Source: Thermosyntropha sp.
Lineage (GTDB): Bacteria > Bacillota > Syntrophomonadia > Syntrophomonadales > Syntrophomonadaceae
NCBI RefSeq assembly: GCF_017656155.1
Contig: NZ_JACDOH010000005.1
Coordinates: forward strand, 1-64,000
DNA: 64,000 nt
Direction: 5' to 3'
Below the pieces are notes generated by a model. The model did no database searches. It was not told where the DNA came from and saw nothing but the letters and a program-made list of their open reading frames with translations. Position 1 is the first letter of the stretch. Every line of letters starts with the position of its first letter. The position numbers and the translations under genes were made by a program. Shown here in pieces: positions 1 to 64,000 of the stretch.

Positions 1-2
1 AA

Positions 3-482
3 ACTGTTGTTAAGGTAGCTGGTAAAAAATATTACCTTTGGGTTGCTTTATGCAGCGAAACCCGCGTCGTTTTAGCCTGGCACTTATCACCTTATCGTGA
101 TACGATCCAAGCTATACGACTCTTGCGCGCTGCTATCCGTAATTCTCAAACTCAACCTGCTGTCTTGATTACAGATCGTTACCCAGCTTATGTCTCTGCT
201 TTCTATGCTGATTGCCCTCATGCCGAGCATATTAGAGTTAACTCTTTCGAAGACCTTATCTCTAATAATACTCTTGAACGCTTTATGGGCACTTTTAAAG
301 ACTGGTACAAGAAACTTCGCGGCTTTAAATCCTACAATAGTGCTGTAGCTTTAATCTCTTTTTGGGTAACCTGTTATAACTTCGCCCGACCACATTCGGG
401 TTTAAATAACTGGTCTCCGGCTGAAGTTGCTGGTTTTACACCAAAATTTAAACATAATCGCTGGTTTTCTATGATTGCGTGA
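3..482 (+). CDS. IS6-like DDE transposase, C-terminal part (5' end outside window)
   Basis: The reading frame is open from the window edge to the TGA at 480-482, so this is the C-terminal part of a transposase whose start lies outside. Visible catalytic landmarks are an Asp in ITDRYPAY and a Glu in NNTLERF 34 residues later, the DD(34)E spacing typical of IS6-type enzymes. The following segment (FMGTFKDWYKKLRGFKS, then YNFARPHSGLNNWSPAEVAG) matches the usual RNase H-fold C-terminus of that group. The first catalytic Asp should lie just upstream of the window. Only the right half of the element can be present. The terminal inverted repeat would fall in about 483-540 but cannot be identified without the left end. 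The family call is from motif spacing only and could be a neighbouring DDE family. Confidence 0.8.
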   Translation, partial: TVVKVAGKKYYLWVALCSETRVVLAWHLSPYRDTIQAIRLLRAAIRNSQTQPAVLITDRYPAYVSAFYADCPHAEHIRVNSFEDLISNNTLERFMGTFKDWYKKLRGFKSYNSAVALISFWVTCYNFARPHSGLNNWSPAEVAGFTPKFKHNRWFSMIA

Positions 483-593
483 GTTTTTTCATCATTTTAA
501 GTTAACAGTTCCTCCACTACCACCCTGATATTTTAAAGATTAAATTGTTACTGCTATTATGACAAAAAGCGTGAATTTTGTAAAGCTAAAGGC

Positions 594-1397
594 TTAATCA
601 ATATTCGAATCTTTATTTTTTTGTTTTTGTTTTTTCAAACGCCTTTCTTCCATCTTTTGTTTTCTTTCTTCACTCGGTTCAGCTATCTTAGTAATCCAGA
701 TACTTATTTCATATAGCAGATACACAGGTACTGCCATCATTATCTGAGAAAAAGGATCTGGTCCGGGAGTTAAGGCTGCCGCTAGTATGACTATTATAAG
801 CAAGGCATATTTCCGGTTTTTGGCCATAAATTCATAACTTATAATCCCCAGCTTGCTTAAGAAAAAAACTACTACCGGTAGCTCAAACACTATCCCAAAA
901 GGAATAGTAAAAGCCAGGACAAAAGAAACATACTGATCTACCTTAAACATAGTTTCCAGATTTTCGCCAGCAATATAGATAAAAAAGTTGAGGATAAGCT
1001 TCAAAATCCCAAAATAAGCAAATAAAACCCCACCGGCAAAAAGTAGCACAGTTACAGGAAAAAGGATATACACATATTTCCGTTCATGGGGGTAAAGTGC
1101 AGGTTTTACAAATCGCCAGATAGCCCATACTACTATGGGAAAAGCTATTATAAATCCGGCAATAAAAGATAATTTAAGCTTAACAAAAAAAGCCTCGGTA
1201 ACTCCTGTTACCACCAGATTTTCGTTAAGCGATTTCAGAGGAGACATAATTATGGCAAGTATCTGTTCACTATAATAAAAAGAAAAAACAGCAGCAATAA
1301 TAATCGCTATTACACTTATAAGGAGTGCTTTTCTTAAATCTTCCAAATGTTCAATTATAGTTTGCCTGTCCTCAGGCGAAAGATCTCTAAAAACCAC
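594..1397 (-). CDS. tatC: Sec-independent (twin-arginine) translocase subunit TatC
   Basis: This is a 267-residue polytopic membrane protein with the TatC layout. A short cytoplasmic N-terminus carries the family motif HLEDLRKAL (about residues 17-25), followed by about six membrane segments and a basic tail rich in Lys and Arg. The motif near residues 70-90 (FFVKLKLSFIAGFIIAFPIVVW) is also typical. TatC is the receptor for folded proteins with twin-arginine signals. The start is a GTG preceded by a GGGGGAGG Shine-Dalgarno sequence. The gene is the last of the hepS-ubiD-ubiA-ubiX-hepT-tatC run, 24 bases after hepT. No TatA-like protein is seen in the window, so the partner must be encoded elsewhere. 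Confidence 0.93.
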   Translation of the reverse strand: MVFRDLSPEDRQTIIEHLEDLRKALLISVIAIIIAAVFSFYYSEQILAIIMSPLKSLNENLVVTGVTEAFFVKLKLSFIAGFIIAFPIVVWAIWRFVKPALYPHERKYVYILFPVTVLLFAGGVLFAYFGILKLILNFFIYIAGENLETMFKVDQYVSFVLAFTIPFGIVFELPVVVFFLSKLGIISYEFMAKNRKYALLIIVILAAALTPGPDPFSQIMMAVPVYLLYEISIWITKIAEPSEERKQKMEERRLKKQKQKNKDSNID

Positions 1398-1421
1398 AAA
1401 CCCTCCCCCTCTTTCTCCACA

Positions 1422-2387
1422 TCAATAATTACGTTGAAGAATAAAATCAGCTATATCGGACAAATTTTTTTTCACTTCCACATCAGGCAAAAGTGCAAGC
1501 TCTTTCTGCGCTTTAAAAGCAAAACGGCTGCTTACCTCATAGGCGTAATCAATCCCACCTGAATCTATAACAGCCTCAATAATATAGTCGGTATAAGCAT
1601 TGCATAATTGCGGAGAAGCCAACAATCTTGCCAGTTCTTCCCTTTTAGAACTATATTTTAAAGCAAATAAAGCAGGTAAAGTTATTACCCCCTGTCTTAT
1701 ATCACTTCCAGTAGGTTTGCCTAATACCTCTTCATCAGCAATATAATCTAAAATATCATCAGTTATTTGGAAAGCCATCCCCAGATAATATCCGTAAAGC
1801 TTTAAGGCATTGATATCTCTTTGATTTGCATTACACAAAACTGCCCCTAGTTGGCAGCTAACCGAAATCAGCAAAGCAGTTTTACGTTCAATCCGGCGCA
1901 GATAATTTTTCAATCCTTTAGTAATATCAAAAGAACTCATCATTTGAACAATTTCGCCTTCACATATTTTCATACTCGCATCTGCTAATATGTCCAAAAT
2001 ATCATTTCGTCCGTATGAAGCTATTATTGATAATGCACGGGCAAAAATATAATTGCCGGCGTAGATGGAAACCCGGTTTCCCCAGCCGCTTTTTACAGTC
2101 TGTGTTCCTCTTCTTACCTCAGAGTCATCAATAACATCATCATGTACCAGCGTTGCCATATGGATAAGTTCTAAAGCAACAGCCATAGGAATAATGTCAT
2201 TTATATCATCCTTAAAAATTTTGGCAGACAAAAGTGCAAAAGCAGGTCTCAACCTTTTCCCCCCTGCGCTTACCAAATGCTGGGAAGCTTCATTAAGAAT
2301 AGGAACACTGCTATCTATATTACAGATCAGATTTCTTTCCACCACTTCAAGTTCTCTCTCTATCGGAACAAAAAAATTAAAACTCAT
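1422..2387 (-). CDS. hepT: Polyprenyl (heptaprenyl) diphosphate synthase, catalytic component II
   Basis: A trans-isoprenyl diphosphate synthase of 321 residues. The first aspartate-rich motif is DDVIDDSEVRRG (about residue 84) and the second is DDILDYIAD (about residue 210), the metal and diphosphate sites of the family. It extends farnesyl diphosphate with isopentenyl diphosphate to make the menaquinone side chain. In Firmicutes the enzyme is often a heterodimer, and the hepS-type component I is at the head of the same operon (5417-6178), supporting a HepST pair. The start is an ATG preceded by AAGGGGAAAGGT. The chain length of the product cannot be read from the sequence; heptaprenyl is inferred from the two-subunit organisation. 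Confidence 0.9.
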   Translation of the reverse strand: MSFNFFVPIERELEVVERNLICNIDSSVPILNEASQHLVSAGGKRLRPAFALLSAKIFKDDINDIIPMAVALELIHMATLVHDDVIDDSEVRRGTQTVKSGWGNRVSIYAGNYIFARALSIIASYGRNDILDILADASMKICEGEIVQMMSSFDITKGLKNYLRRIERKTALLISVSCQLGAVLCNANQRDINALKLYGYYLGMAFQITDDILDYIADEEVLGKPTGSDIRQGVITLPALFALKYSSKREELARLLASPQLCNAYTDYIIEAVIDSGGIDYAYEVSSRFAFKAQKELALLPDVEVKKNLSDIADFILQRNY

Positions 2388-2461
2388 ACCTTTCCCCTTA
2401 AGCCTAATTTTTTATACTAATTATATAAAGATATCGGTTTTATTCCAAATCGAAAATATAT

Positions 2462-3043
2462 TTATTCATATCTTCTGTACAAATCATTAGGAATCCTTAT
2501 TACATCCAAAACCTTTCCTACTATAAAATCAACCATATCGTCTATACTCTGCGGGAAATTATAAAAAGCAGGCATAGCTGGAACTACATATACCCCCATT
2601 TCTGATAAAGACAGCATATTGCGCAAATGTACAGTGCTTAAAGGAGTCTCCCTGGGAACTACTATAAGAGGCCTTCTTTCCTTAAGCATTACATCAGCAG
2701 CCCTTTCCAAAAGATTCTTGGAAACCCCATGGGCAATATTAGCTATGGTTGACATGGTACAGGGAATAACAATCATTCCATCAATCAGAAATGATCCACT
2801 GGCTACAGGAGCAGCTATATCCGCATTGTTATATACAAACAATTTTTCACTGTTAAAATGGCTTTTTACAACCTCTTCTAAACTGCCTTCGAATTCCCAG
2901 CCCATCTCCTGATTAAGTACAATTTTAGCTGGGTCGCTTATAATAAGATGCACTTCGAACTCACGTTTCAAAAGCTCTTCTACCAATCTTACTCCATAAA
3001 CTGCACCACTTGCACCAGTAAAAGCTACTACATACCTTTTCAA
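2462..3043 (-). CDS. ubiX: UbiX-family flavin prenyltransferase
   Basis: A 193-residue Rossmann-like flavoprotein with the UbiX signatures TGASGAVYG near the N-terminus, PCTMSTIANIAHG in the middle and RPLIVVPRETPLS before the last third. UbiX prenylates FMN with dimethylallyl phosphate to make the prenyl-FMN cofactor required by UbiD decarboxylases, and a ubiD gene is two genes upstream in the same operon. Translation probably starts at a TTG preceded by AAGGAGG with seven to eight bases of spacing. The context (ubiD, ubiA, hepS/T) points to a late decarboxylation and prenylation branch of menaquinone synthesis rather than to phenolic acid degradation; that is inferred from neighbours. Confidence 0.93.
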   Translation of the reverse strand: MKRYVVAFTGASGAVYGVRLVEELLKREFEVHLIISDPAKIVLNQEMGWEFEGSLEEVVKSHFNSEKLFVYNNADIAAPVASGSFLIDGMIVIPCTMSTIANIAHGVSKNLLERAADVMLKERRPLIVVPRETPLSTVHLRNMLSLSEMGVYVVPAMPAFYNFPQSIDDMVDFIVGKVLDVIRIPNDLYRRYE

Positions 3044-3094
3044 GTTTTTACCTCCTTAGATAAATCCATTTGCTATAAACTATTTTTTCATAGG

Positions 3095-3955
3095 CTAGAC
3101 AAAAATATCCACAAGGGTAGCGGCAAAAATAATAAGACCTACATAGCGGTTGATAACAAAAGATGCAAAATTGACCTTATCAAGATTTCCCGGCCTAACC
3201 AGAAGATGTTCATATAAAAGGATAAAAGCAGCAAAAGCAATACCAAAATAATAATATAATCCCAGTTTAAAGTACAAACCGTTTATAACAAAAAAAAGAA
3301 CAGTCAAAACATGAAACCAGACAGAAAACCTTAAAGCACCTACTTCTCCAAAACGTGCGGGGACAGACTTAAGCCCATAAGAGCGATCAAATTCTATATC
3401 CTGACATGCATACATAACATCAAAACCTGCTATCCAGAAGGCAACCGCTAATCCCATAATAAAAGGGGCAAAATCCAAAGTTCCTGTTATTGCTATCCAG
3501 GAACCTATCGGTCCCATGCCTATAGCCAATCCCAAAATTAAATGGCACCACCAGGTAAAACGCTTGGTATAGGAATAAATCCACAAAACTGCCACTGCCA
3601 AAGGCGCCAACTTAACACAAAGCATATTCAATTGATAGGCTGAATAAAAAAGCAAAGCAAAAAAAATAAATACTGCCACCCATACCCGCCTTACCGATAA
3701 TTTTCCCGCTGCCATTACCCAGTCCCTGGTGCGCGGATTAGCCCTGTCAATCTTGCGGTCAATTAAGCGGTTTAAACACAAAGCTGCTGTCCGGGCACTT
3801 ATCATAGCAACAGTTATCCAGAAAAACTGTCTTATCGTAGGCATCCCCATAACAGCCAGAAAAGCTCCCAGATAAGCGAAAGGCAAACCAAAAAGAGTAT
3901 GTTTAAAATCTATCATTTCCAAAAAAAGCTTTATCTTATTATAAGTCAATTTCAT
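3095..3955 (-). CDS. UbiA-family prenyltransferase (MqnP-like), menaquinone synthesis
   Basis: An integral membrane prenyltransferase with about eight or nine transmembrane segments. The two Asp-rich motifs of the superfamily are visible: NRLIDRKIDRANPRTRD in the first half and DVMYACQDIEFDRSYGLKSVP in the second. It is expected to join a polyprenyl chain to an aromatic precursor. With UbiX, UbiD and the HepS/HepT pair alongside, it best fits the prenylation step of menaquinone synthesis, in the MqnP group of the futalosine route. A longer in-frame start at 3976 exists. The ATG at 3955 is preferred because it has GGAGTGAGT before it and the overlap with ubiD is then 17 bases. Substrate specificity is inferred from context. 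Confidence 0.85.
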   Translation of the reverse strand: MKLTYNKIKLFLEMIDFKHTLFGLPFAYLGAFLAVMGMPTIRQFFWITVAMISARTAALCLNRLIDRKIDRANPRTRDWVMAAGKLSVRRVWVAVFIFFALLFYSAYQLNMLCVKLAPLAVAVLWIYSYTKRFTWWCHLILGLAIGMGPIGSWIAITGTLDFAPFIMGLAVAFWIAGFDVMYACQDIEFDRSYGLKSVPARFGEVGALRFSVWFHVLTVLFFVINGLYFKLGLYYYFGIAFAAFILLYEHLLVRPGNLDKVNFASFVINRYVGLIIFAATLVDIFV

Positions 3956-5390
3956 ACTCACTCCATCTTTTGTCAACTAACTCTTTAATTTCCGGAGACA
4001 TCTTTATATCTTCCGGCCACTCACGCAGGTGCCCTTCGCTTCTCCATTTTCTAGTGGCATCAATCCCCATTTTTGCACCATATAAAGGTAGAGGAGCCGA
4101 ATGGTCTAAAACTTCTAAAGGTCCATCTACTATTACCGTATCACGACGCGGATCTACATTATTAAATACCTTCCACATTACCTCAGATACATTCTGAACA
4201 TTTACATCTTCATCTACCACTATAATAAACTTGGCAAACATCATCTGTCCCATCCCCCATAAGGCGTTCATCACCTTACGGGCATGTCCGGGATATGATT
4301 TTTTAATAGATACCAGAACACAGTTATGAAATACCCCTTCCATAGGCAAATGCATATCTACAATCTCCGGCAGCTGGAATTTCAAAAGAGGTAAAAATAT
4401 GCGTTCAGTAGCCAAAGCCATATAACAATCTTCCTGAGGTGGCTTACCCACTATAGTTGCCGGATAAATTGCATCACGACGGTAAGTTATGCATTGGACA
4501 TGAAATACGGGAAATTCCCCAGCTAAAGAATAATATCCAGTATGATCTCCAAAAGGTCCTTCTACTCTGGTTTCCCCCGGGTTTACATATCCTTCAATTA
4601 CGATTTCAGCATCAGCCGGAACTTCCAGATCAACCGTCTTGCACTTAACAAGCTCAACCGACTTTTTGCGAAGGAAACCTGCAAAAATCAGCTCATCTAT
4701 ATCTTTAGGCAAAGGTGCAGTAGCTGCATAAGTTATAACCGGATCTCCTCCCAAAGCTACTGCTACCTCTGTTGCCCTGCCCAACTTGCAGTTTTTGCGG
4801 TAATTTTCTGCTCCATCATGATGCATATGCCAATGCATTCCAGTAGTTTGGCTATCATATACCTGCATCCTGTACATACCGACATTCCTTTTACCAGTTT
4901 CAGGGTCTCTAGTATAAACTTGAGGCAAAGTTATAAACTTTCCGGCATCCTTAGGCCAACATTTAAGAATAGGCAAAATATCCAGCGAAGGCTCATAATC
5001 AACTACTTCCTGACAAGGGGCTTTTTTTACTATTTTAGGCATAAATGATGACAGTTCAGCCAGCTTAGGCAGCATTTTTACTTTATCCCACATCGATCTG
5101 GGAACATTATCTTTAATCTCCAGCAAATCAGTAACTTCTTGGGCAATATCATCAAGACTCTTTACCCCCAAAGCCATAGACATACGCTTTACACTGCCAA
5201 AAGCATTAATCAAAACCGGCATATTATATCCTTTAACATTTTCAAAAAGCAACGCAGGCCCATAAGCTTTAGATACACGGTCGGTTATTTCCGTAATTTC
5301 CAGTTCACTGTCAACTTCAACCTTTATTCTTTTAAGTTCCCCTTCTTTTTCGAGAACACTTATAAATTCTCGCAGGTCTTGATATGCCAT
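3939..5390 (-). CDS. ubiD: UbiD-family prenyl-FMN-dependent decarboxylase
   Basis: At 483 residues this is full length for UbiD. Conserved landmarks are EGPFGDHTGYY (about residues 285-295), which supplies catalytic acidic residues near the prenyl-FMN, and IVGKPPQED shortly after. The enzyme performs non-oxidative decarboxylation of aromatic or unsaturated acids using the cofactor made by UbiX, whose gene is nearby. The ATG start has GGAGG nine bases upstream. The 3' end overlaps ubiA, indicating translational coupling. In this operon a role in menaquinone synthesis (decarboxylation of a naphthoate intermediate) is the simplest reading, inferred from neighbours. Confidence 0.93.
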   Translation of the reverse strand: MAYQDLREFISVLEKEGELKRIKVEVDSELEITEITDRVSKAYGPALLFENVKGYNMPVLINAFGSVKRMSMALGVKSLDDIAQEVTDLLEIKDNVPRSMWDKVKMLPKLAELSSFMPKIVKKAPCQEVVDYEPSLDILPILKCWPKDAGKFITLPQVYTRDPETGKRNVGMYRMQVYDSQTTGMHWHMHHDGAENYRKNCKLGRATEVAVALGGDPVITYAATAPLPKDIDELIFAGFLRKKSVELVKCKTVDLEVPADAEIVIEGYVNPGETRVEGPFGDHTGYYSLAGEFPVFHVQCITYRRDAIYPATIVGKPPQEDCYMALATERIFLPLLKFQLPEIVDMHLPMEGVFHNCVLVSIKKSYPGHARKVMNALWGMGQMMFAKFIIVVDEDVNVQNVSEVMWKVFNNVDPRRDTVIVDGPLEVLDHSAPLPLYGAKMGIDATRKWRSEGHLREWPEDIKMSPEIKELVDKRWSEYEIDL

Positions 5391-5416
5391 ATCTACTTTC
5401 CTCCACCCGATGATAT

Positions 5417-6178
5417 TTAGACCACCGCTTTTTCCCTGGATCTATCAATAGAACAGATTTCTAAAAGCAGCCTTTGAATATAATTGGAACTAATGTGATT
5501 TTCCGGTTCTAATTCAGATAAAATCCTGATACTTTCATCTATATAAAACTGAACAAGAGGGGGATACTCCGTATAATCACAACTTATCGAAAGACATACA
5601 GCAAATCCCAAACTGCATCCCAGTCTGCGGTAAGCTTCCTCTTTTTTCTTATCACTTCCTGAAAGGCGAGCTGCTGAAATAAAAGCTGCCGAAAAAATAG
5701 GAACATATATATTTTTAAGTTCATACAGTAGATCTGTTTTCATTTTATATTTTACAGTTAATCCTTCACTCATCTGGCATATTAATTCGGCAAAAATATC
5801 TAAAAGTTCTGTTGCCTCAACCTGAATCAGTAGTTTAAGTATTTTTCCAAATATATAATCTCCCAGTAAAATAGAAAACTGCATTTCCTGATCACATTCC
5901 TGACCTTCTTCTTTATCCTTAACACCTTCATGGATACAGGTTCCCAGATAAATAATCTTAAAAATATTGGCCATAGAAATACTTAAATCCCTATCAATCC
6001 CCGCATATTTATAAACACCCAGCACAAAAGCCGGAATGATATCCAACAAAGGATCATGGCTTAATTTTTCAACATATCTTTCAATTTCTTCCTGCCATAT
6101 AACAAAGCTGTTTGTAAATTCTTCATTAACTTTTCTAAGCTCGTTTTGCAGTTCCCCTGATGTTACGGACTGTTTCAT
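5417..6178 (-). CDS. hepS: Heptaprenyl diphosphate synthase component I-like protein
   Basis: A mostly helical 253-residue protein resembling the non-catalytic HepS (HEPPP_synt_1) subunit. It has the length of that subunit and the general prenyl-synthase-like helical pattern (for example IYLGTCIHEGVKDKEEGQECDQEMQFSILLGDYIFGKILKL) but no DDxxD aspartate motifs. HepS partners the catalytic HepT-type subunit to set product length. It is the first gene of the operon that ends with hepT and tatC, 27 bases before ubiD. Sequence in this family is poorly conserved, so the call leans on length, lack of Asp motifs and synteny with hepT and ubiA/D/X. Confidence 0.75.
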   Translation of the reverse strand: MKQSVTSGELQNELRKVNEEFTNSFVIWQEEIERYVEKLSHDPLLDIIPAFVLGVYKYAGIDRDLSISMANIFKIIYLGTCIHEGVKDKEEGQECDQEMQFSILLGDYIFGKILKLLIQVEATELLDIFAELICQMSEGLTVKYKMKTDLLYELKNIYVPIFSAAFISAARLSGSDKKKEEAYRRLGCSLGFAVCLSISCDYTEYPPLVQFYIDESIRILSELEPENHISSNYIQRLLLEICSIDRSREKAVV

Positions 6179-6263
6179 TCCCCTTCCCCCTCTTTAAATC
6201 ACCTGAATACTTAATCTTATTAAGATACCTGCTGGAATATAATTCGACCTTCAACATGGCAAT

Positions 6264-6290
6264 TATAATAACAATCATTATTGTTTTTAT
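6264..6290. promoter_or_regulatory. AT-rich inverted repeat upstream of the hepS operon
   Basis: The intergenic stretch 6179-6457 contains AACAAT-CATT-ATTGTT (6270-6285), a perfect 6-4-6 inverted repeat in an AT-rich setting about 90 bases upstream of hepS. It is a plausible operator for the menaquinone operon. It matches 10 of 14 informative positions of a Per/Fur-type 7-1-7 box, which is too weak to name the regulator. Confidence 0.3.
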
Positions 6291-6355
6291 TATAAATTAA
6301 AAACCCAGCTTGTAGAGCAGAAAAATAATTATTTAAAAGCGTTTTTTCCAAAAAT

Positions 6356-6396
6356 AAAATAGACCTTATCCGTTTCCTCCCAACGAATAAGGTCTA
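6356..6396 (-). terminator. Rho-independent terminator after speD
   Basis: Arms 6360-6372 and 6384-6396 pair as TAGACCTTAT...ATAAGGTCTA with an 11-base loop. Read on the minus strand the hairpin is followed by TTTTATTTTT. It lies about 60 bases downstream of the speD stop codon. Confidence 0.85.
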
Positions 6397-6457
6397 CTAA
6401 CGATACTTACCGTTCCTCTTCTTTAATCTACATCGGTCAACTAAAATAGTATCCCTC

Positions 6458-6841
6458 CTAAATGTTTGCCACCAAGCGCTCTTCCTGACCTTGTTCTATA
6501 ATACCGCGTTTTACTTCGGTTGCATTAACATATTCAGCACCAAAATTTTCCGCTAAATAATTACAAGCATCCCATGGATCTACTTTTTCTCCACAGGTAA
6601 ATACATCTACAGCTGCATATCCTAATTCAGGCCAGGTATGAATCGCAAGATGGGATTCTGAAATTACAACGACTCCACTTACTCCTTGCGGACTAAATTT
6701 GTGAAAAACAAATTCTCGGACTTCCGCTCCAGCCTCTAAAGCAGCGTTGAGCATGATATCTTCGATTTTCTTTAGATCATTTAATACCTCAAACTTACAT
6801 CCATAAATTTCAGCCAAAATGTGTCTCCCTAAAGCCTGCAA
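6458..6841 (-). CDS. speD: S-adenosylmethionine decarboxylase proenzyme
   Basis: SpeD makes decarboxylated S-adenosylmethionine, the aminopropyl donor for spermidine synthase (speE is at 15505-16338). The self-processing site is visible in [12 protein letters not shown], where the Ser becomes the catalytic pyruvoyl group, followed by the conserved VDVFTCG segment. A longer frame reaches 6940. The start is taken as a TTG at 6839-6841 because GGAGGGAGG lies eight bases upstream and the protein then begins [15 protein letters not shown] at the usual family length (127 residues, close to the roughly 125 of Bacillus-type SpeD). The gene stands alone between the hepS operon and a divergent membrane-protein pair, with its own terminator. 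Confidence 0.93.
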
Positions 6842-7117
6842 TAATGTCGCCTCCCTCCAGAAATTGCGTTTGGTTTCCCAAACCTCCTTTAATACATAAA
6901 GATACATGTAGAATTTTAGCACAATTGTCTGGAAAGTCAACTATAAATTAATTTTTTCGCATAGTCATTAAAAACCGCTTAAAATGCAGGATTAAAATAA
7001 TCTGAAGCTAATTATATCACTGTCTAAAGTTTTTTTTCCCAGTTTATTTTTGTATAATTAGCAAATGATTAAACAAAAAAACAATCTGTTTTCACAATTC
7101 AAATAGGAGGCATTAGA

Positions 7118-9337
7118 ATGCACAAAAAAGTTAAACTGTCTATTATTATTACCTTACTGTTTTGCATAATGTCCATAATCGCTTTTCCATTACCAGCAGC
7201 TGCACAAAATACCGAGCCTGATAAAAAAGTTGTAATACTGGTTATGGATTATATAGATGTTTCCGATTTAATTTCAGCTCATACTCCCAATTTAGACAAA
7301 CTTATAGAAAACAGCGGCACTGGTCTCATGAATATAAGAAGCAAAAATCTTAATCCATCAAGCTCTTATATGTCTATAGCAGTTGGAACAAAAGTAGGCA
7401 CTGTATCCAGGGCAGAACTTTCTTTCAACACTGATGAAGAAATCTCTGCACTACCTTATGTTTTCAAAAATCAGAGTGTTACTACTAAGGCAGAAACTTT
7501 ATATTCCTTATTTACTGGTAGAATCCCTCCTTCTGATGGAGTAGTCAATATATATACAGAAATGCTAAAAAATACCGCCAGCAAGTACACGCCAGCCTAT
7601 GAAATCGGACAAATAGGTAAAATTGCCCGTGAAAACAATCTTAGAGTAGGTGTTATAGGAAATGGAGACACGCTTTCCCGTCTGAATCGAAACATTGCCT
7701 TATTAGGTATGGACGAAGATGGTATAGTCCCATGCGGAAATGTAAGTCAGGATTTGCTAGAAACAAGTCCACTTACTTTGGGAGGAATGCGAACCAACCA
7801 TAAAGCTATGCTGGACAATATCCAAAAATATTTGCCTGAATGCGATATCCTTTTCATAGATCTAGGCGACACAACCAGAATAGAATCAGACCGCACAAAT
7901 GCTGCCGAAGATATAATTAGAAAACAACGCGAGCAAGCTTTAGAACGCAATGACCAGCTAATAGGTCAAATTCTTCAAAAAATCAACTTTGACAAAACCA
8001 TGCTGGTAATTATAACTCCTAATCCCAGTGCGCAAATGGTAGAAGCAGGAAACTTTGCATTAACCCCTATAATAGTCCATTATCCCAACAATAAAAAAGG
8101 GTTGTTAACATCTCCTACTACCCGGCGTGAAGGTATAGTAGCCAGTGCTGATGTCTTGCCTTCTATATTCGCTTATCTAGACAGTAATATAGTGCCAAGC
8201 AATCAGGGAATGCAAATTGTAAACAACGTGGATAATAATCTTCGCCTTTTAGAACAAAAACTTACATTTTTCAAACAATTAAGAACCAATAGAAAACCTT
8301 TAAACATAAGCTTCATGCTCCTCGCCTTAGCAGTTATATTATTGGGACATTTTGTAATAAACAAAAAAAATACCAAGTTTTATCCGTTACTCGATCGATT
8401 AATTATATCTTCACTTTGTATTCCAGTAATTTTTCTTTTTTTAGGCTTTACTAATTATAATTCTATAATCATATCTATATTATTAACTTTATTGCTGGCG
8501 TTTTTACTCTCAGCCATAATTCTGAGAATTTGCCCTGATATTCTTAAAGCTTTTTTCACCATTGCTTTTATCACAGTCTTTTTACTTATATCAGATGTAT
8601 TTTGCGGTTCACCTTTAATGCTGAATTCACCTTTGGGCTCTGATGTAATAGCCGGCGGAAGATTTTATGGAATAGGAAACGACTATATGGGGATTCTTTT
8701 ATCCTGTGCCATAATAACAACAATTTTAACAATAAATAAACTTAAGCTTAACCCGAACTTGAAAGCTTTATTAGGAAGCATTCCCCTGCTTTTTACCGCT
8801 CTGGTAATAGGTTATCCTAAGTTGGGAGCTAATGTAGGAGGCTTTATCAGCACCTTATTTACTACAGGGATTTTTCTTCTGTTAATGCAAAAAAATAAGC
8901 TTAATTTCAAAAAAATCATAATAGCAGGAATAGTATCCGTACTTGCTGTAGTAGGTATAGCTAGCCTGGATGCTTTTATTAATCCTAATCCTTCACATGC
9001 AGGAAAAGCTATTCAAAGCCTCCTGTCTGGAGGCAGAGAAGCATTCTTTTCTATAATTCGCATAAAACTAGGCATACTGGTCAATACCGTTTACAAATCG
9101 ATCTGGACTTTAGTCCTTATAACAGAAGTAGCTGTTCTCGTTTTCTGGAAGCTTAAAAAACGCGATGCTTTTCTTAAGATTTCACAAATTCATCCTTATA
9201 TAAACCAGACTCTAAAAATTCTCGCAGTCGCTGCAGCAACCGTTTTTCTGGTCAACGATACCGGAGTAATTGCAGCATCCTTCATTCTGTTTTATATGGT
9301 TTCGCTCATGTGGCTGACTATAAAAAAAGCTGCATAA
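7118..9337 (+). CDS. Exported alkaline-phosphatase-like domain plus polytopic membrane domain, function unknown
   Basis: A 739-residue protein not recognised by name. It has an N-terminal signal peptide (residues 1-29, ending PAAAAQ). An exterior domain (about 34-370) follows, with an alkaline-phosphatase/phosphoglycerate-mutase-like outline: a VVILVMDYIDV strand at the start, ILFIDLGDTTR in the middle and LVIITPNPS near the end. The canonical metal-binding Asp-His pair of that superfamily is not seen where expected. From about residue 393 to the end there are roughly nine transmembrane segments containing GGRFYGIGNDYMG, PKLGANVGG and NDTGVIA. An ATG with an AGGAGG-type site and a TATAAT-like -10 near 7050 support the start. 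The next gene (9365-11524) is a diverged paralogue. The two-part layout suggests an envelope function, but substrate and activity are unknown. Confidence 0.8.
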   Translation: MHKKVKLSIIITLLFCIMSIIAFPLPAAAQNTEPDKKVVILVMDYIDVSDLISAHTPNLDKLIENSGTGLMNIRSKNLNPSSSYMSIAVGTKVGTVSRAELSFNTDEEISALPYVFKNQSVTTKAETLYSLFTGRIPPSDGVVNIYTEMLKNTASKYTPAYEIGQIGKIARENNLRVGVIGNGDTLSRLNRNIALLGMDEDGIVPCGNVSQDLLETSPLTLGGMRTNHKAMLDNIQKYLPECDILFIDLGDTTRIESDRTNAAEDIIRKQREQALERNDQLIGQILQKINFDKTMLVIITPNPSAQMVEAGNFALTPIIVHYPNNKKGLLTSPTTRREGIVASADVLPSIFAYLDSNIVPSNQGMQIVNNVDNNLRLLEQKLTFFKQLRTNRKPLNISFMLLALAVILLGHFVINKKNTKFYPLLDRLIISSLCIPVIFLFLGFTNYNSIIISILLTLLLAFLLSAIILRICPDILKAFFTIAFITVFLLISDVFCGSPLMLNSPLGSDVIAGGRFYGIGNDYMGILLSCAIITTILTINKLKLNPNLKALLGSIPLLFTALVIGYPKLGANVGGFISTLFTTGIFLLLMQKNKLNFKKIIIAGIVSVLAVVGIASLDAFINPNPSHAGKAIQSLLSGGREAFFSIIRIKLGILVNTVYKSIWTLVLITEVAVLVFWKLKKRDAFLKISQIHPYINQTLKILAVAAATVFLVNDTGVIAASFILFYMVSLMWLTIKKAA

Positions 9338-9364
9338 AATTTTAGAAGTTAAGGTGAATTTATA

Positions 9365-11524
9365 ATGAAAAAGATTATTAACTTTCTCATAGCTATCTTT
9401 ATATTTAATCTGATCATCTTTCCTGAATATATTAAAGCTCAAACTGATGGAAATACCCAAAACGAAAAAATAATAATCTATATGATAGACAATCTCGCTC
9501 TAAGCGATATTACTCCAACTAATACCCCTTTTTTATGGAAAATTCAAAACGAATGGGCAACAGGACTTTTAAATACTTCAGCTGCCAAAAACCGCACTTT
9601 TAAAAATGCCTGTGCTACCGTATCTGCCGGACAGTCTGCCGTTGGCAGCGCCAATTCTCATCTTAACTATAATGCAGCCGAAAATTGCGAAGGTGAAAAT
9701 GCAGGAACTGTATTTTACCGCAATACAGGAATAAAACCGGGAAAAGAAAATATAGTTATAAGCTCGTTTGTTGTAATAGAAAAAAATAACCGTAAACGCA
9801 ATCTAGGAGATGTCGGAAAATTAGGGGAAGAAATATCTAAACACGGCTATACCACATATATAATCGGCAATGCTGACCGCCCGGGCTATTATTATCGTCC
9901 AGGCGCAATAATACTTATGAACAAAAAAGGATTGGTCGACAAAGGAGCTGTCGACCAATCTACTACCATTAGAGATCCAAATATGCCGGTTTTTATCTGG
10001 ACAGACTATGATGCCATAAATAATAAAATTAAAAACATAAAAGAAAAAAGCGTAATTTTAATAGAATATGGCGATCTAAACCGCTTAGAAGCTATGTCAA
10101 AACTCTTCTCTCCGGCTAACTATAGCCTAGAAAGGCAAAAAATACTTAAAAATATCGATAGTTCGATTGCCGAAATCGAAAAATATAATAAATCAACCAA
10201 ACATTGCAGCTATATAATAAATATCGCTCCTTCCTTAAATGGAAAAAATCCTGAAAATCTTTTAACCCCTGTTTTCATAAAAAAGCCGGGATATAATGGT
10301 ATTTTAACAAGTTATTCCACCCGGCGTGACGGAATAATAACCTTAATCAATTTGCATGATTCTATTTTAAGCTGTATCGTCCCGGAAAAAGTCGACCCCG
10401 TCTTCGCCATATCGGTTTCTTATCCTTTACAAACACTGACCAAAATCAATAAAAAGGCTGTTTTTAACTACGTAAACCAGCCTTTTATACTTACTTTTTA
10501 TGCTATTATCGCTCTTTTATCTTTTTCTGGAGCGATTTTATTGATACTGCTGAAAAAGAAAAAACTCAGAAAACTGATTTATTTCTTTATAATTCTGCCG
10601 ATTTCTATCCCGGCAACTTTGTTTGTAATGCCCTTATTAAGTATAAACAGTCTTTTGTCTTTTATAATCATATCATTTATTCTAAGCCTTTTCATAGGGA
10701 TAATGTCCTTTACCATTGCCAAAATCTTAAGAATATCTCCTTTAGCAGTTGTTACAGCCATTAACGTCATTATAATAACTGCTGATATGATTGGCGGCTT
10801 TGAACTGATAAAAAATTCTATAATGAGTTATCAACTCATAAGCGGAATACGCTACTATGGTTTAGGTAACGAATACATGGGTATACTCATCGGTTCTGCA
10901 ATAACATGGGCAGCCTTAAAACAAAACCAAAACAATTCTTTGCTATCTAAATGCTTAATTTTTTCGCTTTTCGCACTGGTTATATTTTTGCTTTCTTCTC
11001 CTCATATAGGAATAAACGTAGGCGGAACCATAACTGCCTGTATTTCATTAAGCTTTACCTGGTTTAATCTTAATAACCGGCAACTAAAAGCAAAAGATAT
11101 ACTTTTAATAATTGCTTTAACTATTGCTATAATTAGCTCTATGCTAATATCTGATTTAAGGATGCCCGTAAACCAGCAGTCTCATTTAGGCAACAGCTTT
11201 CGGGCAGTCATAAATGAAGGTTATAAAGAAGCTTTAAATATAATCAAACAAAAACTCTATCTTCATTTAAAAATAATCAACTATACAAAATTAGGCTGGA
11301 TCTTACTGTTTTTAATTTTGACTGTATCTGCACTGATACTTAAACCTTCATCATTAGCTATAAAACTTAAAAATAATAATCCTGTAATATTTGCGGGAAT
11401 ACAGGGACTTTTAACCGGAGCAATTACTGCCCTCATATTCAACGATTCTGGCATAATTCCTGCCGGATACCTGATGGCGTATGCGTTAACTTTAACCATT
11501 CACTCTCTGCTATCGACAAAATAA
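9365..11524 (+). CDS. Paralogue of the preceding exported-domain/membrane protein, function unknown
   Basis: A 719-residue protein with the same architecture as the gene 27 bases upstream: signal peptide (1-25), exterior domain beginning KIIIYMIDNLALSDI, and a C-terminal block of about nine transmembrane segments. Shared blocks include LTSYSTRRDGI (LTSPTTRREGI in the first copy), IRYYGLGNEYMGIL (GRFYGIGNDYMGIL), PHIGINVGG (PKLGANVGG) and NDSGIIPAGY (NDTGVIAASF). The superfamily Asp-His metal site is again absent near INIAPSLN. Overall identity looks low, so the duplication is old. A perfect 11-bp inverted repeat lies inside the coding region at 9930-9960. Two terminator hairpins follow the gene. 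Cotranscription with the upstream copy is very likely. Confidence 0.8.
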   Translation: MKKIINFLIAIFIFNLIIFPEYIKAQTDGNTQNEKIIIYMIDNLALSDITPTNTPFLWKIQNEWATGLLNTSAAKNRTFKNACATVSAGQSAVGSANSHLNYNAAENCEGENAGTVFYRNTGIKPGKENIVISSFVVIEKNNRKRNLGDVGKLGEEISKHGYTTYIIGNADRPGYYYRPGAIILMNKKGLVDKGAVDQSTTIRDPNMPVFIWTDYDAINNKIKNIKEKSVILIEYGDLNRLEAMSKLFSPANYSLERQKILKNIDSSIAEIEKYNKSTKHCSYIINIAPSLNGKNPENLLTPVFIKKPGYNGILTSYSTRRDGIITLINLHDSILSCIVPEKVDPVFAISVSYPLQTLTKINKKAVFNYVNQPFILTFYAIIALLSFSGAILLILLKKKKLRKLIYFFIILPISIPATLFVMPLLSINSLLSFIIISFILSLFIGIMSFTIAKILRISPLAVVTAINVIIITADMIGGFELIKNSIMSYQLISGIRYYGLGNEYMGILIGSAITWAALKQNQNNSLLSKCLIFSLFALVIFLLSSPHIGINVGGTITACISLSFTWFNLNNRQLKAKDILLIIALTIAIISSMLISDLRMPVNQQSHLGNSFRAVINEGYKEALNIIKQKLYLHLKIINYTKLGWILLFLILTVSALILKPSSLAIKLKNNNPVIFAGIQGLLTGAITALIFNDSGIIPAGYLMAYALTLTIHSLLSTK
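9930..9960. repeat. Perfect 11-bp inverted repeat inside a coding sequence
   Basis: GATTGGTCGAC (9930-9940) and GTCGACCAATC (9950-9960) are exact reverse complements separated by nine bases, forming a strong hairpin within the second membrane-protein gene. It encodes part of a KGLVDKGAVDQS segment. No T-run follows, so it is not a typical terminator. Confidence 0.85.
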
Positions 11525-11565
11525 AAAGCAGGAAGTTAAATATCAAACTTCCTGCTTTTTATGCA
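11523..11565 (+). terminator. Rho-independent terminator after the tandem membrane-protein genes
   Basis: Arms AAAAAGCAGGAAGTT (11523-11537) and its exact complement (11546-11560) form a 15-bp stem with an eight-base loop directly at the stop codon. A short T-rich stretch follows. Confidence 0.9.
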
Positions 11566-11578
11566 TTTTTAGCTTTTG

Positions 11579-11610
11579 AATCTGCTTTCAAGTTAAGCAG
11601 ATTTTTTTGT
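11579..11610 (+). terminator. Second, back-up terminator hairpin
   Basis: AATCTGCTT (11579-11587) pairs with AAGCAGATT (11595-11603), followed by TTTTTG. It sits 20 bases after the first terminator and before the convergent marR gene. Confidence 0.75.
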
Positions 11611-11647
11611 AATTATGTCATCTCCACCTTCAATCTCGAATCCCTTT

Positions 11648-12070
11648 TTATTCAAGCCCATTTATTATATTATTGAGCCCATGCAAAAACTCTTTCTGGT
11701 TATCTTCACCTAAAATTTCAAATAAATGAGAATTAAATTCATCAGCTAATTTTACTATCTTCTCGGCAATATCTCTGCCCTTATCAGTGATAAAAACCCT
11801 TATTGCACGCCGATCCTGGGAATCAAGCTGTCTTTCTACCAGCTCTTCTTTTTCCAGTTTATCTACCAGAACCGTCATAGAAGAACTATCGATCAAAGTG
11901 CGATTGCCTATCTCCTTCAGAGTAAGACCATTCTCCTGTAAAAGGCAGGAAAGAATAAAAGATTGCGGAATACTTATTCCGTATGATTCTAATTTTTCTG
12001 TTAAATGTTTATCAATCTTCTTCATTGCGGCACGCATATTAAAACATATATAATTGGAAAAATCGTTCAT
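11648..12070 (-). CDS. MarR-family transcriptional regulator
   Basis: A 140-residue winged-helix protein. The DNA-binding region is seen in LTLKEIGNRTLIDSSSMTVLVDKLEKEELVERQLDS followed by the wing DRRAIRVFITDKG, as in MarR proteins. These act as dimers on short palindromes, often released by small ligands or oxidation. It converges with the upstream membrane-protein pair and is divergent from trpS. No clear operator palindrome was found in 12071-12180. The target is unknown. A second, unrelated MarR protein is at 60752-61183. Confidence 0.9.
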   Translation of the reverse strand: MNDFSNYICFNMRAAMKKIDKHLTEKLESYGISIPQSFILSCLLQENGLTLKEIGNRTLIDSSSMTVLVDKLEKEELVERQLDSQDRRAIRVFITDKGRDIAEKIVKLADEFNSHLFEILGEDNQKEFLHGLNNIINGLE

Positions 12071-12330
12071 AACTCAAACTCCTTTACTCAAAATTTTTAT
12101 TTTTTTATCTTTATAATCATATTATTACACTTAACAATTATATGTAAACATAATTTACTTTTAAATAAAATCTACCGGAGGCGAAAGGCTTGCATAACGC
12201 ACTCTATAATGTTATTTTAAAAAAGTCGAGCAGTCAAATATATTATTTTTTGAGCCTCTATATCTAAAAATTATATCCAAAAAAATTACACTTTAAAACT
12301 AGATATATGCAAAAACAGGAGGTAATTAAA

Positions 12331-13326
12331 ATGCCAAAAATAAAAAAACGAATACTGACTGGTGATCGCCCTACTGGCAGCCTTCATCTAGGACATTATG
12401 TAGGTAGCTTAAAAAACCGGGTTAAGCTGCAGGACGAATATGAAAGCTATATAATTATCGCAGATGTGCAAGCCCTTACCACCCACTGGGAAAAAGGTGA
12501 AAGCCTTTATGATAGCGTTATGCAGATAACTTCTGACTACCTGGCTGCCGGACTTGATCCAAATAAAGCAACCATTTTTATCCAAAGCATGATTCCTGAA
12601 ATACATGAACTTACCATGTATTTTTCGATGTTTACTTCGGTCAATGTGCTACGCCACAATCCAACTATCAAAACTGAAGCTGCCCAACACGGCTTCAAAG
12701 ACATGACCTATGGATTTTTAGGCTATCCGGTAAGTCAGGCAGCTGATATAACTATATTCAAAGCAGATTTGGTTCCGGTAGGAGAAGACCAAATACCTCA
12801 TATCGAATTTACACGTAAAATCGTGCGGAGATTTAATGAACTTTATGCTCCAGTTTTAGTAGAGCCTGAAATAATAGTTGGCGAAATTCCGCGTTTAATA
12901 GGTTTAGACGGACAGGCTAAGATGAGCAAAAGCCTTAATAACGCAATCTTTCTGGCAGATCCACCTGAAGTAGTAAATCAAAAGGTCTGGAATGCAGTAA
13001 CTGACCCGGCTAGAATAAGAAAAAACGATCCAGGTCATCCTGAAGTATGCACCGTATTTACTTATCACCAAGTATTTAATTCCGCAGAAGTGCCGGAAAT
13101 CGAACAGGATTGCCGCCAAGGCAATATAGGCTGTGTAGCATGCAAAAAAAATCTGGCTTCTAAAATCAATGAGCTTTTGGCTCCTATGCATGAAAGAAGA
13201 AAAAATTACAGCATTTCTGATATTAAAGACATACTTAAAACTGGTACAGCTAAAGCACATGAAGTAGCCATAGAAACTATGCAGGAAGTCCGTGAAGCCA
13301 TGAAGATTGATTATTTTAAACAATAA
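12331..13326 (+). CDS. trpS: Tryptophanyl-tRNA synthetase
   Basis: A class I aminoacyl-tRNA synthetase of 331 residues charging tRNA-Trp. The HIGH-type motif is GSLHLGHYVG near the N-terminus and the KMSKS loop is GQAKMSKSLNNA at about residue 200. An earlier in-frame ATG at 12307 overlaps the ribosome binding site. The ATG at 12331 is chosen because AGGAGG at 12316-12321 is correctly spaced for it. No T-box consensus was recognised in the leader. A perfect 13-bp terminator hairpin overlaps the stop codon. The CIACKK-like cysteines near residue 260 (CRQGNIGCVACKK) are typical of one bacterial TrpS subgroup. Confidence 0.95.
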   Translation: MPKIKKRILTGDRPTGSLHLGHYVGSLKNRVKLQDEYESYIIIADVQALTTHWEKGESLYDSVMQITSDYLAAGLDPNKATIFIQSMIPEIHELTMYFSMFTSVNVLRHNPTIKTEAAQHGFKDMTYGFLGYPVSQAADITIFKADLVPVGEDQIPHIEFTRKIVRRFNELYAPVLVEPEIIVGEIPRLIGLDGQAKMSKSLNNAIFLADPPEVVNQKVWNAVTDPARIRKNDPGHPEVCTVFTYHQVFNSAEVPEIEQDCRQGNIGCVACKKNLASKINELLAPMHERRKNYSISDIKDILKTGTAKAHEVAIETMQEVREAMKIDYFKQ

Positions 13327-13353
13327 AAAGGGGAAATCCCCTTTTTATTGTTT
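13321..13353. terminator. Bidirectional terminator between trpS and a small convergent gene
   Basis: CAATAAAAAGGGG (13321-13333) and CCCCTTTTTATTG (13338-13350) form a perfect 13-bp stem with a four-base loop. T-runs are available in both directions, so it can end trpS (plus) and the small membrane-protein gene (minus). Confidence 0.9.
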
Positions 13354-13512
13354 CTATAATACATTTATACATCCCTTGGTCTCAAGGGATAAAATTATCA
13401 CCATAATGAGCACAACTACACCCAAAATATTATTTTTCATTCTCTGCTTTTCTATCATCTGGTATTTTTCATAATAAAACTGTTCCTTTTTTTTATTTCT
13501 CAACTTTCTCAA
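13354..13512 (-). CDS. Small single-pass membrane protein, unknown function
   Basis: A 52-residue protein, starting at a TTG (13510-13512) with GGAGGTGAG immediately upstream at good spacing. It has a very basic N-terminus (LRKLRNKKKEQ), a charged helical segment, then one hydrophobic span (ILGVVVLIMVIILSL) near the C-terminus. This gives a tail-anchored-like layout with the charged part probably cytoplasmic. The gene ends against a bidirectional terminator that would also serve it, which supports real expression. No family was recognised. It is divergent from the 13603 gene. Confidence 0.5.
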   Translation of the reverse strand: MRKLRNKKKEQFYYEKYQMIEKQRMKNNILGVVVLIMVIILSLETKGCINVL

Positions 13513-13602
13513 TTTCTCACCTCCACGGGCAATAAATAATTGCCAAAAACCCCAAAAAGAATATATCATGTAAAAAAACTGACTAATAAAAGGAGTGACA
13601 AA

Positions 13603-14040
13603 ATGACAAACCTGTCAGAATTCGAGCTGAAGTTTTTGAGGCTGGAAAAGCACCTGCTTTTGCCCAACGTTACAGCAATAATTACCACTCAGCACCTTTA
13701 TGATATACTTTTTCAATACTGTATAACAGTGGAAAAAGAACAAAAACTGCAGCACTTTATCAATATGATGGAAAAACATATTAAAAGCAAATCTAAAGCT
13801 CCTTTTTCCATGCCTTACAGCGAATTGGCCTTTCTGGAAGAAGGTCTTGAGGAACTTAAGCTTTTAAACTGGATGGAAGCCGATATTGCCTTATTTGAAA
13901 TTAAAGTGTATAATTTGGAAAAATCATCTTCAGAATATATAGAAAATATTGTCGAAGTCCTCAACAATTATCTGATCTGCAAGCAGATAGACGACAGTAA
14001 TCTCATCTATGTATATCCCAACTGGATTACCAAATATTAA
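13603..14040 (+). CDS. Hypothetical helical protein upstream of rubrerythrin
   Basis: A 145-residue protein with no recognised family. It is predominantly helical and charged, with no membrane segment or cysteine cluster. An earlier in-frame ATG at 13540 exists, but the ATG at 13603 follows AGGAGTGACAAA at ideal spacing and is preferred. It lies 15 bases upstream of the rubrerythrin gene and is probably cotranscribed with it, since no terminator lies between. An oxidative-stress link is only suggested by this context. Confidence 0.7.
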   Translation: MTNLSEFELKFLRLEKHLLLPNVTAIITTQHLYDILFQYCITVEKEQKLQHFINMMEKHIKSKSKAPFSMPYSELAFLEEGLEELKLLNWMEADIALFEIKVYNLEKSSSEYIENIVEVLNNYLICKQIDDSNLIYVYPNWITKY

Positions 14041-14055
14041 AAAGGAGGATAAATT

Positions 14056-14595
14056 ATGGAACTCAAAGGCAGCCGCACCGAAAAAAACTTGTGGGAAGCG
14101 TTTGCCGGCGAATCCCAGGCTCGAAACAAGTATACCTTCTGGGCAAGCCAGGCAGATAAAGAAGGCTACAAACAGATAGCCGCCATTTTCCAGGAAACCG
14201 CAGACAATGAAAAAGAACATGCCAAAAGGCTTTACAAATTCTTAGTAGGAGGTTCAATTCCGATCACTGAAGAAAATTTATTAGAAGCAGCTAACGGTGA
14301 AAATCACGAACACACCAGCATGTATCCTGAATTTGAAAGGATTGCCCGCGAAGAAGGCTTTGATGAAATCGCTGATGTTTTTCGGGAAATCGCAGAAGTA
14401 GAAGAGGAACATGAAAAGAGATTCAGAAAGCTTTTAGAAAATGTTAAGAATAAAACCGTATTCAAAAAGCCGCATCCGGTAAAATGGAAATGCCGCAACT
14501 GCGGATATGTGCATGAAGGAAATGAAGCCCCGAAAATTTGCCCGGCCTGTGCACATCCTCAAGGCTATTATGAAGTAATGTGCGAAAACTACTAA
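14056..14595 (+). CDS. rbr: Rubrerythrin
   Basis: A 179-residue peroxide-scavenging diiron protein of anaerobes. The N-terminal ferritin-like four-helix domain carries iron ligands in EAFAGESQARNKY, ETADNEKEHAKRL and EIAEVEEEHEKRF. The C-terminal rubredoxin domain has the paired motifs CRNCGY and CPACAHP that bind one iron. It reduces hydrogen peroxide using electrons from NADH through rubredoxin-type partners in the cytoplasm. The ribosome binding site is AAAGGAGG. The next hairpin terminates it. Presence of this gene supports a strictly anaerobic or microaerophobic host. Confidence 0.96.
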   Translation: MELKGSRTEKNLWEAFAGESQARNKYTFWASQADKEGYKQIAAIFQETADNEKEHAKRLYKFLVGGSIPITEENLLEAANGENHEHTSMYPEFERIAREEGFDEIADVFREIAEVEEEHEKRFRKLLENVKNKTVFKKPHPVKWKCRNCGYVHEGNEAPKICPACAHPQGYYEVMCENY

Positions 14596-14598
14596 TTT

Positions 14599-14635
14599 AA
14601 AAAGCGGAGAATTTAAAATCTCCGCTTTTTGTTTT
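14599..14635. terminator. Bidirectional terminator between rbr and speB
   Basis: AAAAAGCGGAGA (14599-14610) pairs perfectly with TCTCCGCTTTTT (14619-14630). T-runs flank it on either strand, serving rubrerythrin (plus) and speB (minus). Confidence 0.88.
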
Positions 14636-14636
14636 A

Positions 14637-15503
14637 CTAATAAGCCAGCAAAACTTCCCTCAAAATTTTAGCCCCTAAAAGCGATGTGTTGTCATTCTGC
14701 TCATAAGGTGGAGAAATTTCCACCAGATCAAAACCTACTATATTTAATCCTTTAAAAACAGCAAGGGTTTCAAAAAGCTCTCGCGAAGAAAAACCTCCTG
14801 CTTCCGGCGTTCCTGTTCCAGGAGCAAAAGCCGGATCAAGTACATCTATATCCAGGGTTATATATACCGCTTTATCTCCAATTTTATCCTTAACATCTTT
14901 TGCAGCCGATAAAAGCTGATTTAGATAAATACATGTATTTTCAGCCGCATATTCCATTTCTTCTTTCGTTCCCGAGCGTATTCCAAGCTGAAATACCCGC
15001 TTCTTGCCTAATTTTTCCGCTATTTTATGCATAACCGTAGCATGGGAAAAGTCTTCTCCTAAATAATCGGAGCGCAGATCAGCGTGGGCATCCATCTGGA
15101 TAACTACCAGATCAGGATAAAAATCATGATAGGCATTTATAAGAGGAAGAGAAACCAAATGTTCTCCTCCTAAAGCAAAAACTTTTTTCCCCTGCTTTAA
15201 AATTTCCCTGGTCACATTTTCTATCCTTTTTAAGCTTTCCTTTACATTTCCAAAAGGAATTACTATATCACCCGCATCGTAAAAATTTATATCTTCCAGA
15301 GATTTATCCTGATATATGCTATATTCTTCTATGCCCTCTGAAACCTCTCTTATCCGATACGGAGCTAATCTGGCTCCCGGTCTGAAGCTGGTAGTCGAAT
15401 CCATAGGAATACCCAGTATTACCTTATCACAAACCGTAAAGTCAGAAGAATTTCCCATAAAAGCAGCTTTTTGTTCTAAATAAGGTAATTTAAACAGACT
15501 CAC
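14637..15503 (-). CDS. speB: Agmatinase
   Basis: An ureohydrolase-fold enzyme of about 288 residues that hydrolyses agmatine to putrescine and urea. Binuclear manganese ligands are visible in GGEHLVSLP, DAHADLR and LDIDVLDPAFAPGTGTPEAGG. It directly follows speE and supplies its putrescine substrate. Three starts are possible. The GTG at 15503 falls just after the speE stop and has AGGAG nine bases upstream. ATGs at 15512 and 15536 would overlap speE. The GTG is used here with moderate confidence. An arginine decarboxylase to make agmatine is not in the window. Confidence 0.92.
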   Translation of the reverse strand: MSLFKLPYLEQKAAFMGNSSDFTVCDKVILGIPMDSTTSFRPGARLAPYRIREVSEGIEEYSIYQDKSLEDINFYDAGDIVIPFGNVKESLKRIENVTREILKQGKKVFALGGEHLVSLPLINAYHDFYPDLVVIQMDAHADLRSDYLGEDFSHATVMHKIAEKLGKKRVFQLGIRSGTKEEMEYAAENTCIYLNQLLSAAKDVKDKIGDKAVYITLDIDVLDPAFAPGTGTPEAGGFSSRELFETLAVFKGLNIVGFDLVEISPPYEQNDNTSLLGAKILREVLLAY

Positions 15504-15504
15504 T

Positions 15505-16338
15505 TTACTCATCTCCTGCAATAATCTTTTTAACAAAAGGCGGAAGTTTAAAAGCTGCTTTATGCACTTCTGCCGAATAATATTTCAATTCGGCATCATC
15601 ACGCACATAATTAACTACTTCTGGGTCATATTTTTTGGATCCTACTGTAAAACTCCATAATCCGCTGGGATAAGTAGGGATGCTGGCTAAATAAAGCTTG
15701 GTAATCGGAAAAATACTTTTTATACCTTTAAAAGCCATTTGGATAACATCTTTATTATAAAAAGGTGACTCACTTTGTACTACCAAAATGCCGTCTTCTT
15801 TTAACGCATTGTAAACATTACGGTAAAAATTAGCTGAAAAAAGCTCTACTGCAGGTCCAACCGGTTCAGTTGAGTCTACAAGAATAACATCAAAGAAGTT
15901 TTCATGTTCTTGGACAAACTTTACCCCATCATCTATCACAACATCAGCTTTCGCATCATCAAAAGAACAGGCCAAATCTGGAAAAAAATCGCGGGCAGCC
16001 TGGACCACCCGATCATCTATTTCGACAAGTGTCCCTTTTTTCACTTTCGGATGCCGCACAACTTCTCTTAAAGCCCCCCCGTCTCCACCTCCTATTATAA
16101 GCACATTTTCCGGATGCGGATGGGAATTTAAAGCAATCTGGGTAATCATCTCATGATATACATACTCATCAGACTCCGTAGTCATTACCATACCGTCTAA
16201 TAAAAGCATTTTTCCAAACTGTTCGGTATCAACTACTGCCAGATGTTGAAAAGGAGTCTTTTCATTTCTAAGCGTAGCCTTCACTTTACAGGTTAATCCC
16301 AAAAATGGAGTCTGATATTCAGTTACCCAAAGTTCCAA
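15505..16338 (-). CDS. speE: Spermidine synthase
   Basis: A 277-residue aminopropyltransferase transferring the propylamine group of decarboxylated S-adenosylmethionine to putrescine. Key blocks are LIIGGGDGGALREVVRHP (nucleotide binding), VEIDDRVV, and ILVDSTEPVGPAVELFS, which contains the catalytic Asp. The start is a TTG with GGAGG eight bases before it. It is followed without a gap by speB. Together with speD at 6458-6841 this gives putrescine-to-spermidine synthesis from agmatine. Confidence 0.95.
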   Translation of the reverse strand: MELWVTEYQTPFLGLTCKVKATLRNEKTPFQHLAVVDTEQFGKMLLLDGMVMTTESDEYVYHEMITQIALNSHPHPENVLIIGGGDGGALREVVRHPKVKKGTLVEIDDRVVQAARDFFPDLACSFDDAKADVVIDDGVKFVQEHENFFDVILVDSTEPVGPAVELFSANFYRNVYNALKEDGILVVQSESPFYNKDVIQMAFKGIKSIFPITKLYLASIPTYPSGLWSFTVGSKKYDPEVVNYVRDDAELKYYSAEVHKAAFKLPPFVKKIIAGDE

Positions 16339-16456
16339 TCTACCTTCCTCCTTTATAAAAAAACATATAAATATTTAACATCAAATTCAGATCAAACAAT
16401 AGCAATATTATATACAATGGCATTTAAAATGCAAACCTATTTTTCCCTTTAAAAAG

Positions 16457-16484
16457 CAAAAAAATAAGCTTAGGTACCTAAGCT
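16457..16484 (-). terminator. Terminator overlapping the 3' end of the lysR gene
   Basis: AGCTTAGGTACCTAAGCT (16467-16484) is a perfect palindrome. On the minus strand it is followed by TATTTTTTTG. It overlaps the last codons of the LysR gene. Confidence 0.75.
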
Positions 16485-17375
16485 CTTATCTATATTTTTT
16501 ATATAATTTAGAAAATCCTGCACCGACTTGCGACGCGTTTTCTGTTTAGGATAAATAACATAGAAAAAACGTTTAACCTTAGGATTCTTTATCTTTAACA
16601 CCTTAATTTTCCTATACCCTTCAAGATTTTTCAATGCCCATACCGAAACAATAGATATTCCCATACCTGATTCAACTACAGCCAAAACTGCCTCTGTACT
16701 TCCAGCTTCCATATAAATATTTAAATCATCTTTCTTAACATCATAAGCAGTCAAGAGATCTTCAACCGCCTGCCTGGTGCCAGACCCTTTTTCACGGAAG
16801 ATCCAACGCTCAGATAAAATCTGTGGGATTTCTATCTCATCCTTTTCAGCTAAAGCATGATTTAAAGGGACAATCACCACCAATTCATCTTCAAGCCACT
16901 TAAAACCATCTATCTTGCGATTATTTATCCATCCTCCTACAATTCCTACATCCAGTTCCCGTTCAGCAATCTGGCTGATTATTTTTTCTGTATCTCCTAT
17001 ATTCATACTTATACTTATATGATTATATTTCTCTTTAAAGTTCTTTAAAAGAGAAGGCAATATATACTGTCCCGGTATAGTACTCGCACCGATATAAAGC
17101 TTTCCTTTACGGCTTTCGGCAGCTTCCTCCATGGCTTTTTCAGCTTTTTCAACTGCTTTTATTATTTCTTTTGCATGGTGATACAAAATTTCGCCTGCCT
17201 CCGTCGGCTTTAACTTTCTCCCCGAACGTTCTATAAGCAAAATCCCATACATATCCTCCAAAGCCTGTATCTGTTTGGTAACTGCCGGCTGCGAAAGTCC
17301 AAACTCTTCAGCCGTTTTTGAAAAATTCTGAGTTTCGATTACCTTAATGTAAGTTTTTAATAAGTTAATATTCAT
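16470..17375 (-). CDS. LysR-family transcriptional regulator in the suf operon
   Basis: A 301-residue LysR-type regulator. The N-terminal winged helix is FSKTAEEFGLSQPAVTKQIQALED, followed by a linker helix and a periplasmic-binding-like effector domain (about residues 90-295). A GTG at 17387, directly after the sufD stop codon, is also in frame. The ATG at 17375 is preferred because the protein then begins MNINLLKTYIKVIE as LysR proteins usually do and GGTGGG lies upstream. It is the third gene of sufC-sufD-lysR with no gap. A T-N11-A inverted repeat sits in the promoter of that operon (19090-19104), so autoregulation of the iron-sulfur assembly genes is plausible. The effector is unknown; CysB-type sensing of a sulfur compound is one possibility. 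Confidence 0.9.
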   Translation of the reverse strand: MNINLLKTYIKVIETQNFSKTAEEFGLSQPAVTKQIQALEDMYGILLIERSGRKLKPTEAGEILYHHAKEIIKAVEKAEKAMEEAAESRKGKLYIGASTIPGQYILPSLLKNFKEKYNHISISMNIGDTEKIISQIAERELDVGIVGGWINNRKIDGFKWLEDELVVIVPLNHALAEKDEIEIPQILSERWIFREKGSGTRQAVEDLLTAYDVKKDDLNIYMEAGSTEAVLAVVESGMGISIVSVWALKNLEGYRKIKVLKIKNPKVKRFFYVIYPKQKTRRKSVQDFLNYIKNIDKSLGT

Positions 17376-17387
17376 TAATTCACCCAC

Positions 17388-18311
17388 CTATCTTAAGAAA
17401 CCATTCAATATAGTTTCAACTGCTTCCTCTTCAGTAAGACCCAAGGACATAAGCTTAATAAGCTGTTCGCCGGCTATTTTGCCTATCGCAGCTTCATGAG
17501 TCATAACTGCATCAGAGTCTTCTGCAATAAGCGCTGGAATCGACTTAATCTTAGCGTTGTCCATTATTATAGCATCACATTCGACGTGTCCGAAACATGA
17601 GGTCTTACCGGTTAAAGATGCTTTAAAAACCTGTTCAGAAGAATCTTTCGCTACTGACCTGGACAGGATCTGAGCATTGCCGTCCTTTCCTTCTATATAT
17701 ATATTAATATCAGACTCTGCTCTCTGCTTTCCATGAGTAAGAAGCCTTTCTATAATTTTAAGGCTTCCTTTTTCTCCAATATAAGCAACAGTCGAGCGGA
17801 AAGTGTCATCAACCCCCTTAATCTGTACCATTTCCAGCTCAGCACTTGCTCCTTCTTCTATCCTGATAATTGTAGAGGGGTTTAAAATCCTCTTGCCTTT
17901 TCCTTCTCCCTGCCCATAATGTTTTTCCGCATATTTGAGCCGGGCACCTTTTTTGACAATAATTTCATGGATACCATCATGTCTGGAATCGCTATGACTT
18001 GTATTGTGGATTCCACAGCCTGCTATTATAGTTACCTCTGCATCTTCTCCCACAATGAAAGTATTATAAACTTTATCCCGCATTCCCGGTTTAGTAAGTA
18101 TTACCGGCACATGCACCGTTTCATTTTTAGTTCCAGGTTTTATCTCTACCACAAGGCCGCCATGTTCAGGATGTGAACTTATCTTGATATTCGAAGAGGA
18201 ACTTCGTACAACTGCTTCCCCATCTTTTCGAATATTAACAGCTCCTGAAGGAATATTCTTTAAATTCGCAACTGCATTTAAAACATCAAAATCTAGATTA
18301 TTTAATTTCAT
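17388..18311 (-). CDS. SufB/SufD-family Fe-S cluster scaffold, short form (minimal SUF)
   Basis: A 307-residue SufBD-family protein with the parallel beta-helix core (for example VIAGCGIHN, GSLKIIERLLTHGKQRAESDINIYIEGKDGNAQILSRSVAKD) and the conserved C-terminal segment SDAVMTHEAAIGKI followed by LMSLGLTEEEAVETILNGFLR. It is much shorter than classical SufB (about 470 residues). It pairs only with SufC; no sufS, sufU or second SufB/D follows. This matches the two-gene minimal SUF systems known in anaerobes and archaea. Its ATG overlaps the sufC stop by 14 bases, implying coupled translation. It should scaffold Fe-S clusters in the cytosol with the SufC ATPase. Confidence 0.9.
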   Translation of the reverse strand: MKLNNLDFDVLNAVANLKNIPSGAVNIRKDGEAVVRSSSSNIKISSHPEHGGLVVEIKPGTKNETVHVPVILTKPGMRDKVYNTFIVGEDAEVTIIAGCGIHNTSHSDSRHDGIHEIIVKKGARLKYAEKHYGQGEGKGKRILNPSTIIRIEEGASAELEMVQIKGVDDTFRSTVAYIGEKGSLKIIERLLTHGKQRAESDINIYIEGKDGNAQILSRSVAKDSSEQVFKASLTGKTSCFGHVECDAIIMDNAKIKSIPALIAEDSDAVMTHEAAIGKIAGEQLIKLMSLGLTEEEAVETILNGFLR

Positions 18312-19044
18312 ATATCATTTCTCCCCGACATTCTTGTCTCTTTTTGCATTCAATATCATCACATATAAGCGGCCATATTTCATCTGGTCTGCCTTCAGCA
18401 GCTACAACTCCATCTTTTATAAGAATTATCTCATCACATACCGGAAGAACATTTTCATTATGAGTTATAATAATGGCAATAGCCTTATCATTATTCTTAT
18501 AATTACTCATAATTATATGTATAAGCTTCTGTATAGTCCAGAGATCAACTCCTGCCTCCGGCTCATCAAAAATGCTTAATTTTGCATTTCTCACTAAAAC
18601 TTGAGCAATTTCAATGCGCTTTATCTCCCCTCCACTCAAACTGGCATCTAAATCACGTTCTAAATAATCTTCAGGGCATAGACCTACATCACGCAAAGTT
18701 TTACGCAGGAGATTATTATCTATATCAGGTTTGGCAATCTTAAGTAAATCCTGTACAGTAAGACCTTTAAAACGCGGAGGCTGCTGAAAAGCATAAGCAA
18801 TCCCTCTTCTTGCCCTCTCCGTTATCGAAAGATCGGTTATATCTTCACCATCAAAATAAATATGTCCTTCAGTAGGCTTATATATCCCCATAATAACTTT
18901 TGCCAAAGAAGTCTTTCCCCCACCATTAGGACCAGTTATTCCGTAAAGTTTACCAGGTTCAAACTTTATATTTATTCCCTTAAGTATTTCTTTATTTTCA
19001 CCATGGTCATCGACAGCCATGGTTATATTTTTAATTTCTAACAT
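18298..19044 (-). CDS. sufC: SufC, Fe-S assembly ABC ATPase
   Basis: A 248-residue soluble ABC ATPase. Walker A is GPNGGGKTSLAK, the Q-loop is YAFQQPPRFKGL, the signature is LSGGEIKR and Walker B is LSIFDEPEAGVD; the switch His is in IIITHNEN. It powers cluster assembly on the SufBD-type scaffold encoded next. It is the first gene of the sufC-sufD-lysR operon, with a recognisable promoter about 40 to 70 bases upstream of the ATG. Confidence 0.95.
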   Translation of the reverse strand: MLEIKNITMAVDDHGENKEILKGINIKFEPGKLYGITGPNGGGKTSLAKVIMGIYKPTEGHIYFDGEDITDLSITERARRGIAYAFQQPPRFKGLTVQDLLKIAKPDIDNNLLRKTLRDVGLCPEDYLERDLDASLSGGEIKRIEIAQVLVRNAKLSIFDEPEAGVDLWTIQKLIHIIMSNYKNNDKAIAIIITHNENVLPVCDEIILIKDGVVAAEGRPDEIWPLICDDIECKKRQECRGEMIYEIK

Positions 19045-19082
19045 TTATTGCCCTCCAAAGCTGCACATAATATTGAACAATA

Positions 19083-19111
19083 TTTTAACATAACTTTTTG
19101 TTATACTTCAA
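19083..19111 (-). promoter_or_regulatory. suf operon promoter with an embedded LysR-type operator
   Basis: On the minus strand TTGAAG (19106-19111) and TTAAAA (19083-19088) are separated by exactly 17 bases. The spacer holds ATAAC-AAAAA-GTTAT (19090-19104), an inverted repeat with the T-N11-A pattern of LysR-family sites. Its position between -35 and -10 would suit repression or ligand-dependent control by the LysR protein encoded in the operon. Confidence 0.5.
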
Positions 19112-19226
19112 TGAACTACTAATACTCATAATAAAAATAAAATCAAAAAATTTCAACTCTACAATAATGTCATATCAATTATATAAAACCAAAAATATGA
19201 TACAAAATTTTCATCCATTATTTTTT

Positions 19227-19457
19227 CTAGTTTTGTAACAATTCTACCTCTACAGCATCTGCCATTCCTCTCCCCAAAGCAAGCCTGGTTCTTCCTATCT
19301 CCAAAACCACAGGCCCGTTAAATGGATGACGCGATATAAGCTTTAATTCAGTCCCCGGTACCAATCCCATTTCAAAAAGTTTTCTTTGTCCCTGAACACC
19401 TTTCTTTATAGTTTTTACCTTTGCCTTTTGGCCTGGAGTCATTTCATTTACTGTCAT
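19227..19457 (-). CDS. feoA: FeoA-domain protein
   Basis: A 76-residue SH3-like FeoA-domain protein (LTPGQKAKV-like start, LFEMGLVPGTELKLISRHPFNGPVVLEIG, LALGRGMADAVEV). FeoA proteins assist the FeoB ferrous iron transporter or act as small iron-related regulators. No feoB is found in the window, so it is solitary here. The ATG follows GGAGGG at eight bases. A Fur-box-like palindrome lies about 92-106 bases upstream and a fur-family gene is next upstream, consistent with iron control. Confidence 0.9.
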   Translation of the reverse strand: MTVNEMTPGQKAKVKTIKKGVQGQRKLFEMGLVPGTELKLISRHPFNGPVVLEIGRTRLALGRGMADAVEVELLQN

Positions 19458-19548
19458 TCATAGTCCCTCCTTTTTGTGCCGGCAAAATTAAATTAAGTAT
19501 AATACCTACATAACTACTACCTGTCTTGCCGTCCCAATGCGATAATAT

Positions 19549-19563
19549 TAATAATCATTATCA
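19549..19563. promoter_or_regulatory. Fur box-like operator upstream of feoA
   Basis: TAATAATCATTATCA differs at one position from the 7-1-7 Fur consensus TGATAATNATTATCA. On the minus strand it overlaps a possible -10 (TATTAT) for feoA. It lies just downstream of the fur-family gene, in the only intergenic gap before feoA. Confidence 0.6.
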
Positions 19564-19584
19564 AAAAATTCCTATAAAAAAAGA

Positions 19585-20019
19585 TTATTTCGTCGAGGAA
19601 TTTCGGCACTCAGGACAATATCCATAAAACTTCAGCTCATGGTCAACAATTTCAAAACCACGATTCTCCAATTTTTTTTCCAGTCCATTCAGTAAATCTT
19701 CTTCAACTTCATAAATCTTGCCACATTTAAGGCAAACTATATGATGGTGCCGGTGACTTTCATCATCAGAAAGCTCATAGCGGAATTTACCACCTTCAAA
19801 CATAGTTTTATACAAAATATTCATGCTGGCCAGTTTTTCCAAAGTTCTATAAACCGTAGCCATTCCAATATTGGGAAGTTTTCGTCTTGCCTCCTGCAAA
19901 ACTTCTTCCGCACTTAAATGCTTACCACGGTTATCCATCATAACCTCTAAAACAGCTTCCCGCTGTTCGGTAAGCTTGTAGTTATTCTCTTTAAGCTTGG
20001 CATTTATCTTTTTATCCAT
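19585..20019 (-). CDS. fur: Fur-family metalloregulator
   Basis: A 144-residue Fur/PerR/Zur-family repressor. The winged helix includes LSAEEVLQEARRKLPNIGMATVYRTLEKLA. The metal-binding C-terminal half has SDDESHRHHHIVCLKCGKIYEVEED and a final GYCPECRNSS, giving the two CxxC pairs of the structural zinc site and the His-rich sensing site. Which metal or oxidant it senses cannot be decided from sequence alone. A Fur-like box next to it in front of feoA makes iron the favoured guess. Confidence 0.88.
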   Translation of the reverse strand: MDKKINAKLKENNYKLTEQREAVLEVMMDNRGKHLSAEEVLQEARRKLPNIGMATVYRTLEKLASMNILYKTMFEGGKFRYELSDDESHRHHHIVCLKCGKIYEVEEDLLNGLEKKLENRGFEIVDHELKFYGYCPECRNSSTK

Positions 20020-20082
20020 TTTTACTCCCTCTTTAGATAATAGCCCTAATTATATATTAACACTCTAAAAAAAAATGTAAAA

Positions 20083-20202
20083 TCAGCTCTTTTTAAGATA
20101 CCAGCCCTTTTCCACCCTTTTTATCTGTTCAAAAATCTCCCGTATCGACCACAGATTCACAAAAGCCATATATTCCCAGAACATAGACCAAGTCTTTTCC
20201 AT
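20083..20202 (-). CDS. Possible small basic/aromatic protein downstream of yibE/F
   Basis: A 39-codon open frame begins at an ATG 21 bases after the yibE/F stop codon, in the same frame, and ends at a TGA. The product is rich in Trp, Tyr and basic residues (ends KRVEKGWYLKKS) and could be an amphipathic peptide. The upstream site is weak (AATGAG). No family is recognised. It may be a real cotranscribed small gene or a decayed C-terminal extension of yibE/F. Confidence 0.3.
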   Translation of the reverse strand: MEKTWSMFWEYMAFVNLWSIREIFEQIKRVEKGWYLKKS

Positions 20203-20223
20203 CTCATTTGAAGAATGTTTATA

Positions 20224-21384
20224 CTAAAAATCTTCAATCCTGCTGCTGTAGTTTTGAGCTTCCTTTTCCGCAAGAAGACCAGCAATAATCGCTGTTAAAG
20301 GCACCGCCACTATAAGTCCTATACTTCCTGCTAATGCCCGCACTATTTCCGTAGCAATCAGCTCGGTATTAAATATTCTTATTGCCGGTGTATTATAAGC
20401 CATCAATAAAAGCAAAAGAGGAAGAGCTCCACCAGTATAAGCCAAAATCAAGGTGTTGGCCATAGTCCCCATAATATCACGCCCAACATTCATCCCTGCA
20501 CCCATAAGCTGCAGTCTATTTAAACCCGGATTAGCTTTTTTTATCTCATCAATAGAAGAGGCAATCGACATGGCAACATCCATGATAGCACCCAAAGCAC
20601 CTGTTATTATACCGGCAAATAAGAGTCCCTGCATATCAACCTTCAAATTTTCAACATACAAAAGCATCCTGCTCTCTTCTGTAGCATAACCGGTTAAATG
20701 AGCTAAATCTCCTACCCACATAGCAATTAAGCCGGCAACAACAACTCCCCCTGCCGTTCCTAAGGTAGCTGCTACAGATTTGCGTGAAATTCCCCCTACA
20801 ATGAACATAGTCAAAAGGGTAACCGCCACAAGCACAATGACAGTAACAGGTATAGGAGAATATCCTTTAAGCAAAAAAGGAAGCAAAACTTTATATATAG
20901 CCAAAATAGTAAATCCCAATGCTACCAATGATTTTATCCCTTTTATACCGCCAACAATAATAAGAGATAAAACAAAACCTAAAATAAGGTAATTCAAATA
21001 AGATGTACGGACCATATCCGCAATATAAACTTCAGATAACCTGCCATTCTCCTCTGTTATATAGAGAACTACCTTATCTCCTGGTTTAACAATTAAATCC
21101 CATCCTCTAGTCCCTGAAAGCGAGTTGCGCGCTTCTACTACTTTTCCCTTGTATTCTCCAGTAAGCACTTTTACCTTAATAATCTGTTCAGTAAAATAAT
21201 GTTCATCCTGCTCCGGGCTGGAAGAGGCCTCATTAACTTCTAAAACTATAGCTTTTTCATATTTTTCAACAGGCAACTTGTTGGCTTCTCCGTCAGTCCC
21301 AATCGCCACTGGTAATTTGCAAAAAACAAAAATAACTAGAAAAAGCCCCCACATAAATAAAAATGCCAAATTACCCTTCTTCAT
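20224..21384 (-). CDS. YibE/F-family membrane protein
   Basis: A 386-residue protein with one N-terminal membrane segment and an exterior beta-rich domain (about residues 30-125, including KVKVLTGEYKGKVVEARNSLSG). About seven further transmembrane segments follow, including GLLFAGIITGALGAIMDVAMSIASSIDEI and GMNVGRDIMGTMANTLILAYTG. This is the YibE/YibF layout found widely in Firmicutes; its biochemical role is unknown. It starts with a typical MKK leader. Neighbours (fur, feoA) may suggest metal or envelope homeostasis, but there is no direct evidence. Confidence 0.88.
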   Translation of the reverse strand: MKKGNLAFLFMWGLFLVIFVFCKLPVAIGTDGEANKLPVEKYEKAIVLEVNEASSSPEQDEHYFTEQIIKVKVLTGEYKGKVVEARNSLSGTRGWDLIVKPGDKVVLYITEENGRLSEVYIADMVRTSYLNYLILGFVLSLIIVGGIKGIKSLVALGFTILAIYKVLLPFLLKGYSPIPVTVIVLVAVTLLTMFIVGGISRKSVAATLGTAGGVVVAGLIAMWVGDLAHLTGYATEESRMLLYVENLKVDMQGLLFAGIITGALGAIMDVAMSIASSIDEIKKANPGLNRLQLMGAGMNVGRDIMGTMANTLILAYTGGALPLLLLLMAYNTPAIRIFNTELIATEIVRALAGSIGLIVAVPLTAIIAGLLAEKEAQNYSSRIEDF

Positions 21385-21467
21385 AATACCCTCCCTTTGT
21401 AAAAGTTCGCTATTATTTTACCATAAAATGAAGAGTAATTTGGCACCAAACTAGGTTATACATTTTG

Positions 21468-22529
21468 TTAAATTGTCATAAAATAGTCAAAAACATACGC
21501 GGTATCCGTAGGCCCCGGAGCCCCTTCCGGATGAAATTGCACTGTAAAATACGGATAATATCTATGTTTTAAACCTTCCACCGTTTTATCGTTCAATTCC
21601 TCAAACCATATTTTCCATCCCAATTCAGCAAGCAAACCTCTATCTACAGCATATCCGTGATTTTGGGCAGTAACAAAACACCTGCCGCTTTCTAAATCTT
21701 TAACAGTGTGATTTCCCCCTCTGTGTCCAAACTTCATTTTATAAGTATTCGCCCCCGTGCTTAAAGCTAAAACCTGATGTCCCAAACAAATGCCAAGAAT
21801 GGGAATATAATTTGGTATCTTTTGCAGTTCTCTTTGGACATAATTCAAAACTTTAGGATTCCCAGGCCCATTAGATAAAATAATTTTATCCGGGACAAAC
21901 TCCATAACTTCTTCTGCTTTAGTCCATGCCGGGACTACTATTACTGTGCAGTCATAATCGAAAAGTTTGTTTATAATACTCTTTTTTACGCCCAAATCCC
22001 AAACTACAACTTTTTGTTTACCATTACCATAAATCATCTTCTTATCTATGCTTACCTTACGCGGCAAATCCTCATCCAGCATCTTTTTACTGTTGGCAGC
22101 CCTTTCTCTTACTTTTTCAATTGACTCAACCTTAGAACATATAACTCCTCCCATGCTGCCTTCTGTACGCAAAATCCGAGTAAGCATTCTGGTATCAATT
22201 CCCCGGATGCAGGCAACGTCATATTCTCTTAAAAATTGCTCCATGTTCCACTTGCTCTGATAATGTCCCGTAAGTTCGGCAAAATCATATAAAACAATTC
22301 CATTAACAGCCGGTTTCTCATATTCAAAATCATATTCATTAAAACCATAATTGCCAATCTGAGGATAAGTAAAAACCAGTATCTGTCCGGCATAAGAAGG
22401 ATCAGTTATTATTTCCTGATAACCATTCATGCTGGTATTGAATACTATTTCCCCCTCCGCTTCACTTCCGCTTACAAGCTCTCCTTTGAAGACAAAACCG
22501 TTTTCTAATACTAAATATCCTTCTTTCAT
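21468..22529 (-). CDS. carA: Carbamoyl-phosphate synthase small (glutaminase) subunit
   Basis: CarA (353 residues) hydrolyses glutamine and passes ammonia to the CarB synthetase subunit. The N-terminal CPSase domain includes FNTSMNGYQEIITDPSY. The C-terminal class I glutamine amidotransferase triad is visible: Cys in LGICLGHQVLA, and His/Glu in YFTVQFHPEGAPGP. It is the last gene of the split glutamate synthase operon, 15 bases after the GXGXG-domain gene, and carB is not in the window. That placement couples this glutamine-using enzyme to nitrogen assimilation genes rather than to pyrimidine or arginine genes. Confidence 0.95.
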   Translation of the reverse strand: MKEGYLVLENGFVFKGELVSGSEAEGEIVFNTSMNGYQEIITDPSYAGQILVFTYPQIGNYGFNEYDFEYEKPAVNGIVLYDFAELTGHYQSKWNMEQFLREYDVACIRGIDTRMLTRILRTEGSMGGVICSKVESIEKVRERAANSKKMLDEDLPRKVSIDKKMIYGNGKQKVVVWDLGVKKSIINKLFDYDCTVIVVPAWTKAEEVMEFVPDKIILSNGPGNPKVLNYVQRELQKIPNYIPILGICLGHQVLALSTGANTYKMKFGHRGGNHTVKDLESGRCFVTAQNHGYAVDRGLLAELGWKIWFEELNDKTVEGLKHRYYPYFTVQFHPEGAPGPTDTAYVFDYFMTI

Positions 22530-22544
22530 AAAACTACCCTCACT

Positions 22545-23270
22545 TTAAATTCCAGCATATAATTTTTTATAAGGTCTGTTTCCAGTGCTTATTATCTTAT
22601 TAAACTCATCAATTTTTACATTTTCTAAATTAATTTCAAACAAACTTTTATATACCTCTAAATGAAATGTCAAAACCTCTTTATCCCTTTCCCCTAAAGA
22701 TTCAACTCTTACATCCCGCCCAACCTCAACATTTCCTCTCATATAAATGACTCCTCCATGCATACCGCTGGCGCAAAAATACCCAGCTGGCCGCCAAGCA
22801 TCCTGCCGGTTAATAAGTATTATAATTCCTCCAGCCATATATTCCCCTAAAAAATCTCCGGCAGTCCCTCCTATAACCAAAACCGGTTTTTTTTCTCCGA
22901 ATTCTTTCATATGCACACCTGCTCTATACCCTACATTATCTCTAACATACACACTGCCACCACGCATACCGTAACATATAATATCTCCGGCACTTCCGTA
23001 TACTGCCAAAGCCCCCCCATTCATAGTATTGGCAGCTCCATCCTGAACATTGCCATAAACCCTGATAAAAGGCCCGTCCATAAAGATGCCCAAATCATTC
23101 CCCGGCACCCCGTTGATTACAATGTCGAAATCACCTTCCAAACCCGCTGCAATATACCGCTGCCCGTTAACATTATTTATAACCGCGTTTTTGTCAGAGC
23201 TCAAAGCCTCTTTAATCATACCGTTAAGTTGGCGAAAATGTTTCTTATCACCATCTATAAAAACAGCCAT
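22545..23270 (-). CDS. Glutamate synthase GXGXG-domain subunit (GltB3-like)
   Basis: A stand-alone version of the C-terminal right-handed beta-helix domain of the large glutamate synthase subunit, about 241 residues. Regular G-XX-G-XXX-G turns are visible from residue 55 on (VYGNVQDGAANTMNGG, YGMRGGSVYVRDNVG, GGTAGDFLGEYMAGG, SGMHGGVIYMRGNV). In archaeal-type split GOGAT this domain is a separate protein that assembles with the FMN core. Its ATG overlaps the preceding stop codon (TGATG); a TTG one codon earlier is less likely. It contributes structure rather than catalysis. Confidence 0.88.
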   Translation of the reverse strand: MAVFIDGDKKHFRQLNGMIKEALSSDKNAVINNVNGQRYIAAGLEGDFDIVINGVPGNDLGIFMDGPFIRVYGNVQDGAANTMNGGALAVYGSAGDIICYGMRGGSVYVRDNVGYRAGVHMKEFGEKKPVLVIGGTAGDFLGEYMAGGIIILINRQDAWRPAGYFCASGMHGGVIYMRGNVEVGRDVRVESLGERDKEVLTFHLEVYKSLFEINLENVKIDEFNKIISTGNRPYKKLYAGI

Positions 23271-24535
23271 CAATAAGTCCCCCCCTTAAACCCGGCTTCT
23301 GCTCTTCCAAGGAGCCTCCATGAAATTTCCGGAGATAATATACTCTGTTTAAAATCTGTGATCTTGATTTTTTTCTCAATTAAATAACGATATATTCCAC
23401 ATCGGTAAATATCTCCTATCAAAACAGTCCCAACAAGAACATCATCTTTTAATATAAATTTTTTATAGTTAAATTCCCCTCTAAACTCCTCTATAATTTC
23501 TGAATCCCTGTCGTCACAATTACTAAGACCGGCAGTAACAATATTTAAACCTAAAAGAGGAATGGAATTAAAAGCAATACTTCCTCTATATCTGACATTT
23601 TCACCTGCCATATTCGCGCCGGCAATCCTTCCTTGGATATAAGCATTAGGTAATATGGGAACAACTTTCTTTTCCCCAGAAATAATTTCATAAGCCTGGG
23701 CAACATCACCGGCTGCATATATTCCATCTATAGAAGTTTGCAAATACTCGTCAACTAAAATACCTTTATCAACTTTTAAATTCTTAAGGTTAAGCCAGGC
23801 ATAATTAGGTTTTATACCAGCAGCAGCTATAACCATATCACATTCTAAAATCGTTCCATCGCTCAATATAAGCCGCTCAAGCTTATCTTCTCCCTCTTTT
23901 TCTTCCACTATATTCTGTATAAATATGCTGATTCCACGCCTTTTTAGATAATTTTCAACTATATTTCCAGCCTTCAAATCCAAAATAGAATTTAACAAAC
24001 AATCCCCTGCTTCCACTACTGCAACATCCTGTCCTCTAAAAAACATACTCTCAGCTGCTTTAAGTCCTACTAATCCTCCCCCTATTATTGCAACATTTTG
24101 CCTTTTGCCCGCTTTTTTTAAAAAGTCATCTATTTTTTTTACATCATCAAAACTATGAAACAAAAAAACATTATCATAACCACCATTCAAAAAATCAGGA
24201 ACAACAGGTTTTCCTCCAGTAGCAATCAGCAATTTGTCATAATGAATTTGCTCTGAACCTGGTTCAATCCATACAATTTTTGTTTCCGGATTTATTTGAA
24301 CATTGCTTTGCCCTGTATGCAAGGCTACCCCATTCTGGACATAAAAATTTTTATCCCGATAATATATGTTTTTTTCAATAATTTTCCCACTTAAATAATA
24401 AGAAATCAGAGGACGTGAGTAAGCTTCATAAACTTCGTCAGAGATTATTATTATTTCCCCTTGTTTGTCTATTTCCCTTATTCCTTCTACCGCTCCAATG
24501 GCTGCTGTTGAATTACCTATTATTACATAACGCAT
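23270..24535 (-). CDS. FAD/NAD(P)-dependent oxidoreductase of the glutamate synthase operon
   Basis: A 421-residue pyridine nucleotide-disulfide-type oxidoreductase. The FAD site is at the N-terminus (YVIIGNSTAAIGAV), the NAD(P) site is VAIIGGGLVGLKAAE at about residue 150, and the second FAD motif is DGIYAAGDVAQAYE at about 270. It resembles NADH oxidase/nitrite reductase-like flavoproteins. Between the polyferredoxin and the GXGXG gene, it probably feeds electrons from NAD(P)H through the ferredoxin subunit to the glutamate synthase core. This is inferred from the operon; the donor is not determined. Confidence 0.85.
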   Translation of the reverse strand: MRYVIIGNSTAAIGAVEGIREIDKQGEIIIISDEVYEAYSRPLISYYLSGKIIEKNIYYRDKNFYVQNGVALHTGQSNVQINPETKIVWIEPGSEQIHYDKLLIATGGKPVVPDFLNGGYDNVFLFHSFDDVKKIDDFLKKAGKRQNVAIIGGGLVGLKAAESMFFRGQDVAVVEAGDCLLNSILDLKAGNIVENYLKRRGISIFIQNIVEEKEGEDKLERLILSDGTILECDMVIAAAGIKPNYAWLNLKNLKVDKGILVDEYLQTSIDGIYAAGDVAQAYEIISGEKKVVPILPNAYIQGRIAGANMAGENVRYRGSIAFNSIPLLGLNIVTAGLSNCDDRDSEIIEEFRGEFNYKKFILKDDVLVGTVLIGDIYRCGIYRYLIEKKIKITDFKQSILSPEISWRLLGRAEAGFKGGTY

Positions 24536-24537
24536 AA

Positions 24538-24987
24538 TTATTCCTCCCCATACCTTAAAGCCTCATTTGGACAATGCTCAACACATTGGGGCATATCAAA
24601 GCTATCCTTACATAAATCACATTTCAAAGGCAGAGATCGGCCGTTTTCACTCCCTTCCCTTATAAAACCATAGGGACAGGCTATTACACAGGTAAAACAT
24701 CCTACACATCTTTCTTTATCAACTTTCACCACCCCCGTTCGGTTATCTTTAAACATAGCTCCACTTATACACGAATACACGCATAAAGGTTCATCACAAT
24801 GCCTACACATCAAAGAATAAGAATTGCCTTCTTCTTCCTCAATAAATAACCGGGGAACAGGTTTTAAGGACGATAATTTAAATGCCTTAAGTAGGTCTTT
24901 CGGATATTCTGAATGGGCAGCTGCACAATAAACCATGCAAGTTCCACAACCTATGCAAAAATCTTCTATCACATAAACTTTTTTCAT
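24538..24987 (-). CDS. 4Fe-4S polyferredoxin subunit (DmsB/HycB-like)
   Basis: A 149-residue protein with four cysteine groups for [4Fe-4S] clusters: CIGCGTCMVYC, CRHCDEPLCVYSC, CVGCFTCVIACP and CDLCKDSFDMPQCVEHCP. The pattern is that of electron-transfer subunits such as DmsB. The ATG at 24987 is chosen because AGGAGG precedes it at nine bases; a longer frame to 25008 overlaps the upstream gene. It most likely wires the FAD oxidoreductase to the FMN/Fe-S glutamate synthase core in the same operon. Confidence 0.88.
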   Translation of the reverse strand: MKKVYVIEDFCIGCGTCMVYCAAAHSEYPKDLLKAFKLSSLKPVPRLFIEEEEGNSYSLMCRHCDEPLCVYSCISGAMFKDNRTGVVKVDKERCVGCFTCVIACPYGFIREGSENGRSLPLKCDLCKDSFDMPQCVEHCPNEALRYGEE

Positions 24988-25000
24988 ATAACAAAACCTC

Positions 25001-26500
25001 CTATTCACCTGCTGCCTTTATGCCTAAAATTTCAAGCTCTTTCTTATTAAGCCCTATCCCCCTTAACATTAGCCTGTTTCCCCTAAGGCTTTCTATTGCA
25101 TTTATCCCCATACCTCCCAGCATTTCCTTGATTTCATGTTGCCAAGCAGTAAGGAGATTAACCAATTTACGCGCTCCAATTTCCGGATTAAGCCTTTTTA
25201 CCAATTTCGGATCCTGGGTAGCAATTCCCCAGTTGCATTTTCCGGTATAACATTTCTGGCACATGTGACAGCCAAGTGCAATAAGAGCAGCCGTTCCAAT
25301 ATACACAGCATCAGCTCCTAAAGCAACAGCCTTAACTATATCTGAACTGTTGCGAATACTTCCAGCAACCACAATAGAAACCTCGTTTCTTATCCCTTCC
25401 TCTCTTAAACGCTGATCTACTGCAGCTAAAGCAAATTCAATCGGAATTCCCACATTATCGCGTATAGCCTGTGGAGCTGCACCAGTTCCACCCCGGAAAC
25501 CATCAATAACGATAATATCTGCACCTGCCCTGGCAATTCCTGAAGCAATAGCCGCAATATTATGAACAGCCGCAACTTTAACTGCTACCGGTTTTTTATA
25601 ATCAGTAGCTTCTTTTATAGCAAAAATAAGCTGTTTTAAATCTTCAATCGAATAAATATCATGATGAGGAGCAGGAGATATAGCATCGCTGCCTACAGGT
25701 ATCATACGGGTATCAGCCACCTCCTGACCTACCTTTTCACCCGGAAGGTGTCCTCCTATGCCAGGTTTTGCTCCCTGTCCTATCTTTATTTCCACCGCTG
25801 CAGCCTCTTTCAGCATTGCAGGATTAACTCCAAACCTTCCGGAAGCTACTTGAACTATAGTGTGGTTCATACTCTTCTTTAAGTCAGCATGCACTCCCCC
25901 TTCTCCCGCGTTCCAATAAGTTCCCATAGTTTCAGCCGCTCGTGCTAGAGCCTTATGAACATTAAGACTGACCGACCCGAAAGACATAGCTGAAAACATC
26001 ACGGGCAAATCCAGCTCCAGCCAGGGAAATATATCATCTTTAAATACCTCATCTTTTTCATTTAACGCCGACTTACGCCCCAAAAAAACTTTTAGCTCTA
26101 TAGGCTCTCTTAAAGGATCAATTGAAGGATTAGTTACTTGCGAAGCATTCAAAACCATTTTATCCCAATAAACCGGATACGGCCGGTCATTACCCATTCC
26201 AGTCAACAAAACCCCACCACTTTGGGCTTGGCGATAAATATTCTTAATGTGTCTGTTTTCCCAATTGGCATTAAAAGTAAAATCATTAGCGTTCTTTCTT
26301 ATAGATAAGGCGCCGGTAGGACAAAAAACTACACATCGATGACAATTTACGCAGTATTTATCATCACTTATTATCATTTGCCAATCTTCATCCCATCTGT
26401 GCACATTATTAGCACATTGATTGACACATATTTTACAACCTATACACTTTGCCTCATTGCGTAAAACTTCATATTCCTGCATGACTAAATTTATCCCCAT
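25001..26500 (-). CDS. Glutamate synthase FMN-binding core, archaeal type, with N-terminal ferredoxin domain (GltB2-like)
   Basis: A 499-residue protein. An N-terminal two-cluster ferredoxin domain (CIGCKICVNQC and CVNCHRCVVFCP, residues 18-60) is fused to the glutamate synthase FMN-binding TIM barrel. The barrel has the signatures MSFGSVSLN, GEGGVH, KPGIGGHLPGEKV, VIDGFRGGTGAAP and the cysteines in ALGCHMCQKCYTGKC, which likely bind a [3Fe-4S]-type cluster. It makes glutamate from 2-oxoglutarate and ammonia channelled from the glutaminase protein encoded upstream. The central domain is separate from the glutaminase and GXGXG domains, unlike bacterial GltB. Confidence 0.93.
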   Translation of the reverse strand: MGINLVMQEYEVLRNEAKCIGCKICVNQCANNVHRWDEDWQMIISDDKYCVNCHRCVVFCPTGALSIRKNANDFTFNANWENRHIKNIYRQAQSGGVLLTGMGNDRPYPVYWDKMVLNASQVTNPSIDPLREPIELKVFLGRKSALNEKDEVFKDDIFPWLELDLPVMFSAMSFGSVSLNVHKALARAAETMGTYWNAGEGGVHADLKKSMNHTIVQVASGRFGVNPAMLKEAAAVEIKIGQGAKPGIGGHLPGEKVGQEVADTRMIPVGSDAISPAPHHDIYSIEDLKQLIFAIKEATDYKKPVAVKVAAVHNIAAIASGIARAGADIIVIDGFRGGTGAAPQAIRDNVGIPIEFALAAVDQRLREEGIRNEVSIVVAGSIRNSSDIVKAVALGADAVYIGTAALIALGCHMCQKCYTGKCNWGIATQDPKLVKRLNPEIGARKLVNLLTAWQHEIKEMLGGMGINAIESLRGNRLMLRGIGLNKKELEILGIKAAGE

Positions 26501-26543
26501 AATTCTCTCTCCCTTTATGTTGACTTAAATAACCGTTGATAAA

Positions 26544-27662
26544 TTAATTTGCTTCATCCTGTTTTAGGAAAATATCGTCTGCCCCTTCCAGCAAAGCTAT
26601 AACCGGTTCTCCTCCCCGCGGAGCCCATATTCTTTCTAACTTTTCCCTTGCTACTCTTCTTATCGCTGCCTCCTCACTTGCTACATAAAGCCTGCTTCCC
26701 TCCTCTGCAGCTACCAAGGAACGCAATTTTATACGATCATTTAAGGCCATCATCCCATTGCTTGCCGACAATATTATGGAAAAAGGTCCATTAAGCAAAA
26801 GACTTCCATAAGTGCCTCTAAGCCGCCTCAATTTTTCCCGGTTTTTCTGGTCTTTTTCAGCTATTTGCTCCCATAAAGGCGGAGCCACAACTGCAGCAGC
26901 TTTTTCGATGGAAAGGTTATTTTTGCGAATTAGAAAGTCGAAAATATAAGTTATTACCTCTGTATCCGTCTGTAAAGTACATTCATACTCATACATTTCT
27001 ATAAACCTTCGGTTGGCATCATAAGAAGAAATTTCACCATTGTGAACAACCGACCAGTCCAAAAGATTAAACGGATGAGCTCCGCCCCACCATCCCGGAG
27101 TATTGGTGGGAAAGCGACCGTGCGCAGTCCACAAGTAACCTTTATACTCGTCAAGACGATAAAACTCTCCGGCATCCTCCGGATAAGCTACTGCCTTAAA
27201 AACCCCCATATTTTTACCGCTGGAAAAAACATAAGCCCCTTTAATAGTCTTATTGATTTTCATAACCGCCTGTACCATAAATTCATCTTCACTCATACCT
27301 GCTTCCATCAGCTTTTGTTCTTTTGCTCTTACAAAATATCTCCATATCTGGGGAGGTTTTTTTACTGTTTTTACCTTTCGCAAAGGCATCGCTTCGGTCA
27401 TACCCACCTTAAGATTGCAATTAAGAAAATCTTCTGTTTTCTGGCGCGCTCCTTTATCATCAAAGAAAATATGCAGAGCATAACAATCTTCATAACCTGG
27501 ATATATACCATAAGCAGCAAAGCCTCCACCTAAACCATTGGATCTTTCATGCATAACCGCAATAGATTCAATAATATCAGTTCCAGAAAACATCTCTCTT
27601 TTTCTATCTATAATTCCAGCTATAGCACATCCAGACGAAATCCTTACCTTACCTTCGTTCAT
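26544..27662 (-). CDS. Glutamate synthase class II glutaminase subunit (GltB1-like)
   Basis: A 372-residue class II glutamine amidotransferase. The nucleophile Cys is at position 12 (SSGCAIAGIIDRKR), so an 11-residue propeptide must be removed to expose it, as in GltB and PurF-like enzymes. Further landmarks are WTAHGRFPTNTPGWWGGAHPFNLL and VVHNGEISSYDANR, the usual glutamine-binding segments. It releases ammonia for the FMN core encoded next. The gene opens the GOGAT operon behind a predicted ANTAR-controlled attenuator. GGAGGG precedes the ATG. Confidence 0.92.
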   Translation of the reverse strand: MNEGKVRISSGCAIAGIIDRKREMFSGTDIIESIAVMHERSNGLGGGFAAYGIYPGYEDCYALHIFFDDKGARQKTEDFLNCNLKVGMTEAMPLRKVKTVKKPPQIWRYFVRAKEQKLMEAGMSEDEFMVQAVMKINKTIKGAYVFSSGKNMGVFKAVAYPEDAGEFYRLDEYKGYLWTAHGRFPTNTPGWWGGAHPFNLLDWSVVHNGEISSYDANRRFIEMYEYECTLQTDTEVITYIFDFLIRKNNLSIEKAAAVVAPPLWEQIAEKDQKNREKLRRLRGTYGSLLLNGPFSIILSASNGMMALNDRIKLRSLVAAEEGSRLYVASEEAAIRRVAREKLERIWAPRGGEPVIALLEGADDIFLKQDEAN

Positions 27663-27680
27663 AACTTCCCTCCTCTATGC

Positions 27681-27775
27681 AAAAAAGCCCTTAGCCCCAG
27701 ATAAACTGGTGCTAAGGACTTCTTTGTCCCATAAAAATATTATTTTAGAATAGCAATTCGATGCACCTTTGCATC
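27681..27775 (-). promoter_or_regulatory. ANTAR-type antitermination leader of the glutamate synthase operon
   Basis: In transcript order, hairpin P1 has stem GATGC/GCATC with loop AAAGGU (27760-27775). A linker of about 30 bases follows. Hairpin P2 has stem GGAC/GUCC with loop AAAGAA (27716-27729). Then comes a terminator with stem AGTCCTTAGC-CCAG against CTGG-GCTAAGGGCT and a six-T tail (27681-27720). Both loops are hexanucleotides with A at position 1 and G at position 4, the known ANTAR recognition feature. The 3' arm of P2 is also the start of the terminator stem, so P2 and the terminator are mutually exclusive. Confidence 0.8.
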
Positions 27776-27791
27776 TTTTATCTTTATTCTA

Positions 27792-27821
27792 ATTTTATGC
27801 CTTCTTTAGCTGGAAAAGCAA
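27792..27821 (-). promoter_or_regulatory. Probable promoter of the glutamate synthase operon
   Basis: On the minus strand TTGCTT (27816-27821) and TAAAAT (27792-27797) are spaced by 18 bases. Transcription would start near 27786, placing the P1 hairpin about ten bases into the RNA and giving a leader of roughly 125 bases. Confidence 0.45.
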
Positions 27822-27862
27822 TACTGACAAAAAAGATATAATGTATACATTCTGCAGCAAAT

Positions 27863-27899
27863 AAAAAGTCTTTTATCTGTTCAACCAGACAAAAGACTT
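27863..27899 (-). terminator. Terminator after amtB
   Basis: The arms at 27866-27879 and 27886-27899 form a 14-bp stem (one G-U on the RNA) with a six-base loop. On the minus strand it is followed by TTTTTATTTG. It ends the glnA-to-amtB run before the promoter of the glutamate synthase operon. Confidence 0.88.
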
Positions 27900-27939
27900 G
27901 CAAAGCTTTATATTATTCAAAATTTATACAGCCCGCATA

Positions 27940-29256
27940 TTACATATTATATGCATTTTCTCCATGCACTGAAACATCAAGCCCAGCCTCTTCTTCTTCC
28001 CTGCTTACCCGCAAAGGAATTAAACCTTTCAATACATTCAGTATTAACCAGGTCATAAAAGCAGCATAAAGATAAGTTACTATTATGCCTATAAGCTCTG
28101 CCCGAAAAAGATGAACTCCTCCATAAAGAATTCCGTCAACCCCTGCAGGATTCACTCTCTTTGAGGCAAATATTCCTGTAGCTAAAGCTCCAAAAGTTCC
28201 ACCTATTCCATGGATGCCAAAAGCATCAAGTGCATCATCATATCCTAAATAAGTCTTTAATCTGCTCACTGCAAAATAACACAAGGGACTTACCAATAAA
28301 CCAATAATTAAAGCTGAAAGAGGAGAAACAAACCCTGCCGCCGGGGTAATAGCAACCATTCCTGCAACTGCTCCGCTGGCAGCACCTAAAACCGTGGGTT
28401 TCCCTTGTCTTATCCATTCTATAATTATCCAGGAAAGTGAGGCAGCAGCTGCAGCGGTATTAGTGGTTAAAAGTGCCAGACCTGCAATTTCATCAGCTTT
28501 TAAAGCACTGCCAGCATTAAAACCAAACCATCCAAACCAGAGGAGAGCAGTTCCTAAAACCGTCATCGGCAGATTATGGGATACAATCGGCCCGGGATTT
28601 TCCTCCCGCCGCTTGCCCAGCACCAAAGCAGTTATCAATCCGGAAACCCCTGAACTTATATGAACCACCATACCACCTGCAAAATCCAAAGCGCCAAGCT
28701 TACTTAAAAAGCCTCCTCCCCATACCCAATGGGCAAGGGGATCATAAACTAAAGTTGTCCATGAAAATATAAAAATTATAAAAGCAGAAAACCTCATTCT
28801 TTCGGCAAAAGATCCGGTTATAATAGCTGCGGTTATAATCGCAAACATGAGCTGAAAAAGAGCAAAAACCGAGTGTGGCACTGTCCCAACATAAGCATTA
28901 TCGGAATTAAAAACTACATTTTTAAACCCCAACCAGTCTAGTCCTCCTATGATTCCTGATATATCCGAACCAAAAGATAAAGTATAGCCTATCATAATCC
29001 ACTGGACAGAAACTAACGCCATAATTACAAAACACTGCATTAAAATACTTAAGACATTTTTTCTTTTTACCATGCCTCCGTAAAATAAAGCTAATCCAGG
29101 AGTCATAAGCATTACTAACCCGGTGCATATTATCAGAAAAGCAGTATCTCCCGAATTCAAACTACTCCCTTCGGCAGCTGCAACCGGATAAGTCATCAAA
29201 ACGAGCAAAACTAGACTCAAACCAATACAACGCGGTAACATATTTTTCAACATCAT
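27940..29256 (-). CDS. amtB: Ammonium transporter AmtB
   Basis: A polytopic Amt/Rh-family channel of about 438 residues with a cleavable N-terminal signal (MLPRCIGLSLVLLVLMTYPVAAAEG). Family landmarks include FYGGMVKRKNVLSILMQ, WGGGFLSKLGALDFAGGMVVHISSG, LLWFGWFGFNAGSA and DDALDAFGIHGIGGTFGALATG, which supply pore-lining Phe, Trp and His residues. It moves ammonium across the cell membrane and is normally gated by GlnK, encoded just upstream. The ATG at 29256 is chosen because GAAGGGG lies upstream. A longer frame to 29319 would run through the attenuator hairpins and is rejected. Confidence 0.95.
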   Translation of the reverse strand: MMLKNMLPRCIGLSLVLLVLMTYPVAAAEGSSLNSGDTAFLIICTGLVMLMTPGLALFYGGMVKRKNVLSILMQCFVIMALVSVQWIMIGYTLSFGSDISGIIGGLDWLGFKNVVFNSDNAYVGTVPHSVFALFQLMFAIITAAIITGSFAERMRFSAFIIFIFSWTTLVYDPLAHWVWGGGFLSKLGALDFAGGMVVHISSGVSGLITALVLGKRREENPGPIVSHNLPMTVLGTALLWFGWFGFNAGSALKADEIAGLALLTTNTAAAAASLSWIIIEWIRQGKPTVLGAASGAVAGMVAITPAAGFVSPLSALIIGLLVSPLCYFAVSRLKTYLGYDDALDAFGIHGIGGTFGALATGIFASKRVNPAGVDGILYGGVHLFRAELIGIIVTYLYAAFMTWLILNVLKGLIPLRVSREEEEAGLDVSVHGENAYNM

Positions 29257-29273
29257 AATATAAACCCCTTCTT

Positions 29274-29371
29274 GATAAAAACGGCACTTACCTGTTGTGG
29301 TAAGCGCCTTTGCTTTCACTTATTTAAATTTGATTCAATTCTGAGAACAACCTAAAGAGCACTGTCTCCTC
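29274..29371 (-). promoter_or_regulatory. ANTAR-type attenuator between glnK and amtB
   Basis: P1, inside the last codons of glnK, has stem GAGGAG/CUCUUU (two G-U pairs) with loop ACAGUG (29354-29371). P2 has stem AAGC/GCUU with loop AAAGGC (29302-29315). A terminator follows: GGCGCTTACC/GGTAAGTGCC with loop ACAACA and then GTTTTTATC (29274-29308). Both small loops have A1 and G4. P2 shares its loop end and 3' arm with the terminator's 5' arm, so they exclude each other. The hairpin separates amtB from glnK. Confidence 0.7.
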
Positions 29372-29690
29372 TCTCCCCGGTGCTTATCCGTATAATATCT
29401 TCTACCGGGTAGACAAATATCTTACCATCTCCAATTTGGCCTGTCTGACATACCTTAATTATTTTTTCAACAATCCGATCCTTCCAGTGATCCCTGCATA
29501 CAATCTCTACTTTAACTTTGGGAAAAAGGTCTACTTCAACCTCCTGCCCCCGGTAATACTGTTTTATATCTTTCTGCAATCCCCTTCCCATCACATTGTA
29601 AACAGTCATTCCTCTTACTTCCATTTCATTCAAAGCTTTCTTCAAAACTTCCAAACTGGTAGGGCGTATAACCGCTTCTATCTTTTTCAT
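29352..29690 (-). CDS. glnK: PII nitrogen-regulatory protein (GlnK/GlnB family)
   Basis: A 112-residue PII signal protein. It begins MKKIEAVIRPTSLEVLKKAL, has a T-loop (about residues 36-55, ending RGQEVEVDLFPKVKVEIV) and a C-terminal IGDGKIFVYPVEDIIRISTGE segment that binds ATP/ADP and 2-oxoglutarate. The Tyr uridylylated at position 51 in E. coli is Val here, so control is likely by ligand binding rather than by GlnD. It should block the AmtB channel when nitrogen is plentiful. It lies between asnB and amtB in one run. Confidence 0.95.
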   Translation of the reverse strand: MKKIEAVIRPTSLEVLKKALNEMEVRGMTVYNVMGRGLQKDIKQYYRGQEVEVDLFPKVKVEIVCRDHWKDRIVEKIIKVCQTGQIGDGKIFVYPVEDIIRISTGERGDSAL

Positions 29691-29727
29691 ATGCCAGCTC
29701 CTTTCTTTTTTAATTCAAAAGCTGATT

Positions 29728-31584
29728 TTAATCTATCAATATATTGACATTGTATTTATTAATCCACCGATTGAGCTGAATCATATATGCCAAATACTGA
29801 GCATCTCTCATAAGCTGACCAAACCAAGGCAAAGTAAAAAACTGCTGCTCGTTTTTCAGATATTCTTCCAGTTTATCTCTATCCAGCAAAAATAAAATTG
29901 GTGATGACGGATTTTTTAATATATTTTCCATTTCCCTTTTCACCATTCGGTAATAAATGGGATGGTGCGTTTTCGGATATGGAGTTTTAGCCCGGTATAA
30001 AATATCTTCTGGCAGCAAACCTTTCACAGCATACCTTAAAATACCTTTCGGCATATTTTTATAAAACTTAATTTCTGAAGGTAAATTCCATACATATTCA
30101 ATCAACCGGTGGTCACTGAAGGGAACTCTTATTTCCAGCCCCCAGGCCATACTCATACGATCTTTACGATTTAATAGCGTAGGCATAAAATGATGAATAC
30201 TAAGATAAGCCATCTCCAACAGCCTTTGTTCTTCTTTATTCTCCTCATATACTACAGGAACTTTCCTTATCGCTTCCTCATATCGATATTTAACATATTC
30301 CGTTAAATTAATCTTTTCTTTTATTTGTGGCCTTAAAAACATGCTTCTTTGGTCAAGCATTCTTATCCATGGAAAAACTTCCGTTTTTAACATAGCACTA
30401 TCAGTAAACCATGGATAGCCTCCGAAAACTTCATCTGCACATTCTCCCGATAATGCAACAGTGGCCTTCTTTTTTATTTCCCGGCAAAACAGATAAAGCG
30501 AAGCATCAATATCTGCCATACCCGGAAGGTCATTAGCTTCCAAAGCCTGATTTAAAGCCTGAAAAAGTTCTCGATTGTCAAGAAGCACAGTATTATGTCT
30601 TATCTTTAAAAAATCAGCCACCTTTAAAGCCCACTTTGCATCAACATCTTTTTCAAAGCCATCAGCTCTAAAATAAACTTGATTATCTTCATAATCTACG
30701 GAAAAAGAGCTTATATCGGCCAAATAATTCTCTTTGCCAGCACATTCAGTCGTTAAAGCGGTTATAATGCTGGAATCGAGTCCGCCGGAAAGCAAAGTAC
30801 AGATATTAACATCGGCATTAAGCTGTTTTTCTACTGCATCAGATAAAATATTCCTTATATTGAATGCTACTTCTTCTATATCAGCACTTACAGGAAGCGA
30901 AGGAAGCTGCCAGTAAGAAACCTCTTTTATTCCCTGCCTGCTATATATCATATAAGAGGCAGGTTTGAGCTCTTTTATATTGCGAAAAACACCATGCCCC
31001 GGTGTGCGTCCCGGTCCCAAAGCTAAAATTTCACACAACCCTTCCCGGTCAATTTCCGCTTTTACAGATGGATGGACTAAAAGTGCTTTTATTTCCGAAG
31101 CAAAAATCAAACATCCGTTTTTGAAAGTATAAAAAAGAGGTTTTACCCCTACTCTGTCCCGGGCTAAAAATAAGGTTTTATTCCTCATATCCCATATCGC
31201 CAGTGCATAAATACCATTAAACCTTTCAAGGCATTTTTCTTTCCAATTCATATAAGCCAGTAAAACCACTTCAGTGTCAGAATTACGCGTGCTGAAAATA
31301 TAACCCGCTTTTTCTAACTCCTCTCTGAGCTCAGAAGCATTATAAAGTTCACCATTATAAACTATAACATAAGCATCTTCTCCTCTCTTTCTGATCATGG
31401 GCTGGATCCCTCCTGCCGGGTCTAAAACAATCAATCGCCTATGCCCTAAAATAACTTCGTCATCCTCCCATGTTCCTTCTGCATCTGGTCCACGATTTTT
31501 AAGTATCTCCATCATGTTTTTTACAATATTTAAATCTCCCTTAACATTTTTATTAAAACTTGCCAAACCTGCTATTCCGCACAT
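29728..31584 (-). CDS. asnB: Glutamine-dependent asparagine synthetase
   Basis: A 618-residue AsnB. The N-terminal class II glutaminase begins MCGIAGLASF with Cys2 as nucleophile and contains IVYNGELYNASELREELEKAGY. The C-terminal ATP pyrophosphatase-type synthetase has the P-loop-like LLSGGLDSSIITAL and the ALSGECADEVFGGYPW segment. It converts aspartate, glutamine and ATP to asparagine. It lies downstream of glnA behind a predicted ANTAR attenuator and is followed by glnK-amtB, so asparagine formation seems part of the nitrogen response here. Length and motifs are normal. Confidence 0.94.
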   Translation of the reverse strand: MCGIAGLASFNKNVKGDLNIVKNMMEILKNRGPDAEGTWEDDEVILGHRRLIVLDPAGGIQPMIRKRGEDAYVIVYNGELYNASELREELEKAGYIFSTRNSDTEVVLLAYMNWKEKCLERFNGIYALAIWDMRNKTLFLARDRVGVKPLFYTFKNGCLIFASEIKALLVHPSVKAEIDREGLCEILALGPGRTPGHGVFRNIKELKPASYMIYSRQGIKEVSYWQLPSLPVSADIEEVAFNIRNILSDAVEKQLNADVNICTLLSGGLDSSIITALTTECAGKENYLADISSFSVDYEDNQVYFRADGFEKDVDAKWALKVADFLKIRHNTVLLDNRELFQALNQALEANDLPGMADIDASLYLFCREIKKKATVALSGECADEVFGGYPWFTDSAMLKTEVFPWIRMLDQRSMFLRPQIKEKINLTEYVKYRYEEAIRKVPVVYEENKEEQRLLEMAYLSIHHFMPTLLNRKDRMSMAWGLEIRVPFSDHRLIEYVWNLPSEIKFYKNMPKGILRYAVKGLLPEDILYRAKTPYPKTHHPIYYRMVKREMENILKNPSSPILFLLDRDKLEEYLKNEQQFFTLPWFGQLMRDAQYLAYMIQLNRWINKYNVNILID

Positions 31585-31616
31585 TTTGCCACTCTCCTTT
31601 ATTTTTTCAAATAAGT

Positions 31617-31655
31617 AAAAAAGAGCCGAAGAAATATATCTTCGGCTCCATTGCC
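31617..31655 (-). promoter_or_regulatory. ANTAR-type attenuator between glnA and asnB
   Basis: P2 has stem GGC/GCC with loop AAUGGA (A1, G4) at 31644-31655. It overlaps the 5' arm of the terminator GAGCCGAAGA/TCTTCGGCTC (31623-31648), followed by six T. A weaker P1 candidate has loop AUAGUG in a mismatched stem just after the glnA stop (about 31690-31706). The P2 stem is only three pairs, so this is the least certain of the three. Confidence 0.55.
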
Positions 31656-31712
31656 TCTTTTAATATATGCAAAAAGGTGGCAAAATAGTGCTTAAAAATA
31701 GACACTATTCAA

Positions 31713-33047
31713 TTAAAATCTGATTAAATATTGCTTTAACTCCCAGGGAGTTACCTGCATATTATACTCCTGCCACTCCTGCATACGCCCTTCTACCATT
31801 TTTTCATAAATATGCTCTCCCAATGCACTTTTTATCACTTCGTCTTTCTCTAATTCCTGGAGAGCTTCCAGAAGGCTTCCCGGCAAACTCTGGATATTCA
31901 AGGCCTTCCTCTCTTCTTCATCCATTATATATATATTTCGATCAACCGGTTCAGGAGGTTCTATCTTGTTTACTACTCCATCTAACCCTGCCTTTAATAA
32001 AGCAGCCATAGCCAAATATGGATTACAGCTGGGATCAGGATTTCTAACTTCAATGCGGGTACTCATACCTCTTTTAGCTGGAACCCGAACAAGACAACTG
32101 CGGTTTTTCCCCGACCATGCTATATAAACAGGGGCTTCATAACCAGGCACTAATCTCTTATAAGAGTTAATAGTAGGGTTAGTTACCGCGCAAAGAGCAC
32201 GGGCATGTTTTAATATCCCTCCTATAAAATAGCGCGCAGTTTCACTTAAACCATCCGGATCACCTGGATCATAAAAGGTATTATTTCCATCTTTAAAGAG
32301 AGAAATATGAGTATGCATACCCGAACCGTTAACCCCATAAACAGGTTTAGGCATAAAAGAGGCATACAGCCCGTGTCTCTGGGCAATAGATCGGACAGTT
32401 AGTTTAAAGGTCATTATAGCATCAGCAATTTTAAGAGCATCAGCATACTTAAAATCAATCTCATGTTGACCTGGAGCTACTTCATGATGAGAAGCCTCAA
32501 TTTCAAAACCCATCTCCTCCAATGTCAAATCCATGTCCCGCCTTGCATTTTCACCCAAGTCCATTGGTGCTAAATCAAAATAACCTGCCTCATCCTGAGT
32601 GCGGGTAGTTGCTTTTCCCTCTTCGTCTGCCAAGAACAGGAAAAACTCCGCTTCTGGTCCTACATTCATCACATATCCTAAATCATTAGCTTCTTTTAAA
32701 ATCCTCTTCAGGTTATTGCGCGGGCAGCCAGCAAAAGGAGTTCCATCTGGATTTCCCACATCACATATAAGTCTTGCTACCCTTCCATTAGAACCACTGC
32801 GCCAGGGGAAAAGCACAAAGGTATCAGGATCAGGGAAAAGATACATATCAGATTCAGAAATATCTGCAAAACCATTTATAGAAGATCCGTCAAACATAAT
32901 CTCTCCATCTAAAGCCTTCTTAAGCTGGCCTACCGGAATCGCAACATTTTTCAATATCCCTGAAATATCAGTAAACTGCAACCTTAAAAACCTCACATCA
33001 TATTCCTTAACCTTTTCCAAAATAATCTCCTTTTGAACTTCAGTCAT
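31713..33047 (-). CDS. glnA: Glutamine synthetase type I
   Basis: At 444 residues this is the short GlnA form typical of Firmicutes (GSI-alpha). Active-site segments include [30 protein letters not shown], the metal/glutamate region [10 protein letters not shown] and the ATP-binding [22 protein letters not shown]. The adenylylation Tyr loop of the beta type is not present. The ATG at 33047 is used: AAGGAGG precedes it, and the gene then starts 13 bases after the ANTAR regulator gene, forming a two-gene unit. A longer frame to 33077 overlaps that gene. Confidence 0.96.
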
Positions 33048-33060
33048 ATTTTCTTCCTCC

Positions 33061-33627
33061 TTATTGTTTTTTTTCATTAGCCAAAATCAACATGCGTGCA
33101 ATTTCACGCTTTGCCACCCCGTGATTCATACTTTCTCTTTGCAGCCAGCGATGGGCTTGGTCTTCATCCATGTCATATTTTTTCATAAGAATTCCTTTAG
33201 CTTTTTCCACCAGCTGGCGTGTTTTTAGCTCTTCTCTTAAGCGATCAATCTCTTTCTTAGCTGCATTTATTTTGTTTTGATAATAAAAAGAGACCTCAAC
33301 TACAGCTAAAAGCACATCCGGATTTATAGGTCTAATAATATGCGGATAATCCTGCGCAAAACATGTGGCATCATTATTTCTGGTTATAAATATTACTGAA
33401 CCCAAATTATCCCCCTCAATAATACCTGCTATTTCCTTCACATTACCCCCTTCAAGTTTAGAATCAATGATAACCAGGTCAGGATATAGGCTGCGGCATA
33501 CCCGCAAAAGCTCAAAAGTATTAATTGCCTCTGCCTGAACCTTAAAGCCTCCACAAATCAGTACATCTTTTATAAAATTGCGGCTCAATTGATTACTATC
33601 GCCAATCACAATGCTCCCTTCATCCAA
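33061..33627 (-). CDS. ANTAR-domain RNA-binding response regulator (NitR/NasT-like), antiterminator
   Basis: About 188 residues. The N-terminal receiver-like domain retains the phospho-acceptor Asp in [11 protein letters not shown] and the VIFITR segment, but the conserved Lys of the switch site is Arg (IIRPINPD). A coiled-coil follows ([21 protein letters not shown]), then an ANTAR domain ([39 protein letters not shown]). ANTAR proteins bind paired hexaloop hairpins in leader RNA and prevent terminator formation. Three such elements lie downstream in this cluster. A TTG start at 33627 with AGAGGTG eight bases before it is preferred; the ATG at 33663 lacks a good site. It is followed directly by glnA. 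Whether it is phosphorylated or senses a ligand is open; no partner kinase is adjacent. Confidence 0.9.
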
Positions 33628-33722
33628 AAATCTTTCACCTCTCTTCGGGGAAGCTACACCCATTTAAATATTTAAAACCTTGTGAACAAGCAACTCTTCA
33701 ACTTATATGGCCTTTTATTTCC

Positions 33723-33777
33723 AAAAAAAAGGGGCCACGGTATAAAGCCTTTCGACTGGCTTTACCCGGGTCCCCTT
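33723..33777 (-). terminator. Large terminator-like hairpin ahead of the ANTAR-glnA unit
   Basis: On the minus strand AAGGGG...CCCCTT closes an interrupted stem that includes GTAAAGCC/GGCTTTAT around a short loop, and eight T follow. It is 65 bases upstream of the ATG at 33663 and 150 after the prsA stop. It could end prsA transcription or act as a leader attenuator of ANTAR-glnA. No A1/G4 hexaloop was found overlapping it. Confidence 0.7.
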
Positions 33778-33944
33778 CGCCCTGACCAATTATTTTGTTT
33801 ACAATTTTATTTTAATCAATATATTTTAAAAAACAATATTTTAACCTGCAATATATTGTATACTTTAGAAATTCAGGTTATCTTTTGTTCAATACAGATT
33901 AATATCCGTAATATTAGCTGCATTCATGAGGACAATAAAAAATT

Positions 33945-34886
33945 TTATTCCTTTCTTTTATCAACTATATCTGCTTCATTTTTCAAATCCTGAAGATACT
34001 GCCTAAAAACCTCATTTTTTTCCTGTTCTAAAAGTTGATATTTTATTTCTTCTTTAACTTCTTCAAAAGAAGCCTTTTTAGCTTCACTTCTTTCTCCGGC
34101 CTTTATAATATGATACCCAAACTCAGTTTTAACCGGTTCTTTGGTAATCTCTCCCGGCGTTAATTTTAAGGCAGCTTCTTTAAATTCAGGCACAAAGTTA
34201 GTTTGTTCATTTACTATGCCTAAATCCCCGCCTTTTTCTTTGCTAGGGCATTTAGAATACTTTTTGGCAAGGTCTGCAAAATCCTGACCTTCAGCTATCT
34301 TTTTCAGAATTTCTCTGGCTTCAGTATCTGTGTCAACTAATATGTGATAAATACGGATACCTCCAGGTTCAGTAAATATCCTCTGATTATCTTCATAATA
34401 TTTTCTAACCTCTTCATCACTGACCTTAACATCTGAAGTAACCTTTTCTTTAAGCTCCATATACATTTTTTCTATCTTAAGCTGTCTCAAGAGTTCCTTT
34501 TCTGTTACTCCCATTTTGGCAATAAAATCTTTATACCCTTCCTCTCCTATCCTGTCTTTAAACGCCTTTAAATCATCTTCTACCTCTTTATCGGTAACCT
34601 TTATACCTTCTTTTTCAGCTTCCTGTTTAATTAAAACCTGCAAAACCAAATCATCGTAGGCTTTCTCCTTTATATTTTTCAAAATTTCTTTATCCTTTGC
34701 TTCATCGATACTTCCCATTTCCGACTCATAACCTTTTTTCAACATGTTATAATACCCATCAAACTGTTCTGCGGTAATATTTTCTCCATTCACTGTTGCT
34801 ATTACATTACTGTCACCTTTAGCAGCACATCCCGGTAAAATAAAACTTACAAGCAAAACTAAAATTAAAATAAGCCTTTTTTTCAT
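33945..34886 (-). CDS. PrsA-like lipoprotein peptidyl-prolyl isomerase
   Basis: A 313-residue exported foldase. The N-terminal lipoprotein signal ends in the lipobox LPGC, so the mature protein should be anchored to the outer face of the membrane. A SurA/PrsA-type N-terminal domain (ENITAEQFDGYYNMLKKG) follows. A parvulin domain (about residues 175-270) has GGIRIYHILVDTDTEAREILKKI and FGYHIIKAGERSEAKK. The ATG at 34886 has GGAGG nine bases upstream and starts MKKRLILIL; a frame extending to 35030 is rejected. It sits between gdhA and the ANTAR-glnA pair without an obvious functional link. Confidence 0.9.
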   Translation of the reverse strand: MKKRLILILVLLVSFILPGCAAKGDSNVIATVNGENITAEQFDGYYNMLKKGYESEMGSIDEAKDKEILKNIKEKAYDDLVLQVLIKQEAEKEGIKVTDKEVEDDLKAFKDRIGEEGYKDFIAKMGVTEKELLRQLKIEKMYMELKEKVTSDVKVSDEEVRKYYEDNQRIFTEPGGIRIYHILVDTDTEAREILKKIAEGQDFADLAKKYSKCPSKEKGGDLGIVNEQTNFVPEFKEAALKLTPGEITKEPVKTEFGYHIIKAGERSEAKKASFEEVKEEIKYQLLEQEKNEVFRQYLQDLKNEADIVDKRKE

Positions 34887-34941
34887 TTTTCTCATCCTCC
34901 CATCACAGCTAAAGGCAATTATAACATACTTCAACTTCAGG

Positions 34942-34971
34942 AAAAACAAAAAGGGAGCATAAAAGCTCCCT
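34942..34971 (-). terminator. Terminator after gdhA
   Basis: AGGGAGC (34952-34958) pairs with GCTCCCT (34965-34971) around a six-base loop. On the minus strand TTTTTGTTTTT follows. Confidence 0.85.
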
Positions 34972-34995
34972 AAAATCTGATTATTTATCCTAAAA

Positions 34996-36360
<1,365 letters not shown>

Positions 36361-36435
36361 TTATATTCTCAAATTATAAATTTTATATGGATAAAGTAAA
36401 TAGATTATCAAAAGATATATTGTATTCATAAGTTT

Positions 36436-37833
36436 TTATAAACTTCGCAAATATTTGTCAATGCTCAGAGCTGCCTTTTTACCTGCGCCCATTGCTAATA
36501 TAACTGTGGCAGCACCACTCACAATATCTCCTCCGGCAAAAACACCTGGTTTAGAAGTCTTTCCAGTCTGTTCATCTGCAATTATATTTCCTTTTTTATT
36601 TACCTGTAGCTGGTCAGTTGTTGCTGCGATCAGAGGATTAGGGCCCTGTCCAATCGCCATAATAACCGTATCCACTTTCAAACTGTATTCAGAACCCGGA
36701 ATAGGGACAGGTCTTCTTCTGCCCGATTCATCCGGCTCACCCAATTCATAATTTTGACATATAATTTCACATACCCGTCCCTCGTTATCTCCTTTTATTT
36801 CAACTGGACAGGACAGGAAGATAAACCGAACACCTTCTTCCTTAGCATGTTCAATCTCTTCCGCACGGGCTGGCATTTCCTTTTCCGTCCGCCGGTAAAT
36901 AATATAAGACTCTTCTACTCCCAGGCGTAAAGCAGTGCGGGCTGCATCCATAGCAACATTGCCTCCTCCAATAACTGCAACTCTTTTACCTGTTCTAATC
37001 GGGGTTAAATAATTCGGAAAATCATACGCTTTCATCAAGTTTACCCGAGTCAAAAATTCATTGGCTGAATAAACCCCGTTAAGATTTTCACCAGGAATAT
37101 CCATAAAATAAGGAAGCCCAGCCCCTGTTCCAATAAAAACTGCATGATACCCTTTTTCCCGCATAAGTTCATCAACTGTCCACAGTTTACCTATTACACT
37201 GTTAACTTCTATCTTTACTCCTAAAGCCTTAATATTTTCAATTTCCTTTGCCACTATCGATTTAGGTAAACGAAATTCAGGAATACCATAAACCAGAACT
37301 CCACCTGCTATATGGAGTGCTTCAAAAACAGTAACCTCATGTCCCATTTTGGCCAACTCAGCTGCACAGGTAAGGCCGGCCGGACCTGACCCTACCACTG
37401 CAACCCTGTAACCGGTTGGAGATTTTCTGGTATATTGCAATTCTCCATTAGCCAATTCATAGTCAGCTACAAATCTCTCTAATCTACCAATTGCCACGGG
37501 CTCATACTTTTTACCCAAAACGCACATTTTTTCGCACTGATTTTCCTGCGGACACACACGCCCACATACTGCAGGTAAACTGTTTTTTTCTTTGATTTTA
37601 GCAGCTGCAGCCAAATAATCCCTTTCTAAAATAAGCTTTATAAAAGCCGGAATATCTACTCCTACAGGACATCCTTCAACACATGAAGGTTTATTACACT
37701 GCAAACAACGCTCCGCTTCCTTTATAGCCAAATCTTCCGTATAACCAAGTGCAACCTCGTGAAAACTTTTTATACGCTTTTCAATCGGTAAAAGGGGCAT
37801 AGGATATTTGTTTTTTATTATCTCCCGAGGCAT
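36436..37833 (-). CDS. nfnB: NfnB-type / GltD-like flavoprotein (NADP-reducing subunit)
   Basis: A 465-residue GltD-family protein with N-terminal cysteine groups for [4Fe-4S] clusters (CLQCNKPSCVEGCPVGV and VCGRVCPQENQCEKMC). An FAD motif follows (VAVVGSGPAGLTCAAELAKMGHEVTVFEA), then an NADP motif (VAVIGGGNVAMDAARTALRLG) and a final GVFAGGDIVSGAATVILAMGAGK. Because it follows an NfnA-type partner by a one-base overlap, the pair is best read as NADH-dependent reduced ferredoxin:NADP oxidoreductase, an electron-bifurcating transhydrogenase. It could alternatively serve as a glutamate synthase small subunit. Confidence 0.88.
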   Translation of the reverse strand: MPREIIKNKYPMPLLPIEKRIKSFHEVALGYTEDLAIKEAERCLQCNKPSCVEGCPVGVDIPAFIKLILERDYLAAAAKIKEKNSLPAVCGRVCPQENQCEKMCVLGKKYEPVAIGRLERFVADYELANGELQYTRKSPTGYRVAVVGSGPAGLTCAAELAKMGHEVTVFEALHIAGGVLVYGIPEFRLPKSIVAKEIENIKALGVKIEVNSVIGKLWTVDELMREKGYHAVFIGTGAGLPYFMDIPGENLNGVYSANEFLTRVNLMKAYDFPNYLTPIRTGKRVAVIGGGNVAMDAARTALRLGVEESYIIYRRTEKEMPARAEEIEHAKEEGVRFIFLSCPVEIKGDNEGRVCEIICQNYELGEPDESGRRRPVPIPGSEYSLKVDTVIMAIGQGPNPLIAATTDQLQVNKKGNIIADEQTGKTSKPGVFAGGDIVSGAATVILAMGAGKKAALSIDKYLRSL

Positions 37834-38675
37834 TATTTCTCACCTCCTTGACAACAGCGGCAGCCCAATGAAGTTAAAGCTATTTTTTCCTCTCTCTCGA
37901 ACATCTTGAGACGCCTTTTCGCATTTTCCCAGTCTACCAGATGTCCATCAAACTCAGGCCCATCCACACATGCAAACTTCACTTCATCCCCTATCTGAAC
38001 CCGACAAGCGCCGCACATCCCGGTTCCATCTAACATGATTGGATTAAGGCTTACTAAAGTTTTAATTCCCTTCTCCTTAGTAATCCTAGACACAGCTTCC
38101 ATCATCTGAATCGGCCCTATCGCCATCACCATATTTATTTCTTCTTTATCCATGATTTCAGTCAAAACTTCGGTAACAAATCCTTTTCGCCCATAACTCC
38201 CATCATCAGTTGTTACATAAAACTCATCGCTTACTTCATCCATTTTATCCAGCCATATAAGATAATCCGCACTCCTCGCGCCAATAATGGAAATTATCCG
38301 GTTTCCTTTCATATGCAATGCACGAGTAATCGGGTATATAGGAGCAACTCCAACTCCTCCGCCTACACATATTACAGTTCCATAAAAATCAATCTCAGAT
38401 TCCCGACCTAAAGGTCCTACTAAATCTAAAATCATATCTCCGACTTCCATTTTACCCAAATCCTGTGTAGAACGACCCACTTCCTGAAATATAATAGTTA
38501 TTGTTCCCTCCCTCTTATCACTGTCAGCAATAGTTAAAGGAATTCTCTCTCCGTATTCATCTTTGCGAACAATTACAAACTGTCCTGGCTTTGCTTTTTG
38601 GGCAATAGACGGAGCATCGATCATAAACATTTTAATTCCCGGCGCTAATAGAATCTTATCCTTTATCGTATACAT
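37833..38675 (-). CDS. nfnA: NfnA-type FAD/[2Fe-2S] subunit of transhydrogenase
   Basis: A 280-residue ferredoxin-NADP reductase-fold protein like dihydroorotate dehydrogenase electron-transfer subunits. The FAD domain has PGQFVIVRKDEYGERIPLTIAD and VICVGGGVGVAPIYPITRAL. A C-terminal cysteine set (TGMCGACRVQIGDEVKFACVDGPEFDGHLVDW) binds a [2Fe-2S] cluster. A further CRCC near the end (LGCRCCQGG) may add a ligand. Paired with the GltD-like gene it should form NfnAB, balancing ferredoxin, NADH and NADPH pools in fermentative or syntrophic metabolism. Confidence 0.88.
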   Translation of the reverse strand: MYTIKDKILLAPGIKMFMIDAPSIAQKAKPGQFVIVRKDEYGERIPLTIADSDKREGTITIIFQEVGRSTQDLGKMEVGDMILDLVGPLGRESEIDFYGTVICVGGGVGVAPIYPITRALHMKGNRIISIIGARSADYLIWLDKMDEVSDEFYVTTDDGSYGRKGFVTEVLTEIMDKEEINMVMAIGPIQMMEAVSRITKEKGIKTLVSLNPIMLDGTGMCGACRVQIGDEVKFACVDGPEFDGHLVDWENAKRRLKMFEREEKIALTSLGCRCCQGGEK

Positions 38676-38763
38676 AAAATCCCCCCCATTTAATAATTTT
38701 AAATATAATTCTTAAGCCTTTTATTTCAATTGTAAATACTCAAACAACAAATTATACTGTATA

Positions 38764-38803
38764 CCTAATATTTATTAAAAAAAGCCGGCCTAATATTTAT
38801 TAA
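38764..38803. repeat. 15-bp direct repeat upstream of nfnA
   Basis: CCTAATATTTATTAA occurs at 38764-38778 and again at 38789-38803, a 25-base period, about 90-130 bases upstream of the nfnA start. Spacing close to two helical turns is compatible with a tandem regulator site. Confidence 0.55.
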
Positions 38804-39082
38804 GTTATTATTTTTTTATCTTGTGATTTTTTTCTTTATTTGCCTTAAATCCTGCTTGTTCTGTCAATATCACAGCATAATCAGTCCAACACCCTTTGAA
38901 AAAAAATTTACTTTATGATATAAATTATCATAACAGCTTACAAATTGGTATTTTTATTAGGTTAATATGATATAGAGAAAAAATACAATTTTTTGCTTTT
39001 GTGAATACAATAGCAAAATGTGAATATCATACCCTGTAAATTACGAAAAAAGCAAGATTAGCTGCCAAATGCTCTGAATAAA

Positions 39083-39111
39083 TTGTATACAAAGCCATAT
39101 CATATTAAAAT
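39083..39111 (+). promoter_or_regulatory. Promoter of the ribbon-helix-helix gene with a palindromic -35
   Basis: TTGTAT (39083-39088) and TAAAAT (39106-39111) are spaced by 17 bases. The -35 lies in the palindrome TTGTATACAA (39083-39092), a possible autoregulatory site for the small DNA-binding protein. Confidence 0.45.
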
Positions 39112-39163
39112 TTAAATAAAAGCAAGGTACGGAAAGCTTACCAATGAAAGGAGGTAGTAAGAC

Positions 39164-39349
39164 ATGAAGTATATTTCAGTAGTAGTACCTGAAGAAATTG
39201 ACCGTGAGTTGCGCTTTGCCTGTGCAGATCAAGCAACCACAAAATCACGCCTGGTAAGAAAATTAATTGAAGATTATCTGGAAGAATGGCGTAAAGAATT
39301 TGAAAAAAAAGGAATCCCCCTCCCCACTGAAGAACCAAAAGAAGAGTAA
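39164..39349 (+). CDS. Small ribbon-helix-helix (CopG/Arc-like) protein
   Basis: A 61-residue protein. A short N-terminal strand (YISVVVPEEIDRELR) and two helices (TTKSRLVRKLIEDYLEEWRKEF) give the ribbon-helix-helix pattern of small dimeric repressors; the C-terminus is acidic and proline-rich. AAGGAGG precedes the ATG. No toxin gene follows, because a terminator comes immediately after, so it is not an evident antitoxin. It may regulate its own palindromic promoter or a distant target. Confidence 0.75.
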   Translation: MKYISVVVPEEIDRELRFACADQATTKSRLVRKLIEDYLEEWRKEFEKKGIPLPTEEPKEE

Positions 39350-39355
39350 TTTTCG

Positions 39356-39387
39356 GCCTGCCTTACTCAAAAAGGCAGGCTATTTTT
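39356..39387 (+). terminator. Terminator after the ribbon-helix-helix gene
   Basis: GCCTGCCTT (39356-39364) pairs with AAGGCAGGC (39372-39380), followed by TATTTTTATTT. Confidence 0.9.
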
Positions 39388-39633
39388 ATTTCTCCTGCTA
39401 TGTAAAAATAATCCTTTCTATACTCCCCAACCTTTTTTACCATGTCTCCCAACTTTCATTATTCATAAAATTTTATTTTTTTGTATTTTCATATTTCATG
39501 AAAATTTATTTATTTTCCTTGCTAATTTATCTTTTTTCAAATTATTGCTAATTTGTTTGTAATAGTATGTTATGTTAATATGTTATTAAGATAACAGTAT
39601 GTTATGTTTTTGTGATATGTAGGGGGGATCAAA

Positions 39634-39732
39634 ATGTTAACTGTAGCTGCTGGTTTGGCTATCGGAATTTCATTGATAAGCGGCACATTAAGCATGCTTT
39701 ATGTATTTAAGAGGGTCTATCTGGAATCGTAA
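39634..39732 (+). CDS. Tiny membrane protein (32 residues)
   Basis: A short frame with a strong site (AGGGGGGATCAAA before the ATG) encodes MLTVAAGLAIGISLISGTL followed by SMLYVFKRVYLES. It is one hydrophobic span with a basic, Tyr-rich end. The next gene (39791) has an almost identical ribosome-binding context, suggesting a two-gene unit of small membrane proteins. No family was recognised. The context of strong initiation signals and a terminator after the pair favours a real gene. Confidence 0.5.
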   Translation: MLTVAAGLAIGISLISGTLSMLYVFKRVYLES

Positions 39733-39790
39733 TATTTTATATGCCAAACAATAACAGGCCGGAAAAAATTTTAACAAAGGGGGGATTAAA

Positions 39791-40036
39791 TTGACGGAAA
39801 TGCAACAGGTTTTTCTTTTCTATACCTTTGTTTATTTCTTGGTCAAAGGAGCAATATATATAGCTATATATATAGCAACTATAATCATTGAGAAAAAAGC
39901 CCGTGAAAAACATGCACTTCTGCAAGCTTATTTAACCCATAAAAGAGCTGATGAAAAACAAAGATGGCAGGTGGCTTATGCTTTATACAACAAACGGCAT
40001 AAAAAAACCAAAACTATGTGGAAAAAAGCTGCTTAA
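39791..40036 (+). CDS. Small membrane protein with basic tail
   Basis: An 81-residue protein probably starting at TTG (39791), with GGGGGGATTAAA directly upstream; an ATG three codons later is possible. Residues 8-35 are hydrophobic (FLFYTFVYFLVKGAIYIAIYIATIII), with one central Lys that may split them into two short spans. The rest is strongly basic and helical (KKAREKHALLQAYLTHKRADEKQRW, ending HKKTKTMWKKAA). It could bind membrane and nucleic acid or anionic lipid, but function is unknown. A terminator follows. Confidence 0.55.
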   Translation: MTEMQQVFLFYTFVYFLVKGAIYIAIYIATIIIEKKAREKHALLQAYLTHKRADEKQRWQVAYALYNKRHKKTKTMWKKAA

Positions 40037-40043
40037 AACCATT

Positions 40044-40078
40044 AAAAAAGGGACTAACAGAAGTCAGCCCCTTTTTTT
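40044..40078 (+). terminator. Terminator after the small membrane-protein pair
   Basis: A-rich left arm and GGGACT...AGTC...CCCC pairing, followed by a seven-T run. The stem is interrupted. It also faces the convergent ridA gene. Confidence 0.65.
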
Positions 40079-40084
40079 CTTGTT

Positions 40085-40543
40085 CTATTTTACCTTAACA
40101 ATCATTTCTACTTCACAGGCTGCATTTAAAGGCAAAGCATTTACTCCCACTGCAGCCCTTGTATGTTTTCCCCGCTCGCCAAAAATCTTTTCTACAAGCT
40201 CAGATGCCCCGTTTAAAACCTGTGGCTGTTCATAAAAATCGTCTGTACTTTGAACATACCCGGTTATTTTTACTATTTGATCAATATCATCAAAGGAATC
40301 AAGGCAGCTTTTCAAAGCAGCCAAACAGTTTATTAAACAAATTTCAGCTGCTTTTCTTCCTTCTTCTAGTGAAAGATCGCGTCCCAATTTTCCGGCATAA
40401 ACCAGCTCACCTTCTTTTATCGGCAACTGTCCCGATATATATACAAATTCTCCGGATTTAAGAGCAGGCACATAAGCTGCCAAAGGTCTAGCTGCTTCAG
40501 GAACAGCTATTCCCAACTCTTTTAGCCTTTCTTCCACTTTCAC
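40085..40543 (-). CDS. ridA: RidA/YjgF-family protein
   Basis: A 152-residue RidA-family protein. Landmarks are SGEFVYISGQLPIKEGELVYAGKLGRDLSLEEGRKAAEICLINCLAALKSCL and the C-terminal RAAVGVNALPLNAACEVEMIVKV, where the expected Arg-containing imine-deaminase motif would be (RTRAAVG-like, seen as HTRAAVG). Members hydrolyse reactive enamine/imine intermediates. This one belongs to the slightly longer subgroup with unclear substrate. It lies 12 bases after the cation antiporter gene, with likely cotranscription. Confidence 0.9.
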   Translation of the reverse strand: MKVEERLKELGIAVPEAARPLAAYVPALKSGEFVYISGQLPIKEGELVYAGKLGRDLSLEEGRKAAEICLINCLAALKSCLDSFDDIDQIVKITGYVQSTDDFYEQPQVLNGASELVEKIFGERGKHTRAAVGVNALPLNAACEVEMIVKVK

Positions 40544-40555
40544 TTTTAAAACCTC

Positions 40556-41569
40556 CTATCTGATAATCCCTTCTACAACTGTAAATATAAACAAACCATA
40601 AAAAAGACCGCCTAAAAGCAAAGTCCCTGCACTTATAACTTTGCGCTTGCGCAGTTCAAAAAATATAACTCCGGCAGAAGCTAGAGCGATAAGTGCAGCC
40701 AAAAACATTCCTCCCCCTTTAAGCTGCCAGTTGGTGAGAAAAATCCCGATAGCCGGTATAAGTGAGCTTTGAAAAACCATAGCACCTGTAATATTGCCCA
40801 AGGCCAAGGTATCTTTATCCCTTGAAATCCAGATTATGCTGTTGAATTTCTCCGGCAATTCGGTGGCAACCGGAGCAATTATAAGGGCCAGGATAAATGC
40901 AGGAACTCCATACATAACTGCTATTTCTTTAACTGAACCTACAAATAAATTGGCGCCCCATATTATCAGCACCAAGGCTACTAAAACCTGAAGAATAATT
41001 CTACTTAAAGTAGGTGAGGAACTTTTCCGATCAAAATAAAACACTGGTAAACAATGATCCGCATCTTCTTCCCTTTCCTCACTTATAAGCACAAAGAGAT
41101 AATATATATATGAAATAACCATAAATCCAGCAATTATAAGCTGCCAGTAGCGAAGTTCATGAGGAATAAAACCAGTTAAGACTGCAGCTGCAAAGACTAT
41201 AAGAAAAAAACCTAAATCACGCGACATTGTTTCATAATCAGCTACTACTGTTCTGCCGCTCTCACGCCTAGAGCTAAAAACAATAACTGACATACCTGCC
41301 ACAAACATGGCTAAAGTAGAAAGCATCAAAGGAGCTCCTAAAATTGCACCTATACCTATCTCATGCCCGGCTGTTCCGTGTCCGAATAAAATAGCAATCA
41401 AAGGTATCATAGTTTCCGGCAAGGCAGTTCCTACCGCTGCCAGCACACTCCCTACCGCACCTTCCGAAAGGTTAAGCTTAGCCCCAAGCCATTCAATTCC
41501 GTTAACAAAAACCTCAGCTCCGATAAGAATTATTCCCAGGCTGATGATTAAAACAGCTATACTGCTCAT
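40556..41569 (-). CDS. Sodium/calcium exchanger-family antiporter
   Basis: A 337-residue CaCA-superfamily membrane protein with about ten segments and the two internally repeated alpha motifs: GSVLAAVGTALPETMIPLIAILFG in the first half and LIIAPVATELPEKFNSIIWISRD in the second. The acidic residues in TALPE and ATELPE are the cation-binding ones. Ion specificity (Na/Ca or H/Ca) is not readable. It begins with MSSIAVLIISLGIILIGAE and is the upstream partner of ridA. Confidence 0.9.
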   Translation of the reverse strand: MSSIAVLIISLGIILIGAEVFVNGIEWLGAKLNLSEGAVGSVLAAVGTALPETMIPLIAILFGHGTAGHEIGIGAILGAPLMLSTLAMFVAGMSVIVFSSRRESGRTVVADYETMSRDLGFFLIVFAAAVLTGFIPHELRYWQLIIAGFMVISYIYYLFVLISEEREEDADHCLPVFYFDRKSSSPTLSRIILQVLVALVLIIWGANLFVGSVKEIAVMYGVPAFILALIIAPVATELPEKFNSIIWISRDKDTLALGNITGAMVFQSSLIPAIGIFLTNWQLKGGGMFLAALIALASAGVIFFELRKRKVISAGTLLLGGLFYGLFIFTVVEGIIR

Positions 41570-41772
41570 CGCTTTTCTCCTTTCTTGATTCCTGTTAAAA
41601 ACTGAATTGGACTATAATTTATCATCTTTAAATTCCTCTAATTTGTTATTAAATCACTAATTATGCTTTAAATCAAGACAAAAGCTTTTTCTGGAATTTG
41701 CAAATGCTTAAGGGTAAAATAGGAAAGGATAATTAAAGTAATAAGAAACCTATTTCAATGGAGGTTAAAGTT

Positions 41773-42579
41773 ATGCGTTTTTATGCTGATTACCATGTAC
41801 ATACTGATTTTTCCGGTGATTGCAACACTTCTATGGAAGAAATGATTAAAAAAGCAATAAAACTGGGCTTAAAAGAATTAGCCTTTACCGATCATGTCGA
41901 CTACGATTACCCTGACCCCAGTTTTGAGGCGATAGATTATAATACCTACACTAAATTTTTCGAAGAGCTTAAATCAAAATATGAGAAAAAAATAAATCTG
42001 CTCCTCGGAGTAGAAGTAGGATATCAGCCTCATATCAAAAAAAACATAGAAGAACTTCTTCAAACTTATCCTTTTGACTTCGTCATCTGTTCTACCCACA
42101 TGGCAGATCGCCTGGATTTTTATACCGGAGACTTCTTTCAGGCTAAAAATCAGAATGAATCTTACCGCAGATACTTTGAAAATGTCCTAGATGCAGTTAA
42201 CCAGTTTCAAAACTATGATGTATACGGCCATCTAGACTTCATCGTTCGATATGGAAACTTTAAAAGCAAAACCCTGGCTTATGCAGATTTTAAAGATATA
42301 ATTGATGAAATTTTGCGCAAAATCATAGCCAACGGTTCAGGAATAGAAATAAATACTTCCGGCTACCGCTATAAACTTAATCAGCTTCATCCTCAAACTG
42401 AAATTGTCAAAAGGTACAAGGAATTAGGCGGAGAAATTATAACCGTAGGCTCTGACGCCCACAGAGCAGAAGATTTATGTTCTCATTTCGATATCGCATA
42501 TGCCCTGTTAGAAAAGCTTGATATAAAATATATCGCAACTTATCGCCAGCGCAAATGCAGTTTTGTAAAAATATTCTAA
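41773..42579 (+). CDS. PHP-domain histidinol-phosphatase-like phosphoesterase
   Basis: A 268-residue PHP-domain protein of the HisJ/HisK type. Metal ligands are visible in DYHVHTDFSGDC, LAFTDHVDY, GVEVGYQ, CSTHMAD, YGHLDFIVRYG and VGSDAHRAED. Such enzymes dephosphorylate histidinol phosphate, but related ones act on other sugars or nucleotides. No his genes are adjacent. The ATG at 41773 is used because GGAGG lies eight bases upstream. The annotated-looking ATG at 41758 overlaps that ribosome-binding site. Confidence 0.88.
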   Translation: MRFYADYHVHTDFSGDCNTSMEEMIKKAIKLGLKELAFTDHVDYDYPDPSFEAIDYNTYTKFFEELKSKYEKKINLLLGVEVGYQPHIKKNIEELLQTYPFDFVICSTHMADRLDFYTGDFFQAKNQNESYRRYFENVLDAVNQFQNYDVYGHLDFIVRYGNFKSKTLAYADFKDIIDEILRKIIANGSGIEINTSGYRYKLNQLHPQTEIVKRYKELGGEIITVGSDAHRAEDLCSHFDIAYALLEKLDIKYIATYRQRKCSFVKIF

Positions 42580-42603
42580 GCCGGGATTACATGTCCCGGC
42601 TTA
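42577..42603. terminator. Hairpin between convergent PHP and SDR genes
   Basis: TAAGCCGGGA (42577-42586) pairs exactly with TCCCGGCTTA (42594-42603). T-runs are weak, so it is a probable bidirectional terminator. Confidence 0.65.
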
Positions 42604-42626
42604 AATCTTCCTTTACCAAAGCTTTG

Positions 42627-43385
42627 CTAGCAATAACAGGAAAGACCTCCATCAATCATAAAAATATTTCCGGTAATCCACTTTGACTCATCAGAAGCAA
42701 AAAATACTATACTAGGGCTCATATCTTCCGGATAACCTATCCGTTTCATGGGAAAAAGTTTATTAAGTTTATCCATCTTGCCTGTAGCCTCGAGATGGTC
42801 AAGCATAGGCTGAAGCATTGGAGTAGCAATATGGGAAGGACACAGGCAATTCACCCTTATCTTAGGTCCCAATTCGGCTGCCAAAGCCCGGGTAAGCTGA
42901 ACGACCCCGCCTTTCATAGCACAATAAGCCGACTGGTTTTTAGTACCTAAAACCCCCAATATGGAAGAAATATTAATAATGCTTCCTCCTCCGCTTTCCA
43001 GCATAAGAGGAACCATAATCTGGGTAACCATAAATACACTCTTAAGATCAACCTGATAAGTATAATCGAGTTCTTCGGGAGTAATCTCTAAAAAAGGCTT
43101 AATCATAGCCGATCCAGCATTATTAACCAAAATATCCAGCCTGCCCCATTCATTTTTCACCATATCCCGCATCTTTTCAATATCCGCTATTTTAGTTACA
43201 TCAGCTGAACAGGCAATAGCCTCTTCTCCATGCGATCTTATAATTTCCACCGTTTCATTAAGCGGTTCCAGCCTTCTTCCTGCCACCAGGACCTTAGCCC
43301 CTTCTTTAGCCATATCAATTGCTGCCTGCCTTCCTATACCGGTTCCTCCACCCGTAATGATAGCCACTTTACCTTCTAATCGCAT
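42627..43385 (-). CDS. Short-chain dehydrogenase/reductase (FabG-like)
   Basis: A 252-residue classical SDR. The cofactor motif is TGGGTGIGRQAAIDMA, followed by NNAGSAMIK. The catalytic set is Ser in NISSILGVLG and Tyr-Lys in YCAMKGG. Arg residues after the first strand (VAGRRLEP) suggest NADP(H). Substrate is not determinable. Candidates are 3-oxoacyl thioesters or secondary alcohols. The ATG at 43385 has AGGAGGG seven bases upstream. Confidence 0.9.
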   Translation of the reverse strand: MRLEGKVAIITGGGTGIGRQAAIDMAKEGAKVLVAGRRLEPLNETVEIIRSHGEEAIACSADVTKIADIEKMRDMVKNEWGRLDILVNNAGSAMIKPFLEITPEELDYTYQVDLKSVFMVTQIMVPLMLESGGGSIINISSILGVLGTKNQSAYCAMKGGVVQLTRALAAELGPKIRVNCLCPSHIATPMLQPMLDHLEATGKMDKLNKLFPMKRIGYPEDMSPSIVFFASDESKWITGNIFMIDGGLSCYC

Positions 43386-43475
43386 CACATTCCCTCCTAA
43401 GTCTGGTTTATAGAGTATTCAAAGTCATTATTCGTCACAGCCAAAAATTATCCTTTTAAAATTTCAATAAATAAG

Positions 43476-43514
43476 CTTTTAAAGGCGGCTTGTATAAACA
43501 GCCGCCTTTAAAAG
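43476..43514 (-). terminator. Strong terminator after the RACo-like gene
   Basis: CTTTTAAAGGCGGCT (43476-43490) pairs perfectly with its complement at 43500-43514, giving a 15-bp stem around nine bases. It overlaps the last codons of the upstream minus-strand gene. The T-rich 3' arm supports termination. Confidence 0.85.
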
Positions 43515-45331
43515 TTAAGGTTCTTTATAAATCTATCTTTAAAATCAGGTTCCAAAGCGAGCTCAACATAATTAATCTCTTCTTTAATTTTCCGGGCTTT
43601 ATTTCGCATTTCAGAAGAAAGTAAAGCTCTTATTGCTCCTTTCGCTGCTGCATTGCCTATATTCTTCACTTTTTTTAAATCAACTGCAGGCAAAAGACCA
43701 ATCCTTATACAATTTTGCGGATTAAGAAAACTCCCAAAAGTTCCAGCTAAAAAAATATATTCCAATTCATCAATTTCAGCTCCGGATTTATCTATAAGAA
43801 CATCTATCGCCGTCCTTACGGCAGATTTTGCTAGCTGAACCTGTCTTATATCTTCCTGGTTAAAAACAACAGGAACGTTTTTCACCTTGTTTATATCATC
43901 ACATATTACAATCTCCTTGCCCCTTTTATCGTTTTTAAAGATTTTTAACCTTTCTTCAGCTTTCGTTGTTATTATCCCTTTTTCATCAATATATCCGGCA
44001 TCCAAAAGACAGGCAGCAAGGTCAATAACTGCTGAACCACATATATTTTTTATTAATCCCTGCCCCATAAAACTAAAGCAAAGATTTTCTTCCCCATCTA
44101 AGTAGAATTTATCTATGCTTCCAGGACCTGCTCTCCCGCCACAGGTTATATTCCCTCCTTCAAAGGCTGGACCTGCAGCAGCAGAAGCTGCCCACATCTC
44201 ACCCTTCCACCCTAAAACTATTTCTCCATTAGTTCCAATATCTATGAGAAGAAAGCTTTCAGGAACTTCAGGTTCCAAACTTAAAAGACACCCTATGGTA
44301 TCTGCTCCTATAAAACCTCCAATTTGCGGGAGGATAATTAACTCTGCTTCCGGATTGGCATTAATGCCCAGGTTATATGCATTCCAGTTCATCTCCTGAC
44401 TAAAAAGCCCCATATAAGGAGCTTTAGAAAAACCTTTTATGCTAAGATTAATTAAAAAATGCAACATAACCGGATTTCCTACCGCCGTAAAACGATAAAT
44501 CTGGTCAGGAGATATATGCCATCTTTCCATAAATTCCTCAATCATGCTGTTAATATTATTAATGAGTATCTGATGCAGCTTTTCTAAACCTTCTGATTTT
44601 TCAAGACAGTAGCTTACCCTGGAAATAATATCTGCACCGTAGATTCTCTGCATATTAGTTTTAGAGGAAACCCCAATAACCTTACCTTCAAGTAAATCCA
44701 CCAAAGCAGCAAAAAGGCTGGTAGTTCCTAAATCCATGGCAATACCATAAACTTTATCTATCTGTTTTTTTATTTGCTTAATTTCCCTGGTTTCAAATGC
44801 TAAAGCCTCAAGCTCTATCAAAGGCCTTCCTGCACGATCCAACAAAGAAAGCTCATTTATATTTTCTGTTGACAACTTTAGAGAATAATCTTTTAAAGCG
44901 CTGTTTAAACGATCATAAATAGGAACAGGTTTTTCACTATCCAAACCAGGAATAAAAAAACTTAATATCTCTACTTTATCATCACTTTTTATATCTTCTA
45001 TTTTGTCATAACTCAGATTTTCTTTGGTTACAAAAGAAATACTTTCATTTAAATATACTGTAGTTTCACCATATATGCGGCAGTAACATGCCAACCTTAT
45101 TCCCTGTTCAATTTCATCTTGAGAAAGCTTCTCCTGTTCAGCAACGCTGATTTCACTTACCTTGCCTTCTACTTTAACCCGGCATTTTCCACAAATTCCC
45201 CGTCCTCCGCAAAAATCATCTATTGACCAATTGTTAGTCGCCAGAACCGTCCACAAATCCTGTCCTGCGGGAACCCAGTACTCATATTCTCTTCCTCTAT
45301 TGATAACCCGGACCTTAACCTGTTCTGTCAT
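43508..45331 (-). CDS. Ferredoxin-ASKHA protein (RACo-like corrinoid activator family)
   Basis: A 607-residue protein. Residues 1-95 are a plant-type [2Fe-2S] ferredoxin domain (DDFCGGRGICGKCRVKV, then LACYC). After a linker, an ASKHA-fold domain shows GIAMDLGTTSLFAALVDL, LIDIGTNGEIVLGW, GGRAGPGSIDKF and IFLAGTFGSFLNPQNCIRIGLLP. This is the layout of RACo/RamA-type reductive activators of corrinoid proteins, which re-reduce cobalt using ATP. No corrinoid protein or methyltransferase gene is nearby, so the target is unknown. The ATG at 45331 has AAGGAGG four bases upstream. A frame to 45400 overlaps fdhD. Confidence 0.88.
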   Translation of the reverse strand: MTEQVKVRVINRGREYEYWVPAGQDLWTVLATNNWSIDDFCGGRGICGKCRVKVEGKVSEISVAEQEKLSQDEIEQGIRLACYCRIYGETTVYLNESISFVTKENLSYDKIEDIKSDDKVEILSFFIPGLDSEKPVPIYDRLNSALKDYSLKLSTENINELSLLDRAGRPLIELEALAFETREIKQIKKQIDKVYGIAMDLGTTSLFAALVDLLEGKVIGVSSKTNMQRIYGADIISRVSYCLEKSEGLEKLHQILINNINSMIEEFMERWHISPDQIYRFTAVGNPVMLHFLINLSIKGFSKAPYMGLFSQEMNWNAYNLGINANPEAELIILPQIGGFIGADTIGCLLSLEPEVPESFLLIDIGTNGEIVLGWKGEMWAASAAAGPAFEGGNITCGGRAGPGSIDKFYLDGEENLCFSFMGQGLIKNICGSAVIDLAACLLDAGYIDEKGIITTKAEERLKIFKNDKRGKEIVICDDINKVKNVPVVFNQEDIRQVQLAKSAVRTAIDVLIDKSGAEIDELEYIFLAGTFGSFLNPQNCIRIGLLPAVDLKKVKNIGNAAAKGAIRALLSSEMRNKARKIKEEINYVELALEPDFKDRFIKNLNF

Positions 45332-45344
45332 AAATCCTCCTTTT

Positions 45345-46058
45345 CTATCTATAAGTAATAATTCGTTCCGGACAAGTATAAATATTAAACCTTTCCCCAC
45401 GGGTAAACCCTACTAAAGTCACGTTATTCGTCTGAGCCAACTCTATTGCCATACTGCTTACTGCCGATCTGGAAACCAAAATCCTTATCCCCATCTTAAA
45501 AGCTTTATAACAGATTTCATGTGTAATCCTTCCACTGCTTAAAAGAATTTTATCAGACAAAAAAACATTATTTTTTAAACAATATCCATATAACTTGTCT
45601 ACCGCATTATGACGCCCTATATCTTCCCTGGTAACTAAAATCCTTTCCCCGTCTGCGAGGCTCATAATATGAACAGCTCCCGTCAAACGATGAATTTCAG
45701 ATATTGCAAGATGTTCTCCCATCAAATCCAGTAAATCGTCAGCATAAACCTTAAAATTCGCTATTTCCTCCCTTATACTTTCTCTACATTCAGAATTTAA
45801 ATTTATGTTTATTTTATCGCTTTCTATTTCAATATCTTTAATATCTTCAAAACTCGTTATTTTCCCATTCAAGGCAAGATTGCCAATCACAAGTTCTTCC
45901 AAATATTCCGGACTGCAATAAAAAACATTGTAAAAAACATCATTTACAAAAGTTTTATAAGCATTTTCCACAATTATTAAATCATTTTCTTTTCTTGCCC
46001 CCTTTCCTCTTATATATCTTAAAATAGTTTTACCAATTATCTTTTCTTCCTTAAACAT
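45345..46058 (-). CDS. FdhD-family protein lacking the usual CxxC
   Basis: About 237 residues with clear FdhD signatures: EIHRLTGAVHIMSLADGE, VTREDIGRHNAVDKLYGY, LLSSGRITHEICYKAFKMGIRILVSRSAVSSMAIELA and LVGFTRGERFNIYTCP. FdhD transfers sulfur to the molybdenum cofactor of formate dehydrogenase through a CxxC loop (CGxCG) ahead of the TGGVH motif. That loop is absent here; the only nearby Cys is in NSECRES. The gene may have a different role or a distinct sulfur-transfer chemistry. It starts at ATG 46058 with GGAG eight bases before. The next gene is the RACo-like one. No formate dehydrogenase is in the window. Confidence 0.82.
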   Translation of the reverse strand: MFKEEKIIGKTILRYIRGKGARKENDLIIVENAYKTFVNDVFYNVFYCSPEYLEELVIGNLALNGKITSFEDIKDIEIESDKININLNSECRESIREEIANFKVYADDLLDLMGEHLAISEIHRLTGAVHIMSLADGERILVTREDIGRHNAVDKLYGYCLKNNVFLSDKILLSSGRITHEICYKAFKMGIRILVSRSAVSSMAIELAQTNNVTLVGFTRGERFNIYTCPERIITYR

Positions 46059-46094
46059 AAATGCAACTCCTTTTAACCAGATAAAATACCATAA

Positions 46095-46118
46095 CAAAAA
46101 GGCGGCACCAAGCCGCCT
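46095..46118 (-). terminator. Terminator ahead of fdhD
   Basis: AGGCGGC (46100-46106) pairs with GCCGCCT (46112-46118), with a TTTTTG tail on the minus strand. It ends the 108-residue membrane-protein gene only 40 bases before fdhD. A TTGGTG-17-TATTTT promoter overlapping it could drive fdhD. Confidence 0.75.
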
Positions 46119-46131
46119 CAGAAAAAATCAA

Positions 46132-46458
46132 TTACTCAGCTCTTGTTTCAGTCATAACAACAAATGCAAAAATCAATGTCCAAACAAGAGCAACTAAAAG
46201 AGCTATAGTAGCACGGGAAAAATCTCCCTCTGCATATGCTTTGTTACCTATTGAGTAAAGATAATTAAATACAATCAAACCAATACCAGTCAAAATATAT
46301 ACCGCTTTCTTTACTCCTTTAGATAAAGAAAAATTCTTAGCCCACCCGCAGAACTTAACAAAGAGAACAATCGCCAGAATGATAATCAAAATCGCGACGA
46401 TAGGATTATAAAATATAGCTGCACCACTTGCATGAGCAGTTTCCGCACCAAAAAACAC
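46132..46458 (-). CDS. Three-helix membrane protein, unknown function
   Basis: A 108-residue protein, probably starting at GTG with GGGGGG ten bases upstream. Three hydrophobic spans are visible: about residues 18-36 (FYNPIVAILIIILAIVLFV), 50-70 (VYILTGIGLIVFNYLY) and 83-104 (IALLVALVWTLIFAFVVM). No catalytic motif or family is recognised. It lies alone between fdhD and the RNase P RNA gene and has its own terminator. Confidence 0.65.
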   Translation of the reverse strand: MFFGAETAHASGAAIFYNPIVAILIIILAIVLFVKFCGWAKNFSLSKGVKKAVYILTGIGLIVFNYLYSIGNKAYAEGDFSRATIALLVALVWTLIFAFVVMTETRAE

Positions 46459-46685
46459 TGATCCTGTTCCCCCCTCTCATCTATAATTAATTTTATTATT
46501 TTATACCGGCTGGGACAAGTCTGATTTCACTTATATTAATTATCCTGTTATATTATTCTGCTTTTTTTGTTTTTTTCCTGCCTAAATAAATATTTTAAAA
46601 ACTCCAACTTTTTTCAGTAATATATTTCATAATCATTTACAAATCATCATATATGTATTATAATTCTTGTTGCAAGAATTTTAAA

Positions 46686-47023
46686 GTAAGCAAATCAGAT
46701 AGTCGCGGGTAATAATTACCTGAGGAAAGTCGGAGCTCCACAGGGCAGGGTGCTGGATAACATCCAGTGGGGGCGACCCTAAGGAAAGTGCCACAGAAAC
46801 AAACCGCCTCTCAAAAAAGAGGTAAGGGTGGAAAGGTGAGGTAAGAGCTCACCAGCGTTTAGGCGACTAAACGGCTAGGCAAACCCCACCCGGAGCAAGA
46901 CCGAATAGGGGAACTATGAAGTGGCCCGCTTCGTTCCCGGGTTAGGTCGCTTGAGGTGTCAGGCAACTGGCATCCCAGATAGATGACTATCTAATACAGA
47001 ACTCCGCTTATAGATTTGCTTAC
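46686..47023 (+). ncRNA. rnpB: RNase P RNA (bacterial type A)
   Basis: The catalytic RNA of RNase P, which matures tRNA 5' ends. P1 is an 11-bp helix: GTAAGCAAATC (46686-46696) with GATTTGCTTAC (47013-47023). The universally conserved blocks are present: GAGGAAAGTC followed by GGAGCTCC near the 5' end, CCACAGAAAC, and ACAGAACTCCGCTTAT near the 3' end. The GGAG and CTCC segments covary to keep the P4/P2 helices. The overall arrangement is that of type A, as in many clostridial lineages rather than Bacillus type B. A terminator follows. Confidence 0.96.
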
Positions 47024-47036
47024 TAAAAAAATCAGC

Positions 47037-47073
47037 AAAAAATGTACGCCTTTTAGGTGTACATTTTTTCATT
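47037..47073 (+). terminator. Terminator after rnpB
   Basis: AAAAAATGTACGCC (47037-47050) pairs with GGTGTACATTTTTT (47056-47069) around a five-base loop, with T-rich sequence after. Confidence 0.85.
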
Positions 47074-47512
47074 TTTACAGCCATTTTATTTTATCTGCCG
47101 TTTTCTTCTCTTTTATACTGGTTGCTAACCCTTTCCAATTTATTTCTGATTTCGTTCTCTAATTTTTCCTTATTTTTCGTTCTTTTTCTGCATACCGCTT
47201 TTTCTCTTCTCTAAGTCATCCAAAAATATATGTACTTCTTAATATTATATAGTTAAATTACAAAATTATTCATTCTAACATCTTAGTTTTTTATATTTTT
47301 TGTCACTTAATTGCATAATAATCAATAATTTTCGTTTCGTAAAATTTTCCTTTAACTTTAATATCTTATTAAGATGTAATCGTTTTACTTTTTTGTATTT
47401 TTATTATATTCGGAATTTTGTAATAAATAAGGCTTGGACATAAATATATTTTAAAAACAATACCCATCTTACCTTAAATTTTTTATTTCTAAAAAAGAGG
47501 AGGATTATTTTT
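47074..47512. other. AT-rich intergenic region upstream of the acyl-CoA dehydrogenase
   Basis: About 440 bases with no credible gene. The sequence is T-rich and low complexity. A few -10-like hexamers occur near 47370-47410, but no operator or RNA structure stands out. Confidence 0.5.
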
Positions 47513-48652
47513 ATGGATTTCAGATTAACTGAGGAACAGAAAATGATGAGAAGAATGGCTCGGGAATTTGCGGATAACGAAATTGCACCTTATGCCCAGC
47601 AATGGGATAGAGATGATTATTTTCCGGTAGAAACAGTTAAAAAAATGCATGAGTTGGGACTTATGACTATCGGAGTCCCCGCAGAATACGACGGACCAGG
47701 CCTTGATCATGTAGCCCAAAACATAGTAACCGAAGAAATTGCCCGTGGGGATGCCGGCATAGCAACCACTATGGCTGCTAGCACCCTTCTGGCAGCTGAC
47801 CCGGTGCTTATCGCCGGAACCCACGAACAAAAAAAATGGTTTTATGGTATGCAAAATGAAGGTGCTATTGCGGCCTTCTGCCTTACAGAACCCGGAGCAG
47901 GTTCAGATGCAGGCGGATTATCAACCAAATGTATAAAAGACGGCAATTATTATATATTAAACGGAACCAAACAATTCATAAGCAATGGCGGAGTAGCCCA
48001 GATATATACTGTATTTGCTACTCTTGATAAAAAACTTGGCCACAAAGGCATATGTGCCTTTATCGTCGATCGCAACACCCCGGGGGTTTCTGCAGGACCT
48101 AAAGAAGATAAACTAGGTATCAGAAGCTCCAATACTACACAGGTAATCTTTGAAGATGTACGTGTTCCTGCCCAAAACCTCTTAGGCAAAGAAGGAGAAG
48201 GGTTTAAAATTGCCATGAAAACCCTGGACCTTTCCCGGGCCTCAGTTGCCGCTATGGCAGTTGGAGTTGCCCAGGCAGCGATGGAAGCCTCCATAAAATA
48301 TGCTAAAGAAAGAATCCAGTTTGGCAAACCGATAGCTTCTTTCCAGGCAGTACAGTTCATGCTGGCAGATATGGCACAGTATATTCATGCGGCACGACTT
48401 TTATACCTTGAAGCATCCTCCAGACAAGACATGGGGCTTCCTTTCACCCAGATAGCATCACTGGCTAAATGCTTTGCCGGAGATACAGCCATGAAGGTGG
48501 CTACTGATGCCGTACAAATATTTGGAGGCTATGGATATACTAAGGAATATCCCGTAGAAAAATACTTCCGGGATGCTAAAATAATGCAGATATTTGAAGG
48601 AACTGCCCAGGTGCAGAGACTGGTAATAGCCAATGACCTTTTACGTGGATAA
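47513..48652 (+). CDS. Acyl-CoA dehydrogenase (short-chain/butyryl type)
   Basis: A 379-residue flavoenzyme oxidising acyl-CoA to enoyl-CoA, or the reverse with a bifurcating ETF. Landmarks are AFCLTEPGAGSDAGGL (FAD/substrate), FISNGG, RIQFGKPIASFQAVQFMLADM and the C-terminal ATDAVQIFGGYGYTKEYPVEKYFRDAKIMQIFEGTAQVQRLVIA. The Glu in IFEGTAQ is the catalytic base at the position usual for short- and medium-chain enzymes. GAGGAGG precedes the ATG. No etfAB or other beta-oxidation genes are adjacent, so the physiological direction is open. Confidence 0.93.
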   Translation: MDFRLTEEQKMMRRMAREFADNEIAPYAQQWDRDDYFPVETVKKMHELGLMTIGVPAEYDGPGLDHVAQNIVTEEIARGDAGIATTMAASTLLAADPVLIAGTHEQKKWFYGMQNEGAIAAFCLTEPGAGSDAGGLSTKCIKDGNYYILNGTKQFISNGGVAQIYTVFATLDKKLGHKGICAFIVDRNTPGVSAGPKEDKLGIRSSNTTQVIFEDVRVPAQNLLGKEGEGFKIAMKTLDLSRASVAAMAVGVAQAAMEASIKYAKERIQFGKPIASFQAVQFMLADMAQYIHAARLLYLEASSRQDMGLPFTQIASLAKCFAGDTAMKVATDAVQIFGGYGYTKEYPVEKYFRDAKIMQIFEGTAQVQRLVIANDLLRG

Positions 48653-48660
48653 AATAATAA

Positions 48661-48700
48661 GGTTGGCCAAAAAGGGTTTTTAATCCCTTTTTGGCCAATC
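48661..48700. terminator. Bidirectional terminator between acyl-CoA dehydrogenase and gerC
   Basis: TTGGCCAAAAAGGG (48663-48676) pairs perfectly with CCCTTTTTGGCCAA (48685-48698); two more pairs extend it to 16. It abuts the stop codon of the minus-strand gerC-type gene. Confidence 0.9.
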
Positions 48701-49811
48701 AGCTTCCTGAACCCCAACAATCAATGTTTACCTTAGCATCTACTTTTATATCAGCATTCCTGATAAAATCCTCATCTTCTATAACATCTTCAAGTTCACG
48801 ACGCCACTTGGCCAGGGCAAACCTGCTTATGTCTATACAGTCTACACCCCATTCCTCCTTCATTTTGAGAATTAATTTCTGACAGTCACGCTTTATCTGT
48901 TCTTCTACCGCTTTTTCCACCTCTCTAATATAGTTGGCATCTTTGATTAGAAAACGTTCAGAAGTATAATGTTCTACCAATCTGCCGTTAATTTTCAATT
49001 TAATATGAAAAATGAACTTATCCCCTTTTCTTTCCACATAGACTTTCCTTTGACTTGCAATTTCAACTGTACCTTTATCTATTTGTTTCCCCTCTTTGGT
49101 TATAATAAAGGGAATATGACCGCAGCAACGTTCTATTCCTCGCAGTAAAATAAGGGGAACAGTCTCATTCATATCTGCGATGGCAATCATCTTATCTTTT
49201 TTAAAAATAGCCGTTCCATCAATCTTGTAATTTTTCCTCTTATCGGCTGAAAGCACTGGTAATACCGGATTCTTTCCAGTAGTTGTTACAGCATGAGCAA
49301 AATCATACAGAGTAGTAATAGCAAAAAACTGATTTTTCTTTTTACTGCTGAAAACCTTAGGAAGTTCAAAACCAAGATACTGATTATTCTGGTGAACTTC
49401 TTTTAAAAATTCATAACTACCCCCTTTAACAACTGCCATATAAAGCGATTTTTTTATGCGGGGATTACGCACATAGTTGTCTATAAAAGAATATAATCCT
49501 TGATATGCCAGCTTCTCTCCATAAAGTGCCAGCTGTATATGTCCTAAAAGGAGGGTGCTTGGAAACCGTGTTCCTCTTTTAGACCTCGTATCACCAACCG
49601 TTTTTCCTTCTACTGGTTCTATCAATTCTTTATTTCTCTGGGCCACATCGGGATAAAGCACAGTTACTCTTACCTCTTTCCCATTTTCCTTTGCCAGATC
49701 ATAAGCAGCTATTAAAGGTACATTAAAATCCTCAATATCCTGTGCATCCCAGCAACCGCAAACGAAAAGTAAAACAAAGAAAAGTAAACTCAGGCTAAGA
49801 TGCTTTTTCAT
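48699..49811 (-). CDS. GerC-type germinant receptor lipoprotein
   Basis: A 370-residue spore germination protein of the GerAC/GerKC type. The lipoprotein signal ends LLFVCGCWD, placing the lipid-anchored Cys at about residue 20 and the mature protein outside the spore inner membrane. Typical segments are CWDAQDIEDF at the start and a C-terminal domain with VEEQIKRDCQKLILKMKEEWGVDCIDISRFA. The ATG at 49811 overlaps the end of the gerB-type gene. With the two upstream genes it completes a three-subunit receptor. Confidence 0.93.
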   Translation of the reverse strand: MKKHLSLSLLFFVLLFVCGCWDAQDIEDFNVPLIAAYDLAKENGKEVRVTVLYPDVAQRNKELIEPVEGKTVGDTRSKRGTRFPSTLLLGHIQLALYGEKLAYQGLYSFIDNYVRNPRIKKSLYMAVVKGGSYEFLKEVHQNNQYLGFELPKVFSSKKKNQFFAITTLYDFAHAVTTTGKNPVLPVLSADKRKNYKIDGTAIFKKDKMIAIADMNETVPLILLRGIERCCGHIPFIITKEGKQIDKGTVEIASQRKVYVERKGDKFIFHIKLKINGRLVEHYTSERFLIKDANYIREVEKAVEEQIKRDCQKLILKMKEEWGVDCIDISRFALAKWRRELEDVIEDEDFIRNADIKVDAKVNIDCWGSGS

Positions 49812-50901
49812 AACCAATCCTGCCTTTTCGGAAAAATTTAACTATATGGCATAAAACCGGCAATCCCAGGGAAATGAGCAAAAACATACTCCCTGCAAAA
49901 TCAGCCAGTTTAAACACAACAACTAAATTATCAGGAATGAGAGCAATTATATATATAGCCAAAACAACAAGCAGAGTCACCCATATATAATATTTCCGGT
50001 TATCCAATTTCAAAAGCCGGCAGATTGAATAAGCACTTGCCAGATTTAAATTGAGAACTGGACGGGCACCTATTCCCAGCCAGAAAACGAGAAAAACTAT
50101 TTCTAGCCTTTCTAAAACAGCAATTTGCCTCACACTTAAAAGGTCTAAAACCGGCCAGATCAGATATTGCAAGCTTTTCGGTCCCAAGATGAGAAGGGAA
50201 ACAACAACCACCATTAAATAAAGCAAAAGCACTATTAATTGTCCTGTAAAAGCTGCCTTTAAAATTTTTTCTTTCCGGTTCACCATCACATAAGCTACAA
50301 ACAAAAATTCTATTCCCGCATAAGAATAAAAACTCTCTTTTGCCCCTTTTAATAAACCGGTAACATTCAATTCATTCAACGGTAAAAATGCAGTCCAGTC
50401 TCCCTGGGGAATTAAAATTATAATAACTAAAAGGTCAACCAATAATATCCAGAATAAAATCTCATTAAGCCTCGCTACAGTTTTGGCTCCTTTGCTTACA
50501 GCATAATAAACCGAAAAAAGAATCAAAAAAAGAATCACAAATATAGGAGTTCGAGGCAATAAAAAAGTCTTGGTTATTTCAGCAAAAATCCTGATAACGA
50601 TTGACTGAAAGAAAACAATATATGCTGAAAAAAGTACCACAATAACAAATCCTAAAAACCGACCAAATAAGAGTTGGCTTACTTTTATAAAGTCTGGCTC
50701 ACTGAAATCTTTGTAAAGACTTACTATAAAATAAATGGACAATACAGGAACTGTTACCCCCAAAATAACTGCCAGCCATGCATAGTGGCCTGCTTCGGCA
50801 CTTAAAACCCGCGGCAAACTTAATATACCGGTAGCAACTTCTGATCCTACAACAAGAAAAACCAGCTGTTTCGGAGTAATTTCAAACCTGTCCTTATCCA
50901 T
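49795..50901 (-). CDS. GerB-type germinant receptor membrane subunit
   Basis: A 368-residue APC-superfamily transporter-like protein with about ten transmembrane segments. It starts DRFEITPKQLVFLVVGSEVATGILSLPRVLSAEAGHYAWLAVILG, a characteristic GerAB/YndE N-terminus. GerB subunits are proposed to bind small-molecule germinants. It overlaps the gerA-type gene by eight bases and the gerC-type gene by 17, the usual A-B-C operon with coupled translation. Confidence 0.94.
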   Translation of the reverse strand: MDKDRFEITPKQLVFLVVGSEVATGILSLPRVLSAEAGHYAWLAVILGVTVPVLSIYFIVSLYKDFSEPDFIKVSQLLFGRFLGFVIVVLFSAYIVFFQSIVIRIFAEITKTFLLPRTPIFVILFLILFSVYYAVSKGAKTVARLNEILFWILLVDLLVIIILIPQGDWTAFLPLNELNVTGLLKGAKESFYSYAGIEFLFVAYVMVNRKEKILKAAFTGQLIVLLLYLMVVVVSLLILGPKSLQYLIWPVLDLLSVRQIAVLERLEIVFLVFWLGIGARPVLNLNLASAYSICRLLKLDNRKYYIWVTLLVVLAIYIIALIPDNLVVVFKLADFAGSMFLLISLGLPVLCHIVKFFRKGRIGYEKAS

Positions 50902-52462
50902 CTGTTTCCCTCTTTCTTACTGGATTCTGTCCGGGTATCGATACAGGACGCTTGGTCATTTTAGAAATAAATCCGCGTAAAATTGAATCCTTAAGGTCAG
51001 GATAACGCATAGGTGCATAGGGAGAAAAATAGGGAACTCCCATACTTTCAAGACTTATCAGATGAGTCAAGAGTAAAAACCATCCTACCGAAAATCCAAA
51101 TATACCAAAAGCAGCCGCCATCAAAATCATAAAAATCCTGACTATCCTGCTGGCCATGACTAATGTAGAGTTGGGAAGGGCAAAGGTGCTTATAGTAGTA
51201 ACCGCAATAATAATTATAATAGCGGGGCTGGCCAGTCCGGCCGTAATGGCTGCCTGTCCCAAAACAATACCAGCTACTACGCCTATTGTCTGTCCCATAG
51301 GCACAGGGAGCCTTAATCCTGTTTCAATAACTAATTGAATTATGACCTCCTGAATCATGACCTCCAGAACTACCGGAAAAGGAACTTTATCTCTTCCCTG
51401 GGCCAGAGTAATTAAAAGCTGCACAGGGATAAGCTCAGGATTAAAACTTAAAAGGGCAATATAAAGTGCAGGCAGTGATACAGCTAAAATGAATGCCAGA
51501 TAGCGAAAAAGACGATTATAAAAGCTTATTACCGGTCTTTCTATATAATCTTCCGAAGCCTGCAAAAAGCTGTTAAATACGCTGGGGATAATTAAGGCAT
51601 CGGGAGAACCATCAGCCATTATAACAATCCTGCCCTCTAAAAGTTCCATCATTACCTTATCAGGTCTTTCCGTAGTCTTAAACTGTGGAAAAGGTGTGTA
51701 ATGATGATCTTCAATTAACTGCTCAATATATTCGGTTCCCAATATCCCGTCCATATCTATCCGGTTAAGTTTATCCCGCACATTTATCACTATTTCAGGG
51801 TCAGCTATGTCCTCTATATACATTAAAACTACATCTGTCCTGGTTCTCCTGCCTATAATCAATTTTTCTATCACCAGATTAGTATCACGCAAACGTCTGC
51901 GGACAAGAGCTGTATTAACTATAACATTTTCAACAAATCCTTCCTTTGCACCGCGTAAAGCCCTTTCTAAGTCGGGTTCTTCAATCCCCCTTCGGTCTGT
52001 TTTACGAATATCAATTTTTAAAGCTTCACTTATACCATCAAAAATTAGTATCACAAAACCATCAAAAACTGCCTGTAATAAATTATCCAGATTGTATACC
52101 TTTTCTATCTGACTTACATTAAGGCAATTTTTATATATATGGTCTATTAAATAATCTGTTCCTCTCTTGTTTAATTCTTCACCACACGCATAAAACATTA
52201 AAGACCTTAAAACATCCTGCTGCAGGCTTATATTATCTATCATGCCTTCAAGATGAATTACATACCCCTTAATCTCATGCTCTCCGCCAAGACAAAAAGG
52301 GCGTCCAACCATATCATCATTTTTAATCAAATAAGGCTGAATAAGTTCCATTTTTTCTTCCAACTTTAGCGGAAGCTTATAAGCACTTTCGGCTGGCAAA
52401 GCAGCTTTGCTTAAATTTTTTTCTTTATCTTTATCTTTTTTCTTTTTTCCAAAAATAAACAT
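50894..52462 (-). CDS. GerA-type germinant receptor subunit
   Basis: A 522-residue GerAA/SpoVAF-family protein. A charged cytoplasmic N-terminal domain (about residues 1-290, with VLRSLMFYACGEELNKRG-like and FVILIFDGISEALKIDIRKTDRRGIEEPDLERALRGAKEGFVENV) is followed by four or five membrane segments beginning near residue 320. PVVLEVMIQEVIIQLVIETGLRLPVPMGQTIGVVAG is highly characteristic. The ATG at 52462 (GAGGTG upstream) is preferred over one at 52495. It heads the receptor operon and confirms an endospore former. Confidence 0.94.
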   Translation of the reverse strand: MFIFGKKKKDKDKEKNLSKAALPAESAYKLPLKLEEKMELIQPYLIKNDDMVGRPFCLGGEHEIKGYVIHLEGMIDNISLQQDVLRSLMFYACGEELNKRGTDYLIDHIYKNCLNVSQIEKVYNLDNLLQAVFDGFVILIFDGISEALKIDIRKTDRRGIEEPDLERALRGAKEGFVENVIVNTALVRRRLRDTNLVIEKLIIGRRTRTDVVLMYIEDIADPEIVINVRDKLNRIDMDGILGTEYIEQLIEDHHYTPFPQFKTTERPDKVMMELLEGRIVIMADGSPDALIIPSVFNSFLQASEDYIERPVISFYNRLFRYLAFILAVSLPALYIALLSFNPELIPVQLLITLAQGRDKVPFPVVLEVMIQEVIIQLVIETGLRLPVPMGQTIGVVAGIVLGQAAITAGLASPAIIIIIAVTTISTFALPNSTLVMASRIVRIFMILMAAAFGIFGFSVGWFLLLTHLISLESMGVPYFSPYAPMRYPDLKDSILRGFISKMTKRPVSIPGQNPVRKRETDG

Positions 52463-52558
52463 CAAACACCTCATATAAACCTTTGTCTTTTTCATTTATA
52501 TAGATTTGCCAGTTAAATCTTTTATATACAGGGACGCTTTTATTTTTGGTCTAAAATC

Positions 52559-52588
52559 AAAAAGAGGTATGCATTATATGCATACCTC
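52559..52588 (-). terminator. Terminator between HU and the ger operon
   Basis: GAGGTATGCAT (52564-52574) pairs with ATGCATACCTC (52578-52588) around three bases. On the minus strand TTTTTGATTTT follows. Confidence 0.88.
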
Positions 52589-52643
52589 CAAAAAATTATT
52601 TATTTTCTTATGTGATATAAACAAAGCCCGTTAAATCAATCAA

Positions 52644-52973
52644 TTATTTTTTCTTAGATCCTTTTTTGCCGCCTTTGGCAGCCGGTTTTTTTTCTTCAAC
52701 AACAGCAACTGCATCTTTTAAAGCTTTTCCCGGTTTAAAAGCTGGAACTTTGGTAGCAGGAACCATAATTTCTTCACCAGTAGCAGGGCTTATTACCTTT
52801 CTTTCTTTGCGTTCACGAACCTCAAAACTGCCAAAACCAATAATCTGTACTTTGTCTCCTGTAGCTAAAGCCTCTTGAATAACTTCAAGCATTGCATCCA
52901 AAGCCTTACCTGCATCCTTTTGAGTCATTTCTGCCTTTTCAGCCAAAGCTTTCACCAGTTCTGTTTTATTCAC
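52644..52973 (-). CDS. hup: HU-family DNA-binding protein with Lys-rich tail
   Basis: A 109-residue nucleoid protein. The first 90 residues are a complete HU (MNKTELVKALAEKAEMTQKDAGKALDAMLE, GDKVQIIGFGSFEVRERKER, ATGEEIMVPATKVPAFKPGKALKDAV). An extra C-terminal tail of about 17 residues (KKPAAKGGKKGSKKK) resembles histone H1-like tails and should add nonspecific DNA binding. The gene is monocistronic with its own terminator. Confidence 0.96.
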   Translation of the reverse strand: MNKTELVKALAEKAEMTQKDAGKALDAMLEVIQEALATGDKVQIIGFGSFEVRERKERKVISPATGEEIMVPATKVPAFKPGKALKDAVAVVEEKKPAAKGGKKGSKKK

Positions 52974-53171
52974 GCCTAATCCTCCCTTTAATTTATTTAG
53001 CCATATTTTAGATTCCCCAAAAAATCCACAATTCCTGCCTGAAAACCATTTTTTTTAAAGAATTTTATAAAAAATTTTACTTTATAAGCTGTATACTAAC
53101 ATTCTGCCATTGCAAAGGCAGTTTTATACATCAAATCCCCATTTTATGGGACTTTTTAGCCCAACAAAAAA

Positions 53172-54197
53172 TTAATCTAGGACCTCCACAATTGCCAAAT
53201 CCGGTTCTTCAGCCAGATTAATAAATTCATTTTCCCCTACCATAACAATAGGCCTAGTAGGCTGGGTTTGATGAACATAAACTACAACTCCACGCTTATT
53301 ATTGGAAAGCACCACTTCATTCCCCACATAAAAATTAGCTACTCGATCATAAAAAACCTTGACTATCTTCGGATCAAGCTTGCCAAATGATTCTTCCCAT
53401 AAAATATCTGCTGCTGCATAAGGAGAAAGCTTTCCTGCATAAGTGCGATTGGAAGTTACAGCATCATAAACATCAGCTACCGCTACTACAGAAGCAAAAA
53501 AGTTAATTTTGCCTCTAACCCCCATAGGATAACCTGAACCATCCAGTCTCTCATGATGCATGAGAACTGCTCTTGCAACATCATCATCTATATCCTCACT
53601 CTGCATCAGAAAATTATAGCCTAATATAGGATGTTTTTTTATCTCCTCAAACTCCTCCGGTGTTAACTTTCCCGGCTTATTTAATATATCACTGCTTATA
53701 TACACTTTACCTATATCATGCAACATGCCTGCCATGCCCAATTTCTTAATTATACCTTCTTCACACTTAAGCCAGCGGCCAATAAGTATAGAAAGGAGCG
53801 AAACATTTACCGAATGAGTAAAAAGATAGTCATCTTTATCTTTCATAAGCCGCAGATGCTTAAAAATATCATTTACGCTAAAAACCTGCTGCTGTAAAAC
53901 CTCTACGGAAGCTTCAATTTCCTTATGATCCAAACTCTGCCCAAGCTTAGCTTCCAGCATAAAAGACTTTACCAGATCTAACGAATCATCAAATGCCTCC
54001 TCAAACTTTTTAGTCGTCCTAACCTGAGGGCTTGCTTCCATTATGTAAACTTCGCTGATGCCGCGGTTGGCAAAGCTTTTTAAATGCTCTTCAGCTATTA
54101 CCGTTCCCTTAGCCAGCAACAGTTTACCATCATAAGTAAATATATCTTTTCCCAGTTTCATTCCTGGCTTAAGCGTATTCACCCTTATTTTAAGCAT
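53172..54197 (-). CDS. HD-GYP domain protein (probable c-di-GMP phosphodiesterase)
   Basis: A 341-residue protein. The central HD-GYP domain (about residues 115-275) has HSVNVSLLSILIGRWL, AGMLHDIGKVYI, KKHPILGYNFL, HHERLDGSGYPMG and VVAVADVYDAVTSNRTY, with the metal ligands and GYP loop intact. A DUF3391-like N-terminal segment (LKPGMKLGKDIFTYDGKLLLAKGTVI) and a small C-terminal domain flank it. It most likely degrades cyclic di-GMP. The GGDEF-EAL protein at 61318-62982 may act in the same signalling network. Confidence 0.92.
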   Translation of the reverse strand: MLKIRVNTLKPGMKLGKDIFTYDGKLLLAKGTVIAEEHLKSFANRGISEVYIMEASPQVRTTKKFEEAFDDSLDLVKSFMLEAKLGQSLDHKEIEASVEVLQQQVFSVNDIFKHLRLMKDKDDYLFTHSVNVSLLSILIGRWLKCEEGIIKKLGMAGMLHDIGKVYISSDILNKPGKLTPEEFEEIKKHPILGYNFLMQSEDIDDDVARAVLMHHERLDGSGYPMGVRGKINFFASVVAVADVYDAVTSNRTYAGKLSPYAAADILWEESFGKLDPKIVKVFYDRVANFYVGNEVVLSNNKRGVVVYVHQTQPTRPIVMVGENEFINLAEEPDLAIVEVLD

Positions 54198-54276
54198 ACA
54201 TCATTCTCCCTCTATTTCCTTTATTCAATAATTTTAATTCTACAAATAGCAATCTAATCCTTTTTAAAAATACAAA

Positions 54277-55386
54277 TTAAATGCTCCAAAAAATTTTATC
54301 GTTCAAAATATATTTATATTCAATTTCATAGCCCAAAATTCTGCTTTCATCCGCCAGCAGCTTTTGAAGGTAAGGCAAAAATAATTCTTCAGTCTCCTGA
54401 TGCCCGGCATCAATAACCGCCAAACCTGATAATAAAGCATTTTTTGCCTCATGATATTTCACATCACCTGTTACAAGAACATCTATGTCCTCAGGAATTC
54501 CAGGAGCCAAACTCATTCCTGCTCCGCTTATAACCGCTACTTTTTTAACCTTTTTGTCTTTATCCCCCACAACCTTTATGCTTTCAAGATGTAGCCTATC
54601 CTTAACCAGTTTGGCAAAATCCTCAAGGGTAATTTCATTTTCAAGCTCTCCCATCCTGCCTGTACTGTAAACCTTGCCCTGATTTTGCAAAAGGTAAATA
54701 TCATAGGCCACTTCTTCATAGGGATGAGCAGTAAGCATAGCATCTATAACCAAAGATAAAACTGATTCAGGCACAATAGTCTCCAGGCGATATTCTTGCA
54801 CTTCTTCTAATATCCCTTTCTCCCCTATAAAAGGATTGGTCCCTTCTCCCGGCTTGAAAGTACCAATCCCTTTAGTGCGAAAACTGCAATCCGAATATTT
54901 TCCAATATAACCTGCTCCTGCCCCATTAACTGCTTTTCTTACTTCTTCAATATGGGTTTCCGGGACAAAAACTATAAGCTTATAAAGTTTTTCCACCATC
55001 TCTGAAAAAAGAGGCTTTATATCCTGTAATTCCAAAAGTTCAGCTAAAAAATGATTAATCCCTTTTTCTCCGGCATCTAAATTGGTATGAGCAGAATAAA
55101 CGCTTATATCGCTTAAGATAAGCTCTCTTATAAGCCTTCCCTGAGAGCTGCTGTAACTTATCGTTTTAAATTCTTTAAAAAAAAGAGGATGGTGGGTAAT
55201 TATCAAATCCGGCCTGCAGTTTAAAGCCTCTGCCAAATTGCTTTCATCTAAATCCAAACAAAGGAGAACCCTTTTTACTTTCTTATCAGACGAACCTAGA
55301 AGAAGTCCGCAATTATCCCATTTTTGAGAAAGTTTTAAAGGAAAATGCTTTTCCATTATCTTTACAATATCTTTAACTCTAGCCAT
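54277..55386 (-). CDS. Nif3-family dinuclear metal centre protein (YqfO-like)
   Basis: A 369-residue Nif3/YqfO protein. The N-terminal part has DNCGLLLGSSDKKVKRVLLCLDL and LIITHHPLFFKE, and the C-terminal part VLVTGDVKYHEAKNALLSGLAVIDAGHQETE, giving the His/Asp ligands of a dinuclear metal site. An inserted CutA-like domain (about residues 130-230) marks the long Firmicute form. Proposed roles include GTP cyclohydrolase-like or metal chaperone activity; none is proven. The ATG at 55386 (GGAGG nine bases before) overlaps trmK. Confidence 0.92.
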   Translation of the reverse strand: MARVKDIVKIMEKHFPLKLSQKWDNCGLLLGSSDKKVKRVLLCLDLDESNLAEALNCRPDLIITHHPLFFKEFKTISYSSSQGRLIRELILSDISVYSAHTNLDAGEKGINHFLAELLELQDIKPLFSEMVEKLYKLIVFVPETHIEEVRKAVNGAGAGYIGKYSDCSFRTKGIGTFKPGEGTNPFIGEKGILEEVQEYRLETIVPESVLSLVIDAMLTAHPYEEVAYDIYLLQNQGKVYSTGRMGELENEITLEDFAKLVKDRLHLESIKVVGDKDKKVKKVAVISGAGMSLAPGIPEDIDVLVTGDVKYHEAKNALLSGLAVIDAGHQETEELFLPYLQKLLADESRILGYEIEYKYILNDKIFWSI

Positions 55387-56059
55387 ACAAAAACCCCTCC
55401 AGCTCTTTAATTTTTTCTTCATAACATTTTTTAAGCCGTTTCTCTTCATATCCAGTAGAATTACTCAGTTCATTTACAATTTTCCTGTATTTTTGTAAAT
55501 AATATCGTAAAAAATCAGGGTAAGATTTAGATCTTAAAATTAAAGGGCCAACTTCCGCCTCTAAATCAGATAAAAAATACGGTGTCCCTCCGGGTTCAGC
55601 ACTTATAACTATAAAAAATTTCTTGTTTTCATATACGACCTTTTCTTCCAAAACAATCCATCCTTTTTCCGCTAAAGCCCTGCGTAAAACTTCGGGACGG
55701 CTCATCGGCTGAAATATAAACCGCTTAAAACTTGAGGCTTTCTTAAGGTCATCTTCTAAAATCCCGGTTATAGTTTCTCCTCCCATCCCGGCAATCACCA
55801 CATTATCAACTTCTCCGGGGCTTATTACCTTAAGCCCATCTCCCAGTCTTACTTCAATTTTGTCCTCCAAGCCGTGCTTTTTAACTTCACTCTCTGCCCG
55901 CTCATAAGGAAAATTATTTATATCAGTAGCAATAGCAAAAGGCACTATATTATTTTTTACCAGATAAATGGGTAAATAGGCATGATCTGTCCCTATATCC
56001 GCTAAAGATCGGCCTTTAATTATCATTCCGCTTATTGCCTGCAATCTTTTATCATGCAC
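55379..56059 (-). CDS. trmK: tRNA (adenine22-N1)-methyltransferase TrmK
   Basis: A 226-residue Rossmann-fold methyltransferase methylating N1 of A22 in tRNA. The SAM motif is ADIGTDHAYLPIYLV. The TrmK-specific VVIAGMGGETITGIL and RFIFQPMSRPEVLRRALAEKGW motifs follow. Its pairing with the nif3-like gene (overlap of eight bases) is the common Firmicute arrangement. The start is read as GTG at 56059 with AAAGGG eleven bases upstream, so the exact start is uncertain by a few codons. Confidence 0.93.
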   Translation of the reverse strand: MHDKRLQAISGMIIKGRSLADIGTDHAYLPIYLVKNNIVPFAIATDINNFPYERAESEVKKHGLEDKIEVRLGDGLKVISPGEVDNVVIAGMGGETITGILEDDLKKASSFKRFIFQPMSRPEVLRRALAEKGWIVLEEKVVYENKKFFIVISAEPGGTPYFLSDLEAEVGPLILRSKSYPDFLRYYLQKYRKIVNELSNSTGYEEKRLKKCYEEKIKELEGFLYG

Positions 56060-56167
56060 AATTATCTTAACCCTTTCTTCTTAATTTATTGCTATAATAT
56101 AACCTAGATAAAAACTATAAGCAAGATTTGTGCAATATAAGAAATTTAAGCAAAAGAGGTGTTAACC

Positions 56168-56572
56168 TTGGAAGAAAAGCATGTTGTAACCTGCTTTTTA
56201 GAATATGAAGGCAAAATCCTTCTTTTAAAAAGAAGCAGCCAGGTAAGTTCTTACCAATATAAATGGGCTGGAATAAGCGGATACATCGAACCTGAAAACA
56301 CCCCTCTAAAACAGGCAGAAATAGAATTGTACGAAGAAACCGGCCTTAAAAACGAAGAGGTTGAACTTATAAAAGAGGGAGACCCTATCCCGGTAATCGA
56401 TGAAAAAATGCAAAGAAAATGGATAGTCCACCCTTTTCATTTTCGCCTGTTAAAACTTAAAAAACTTAAATTAGACTGGGAACATACTGAATTCAGATGG
56501 ATGCTTCCCGAACAGATGCTGAAACTGTCTACCGTGCCTGGACTTTATGAAGCCTGGGAGAGAGTAAAATGA
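56168..56572 (+). CDS. NUDIX hydrolase paired with an eIF2B-like isomerase
   Basis: A 134-residue NUDIX protein. The NUDIX helix region is SGYIEPENTPLKQAEIELYEETGL. The Glu pair of the EExG end is intact, but the Arg of the classical REuxEE is Ile. A TTG at 56168 preceded by AGAGGTG is preferred; an in-frame GTG at 56159 lies within that site. Its last four bases overlap the next gene, which encodes a ribose-bisphosphate-isomerase-like protein, so a joint role in nucleotide or sugar phosphate salvage is likely. The substrate is unknown. Confidence 0.85.
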   Translation: MEEKHVVTCFLEYEGKILLLKRSSQVSSYQYKWAGISGYIEPENTPLKQAEIELYEETGLKNEEVELIKEGDPIPVIDEKMQRKWIVHPFHFRLLKLKKLKLDWEHTEFRWMLPEQMLKLSTVPGLYEAWERVK

Positions 56573-57369
56573 AAGATATAATTGAAGAAATAATAAAAAT
56601 AAAAAATGATAAAAGTCATGGAGCCAGCTATCTTGCCCTGGAAGCAGTAAAAATTTTAAAAAAAGCGGCCTTATTCTCTGATAGTTATGATAAAGACCAT
56701 TTTCTTTCATATATGCAAACCTTAGCAGATGAACTTAAACTATGTCGTCCTTCTATGGTGTCAATTTATAACCTGGTTACATTATATATGCAAACATTAA
56801 CTCAAAAACTCAGCTTAAGTGAAGAAGGAGCTAACTTAAATTCAACCGCCGCCTGTTTAGCAGACAAGCTTATAGAACAAACTCTTCTTTTGCAAAAACA
56901 GCTTATTCAAAAAGGAGCAGAATTAATTCAAAGTCATGACATTATAATGACCTGCAGCTACAGCTCTACTACAGTCGAAACAATAAAAACCGCTTATAAT
57001 CAAGGAAAAATCTTTACTGTATTCATTGCCCGCTCTCTTTCTCCGGCAAGCACCTGTGCTTATGGCGAAATGACTGCAGATAAATTGCCGTCATCGATAA
57101 ACAAAAAGGTAATCCCCGATAATTTAATCGAAGATTACCTTATAAAAACAGATTATGTCATTACTGGAGCCGATACCGTTCTGAACGACGGCACCCTTAT
57201 AAACGGCTTCCCAACTGCTAGAATAGCCTATCTAGCAGATAAACTGGGCATCCCATTTTATGTGATCTGCGAAAAGCATAAGCTAGCACCGGCCGGTTTT
57301 ATACCTCAAATAGAAACAGGTTTTGATCAAATCCCGGCTCATTTGATTACCCACATTATATCAGGCTAA
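56569..57369 (+). CDS. eIF2B/ribose-1,5-bisphosphate isomerase-like protein
   Basis: A 266-residue member of the eIF2B-alpha / methylthioribose-phosphate isomerase / R15P isomerase superfamily. An N-terminal helical part ([18 protein letters not shown]) precedes a Rossmann-like half with [78 protein letters not shown]. The conserved GAD Asp and NGxxxT turn are present. It is not a translation factor in bacteria; an isomerase of ribose phosphates is the likely role. It is coupled to the NUDIX gene. Its stop codon overlaps the stop of the convergent trpB. Confidence 0.85.
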
Positions 57370-58733
57370 AATTCTACCTCTGGCAAATCCTTCAGGCTTT
57401 CCTTAAGCTCTGCATCGGAAAACTCAATATCCTCAGTTTCTCCCGATAAATAACGATCATAGGAATAAAGATCTAAATGACCGTGTCCGCTCAAATTAAA
57501 TACTATACACCTTGCGACTCCTTCTTCCTTAGCCTTTAGAGCTTCATCAATAGCTGCCCTTATAGCATGAGCAGACTCGGGAGCCGGAACAATTCCTTCA
57601 TACTGAGCAAAGAGCATAGCTGCCTCAAAGGTTGGGTTTTGTTTTACCGCTACTGCCTCTATCAGCCCGTCATGATAAAGCTGACTTACTAAAGGCGATT
57701 CTCCATGATATCTTAATCCTCCTGCATGAATGCCGGAAGGGGTAAAATTATGACCTAAAGTATACATCTTAACCATAGGAACCAAGCCTACTGAATCCCC
57801 ATAATCATAAGCAAATACCCCTTTAGTAAGGGTAGGACATGCAGCCGGTTCTACCGCAACTAAACGGACATTCTTGCCTGCCAGCTTATCAGGGACAAAC
57901 GGAAAGGCAATGCCTGCAAAGTTGCTGCCTCCACCACAGCAGCCTATAACTACATCCGGATAATCATCTACCATTTCTAGCTGTATTTTAACTTCCTGCC
58001 CTATAATGGTTTGATGCAAACATACATGATTAAGAACGCTTCCTAAAGAATAATTAGTGTCGTCTCTCTTTAAGGCTTCTTCTACCGCTTCGCTTATCGC
58101 AATAGCTAAAGTGCCGGGACTGTCAGGATTTTTAGCCAGTGCATCACGGCCACTCTGGGTAAGTTCACTCGGGCTGGGTACACATTTAGCCCCGTAAAGC
58201 TCCATTATAGAACGGCGGTATGGTTTTTGATAATAGCTGACCTTTACCATATATATCATGGCCTCAAGCCCAAAAAGCTTGCAGGCTAAAGCTAAAGCTG
58301 TTCCCCACTGTCCTGCTCCAGTTTCAGTAGTTATCCTTTTAATCCCCTGTTTTTTGTTGTAATAAACCTGGGCTAAAGCCGAATTAAGTTTATGGCTTCC
58401 GACCGGGCTTACCCCTTCGTATTTATAATAAATACGGGCAGGAGTATCTAAAGCCTTTTCCAAACCATGAGCCCGATATAAAGGAGTTGGACGATATTTT
58501 TTATAAAGCTCCCTTACTTCTTCTGGAATTTCTACATACCTTTCCTGTGAAACTTCCTGAAGAATAAGCTCGCGGGCAAAAATCGGCTCCAAATCAGCCG
58601 GAGTGAGAGGTTTTCCAGTTTTGGGATTAAGGCCAGGTGCTAAAGGGTTTGGCATGTCAGCCTGCACATTATACCAGAACCTGGGAAGTTTCTCCTCGGG
58701 CAGGACAATTTTGGTGAGCTCTTCTCTGCTCAT
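57366..58733 (-). CDS. trpB: Tryptophan synthase beta-like PLP enzyme (TrpB2 type)
   Basis: At 455 residues, with an extended N-terminus ([42 protein letters not shown]), this is the TrpB2 form. The PLP Lys is in [14 protein letters not shown], the phosphate-binding loop is [11 protein letters not shown], and [18 protein letters not shown] is present. TrpB2 joins indole and serine and often works without TrpA. There is no trpA or other trp gene nearby, so it may salvage indole or have another role. trpS at 12331 is unlinked. Confidence 0.93.
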
Positions 58734-58849
58734 CCTATCTACTCTCCTCTCAGCAAAATAATTAAAGAGTTAGCTTAAGTTTAACACAGAGATTCAATGT
58801 TTTACAAGATATGTTTACTTGTAATAACCTCATCCCACCTAACCATTTT

Positions 58850-60076
58850 CTATCGTGAAATTATCGGCTGAGGAACTGCAATATCTTCAATCACTTCAGC
58901 CTCTGCTTTAACCCTTACTAAAGAATCGCTGGGGGCAGAAACTACCTCAAACTTAATCTTAAGGAGCTCTTTATCTTTTCCCACTTCTTTTTTAATAACA
59001 TCTAAAGCTTTTTTTCGGGCAATTTTAAAAGCTTCTTTATCTGAATATAATGTTACCTTTTTTGCCTGTTCATATAGATTCTCAGTTCCAATACCTATTT
59101 TACCCCAGGGAGTATTTATAGAATTTTCCCTTATTTCTTTTTTAACCATCTTAAATCCTGAATCATTACCTTTTTTCAAATTGAAAATCCTATCTCCCGC
59201 AATTATATAAACCTTTTTCTTTTTGTTTCCGGTCATAATCAAGGTTTCCTTTTTTAACGGACATTCCCCATAGCCTTCATACCATACCCTGGCCTTGACC
59301 TCCCCGCGCGCCCTTACCGTCCAAGGCTTTAATTCTTCATCCGAAACACCTTCAGATTCATTTTCTATTCCTGATATCACCTGATCTTCAGGAAAAATTA
59401 TACCTGATATAAGAATATCCCCTTTGGCAACTACATCACCTATCTTTACATTAGGCTGTCCCTGTAAAACCAGTATATCATCTACAATACCATCCTTAGC
59501 AGCTACTATATGACACGGCTCAGTAACCGTTTTATCTGGCATAATTTTTTCCACTACCTGAATGTTAACCTTTACCCCCTCAATATCCACCTTAACGTAA
59601 GACAACTCATCTAAATCCTTTAAAATTCCTTCTTCCACTTCACTTCCTTTAAAATTCCATTTAGGGGCTCCTTCATAAAGACCATATTTAGCCGCAGTTA
59701 TAATTATCCTGTTTTTATCAATCTTGCTGTTGCCGCTCACCTCAAGCACCCATACAAAAGAAGATAAAAGATATAAAGTAAGTACAAAAACTAAAGCTCC
59801 AATAATAAAACCTAACCGCCTTTTAACTATACCTCTTAACAAATAAAATCCTTTTTCTTCCACAACTTCAACTTCATGCCCGTTTTCTGCAGCTATATTA
59901 CGCAAAGCCTCAAAACCGCTGCTTCTAACCTTAAATTCCATCTTATCCCCGTTCTTTTTTATCCCCCATATATATATTCCGCGGGCAGAAGCCATATTTA
60001 CTATTTTTTCCTGTTTTTTCCCTCCTATGCGAACCTTCTTTACCCCGCCTACCAAGTCAAAAAAATTACCAGCCAA
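58850..60076 (-). CDS. yqfD: Sporulation protein YqfD
   Basis: A 408-residue SpoIV-associated YqfD protein. An N-terminal cytoplasmic region (KMEFKVRSSGFEALRNIAAENGHEVEVVEEKGFYLL) precedes one membrane span near residue 90-113 (LGFIIGALVFVLTLYLLSSFVWVLEV). A large external domain with VLEVSGNSKIDKNRI and IVDDILVLQGQPNVKIGDVVAKGDILISG follows. In Bacillus it is expressed in the mother cell during sporulation. It follows yqfC by 13 bases. Confidence 0.93.
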   Translation of the reverse strand: MAGNFFDLVGGVKKVRIGGKKQEKIVNMASARGIYIWGIKKNGDKMEFKVRSSGFEALRNIAAENGHEVEVVEEKGFYLLRGIVKRRLGFIIGALVFVLTLYLLSSFVWVLEVSGNSKIDKNRIIITAAKYGLYEGAPKWNFKGSEVEEGILKDLDELSYVKVDIEGVKVNIQVVEKIMPDKTVTEPCHIVAAKDGIVDDILVLQGQPNVKIGDVVAKGDILISGIIFPEDQVISGIENESEGVSDEELKPWTVRARGEVKARVWYEGYGECPLKKETLIMTGNKKKKVYIIAGDRIFNLKKGNDSGFKMVKKEIRENSINTPWGKIGIGTENLYEQAKKVTLYSDKEAFKIARKKALDVIKKEVGKDKELLKIKFEVVSAPSDSLVRVKAEAEVIEDIAVPQPIISR

Positions 60077-60089
60077 ACTATCCTCCCCT

Positions 60090-60368
60090 TTAATCCATAA
60101 ACCTTATAACATAAAACTCCCCTACTATGCTCATCTCCTCAGCTAAAAGAGCCTTTATCATCAAATCTTTGCCCTCAATCTCCAAAAATCCCCGTACCAA
60201 ATTTATCCGCAAACGATTCAAGTTATACTCAATAATTCCCCGATGGTTTTCCAGATAAAGCTCATTCCTGCCTATAATAGTTATTTTAGGTAAATCTAAA
60301 ACCAAATCTTTAGGTATTTCAAATATATCTGTCATAATTTTATTGATAACCTCCCGGCGTTTGCTCAT
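60090..60368 (-). CDS. yqfC: Sporulation protein YqfC
   Basis: A 92-residue YabP/YqfC-family protein with the beta-rich core DLVLDLPKITIIGRNELYLENHRGIIEYNLNRLRINLVRGFLEIEG. The yqfC-yqfD order is conserved in spore formers, where both belong to the SigE mother-cell regulon. A fairly weak site (GGGAGG-like in the TTTTTCC-rich region upstream) precedes the ATG. Confidence 0.9.
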   Translation of the reverse strand: MSKRREVINKIMTDIFEIPKDLVLDLPKITIIGRNELYLENHRGIIEYNLNRLRINLVRGFLEIEGKDLMIKALLAEEMSIVGEFYVIRFMD

Positions 60369-60751
60369 CTTTTTCCTCCCATCCTTTGAACAGGTATTTT
60401 ACTTTTCATACAAATATATTCCTGTAAAGAGGTCTAAATTACAAAAAAAATAACCCCCGGCTAAAACCGAGAGTTTAAAAAATCTTTAGATTTCCTCTGT
60501 TTGCATAACAAACTGCAAGCTCAACCACCATAACCATCTCTCTTCAAACAAAATTATAAGATTATAGAGTATCCGAAAATCCAAAGCGATTTTTATATAG
60601 GCAAGGCAGTGCTTTTTATAGACGCAATATCATGAGGAAGCGCATCAGCAGCAAAAATAAGGGGAACCAACGATTTTTCAAAATATGTTGGCAAAATAAA
60701 AAAAACAATAATGTAAAAATATTTGAATTTAAAATTATTAGTTTAAAAAAA
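60369..60751. other. Intergenic region after the MarR gene, possibly holding a small transcript
   Basis: About 380 bases between yqfC and marR with no protein-coding gene I can support. It contains a TATAAT-like promoter element, a terminator-like hairpin at 60443-60473 and a possible 20-codon frame between them (60475-60537), described separately. The remainder is unremarkable. Confidence 0.5.
60443..60554 (-). ncRNA. Candidate small RNA or leader-peptide transcript
   Basis: On the minus strand TATAAT (60561-60566) would start a transcript near 60554. It could encode a 20-residue peptide (60475-60537, MVMVVELAVCYANRGNLKIF). It ends at CTCTCGG-TTTTAG-CCGGGGG followed by TTATTTTTTTT (60443-60473). 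The -35 is weak. The hairpin could instead end the marR transcript, so this is a low-confidence call. Confidence 0.25.
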
Positions 60752-61183
60752 TTATCCTTCCTGGTTAAGTTTTTTGAGCAGGTTATATAAAACTTTCTTT
60801 TCTTCATCATTAAGAGGGCCGAAAATGTGATCAGCTACTATTTTTTTTACCTGGTCAATACGGCTGAAAGCTTCCTGCCCCTCTGGGGAAAGGGTTACCT
60901 CTACAATCCTTCGGTCTTCCTCTGGACGATTGCGCAAAACATATCCCTTCTCAACCAAACGATTAATGGTAGTAGTAAGCGTCCCTACCGTAAGCCGCAG
61001 GTGTCTAGCTAAATTGGACATTTTTTCGCGGCGCAAAAGTCCTAAACGATGAACTGCTCTTATATCAGCACGGGTAAGGTTTTCTAGGCCGTTTTTTTGC
61101 CAATATTGTTCTTCTATTGCTTCATATTTTTCCACCAAGTGCCAAAACAAATAACTTAACAATTCATGATCGGTTTTTTCCAT
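60752..61183 (-). CDS. MarR-family regulator (FabT-like operator upstream)
   Basis: A 143-residue MarR protein. The recognition region is MSNLARHLRLTVGTLTTTINRLVEKGYVLRNRPEEDRRIVEVTLSPEG. A perfect 7-3-7 palindrome at its transcription start (61203-61219) resembles the sites of fatty-acid regulators such as FabT, so autorepression is likely. No fatty acid synthesis genes follow in the window. It is the downstream neighbour of the GGDEF-EAL gene but has its own promoter. The ligand is unknown. Confidence 0.92.
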   Translation of the reverse strand: MEKTDHELLSYLFWHLVEKYEAIEEQYWQKNGLENLTRADIRAVHRLGLLRREKMSNLARHLRLTVGTLTTTINRLVEKGYVLRNRPEEDRRIVEVTLSPEGQEAFSRIDQVKKIVADHIFGPLNDEEKKVLYNLLKKLNQEG

Positions 61184-61202
61184 TTTACACCTTCCTCAAT
61201 AC

Positions 61203-61251
61203 ATTTTGAGTTTCAAAATATATATATATCATAAAATAAATCAAATGTCAA
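61203..61251 (-). promoter_or_regulatory. marR promoter with a perfect operator at the start site
   Basis: On the minus strand TTGACA (61246-61251) and TATATA (61223-61228) are spaced by 17 bases, a near-consensus promoter. The predicted start (about 61216) lies in ATTTTGA-GTT-TCAAAAT (61203-61219), an exact inverted repeat well placed for MarR autorepression. Confidence 0.7.
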
Positions 61252-61261
61252 ACATATAAAT

Positions 61262-61288
61262 AATCCTCCCATAATAATTGGGAGGATT
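61262..61288 (-). terminator. Hairpin after the GGDEF-EAL gene
   Basis: AATCCTCCCA (61262-61271) pairs exactly with TGGGAGGATT (61279-61288). On the minus strand ATTTATATG follows, so the T-tract is modest. Confidence 0.65.
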
Positions 61289-61317
61289 TACTATTACCGA
61301 AATATATTTACCTTAAC

Positions 61318-62982
61318 CTATATATTCCTTTCAAATAAATAAGCTATAAAGTCTTCTTCATTAAGCGGTTTAGACCAGAAATATCCCTGTCCGTACTGGC
61401 AACCTAATCCTTTTAAAAATCTGATTTGCTCTTCAAATTCCACTCCTTCTGCCACTATCTCCATACCTAATTCCCTGGCCACAGAGACAACTGCTCTGGT
61501 TATCTTATTTTCTCTATCCCTCTCAATCTTGTCAATAAACTGTTTGTCTATTTTTATCTTATCAACTTCCAGGTTTAAGAGCATGGCAAAAGAAGAATAG
61601 CCGCTCCCAAAATCATCCATAGATATTTTTATTCCTAACTCCTTAATTTTTTGCAAATTCTCAGTTATAACTTTAATATTTCCTGCTGCTACCCTTTCAG
61701 TAATTTCAAACTCTAATTCCCTTCCCTCTACACCGTAATGTTTTAAAATCTCCCGAACTTCTTCCGCAAAATTAAGGCGTTCTAACTGTTTTAAAGATAT
61801 ATTAATCGATAAAGCCAATGATCTCCTTATTTTATTTCTATACTGATTTATAAACCGGCATGCCTCTTTAAGCACAAAATCTCCTATATCATGAATAACT
61901 CCGCTTTCCTCAGCCAAGGGGATAAACTTATCCGGAGGAATATTTCCCAAAGCCTCATTTTCCCAACGCAGAAGAACTTCAGCCGTTTTTACCTGTCCGC
62001 TTTTTAACTCTACTATTGGCTGAAAATGAATAAAAAGCTCTCCTTTTTCTAAAGCCTGGCGCAAACAGCTATGTATAAAAAACCTTTCTTTTATCTCTTC
62101 TTCCATTTCAGGTGAAAAAAATTTTATCCGATAAGTTTCATCATAGACGGCTTTAGCCTTATACATGGCTATATCCGCATTTTTCAGCAAAGTATAAGCA
62201 TTAAGCCCATCCTCAGGATAACAGGCAATCCCTATACTGGCTGAAACATAAAAAGTCCTTCCTTCCATCCGGCAGGGCTGATTAATAGCATCAATTATCT
62301 TTTCTGCCAGCTTATAAAGCCTTTCTTTATCTTCCTTTTCTTCTAAGAGTACAACAAATTCATCTCCCCCGTAGCGGGCAATCATTGCATTTGAAGGAAG
62401 AATTTCTTCAATTCTTCGGGCTATTTGCTTTAAAAGCTCATCTCCCGCCTGATGCCCCAATGCATCATTTATCTCTTTAAAACGATCCAAATCAATAAAG
62501 AAAAGAACAACCTCTGAATTCTTACGCTCAGCCTTAAGAATATATTCCAGCTTTTCCCTGAAAAACCTTTTATCATAAGTCCCTGTAAGATAATCGCGCA
62601 CCGGAGTAAAATCTAAAGCATCTTTATGGTCACATGTCCCATCCAGGTTGATAACTGTAGCCAGGCAAAAATCACCTTCACATTTTATAGCAACTTCTGC
62701 CCAAAATTCCCCTCCATCTTTACGCCTGTAAAGCCAGCGAAAACGGTTAAAGCCGGCCTCATAAGCCTTCCTGATCATCTTTTCTCCCTTATCTTTGGAA
62801 TTGCCTTCATCAGGCTGGTAGGAAGGAGAAAACTTTAAAAACAACTCATTTATAATTTCTTCCCTTTCATATCCTAAAAGCTTAGCTGCCTTTTCATTGC
62901 ACAAAACAATTTTTTCTCCTTTAAGGATATAAGAGGGAAGAGGAAAAAACTCTATCAAGCTGGTGTAAATAAATTCCTTCAT
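61318..62982 (-). CDS. PAS-GGDEF-EAL cyclic di-GMP signalling protein
   Basis: A 554-residue protein. A PAS domain (about residues 10-120, ILKGEKIVLCNEKAAKLLGYEREEI) is followed by GGDEF (about 130-295) with the intact active-site sequence ARYGGDEFVVLLEE. EAL (about 300-550) has EVLLRW in place of the EAL signature but retains ISLKQLERLNF, FEITERVA, MDDFGSGYSSF, DKIKIDKQFI, VAEGVE and GQGYFWSKPL. No inhibitory RxxD is seen just before GGDEF. Both diguanylate cyclase and phosphodiesterase activity are possible; the Ala-to-Val change in EAL is usually tolerated. No transmembrane span, so it is cytoplasmic. Confidence 0.92.
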   Translation of the reverse strand: MKEFIYTSLIEFFPLPSYILKGEKIVLCNEKAAKLLGYEREEIINELFLKFSPSYQPDEGNSKDKGEKMIRKAYEAGFNRFRWLYRRKDGGEFWAEVAIKCEGDFCLATVINLDGTCDHKDALDFTPVRDYLTGTYDKRFFREKLEYILKAERKNSEVVLFFIDLDRFKEINDALGHQAGDELLKQIARRIEEILPSNAMIARYGGDEFVVLLEEKEDKERLYKLAEKIIDAINQPCRMEGRTFYVSASIGIACYPEDGLNAYTLLKNADIAMYKAKAVYDETYRIKFFSPEMEEEIKERFFIHSCLRQALEKGELFIHFQPIVELKSGQVKTAEVLLRWENEALGNIPPDKFIPLAEESGVIHDIGDFVLKEACRFINQYRNKIRRSLALSINISLKQLERLNFAEEVREILKHYGVEGRELEFEITERVAAGNIKVITENLQKIKELGIKISMDDFGSGYSSFAMLLNLEVDKIKIDKQFIDKIERDRENKITRAVVSVARELGMEIVAEGVEFEEQIRFLKGLGCQYGQGYFWSKPLNEEDFIAYLFERNI

Positions 62983-63019
62983 GTTTAGCCGTCCTCTCCC
63001 CTGAGCAAAATCAAATGTT

Positions 63020-64000
63020 TTAAACTTTAAACCTTTCTACTGTGCGGTTCATATCTTCGGCAACAGAAGCCAGGGTCTGAGCAGTTGCTGCTACTTCCTC
63101 AGAAGAAGCTGTCATTTCTTCAGAAGATGCGGCTACTTCTTCAGTTGCCGCAGAGTTTTCCTGAGTTACCGCACTTACCTGCTCTACCCTCTGCATTATC
63201 TCATCTTTCGATTTTACGATTTCATCCATAGCCTGATATGTACGGTTCATTAAAGGAGCAATGTTTTCTACCGAATCTAATATATCCCCAAAGGCTTTCA
63301 CGGTATTCTCTACCGACTTGGTCTGTTCTTTTACTGATATTTCTACATTGCGGGAAGTATTTATTACTTCATCTGTGTCTTTAGTTATAGATGTAACCAG
63401 GTTTACAATTTTCTCCGTAGAGTTTTTAGATTCTTCTGCCAGTTTGCGCACTTCTTCGGCTACTACCGCAAAGCCCCGGCCGTGCTCTCCTGCTCTTGCT
63501 GCCTCTATAGCGGCGTTGAGGGCAAGCAGGTTAGTCTGCTCAGATATGCCGGATATAATCTCCGTAATACCGCTTATCTCTCTTACTGAAGAAGTTAATG
63601 TCTCTACTTTTCTTACTACGGTTTCAAAAGCAGCCCTTATTTCTTCTATGGATTTAACCAGTTTATCCATTTCCTCTTTTCCAATATTAGCCTTGTTCTC
63701 TGTGTTTTCAGTTTCTTCTTTTACATTCTTAAGTTCTTTATAAACATTGTCTATATTATTGGTAAGCTGTTCCAGAGAACTTACTATCTCTGTAAGATCC
63801 TGGGCCTGGTTAGTCGCTCCTTCTGCCACCTGCTGCATGGTAGTTGCCAGTTCCTGAGAAGAAGCCGAAAGTTCCTCTGATACGGAAGCCAGGGTTTGGG
63901 ACTGGCCGGTTACCTTGCCCGCATTGTCTTTTACCTCAGCCAAAGCCTGTTTCATGTTGCGGATAACACGGGATATGGTTAGGTTCATCTGGGCAAATTC
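63020..64000 (-). CDS. Methyl-accepting chemotaxis protein, C-terminal part (N-terminus outside window)
   Basis: The frame is open through the window edge, so only the signalling part is seen. A long coiled coil carries the hairpin-tip motif [45 protein letters not shown], the CheA/CheW contact site. Repetitive Glu/Gln/Ser-rich helices on either side include likely methylation sites. The visible N-terminal end ([20 protein letters not shown]) would follow a HAMP domain. Sensor domain and ligand are unknown. No other chemotaxis genes are in the window. Confidence 0.94.

Follow-up and report, generated by a model that had tools for sequence, protein, structure and literature searches.

We propose that the window, that is, the whole 64,000-nucleotide stretch of DNA analysed here, carries a dual-hexaloop ANTAR antitermination leader in front of an operon encoding a split glutamate synthase and carA. 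Judged from the sequence, we give this reading, together with the mechanism outlined below, a probability of about 85%. The original prediction had taken the leader in the same sense, and this is borne out by a lone ANTAR gene in the same cluster, nine conserved leaders, compensatory changes in the first hairpin (P1) and the published dual-hairpin architecture.

Architecture of the leader and its surroundings

The promoter elements and the ribosome binding site were read from the letters themselves, P1 from sequence and conservation. In the direction of transcription the parts are:

27836-27848, minus strand: GTATACATTATAT box (GTATAC box), a putative regulator binding site that starts exactly 27 nt before the TTG of the -35 element
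27821-27816, minus strand: -35 element TTGCTT
27797-27792, minus strand: -10 element TAAAAT, after an 18-nt spacer
about 27785, minus strand: predicted transcription start
27775-27760, minus strand: P1 hairpin GATGC-AAAGGT-GCATC, loop with A1 and G4
27759-27731, minus strand: linker between P1 and the second hairpin (P2), 29 nt
27730-27715, minus strand: P2 hairpin GGGAC-AAAGAA-GTCCT, loop with A1 and G4, its 3' arm also forming the first part of the terminator
stem 27720-27686 and T tract 27686-27681, minus strand: intrinsic terminator, mutually exclusive with P2
27668-27675, minus strand: ribosome binding site GAGGAGGG, ATG at 27662

Every part named in the original prediction is present: the TTGCTT-18-TAAAAT promoter (also conserved in relatives), P1 as GATGC/GCATC with loop AAAGGU, P2 with loop AAAGAA, a terminator with 14 of 15 positions paired and six T, and the double use of GUCC by P2 and the terminator. 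The first hairpin was expected about ten bases past the predicted start and begins 10 nt 3' of it; that transcription starts upstream of P1 agrees with relatives, where promoter and start position are conserved. The summary that the leader has all the expected parts holds for these elements but overlooks the linker, which at 29 nt is longer than EutV tolerates. The GTATAC box 27 nt ahead of the -35 element had likewise been missed.

Both hairpins have at least 3 pairs and an A1/G4 loop of six nucleotides. P2 runs into an intrinsic terminator of the same direction, GUCC being common to P2 and the 5' arm of the terminator. The terminator stem contains a single A.G mismatch, and its outermost A-U pair takes the first of the six T. 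According to RNAfold, the terminator (-25.4 kcal/mol) wins over P2 (-5.6 kcal/mol) when both can form, while P1 and P2 precede it in growing-chain folding. The 110-nt leader folds 6.3 standard deviations better than its dinucleotide shuffles (z -6.3).

The leader precedes a six-gene operon that reaches from the split gltB to carA, down to 21468. Its five downstream genes (21468-26500) form an apparent operon, in which reading frames overlap or lie no more than 43 nt apart. The first two genes were assigned with Pfam and the others by inspection of the proteins:

26544-27662, minus strand: glutamine amidotransferase part of the split glutamate synthase, first gene (Pfam GATase_2)
25001-26500, minus strand: glutamate synthase core
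24538-25008, minus strand: ferredoxin-like protein
23270-24535, minus strand: pyridine nucleotide oxidoreductase
22545-23273, minus strand: third glutamate synthase domain (GXGXG)
21468-22529, minus strand: carA
27866-27899, minus strand: terminator of amtB, upstream of the leader, 14 pairs
29283-29371, minus strand: glnK-amtB sister site with P1-like hairpin, P2 and terminator

The amtB terminator that was said to lie ahead of the leader was thus located at 27899-27866. At the glnK-amtB site, the P1-like hairpin GAGGAG-ACAGTG-CTCTTT (29371-29354) covers the stop codon of glnK and is followed by P2 (AAGC-AAAGGC-GCTT, 29315-29302) and the terminator (29308-29283). This pair is a possible internal attenuator; a similar pair of hairpins occupies the glnK-amtB position near position 691 of L216. 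On the plus strand of the window, Rfam placed a class A RNase P RNA at 46687-47026 (320 bits).

We then compared these structures with random expectation. On both strands of the 64-kb window, the combination of dual ANNGNN hairpins and an overlapping terminator is found 2 times, namely at the gltB leader and at glnK-amtB, versus 1 in total on both strands of 20 dinucleotide-shuffled windows. Single hexaloops overlapping a terminator are not rarer in shuffled sequence (3 in the window versus 1-6 per shuffled window), so structure alone lends no support to a single-hairpin site. That the leader consists of chance hairpins beside an ordinary terminator could draw on this latter result. It is nevertheless a very improbable explanation, since the dual arrangement turned up in only 1 of the 20 shuffled windows and is conserved across families with covariation.

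Conservation of hairpins and promoter

From six leaders we built a covariance model, with which we searched the genome itself and 63 genomes of the order. Within its own genome it hit this site only (E 1e-11; next hit 3.9), and eight of the 63 genomes yielded hits, nine sites altogether. Each of the nine lies before a glutamate synthase gene, whether of the split type, of the full-length type or for the small subunit. Three of them (in G040, in G031 and the second site of G043) lie outside the training set of the model, and in G031 and at the second G043 site the P1 stem is rebuilt with other bases (GGCAC/GTGCC and GGTAC/GTGCC). Over the nine leaders both stems pair throughout, and 3 of the 5 P1 pairs show changes on both sides. 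The covariation score was reached by 1 of 500 shuffles, a figure that serves as a guide rather than a probability because nine leaders are few and related. P1 has A1 and G4 in 9/9 loops, P2 has G4 in 9/9 and A1 in 7/9. One relative's leader (L225 of G038) shows both hairpins but no T tract. The exact P1-P2 pattern matched this site only among 398 genomes of the phylum, a pattern too strict to inform. A genome of the same genus (G001, 99% complete) yielded no ANTAR protein and lacked this gltB as well, so that presence of the cluster may vary within the genus.

The promoter of the gltB leader fits the consensus at 8/12 positions and is absent from the list of our promoter scan, yet it is backed by relatives, in which TTG and TANNNT are conserved at an unchanged distance from the box. 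Among the boxes listed, 13 of 16 have the GTATACANTAT box starting exactly 27 nt before the TTG of the -35 element. The composite promoter of box, -35 and -10 was present in 27 of 61 genomes, versus 2 hits for the reversed pattern, and sits mostly at nitrogen genes. Within the window it occurs at two places, the gltB leader and the ANTAR-glnA genes; elsewhere, the genes behind it include ANTAR-glnA, carA, glnK, glutamate synthase, a nifH-like gene, purC and glutamate dehydrogenase, names that come from reading protein starts rather than from family searches.

An activator bound with its centre near -60 would fit the constant distance of 27 nt. From the sequence pattern, the GTATAC box is likely to be bound by a DNA-binding regulator, and initiation is probably also controlled by such a factor. 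As the box is found in ANTAR-less genomes too, this factor is not the ANTAR protein. A literature search for a GTATAC nitrogen box found no paper. Upstream of the ANTAR gene, some genomes (L043, L045 and L053) lack the GTATAC box and have a TTCCACNATGCGGAA-like palindrome near the promoter instead. A further site in the window, GTATACAGTATA at 38753-38764 (minus strand), stands before an oxidoreductase gene (38675-37833, minus strand); it was rejected as the same element, having neither a TTG at 27 nt nor a hexaloop leader.

The 57 composite promoters also gave access to sister leaders. Hairpins and terminators were called by RNA folding, as a strict bulge-free terminator finder had missed most leaders; in the hairpin search the first loop position could be A or G and G4 was required, but A2 and the closing C-G pair were left free. 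In ANTAR-bearing genomes, a hexaloop hairpin overlapping a terminator followed 43 of the 53 composite promoters, versus none of the 4 in ANTAR-less genomes (P=0.0025 by Fisher's test, a generous value given that sites from one genome are not independent) and 0 of 285 shuffled leaders. A test on carA leaders that made no use of the box gave hexaloop plus terminator in 8/20 cases with an ANTAR gene and 0/9 without (P=0.03). Over 45 leader hairpins, equivalent to P2, none of 500 shuffles equalled the stem covariation; since pairing was a selection criterion for these 45, the evidence comes from two-sided changes rather than from pairing as such. A2 is kept in 43/45 and the closing C-G pair in 42/45.

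These data bear on the possibility that the leader is a plain attenuator, or is read by another RNA-binding protein or a small molecule, with the nearby ANTAR gene a coincidence. We regard this as improbable: from genome to genome, the presence of hexaloop leaders goes with that of the ANTAR gene, the loops follow the pattern of established ANTAR targets, and Rfam, at gathering as well as relaxed thresholds, gave no relevant family match to the leader. What speaks for such a switch is that the ANTAR protein is only predicted to bind the leader and has a degenerate receiver.

Single-hexaloop terminator leaders stand before carA, glnK and ANTAR-glnA in several loci (L151, L203, L218, L165, L061 and others). 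In the composite-promoter set, P1 is confined to glutamate synthase leaders and one nifH-like leader, and many single hexaloops begin 9-27 nt past the predicted start, so close that P1 would hardly fit or not fit at all. Our literature search, which fell short of most subscription journals, found no report of single-hexaloop terminator leaders.

ANTAR protein, linker and proposed mechanism

The candidate regulator and its own leader lie in the same nitrogen cluster:

33061-33663, minus strand: gene of the ANTAR protein (degenerate receiver plus ANTAR domain), overlapping glnA at 31713-33077
33723-33863, minus strand: promoter and leader of ANTAR-glnA, with the same composite promoter, the GTATAC box at 33851-33863 and a transcription start expected at about 33802

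This is the single ANTAR gene found in the genome (E 2e-21), about 5 kb upstream of the gltB leader. The protein is related to EutV (E 7e-23) and Rv1626. In its receiver, GDSN replaces VDDE and the conserved Lys is changed to Arg, while the phospho-acceptor Asp is kept; the Response_reg score of 22.6 is below the Pfam cut-off of 30.2. The protein thus lacks the full set of acidic pair, Asp and Lys of a phosphorylated REC-ANTAR response regulator, which makes phosphorylation by a kinase doubtful, and no kinase gene adjoins the ANTAR gene. Receivers of relatives are degenerate too, each in different ways. Of the RNA-contact residues of EutV, Arg142 and Met172-Asn173 are kept, whereas Arg168, Arg175, Arg177 and Tyr164 are changed to Gln, Gly, Ala and His, respectively.

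The leader of ANTAR-glnA contains a degenerate single hairpin (GGGC-GAAGGG-GACC, 33782-33769) with a G.A mismatch, embedded in a long terminator with a T tract reaching to 33723. In relatives the hairpin is intact, sometimes with G for A at loop position 1. Apart from one in G047, no canonical P1 was found in ANTAR-glnA leaders.

The linker of the gltB leader is unusually long for this class of RNA. Across the nine leaders it ranges from 14 to 33 nt, counting a 5-pair P1 and a 4-pair P2, by which count the present linker has 30 nt. The linkers of eut leaders measure 5-12 nt, and a linker of 14 nt causes a drastic drop in EutV induction (Ramesh 2012 PMC3369931; Walshe 2022 PMC8934654); with 20 nt added, antitermination by EutV was lost in vitro (Walshe 2022 PMC8934654). 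The published definition of ANTAR targets calls the linker 'variable' (Ramesh 2012 PMC3369931), so that 29 nt fall within this wording but outside the measured ranges that we found (5-12 nt for eut, 2-25 nt for actinobacteria). Growing-chain folding placed two small hairpins inside the linker. Linker folding as a bridge between P1 and P2 is not supported, because no linker was clearly more folded than its own shuffles. With a long linker that is not compacted, the present ANTAR protein would be expected either to cope with a wider gap or to handle P1 in another way.

One might suppose that P2 alone is the working ANTAR site and that P1 is an accessory that tunes glutamate synthase leaders, linker length hardly mattering. 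Nearly all sister leaders have a single hexaloop, often 9-27 nt from the start, orthologous linkers span 14-33 nt, and EutV binds single hexaloops (Walshe 2022 PMC8934654). However, P1 is kept with A1, G4 and compensatory stem changes in 9/9 glutamate synthase leaders, which places it under selection, and deletion of P1 abolishes induction with EutV (Ramesh 2012 PMC3369931; Walshe 2022 PMC8934654). We consider a sole role of P2 possible, though rather unlikely.

Under the dual-hexaloop reading, RNA polymerase would start about 10 nt ahead of P1. When no active ANTAR protein is at hand, P1 would form, the GUCC of P2 would be captured by the more stable terminator, and transcription would end at the T tract. 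When nitrogen assimilation is needed, the ANTAR protein encoded with glnA would bind the emerging P1, move on to P2 and keep it closed, so that the terminator is blocked. Readthrough would then raise glutamate synthase and carA under nitrogen shortage. The sequence elements, the way in which they are conserved and covary, and the tie to ANTAR-bearing genomes are established; for protein binding, the order of events, the direction of control and the nitrogen signal we argue by analogy with EutV, NasR and AmiR, and it is in this sense that we infer the nitrogen source to be the signal. The points that weigh against the reading are the long linker without compacting structure, the changed EutV contacts, the degenerate receiver, the G038 leader lacking a T tract and the small size of the ANTAR-less group.

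Comparison with known ANTAR systems

The eutP leader of Enterococcus faecalis with its regulator EutV (PMC3369931; PMC8934654) resembles the present case in having two A1/G4 hexaloops, a P2 over an intrinsic terminator and a receiver-ANTAR regulator. Here, in contrast, the linker has 29 nt instead of 5-12 nt, the receiver is degenerate, no kinase gene adjoins, the promoter has a GTATAC box and the leader serves nitrogen assimilation. Closer in target genes are the ANTAR targets predicted in two species of Desulfotomaculum, for D. reducens at glutamate synthase genes and for D. acetoxidans within a large nitrogen regulon (Ramesh 2012 PMC3369931). RNA class and targets (glutamate synthase, P-II, ammonium transporter and glutamine synthetase) are alike; compared by the published description, those predictions required two hairpins, whereas most sister leaders here have one. 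Actinobacterial ANTAR RNAs (PMC8164766) share the dual hexaloop motif, with curated linkers of 2-25 nt. Unlike the leader described here, few of them overlap a terminator and many lie over ribosome binding sites.

The leader is thus a well-supported addition to an already known class, the glutamate synthase ANTAR leaders (Ramesh 2012). What may be new is the mixed architecture of the regulon, with long linkers and single hexaloops. It is about an even bet that Syntrophomonadaceae and relatives use one ANTAR protein with a degenerate receiver for a nitrogen regulon of mostly single-hexaloop leaders, a second hexaloop, at most 33 nt away, being present only in glutamate synthase leaders, and all behind the same promoters with a putative activator site. 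The fixed GTATAC box would point to an additional nitrogen regulator.

Work on EutV found that antitermination needs two hexaloops and a tight linker, and called for further work on the role of single-hexaloop motifs (Walshe 2022 PMC8934654). If true, the mixed regulon would break both EutV rules, the need for two hexaloops and that for a short linker. Since natural leaders with one hexaloop and with two hexaloops 29 nt apart coexist in genomes most of which encode just one ANTAR protein, the question raised by EutV becomes directly testable.
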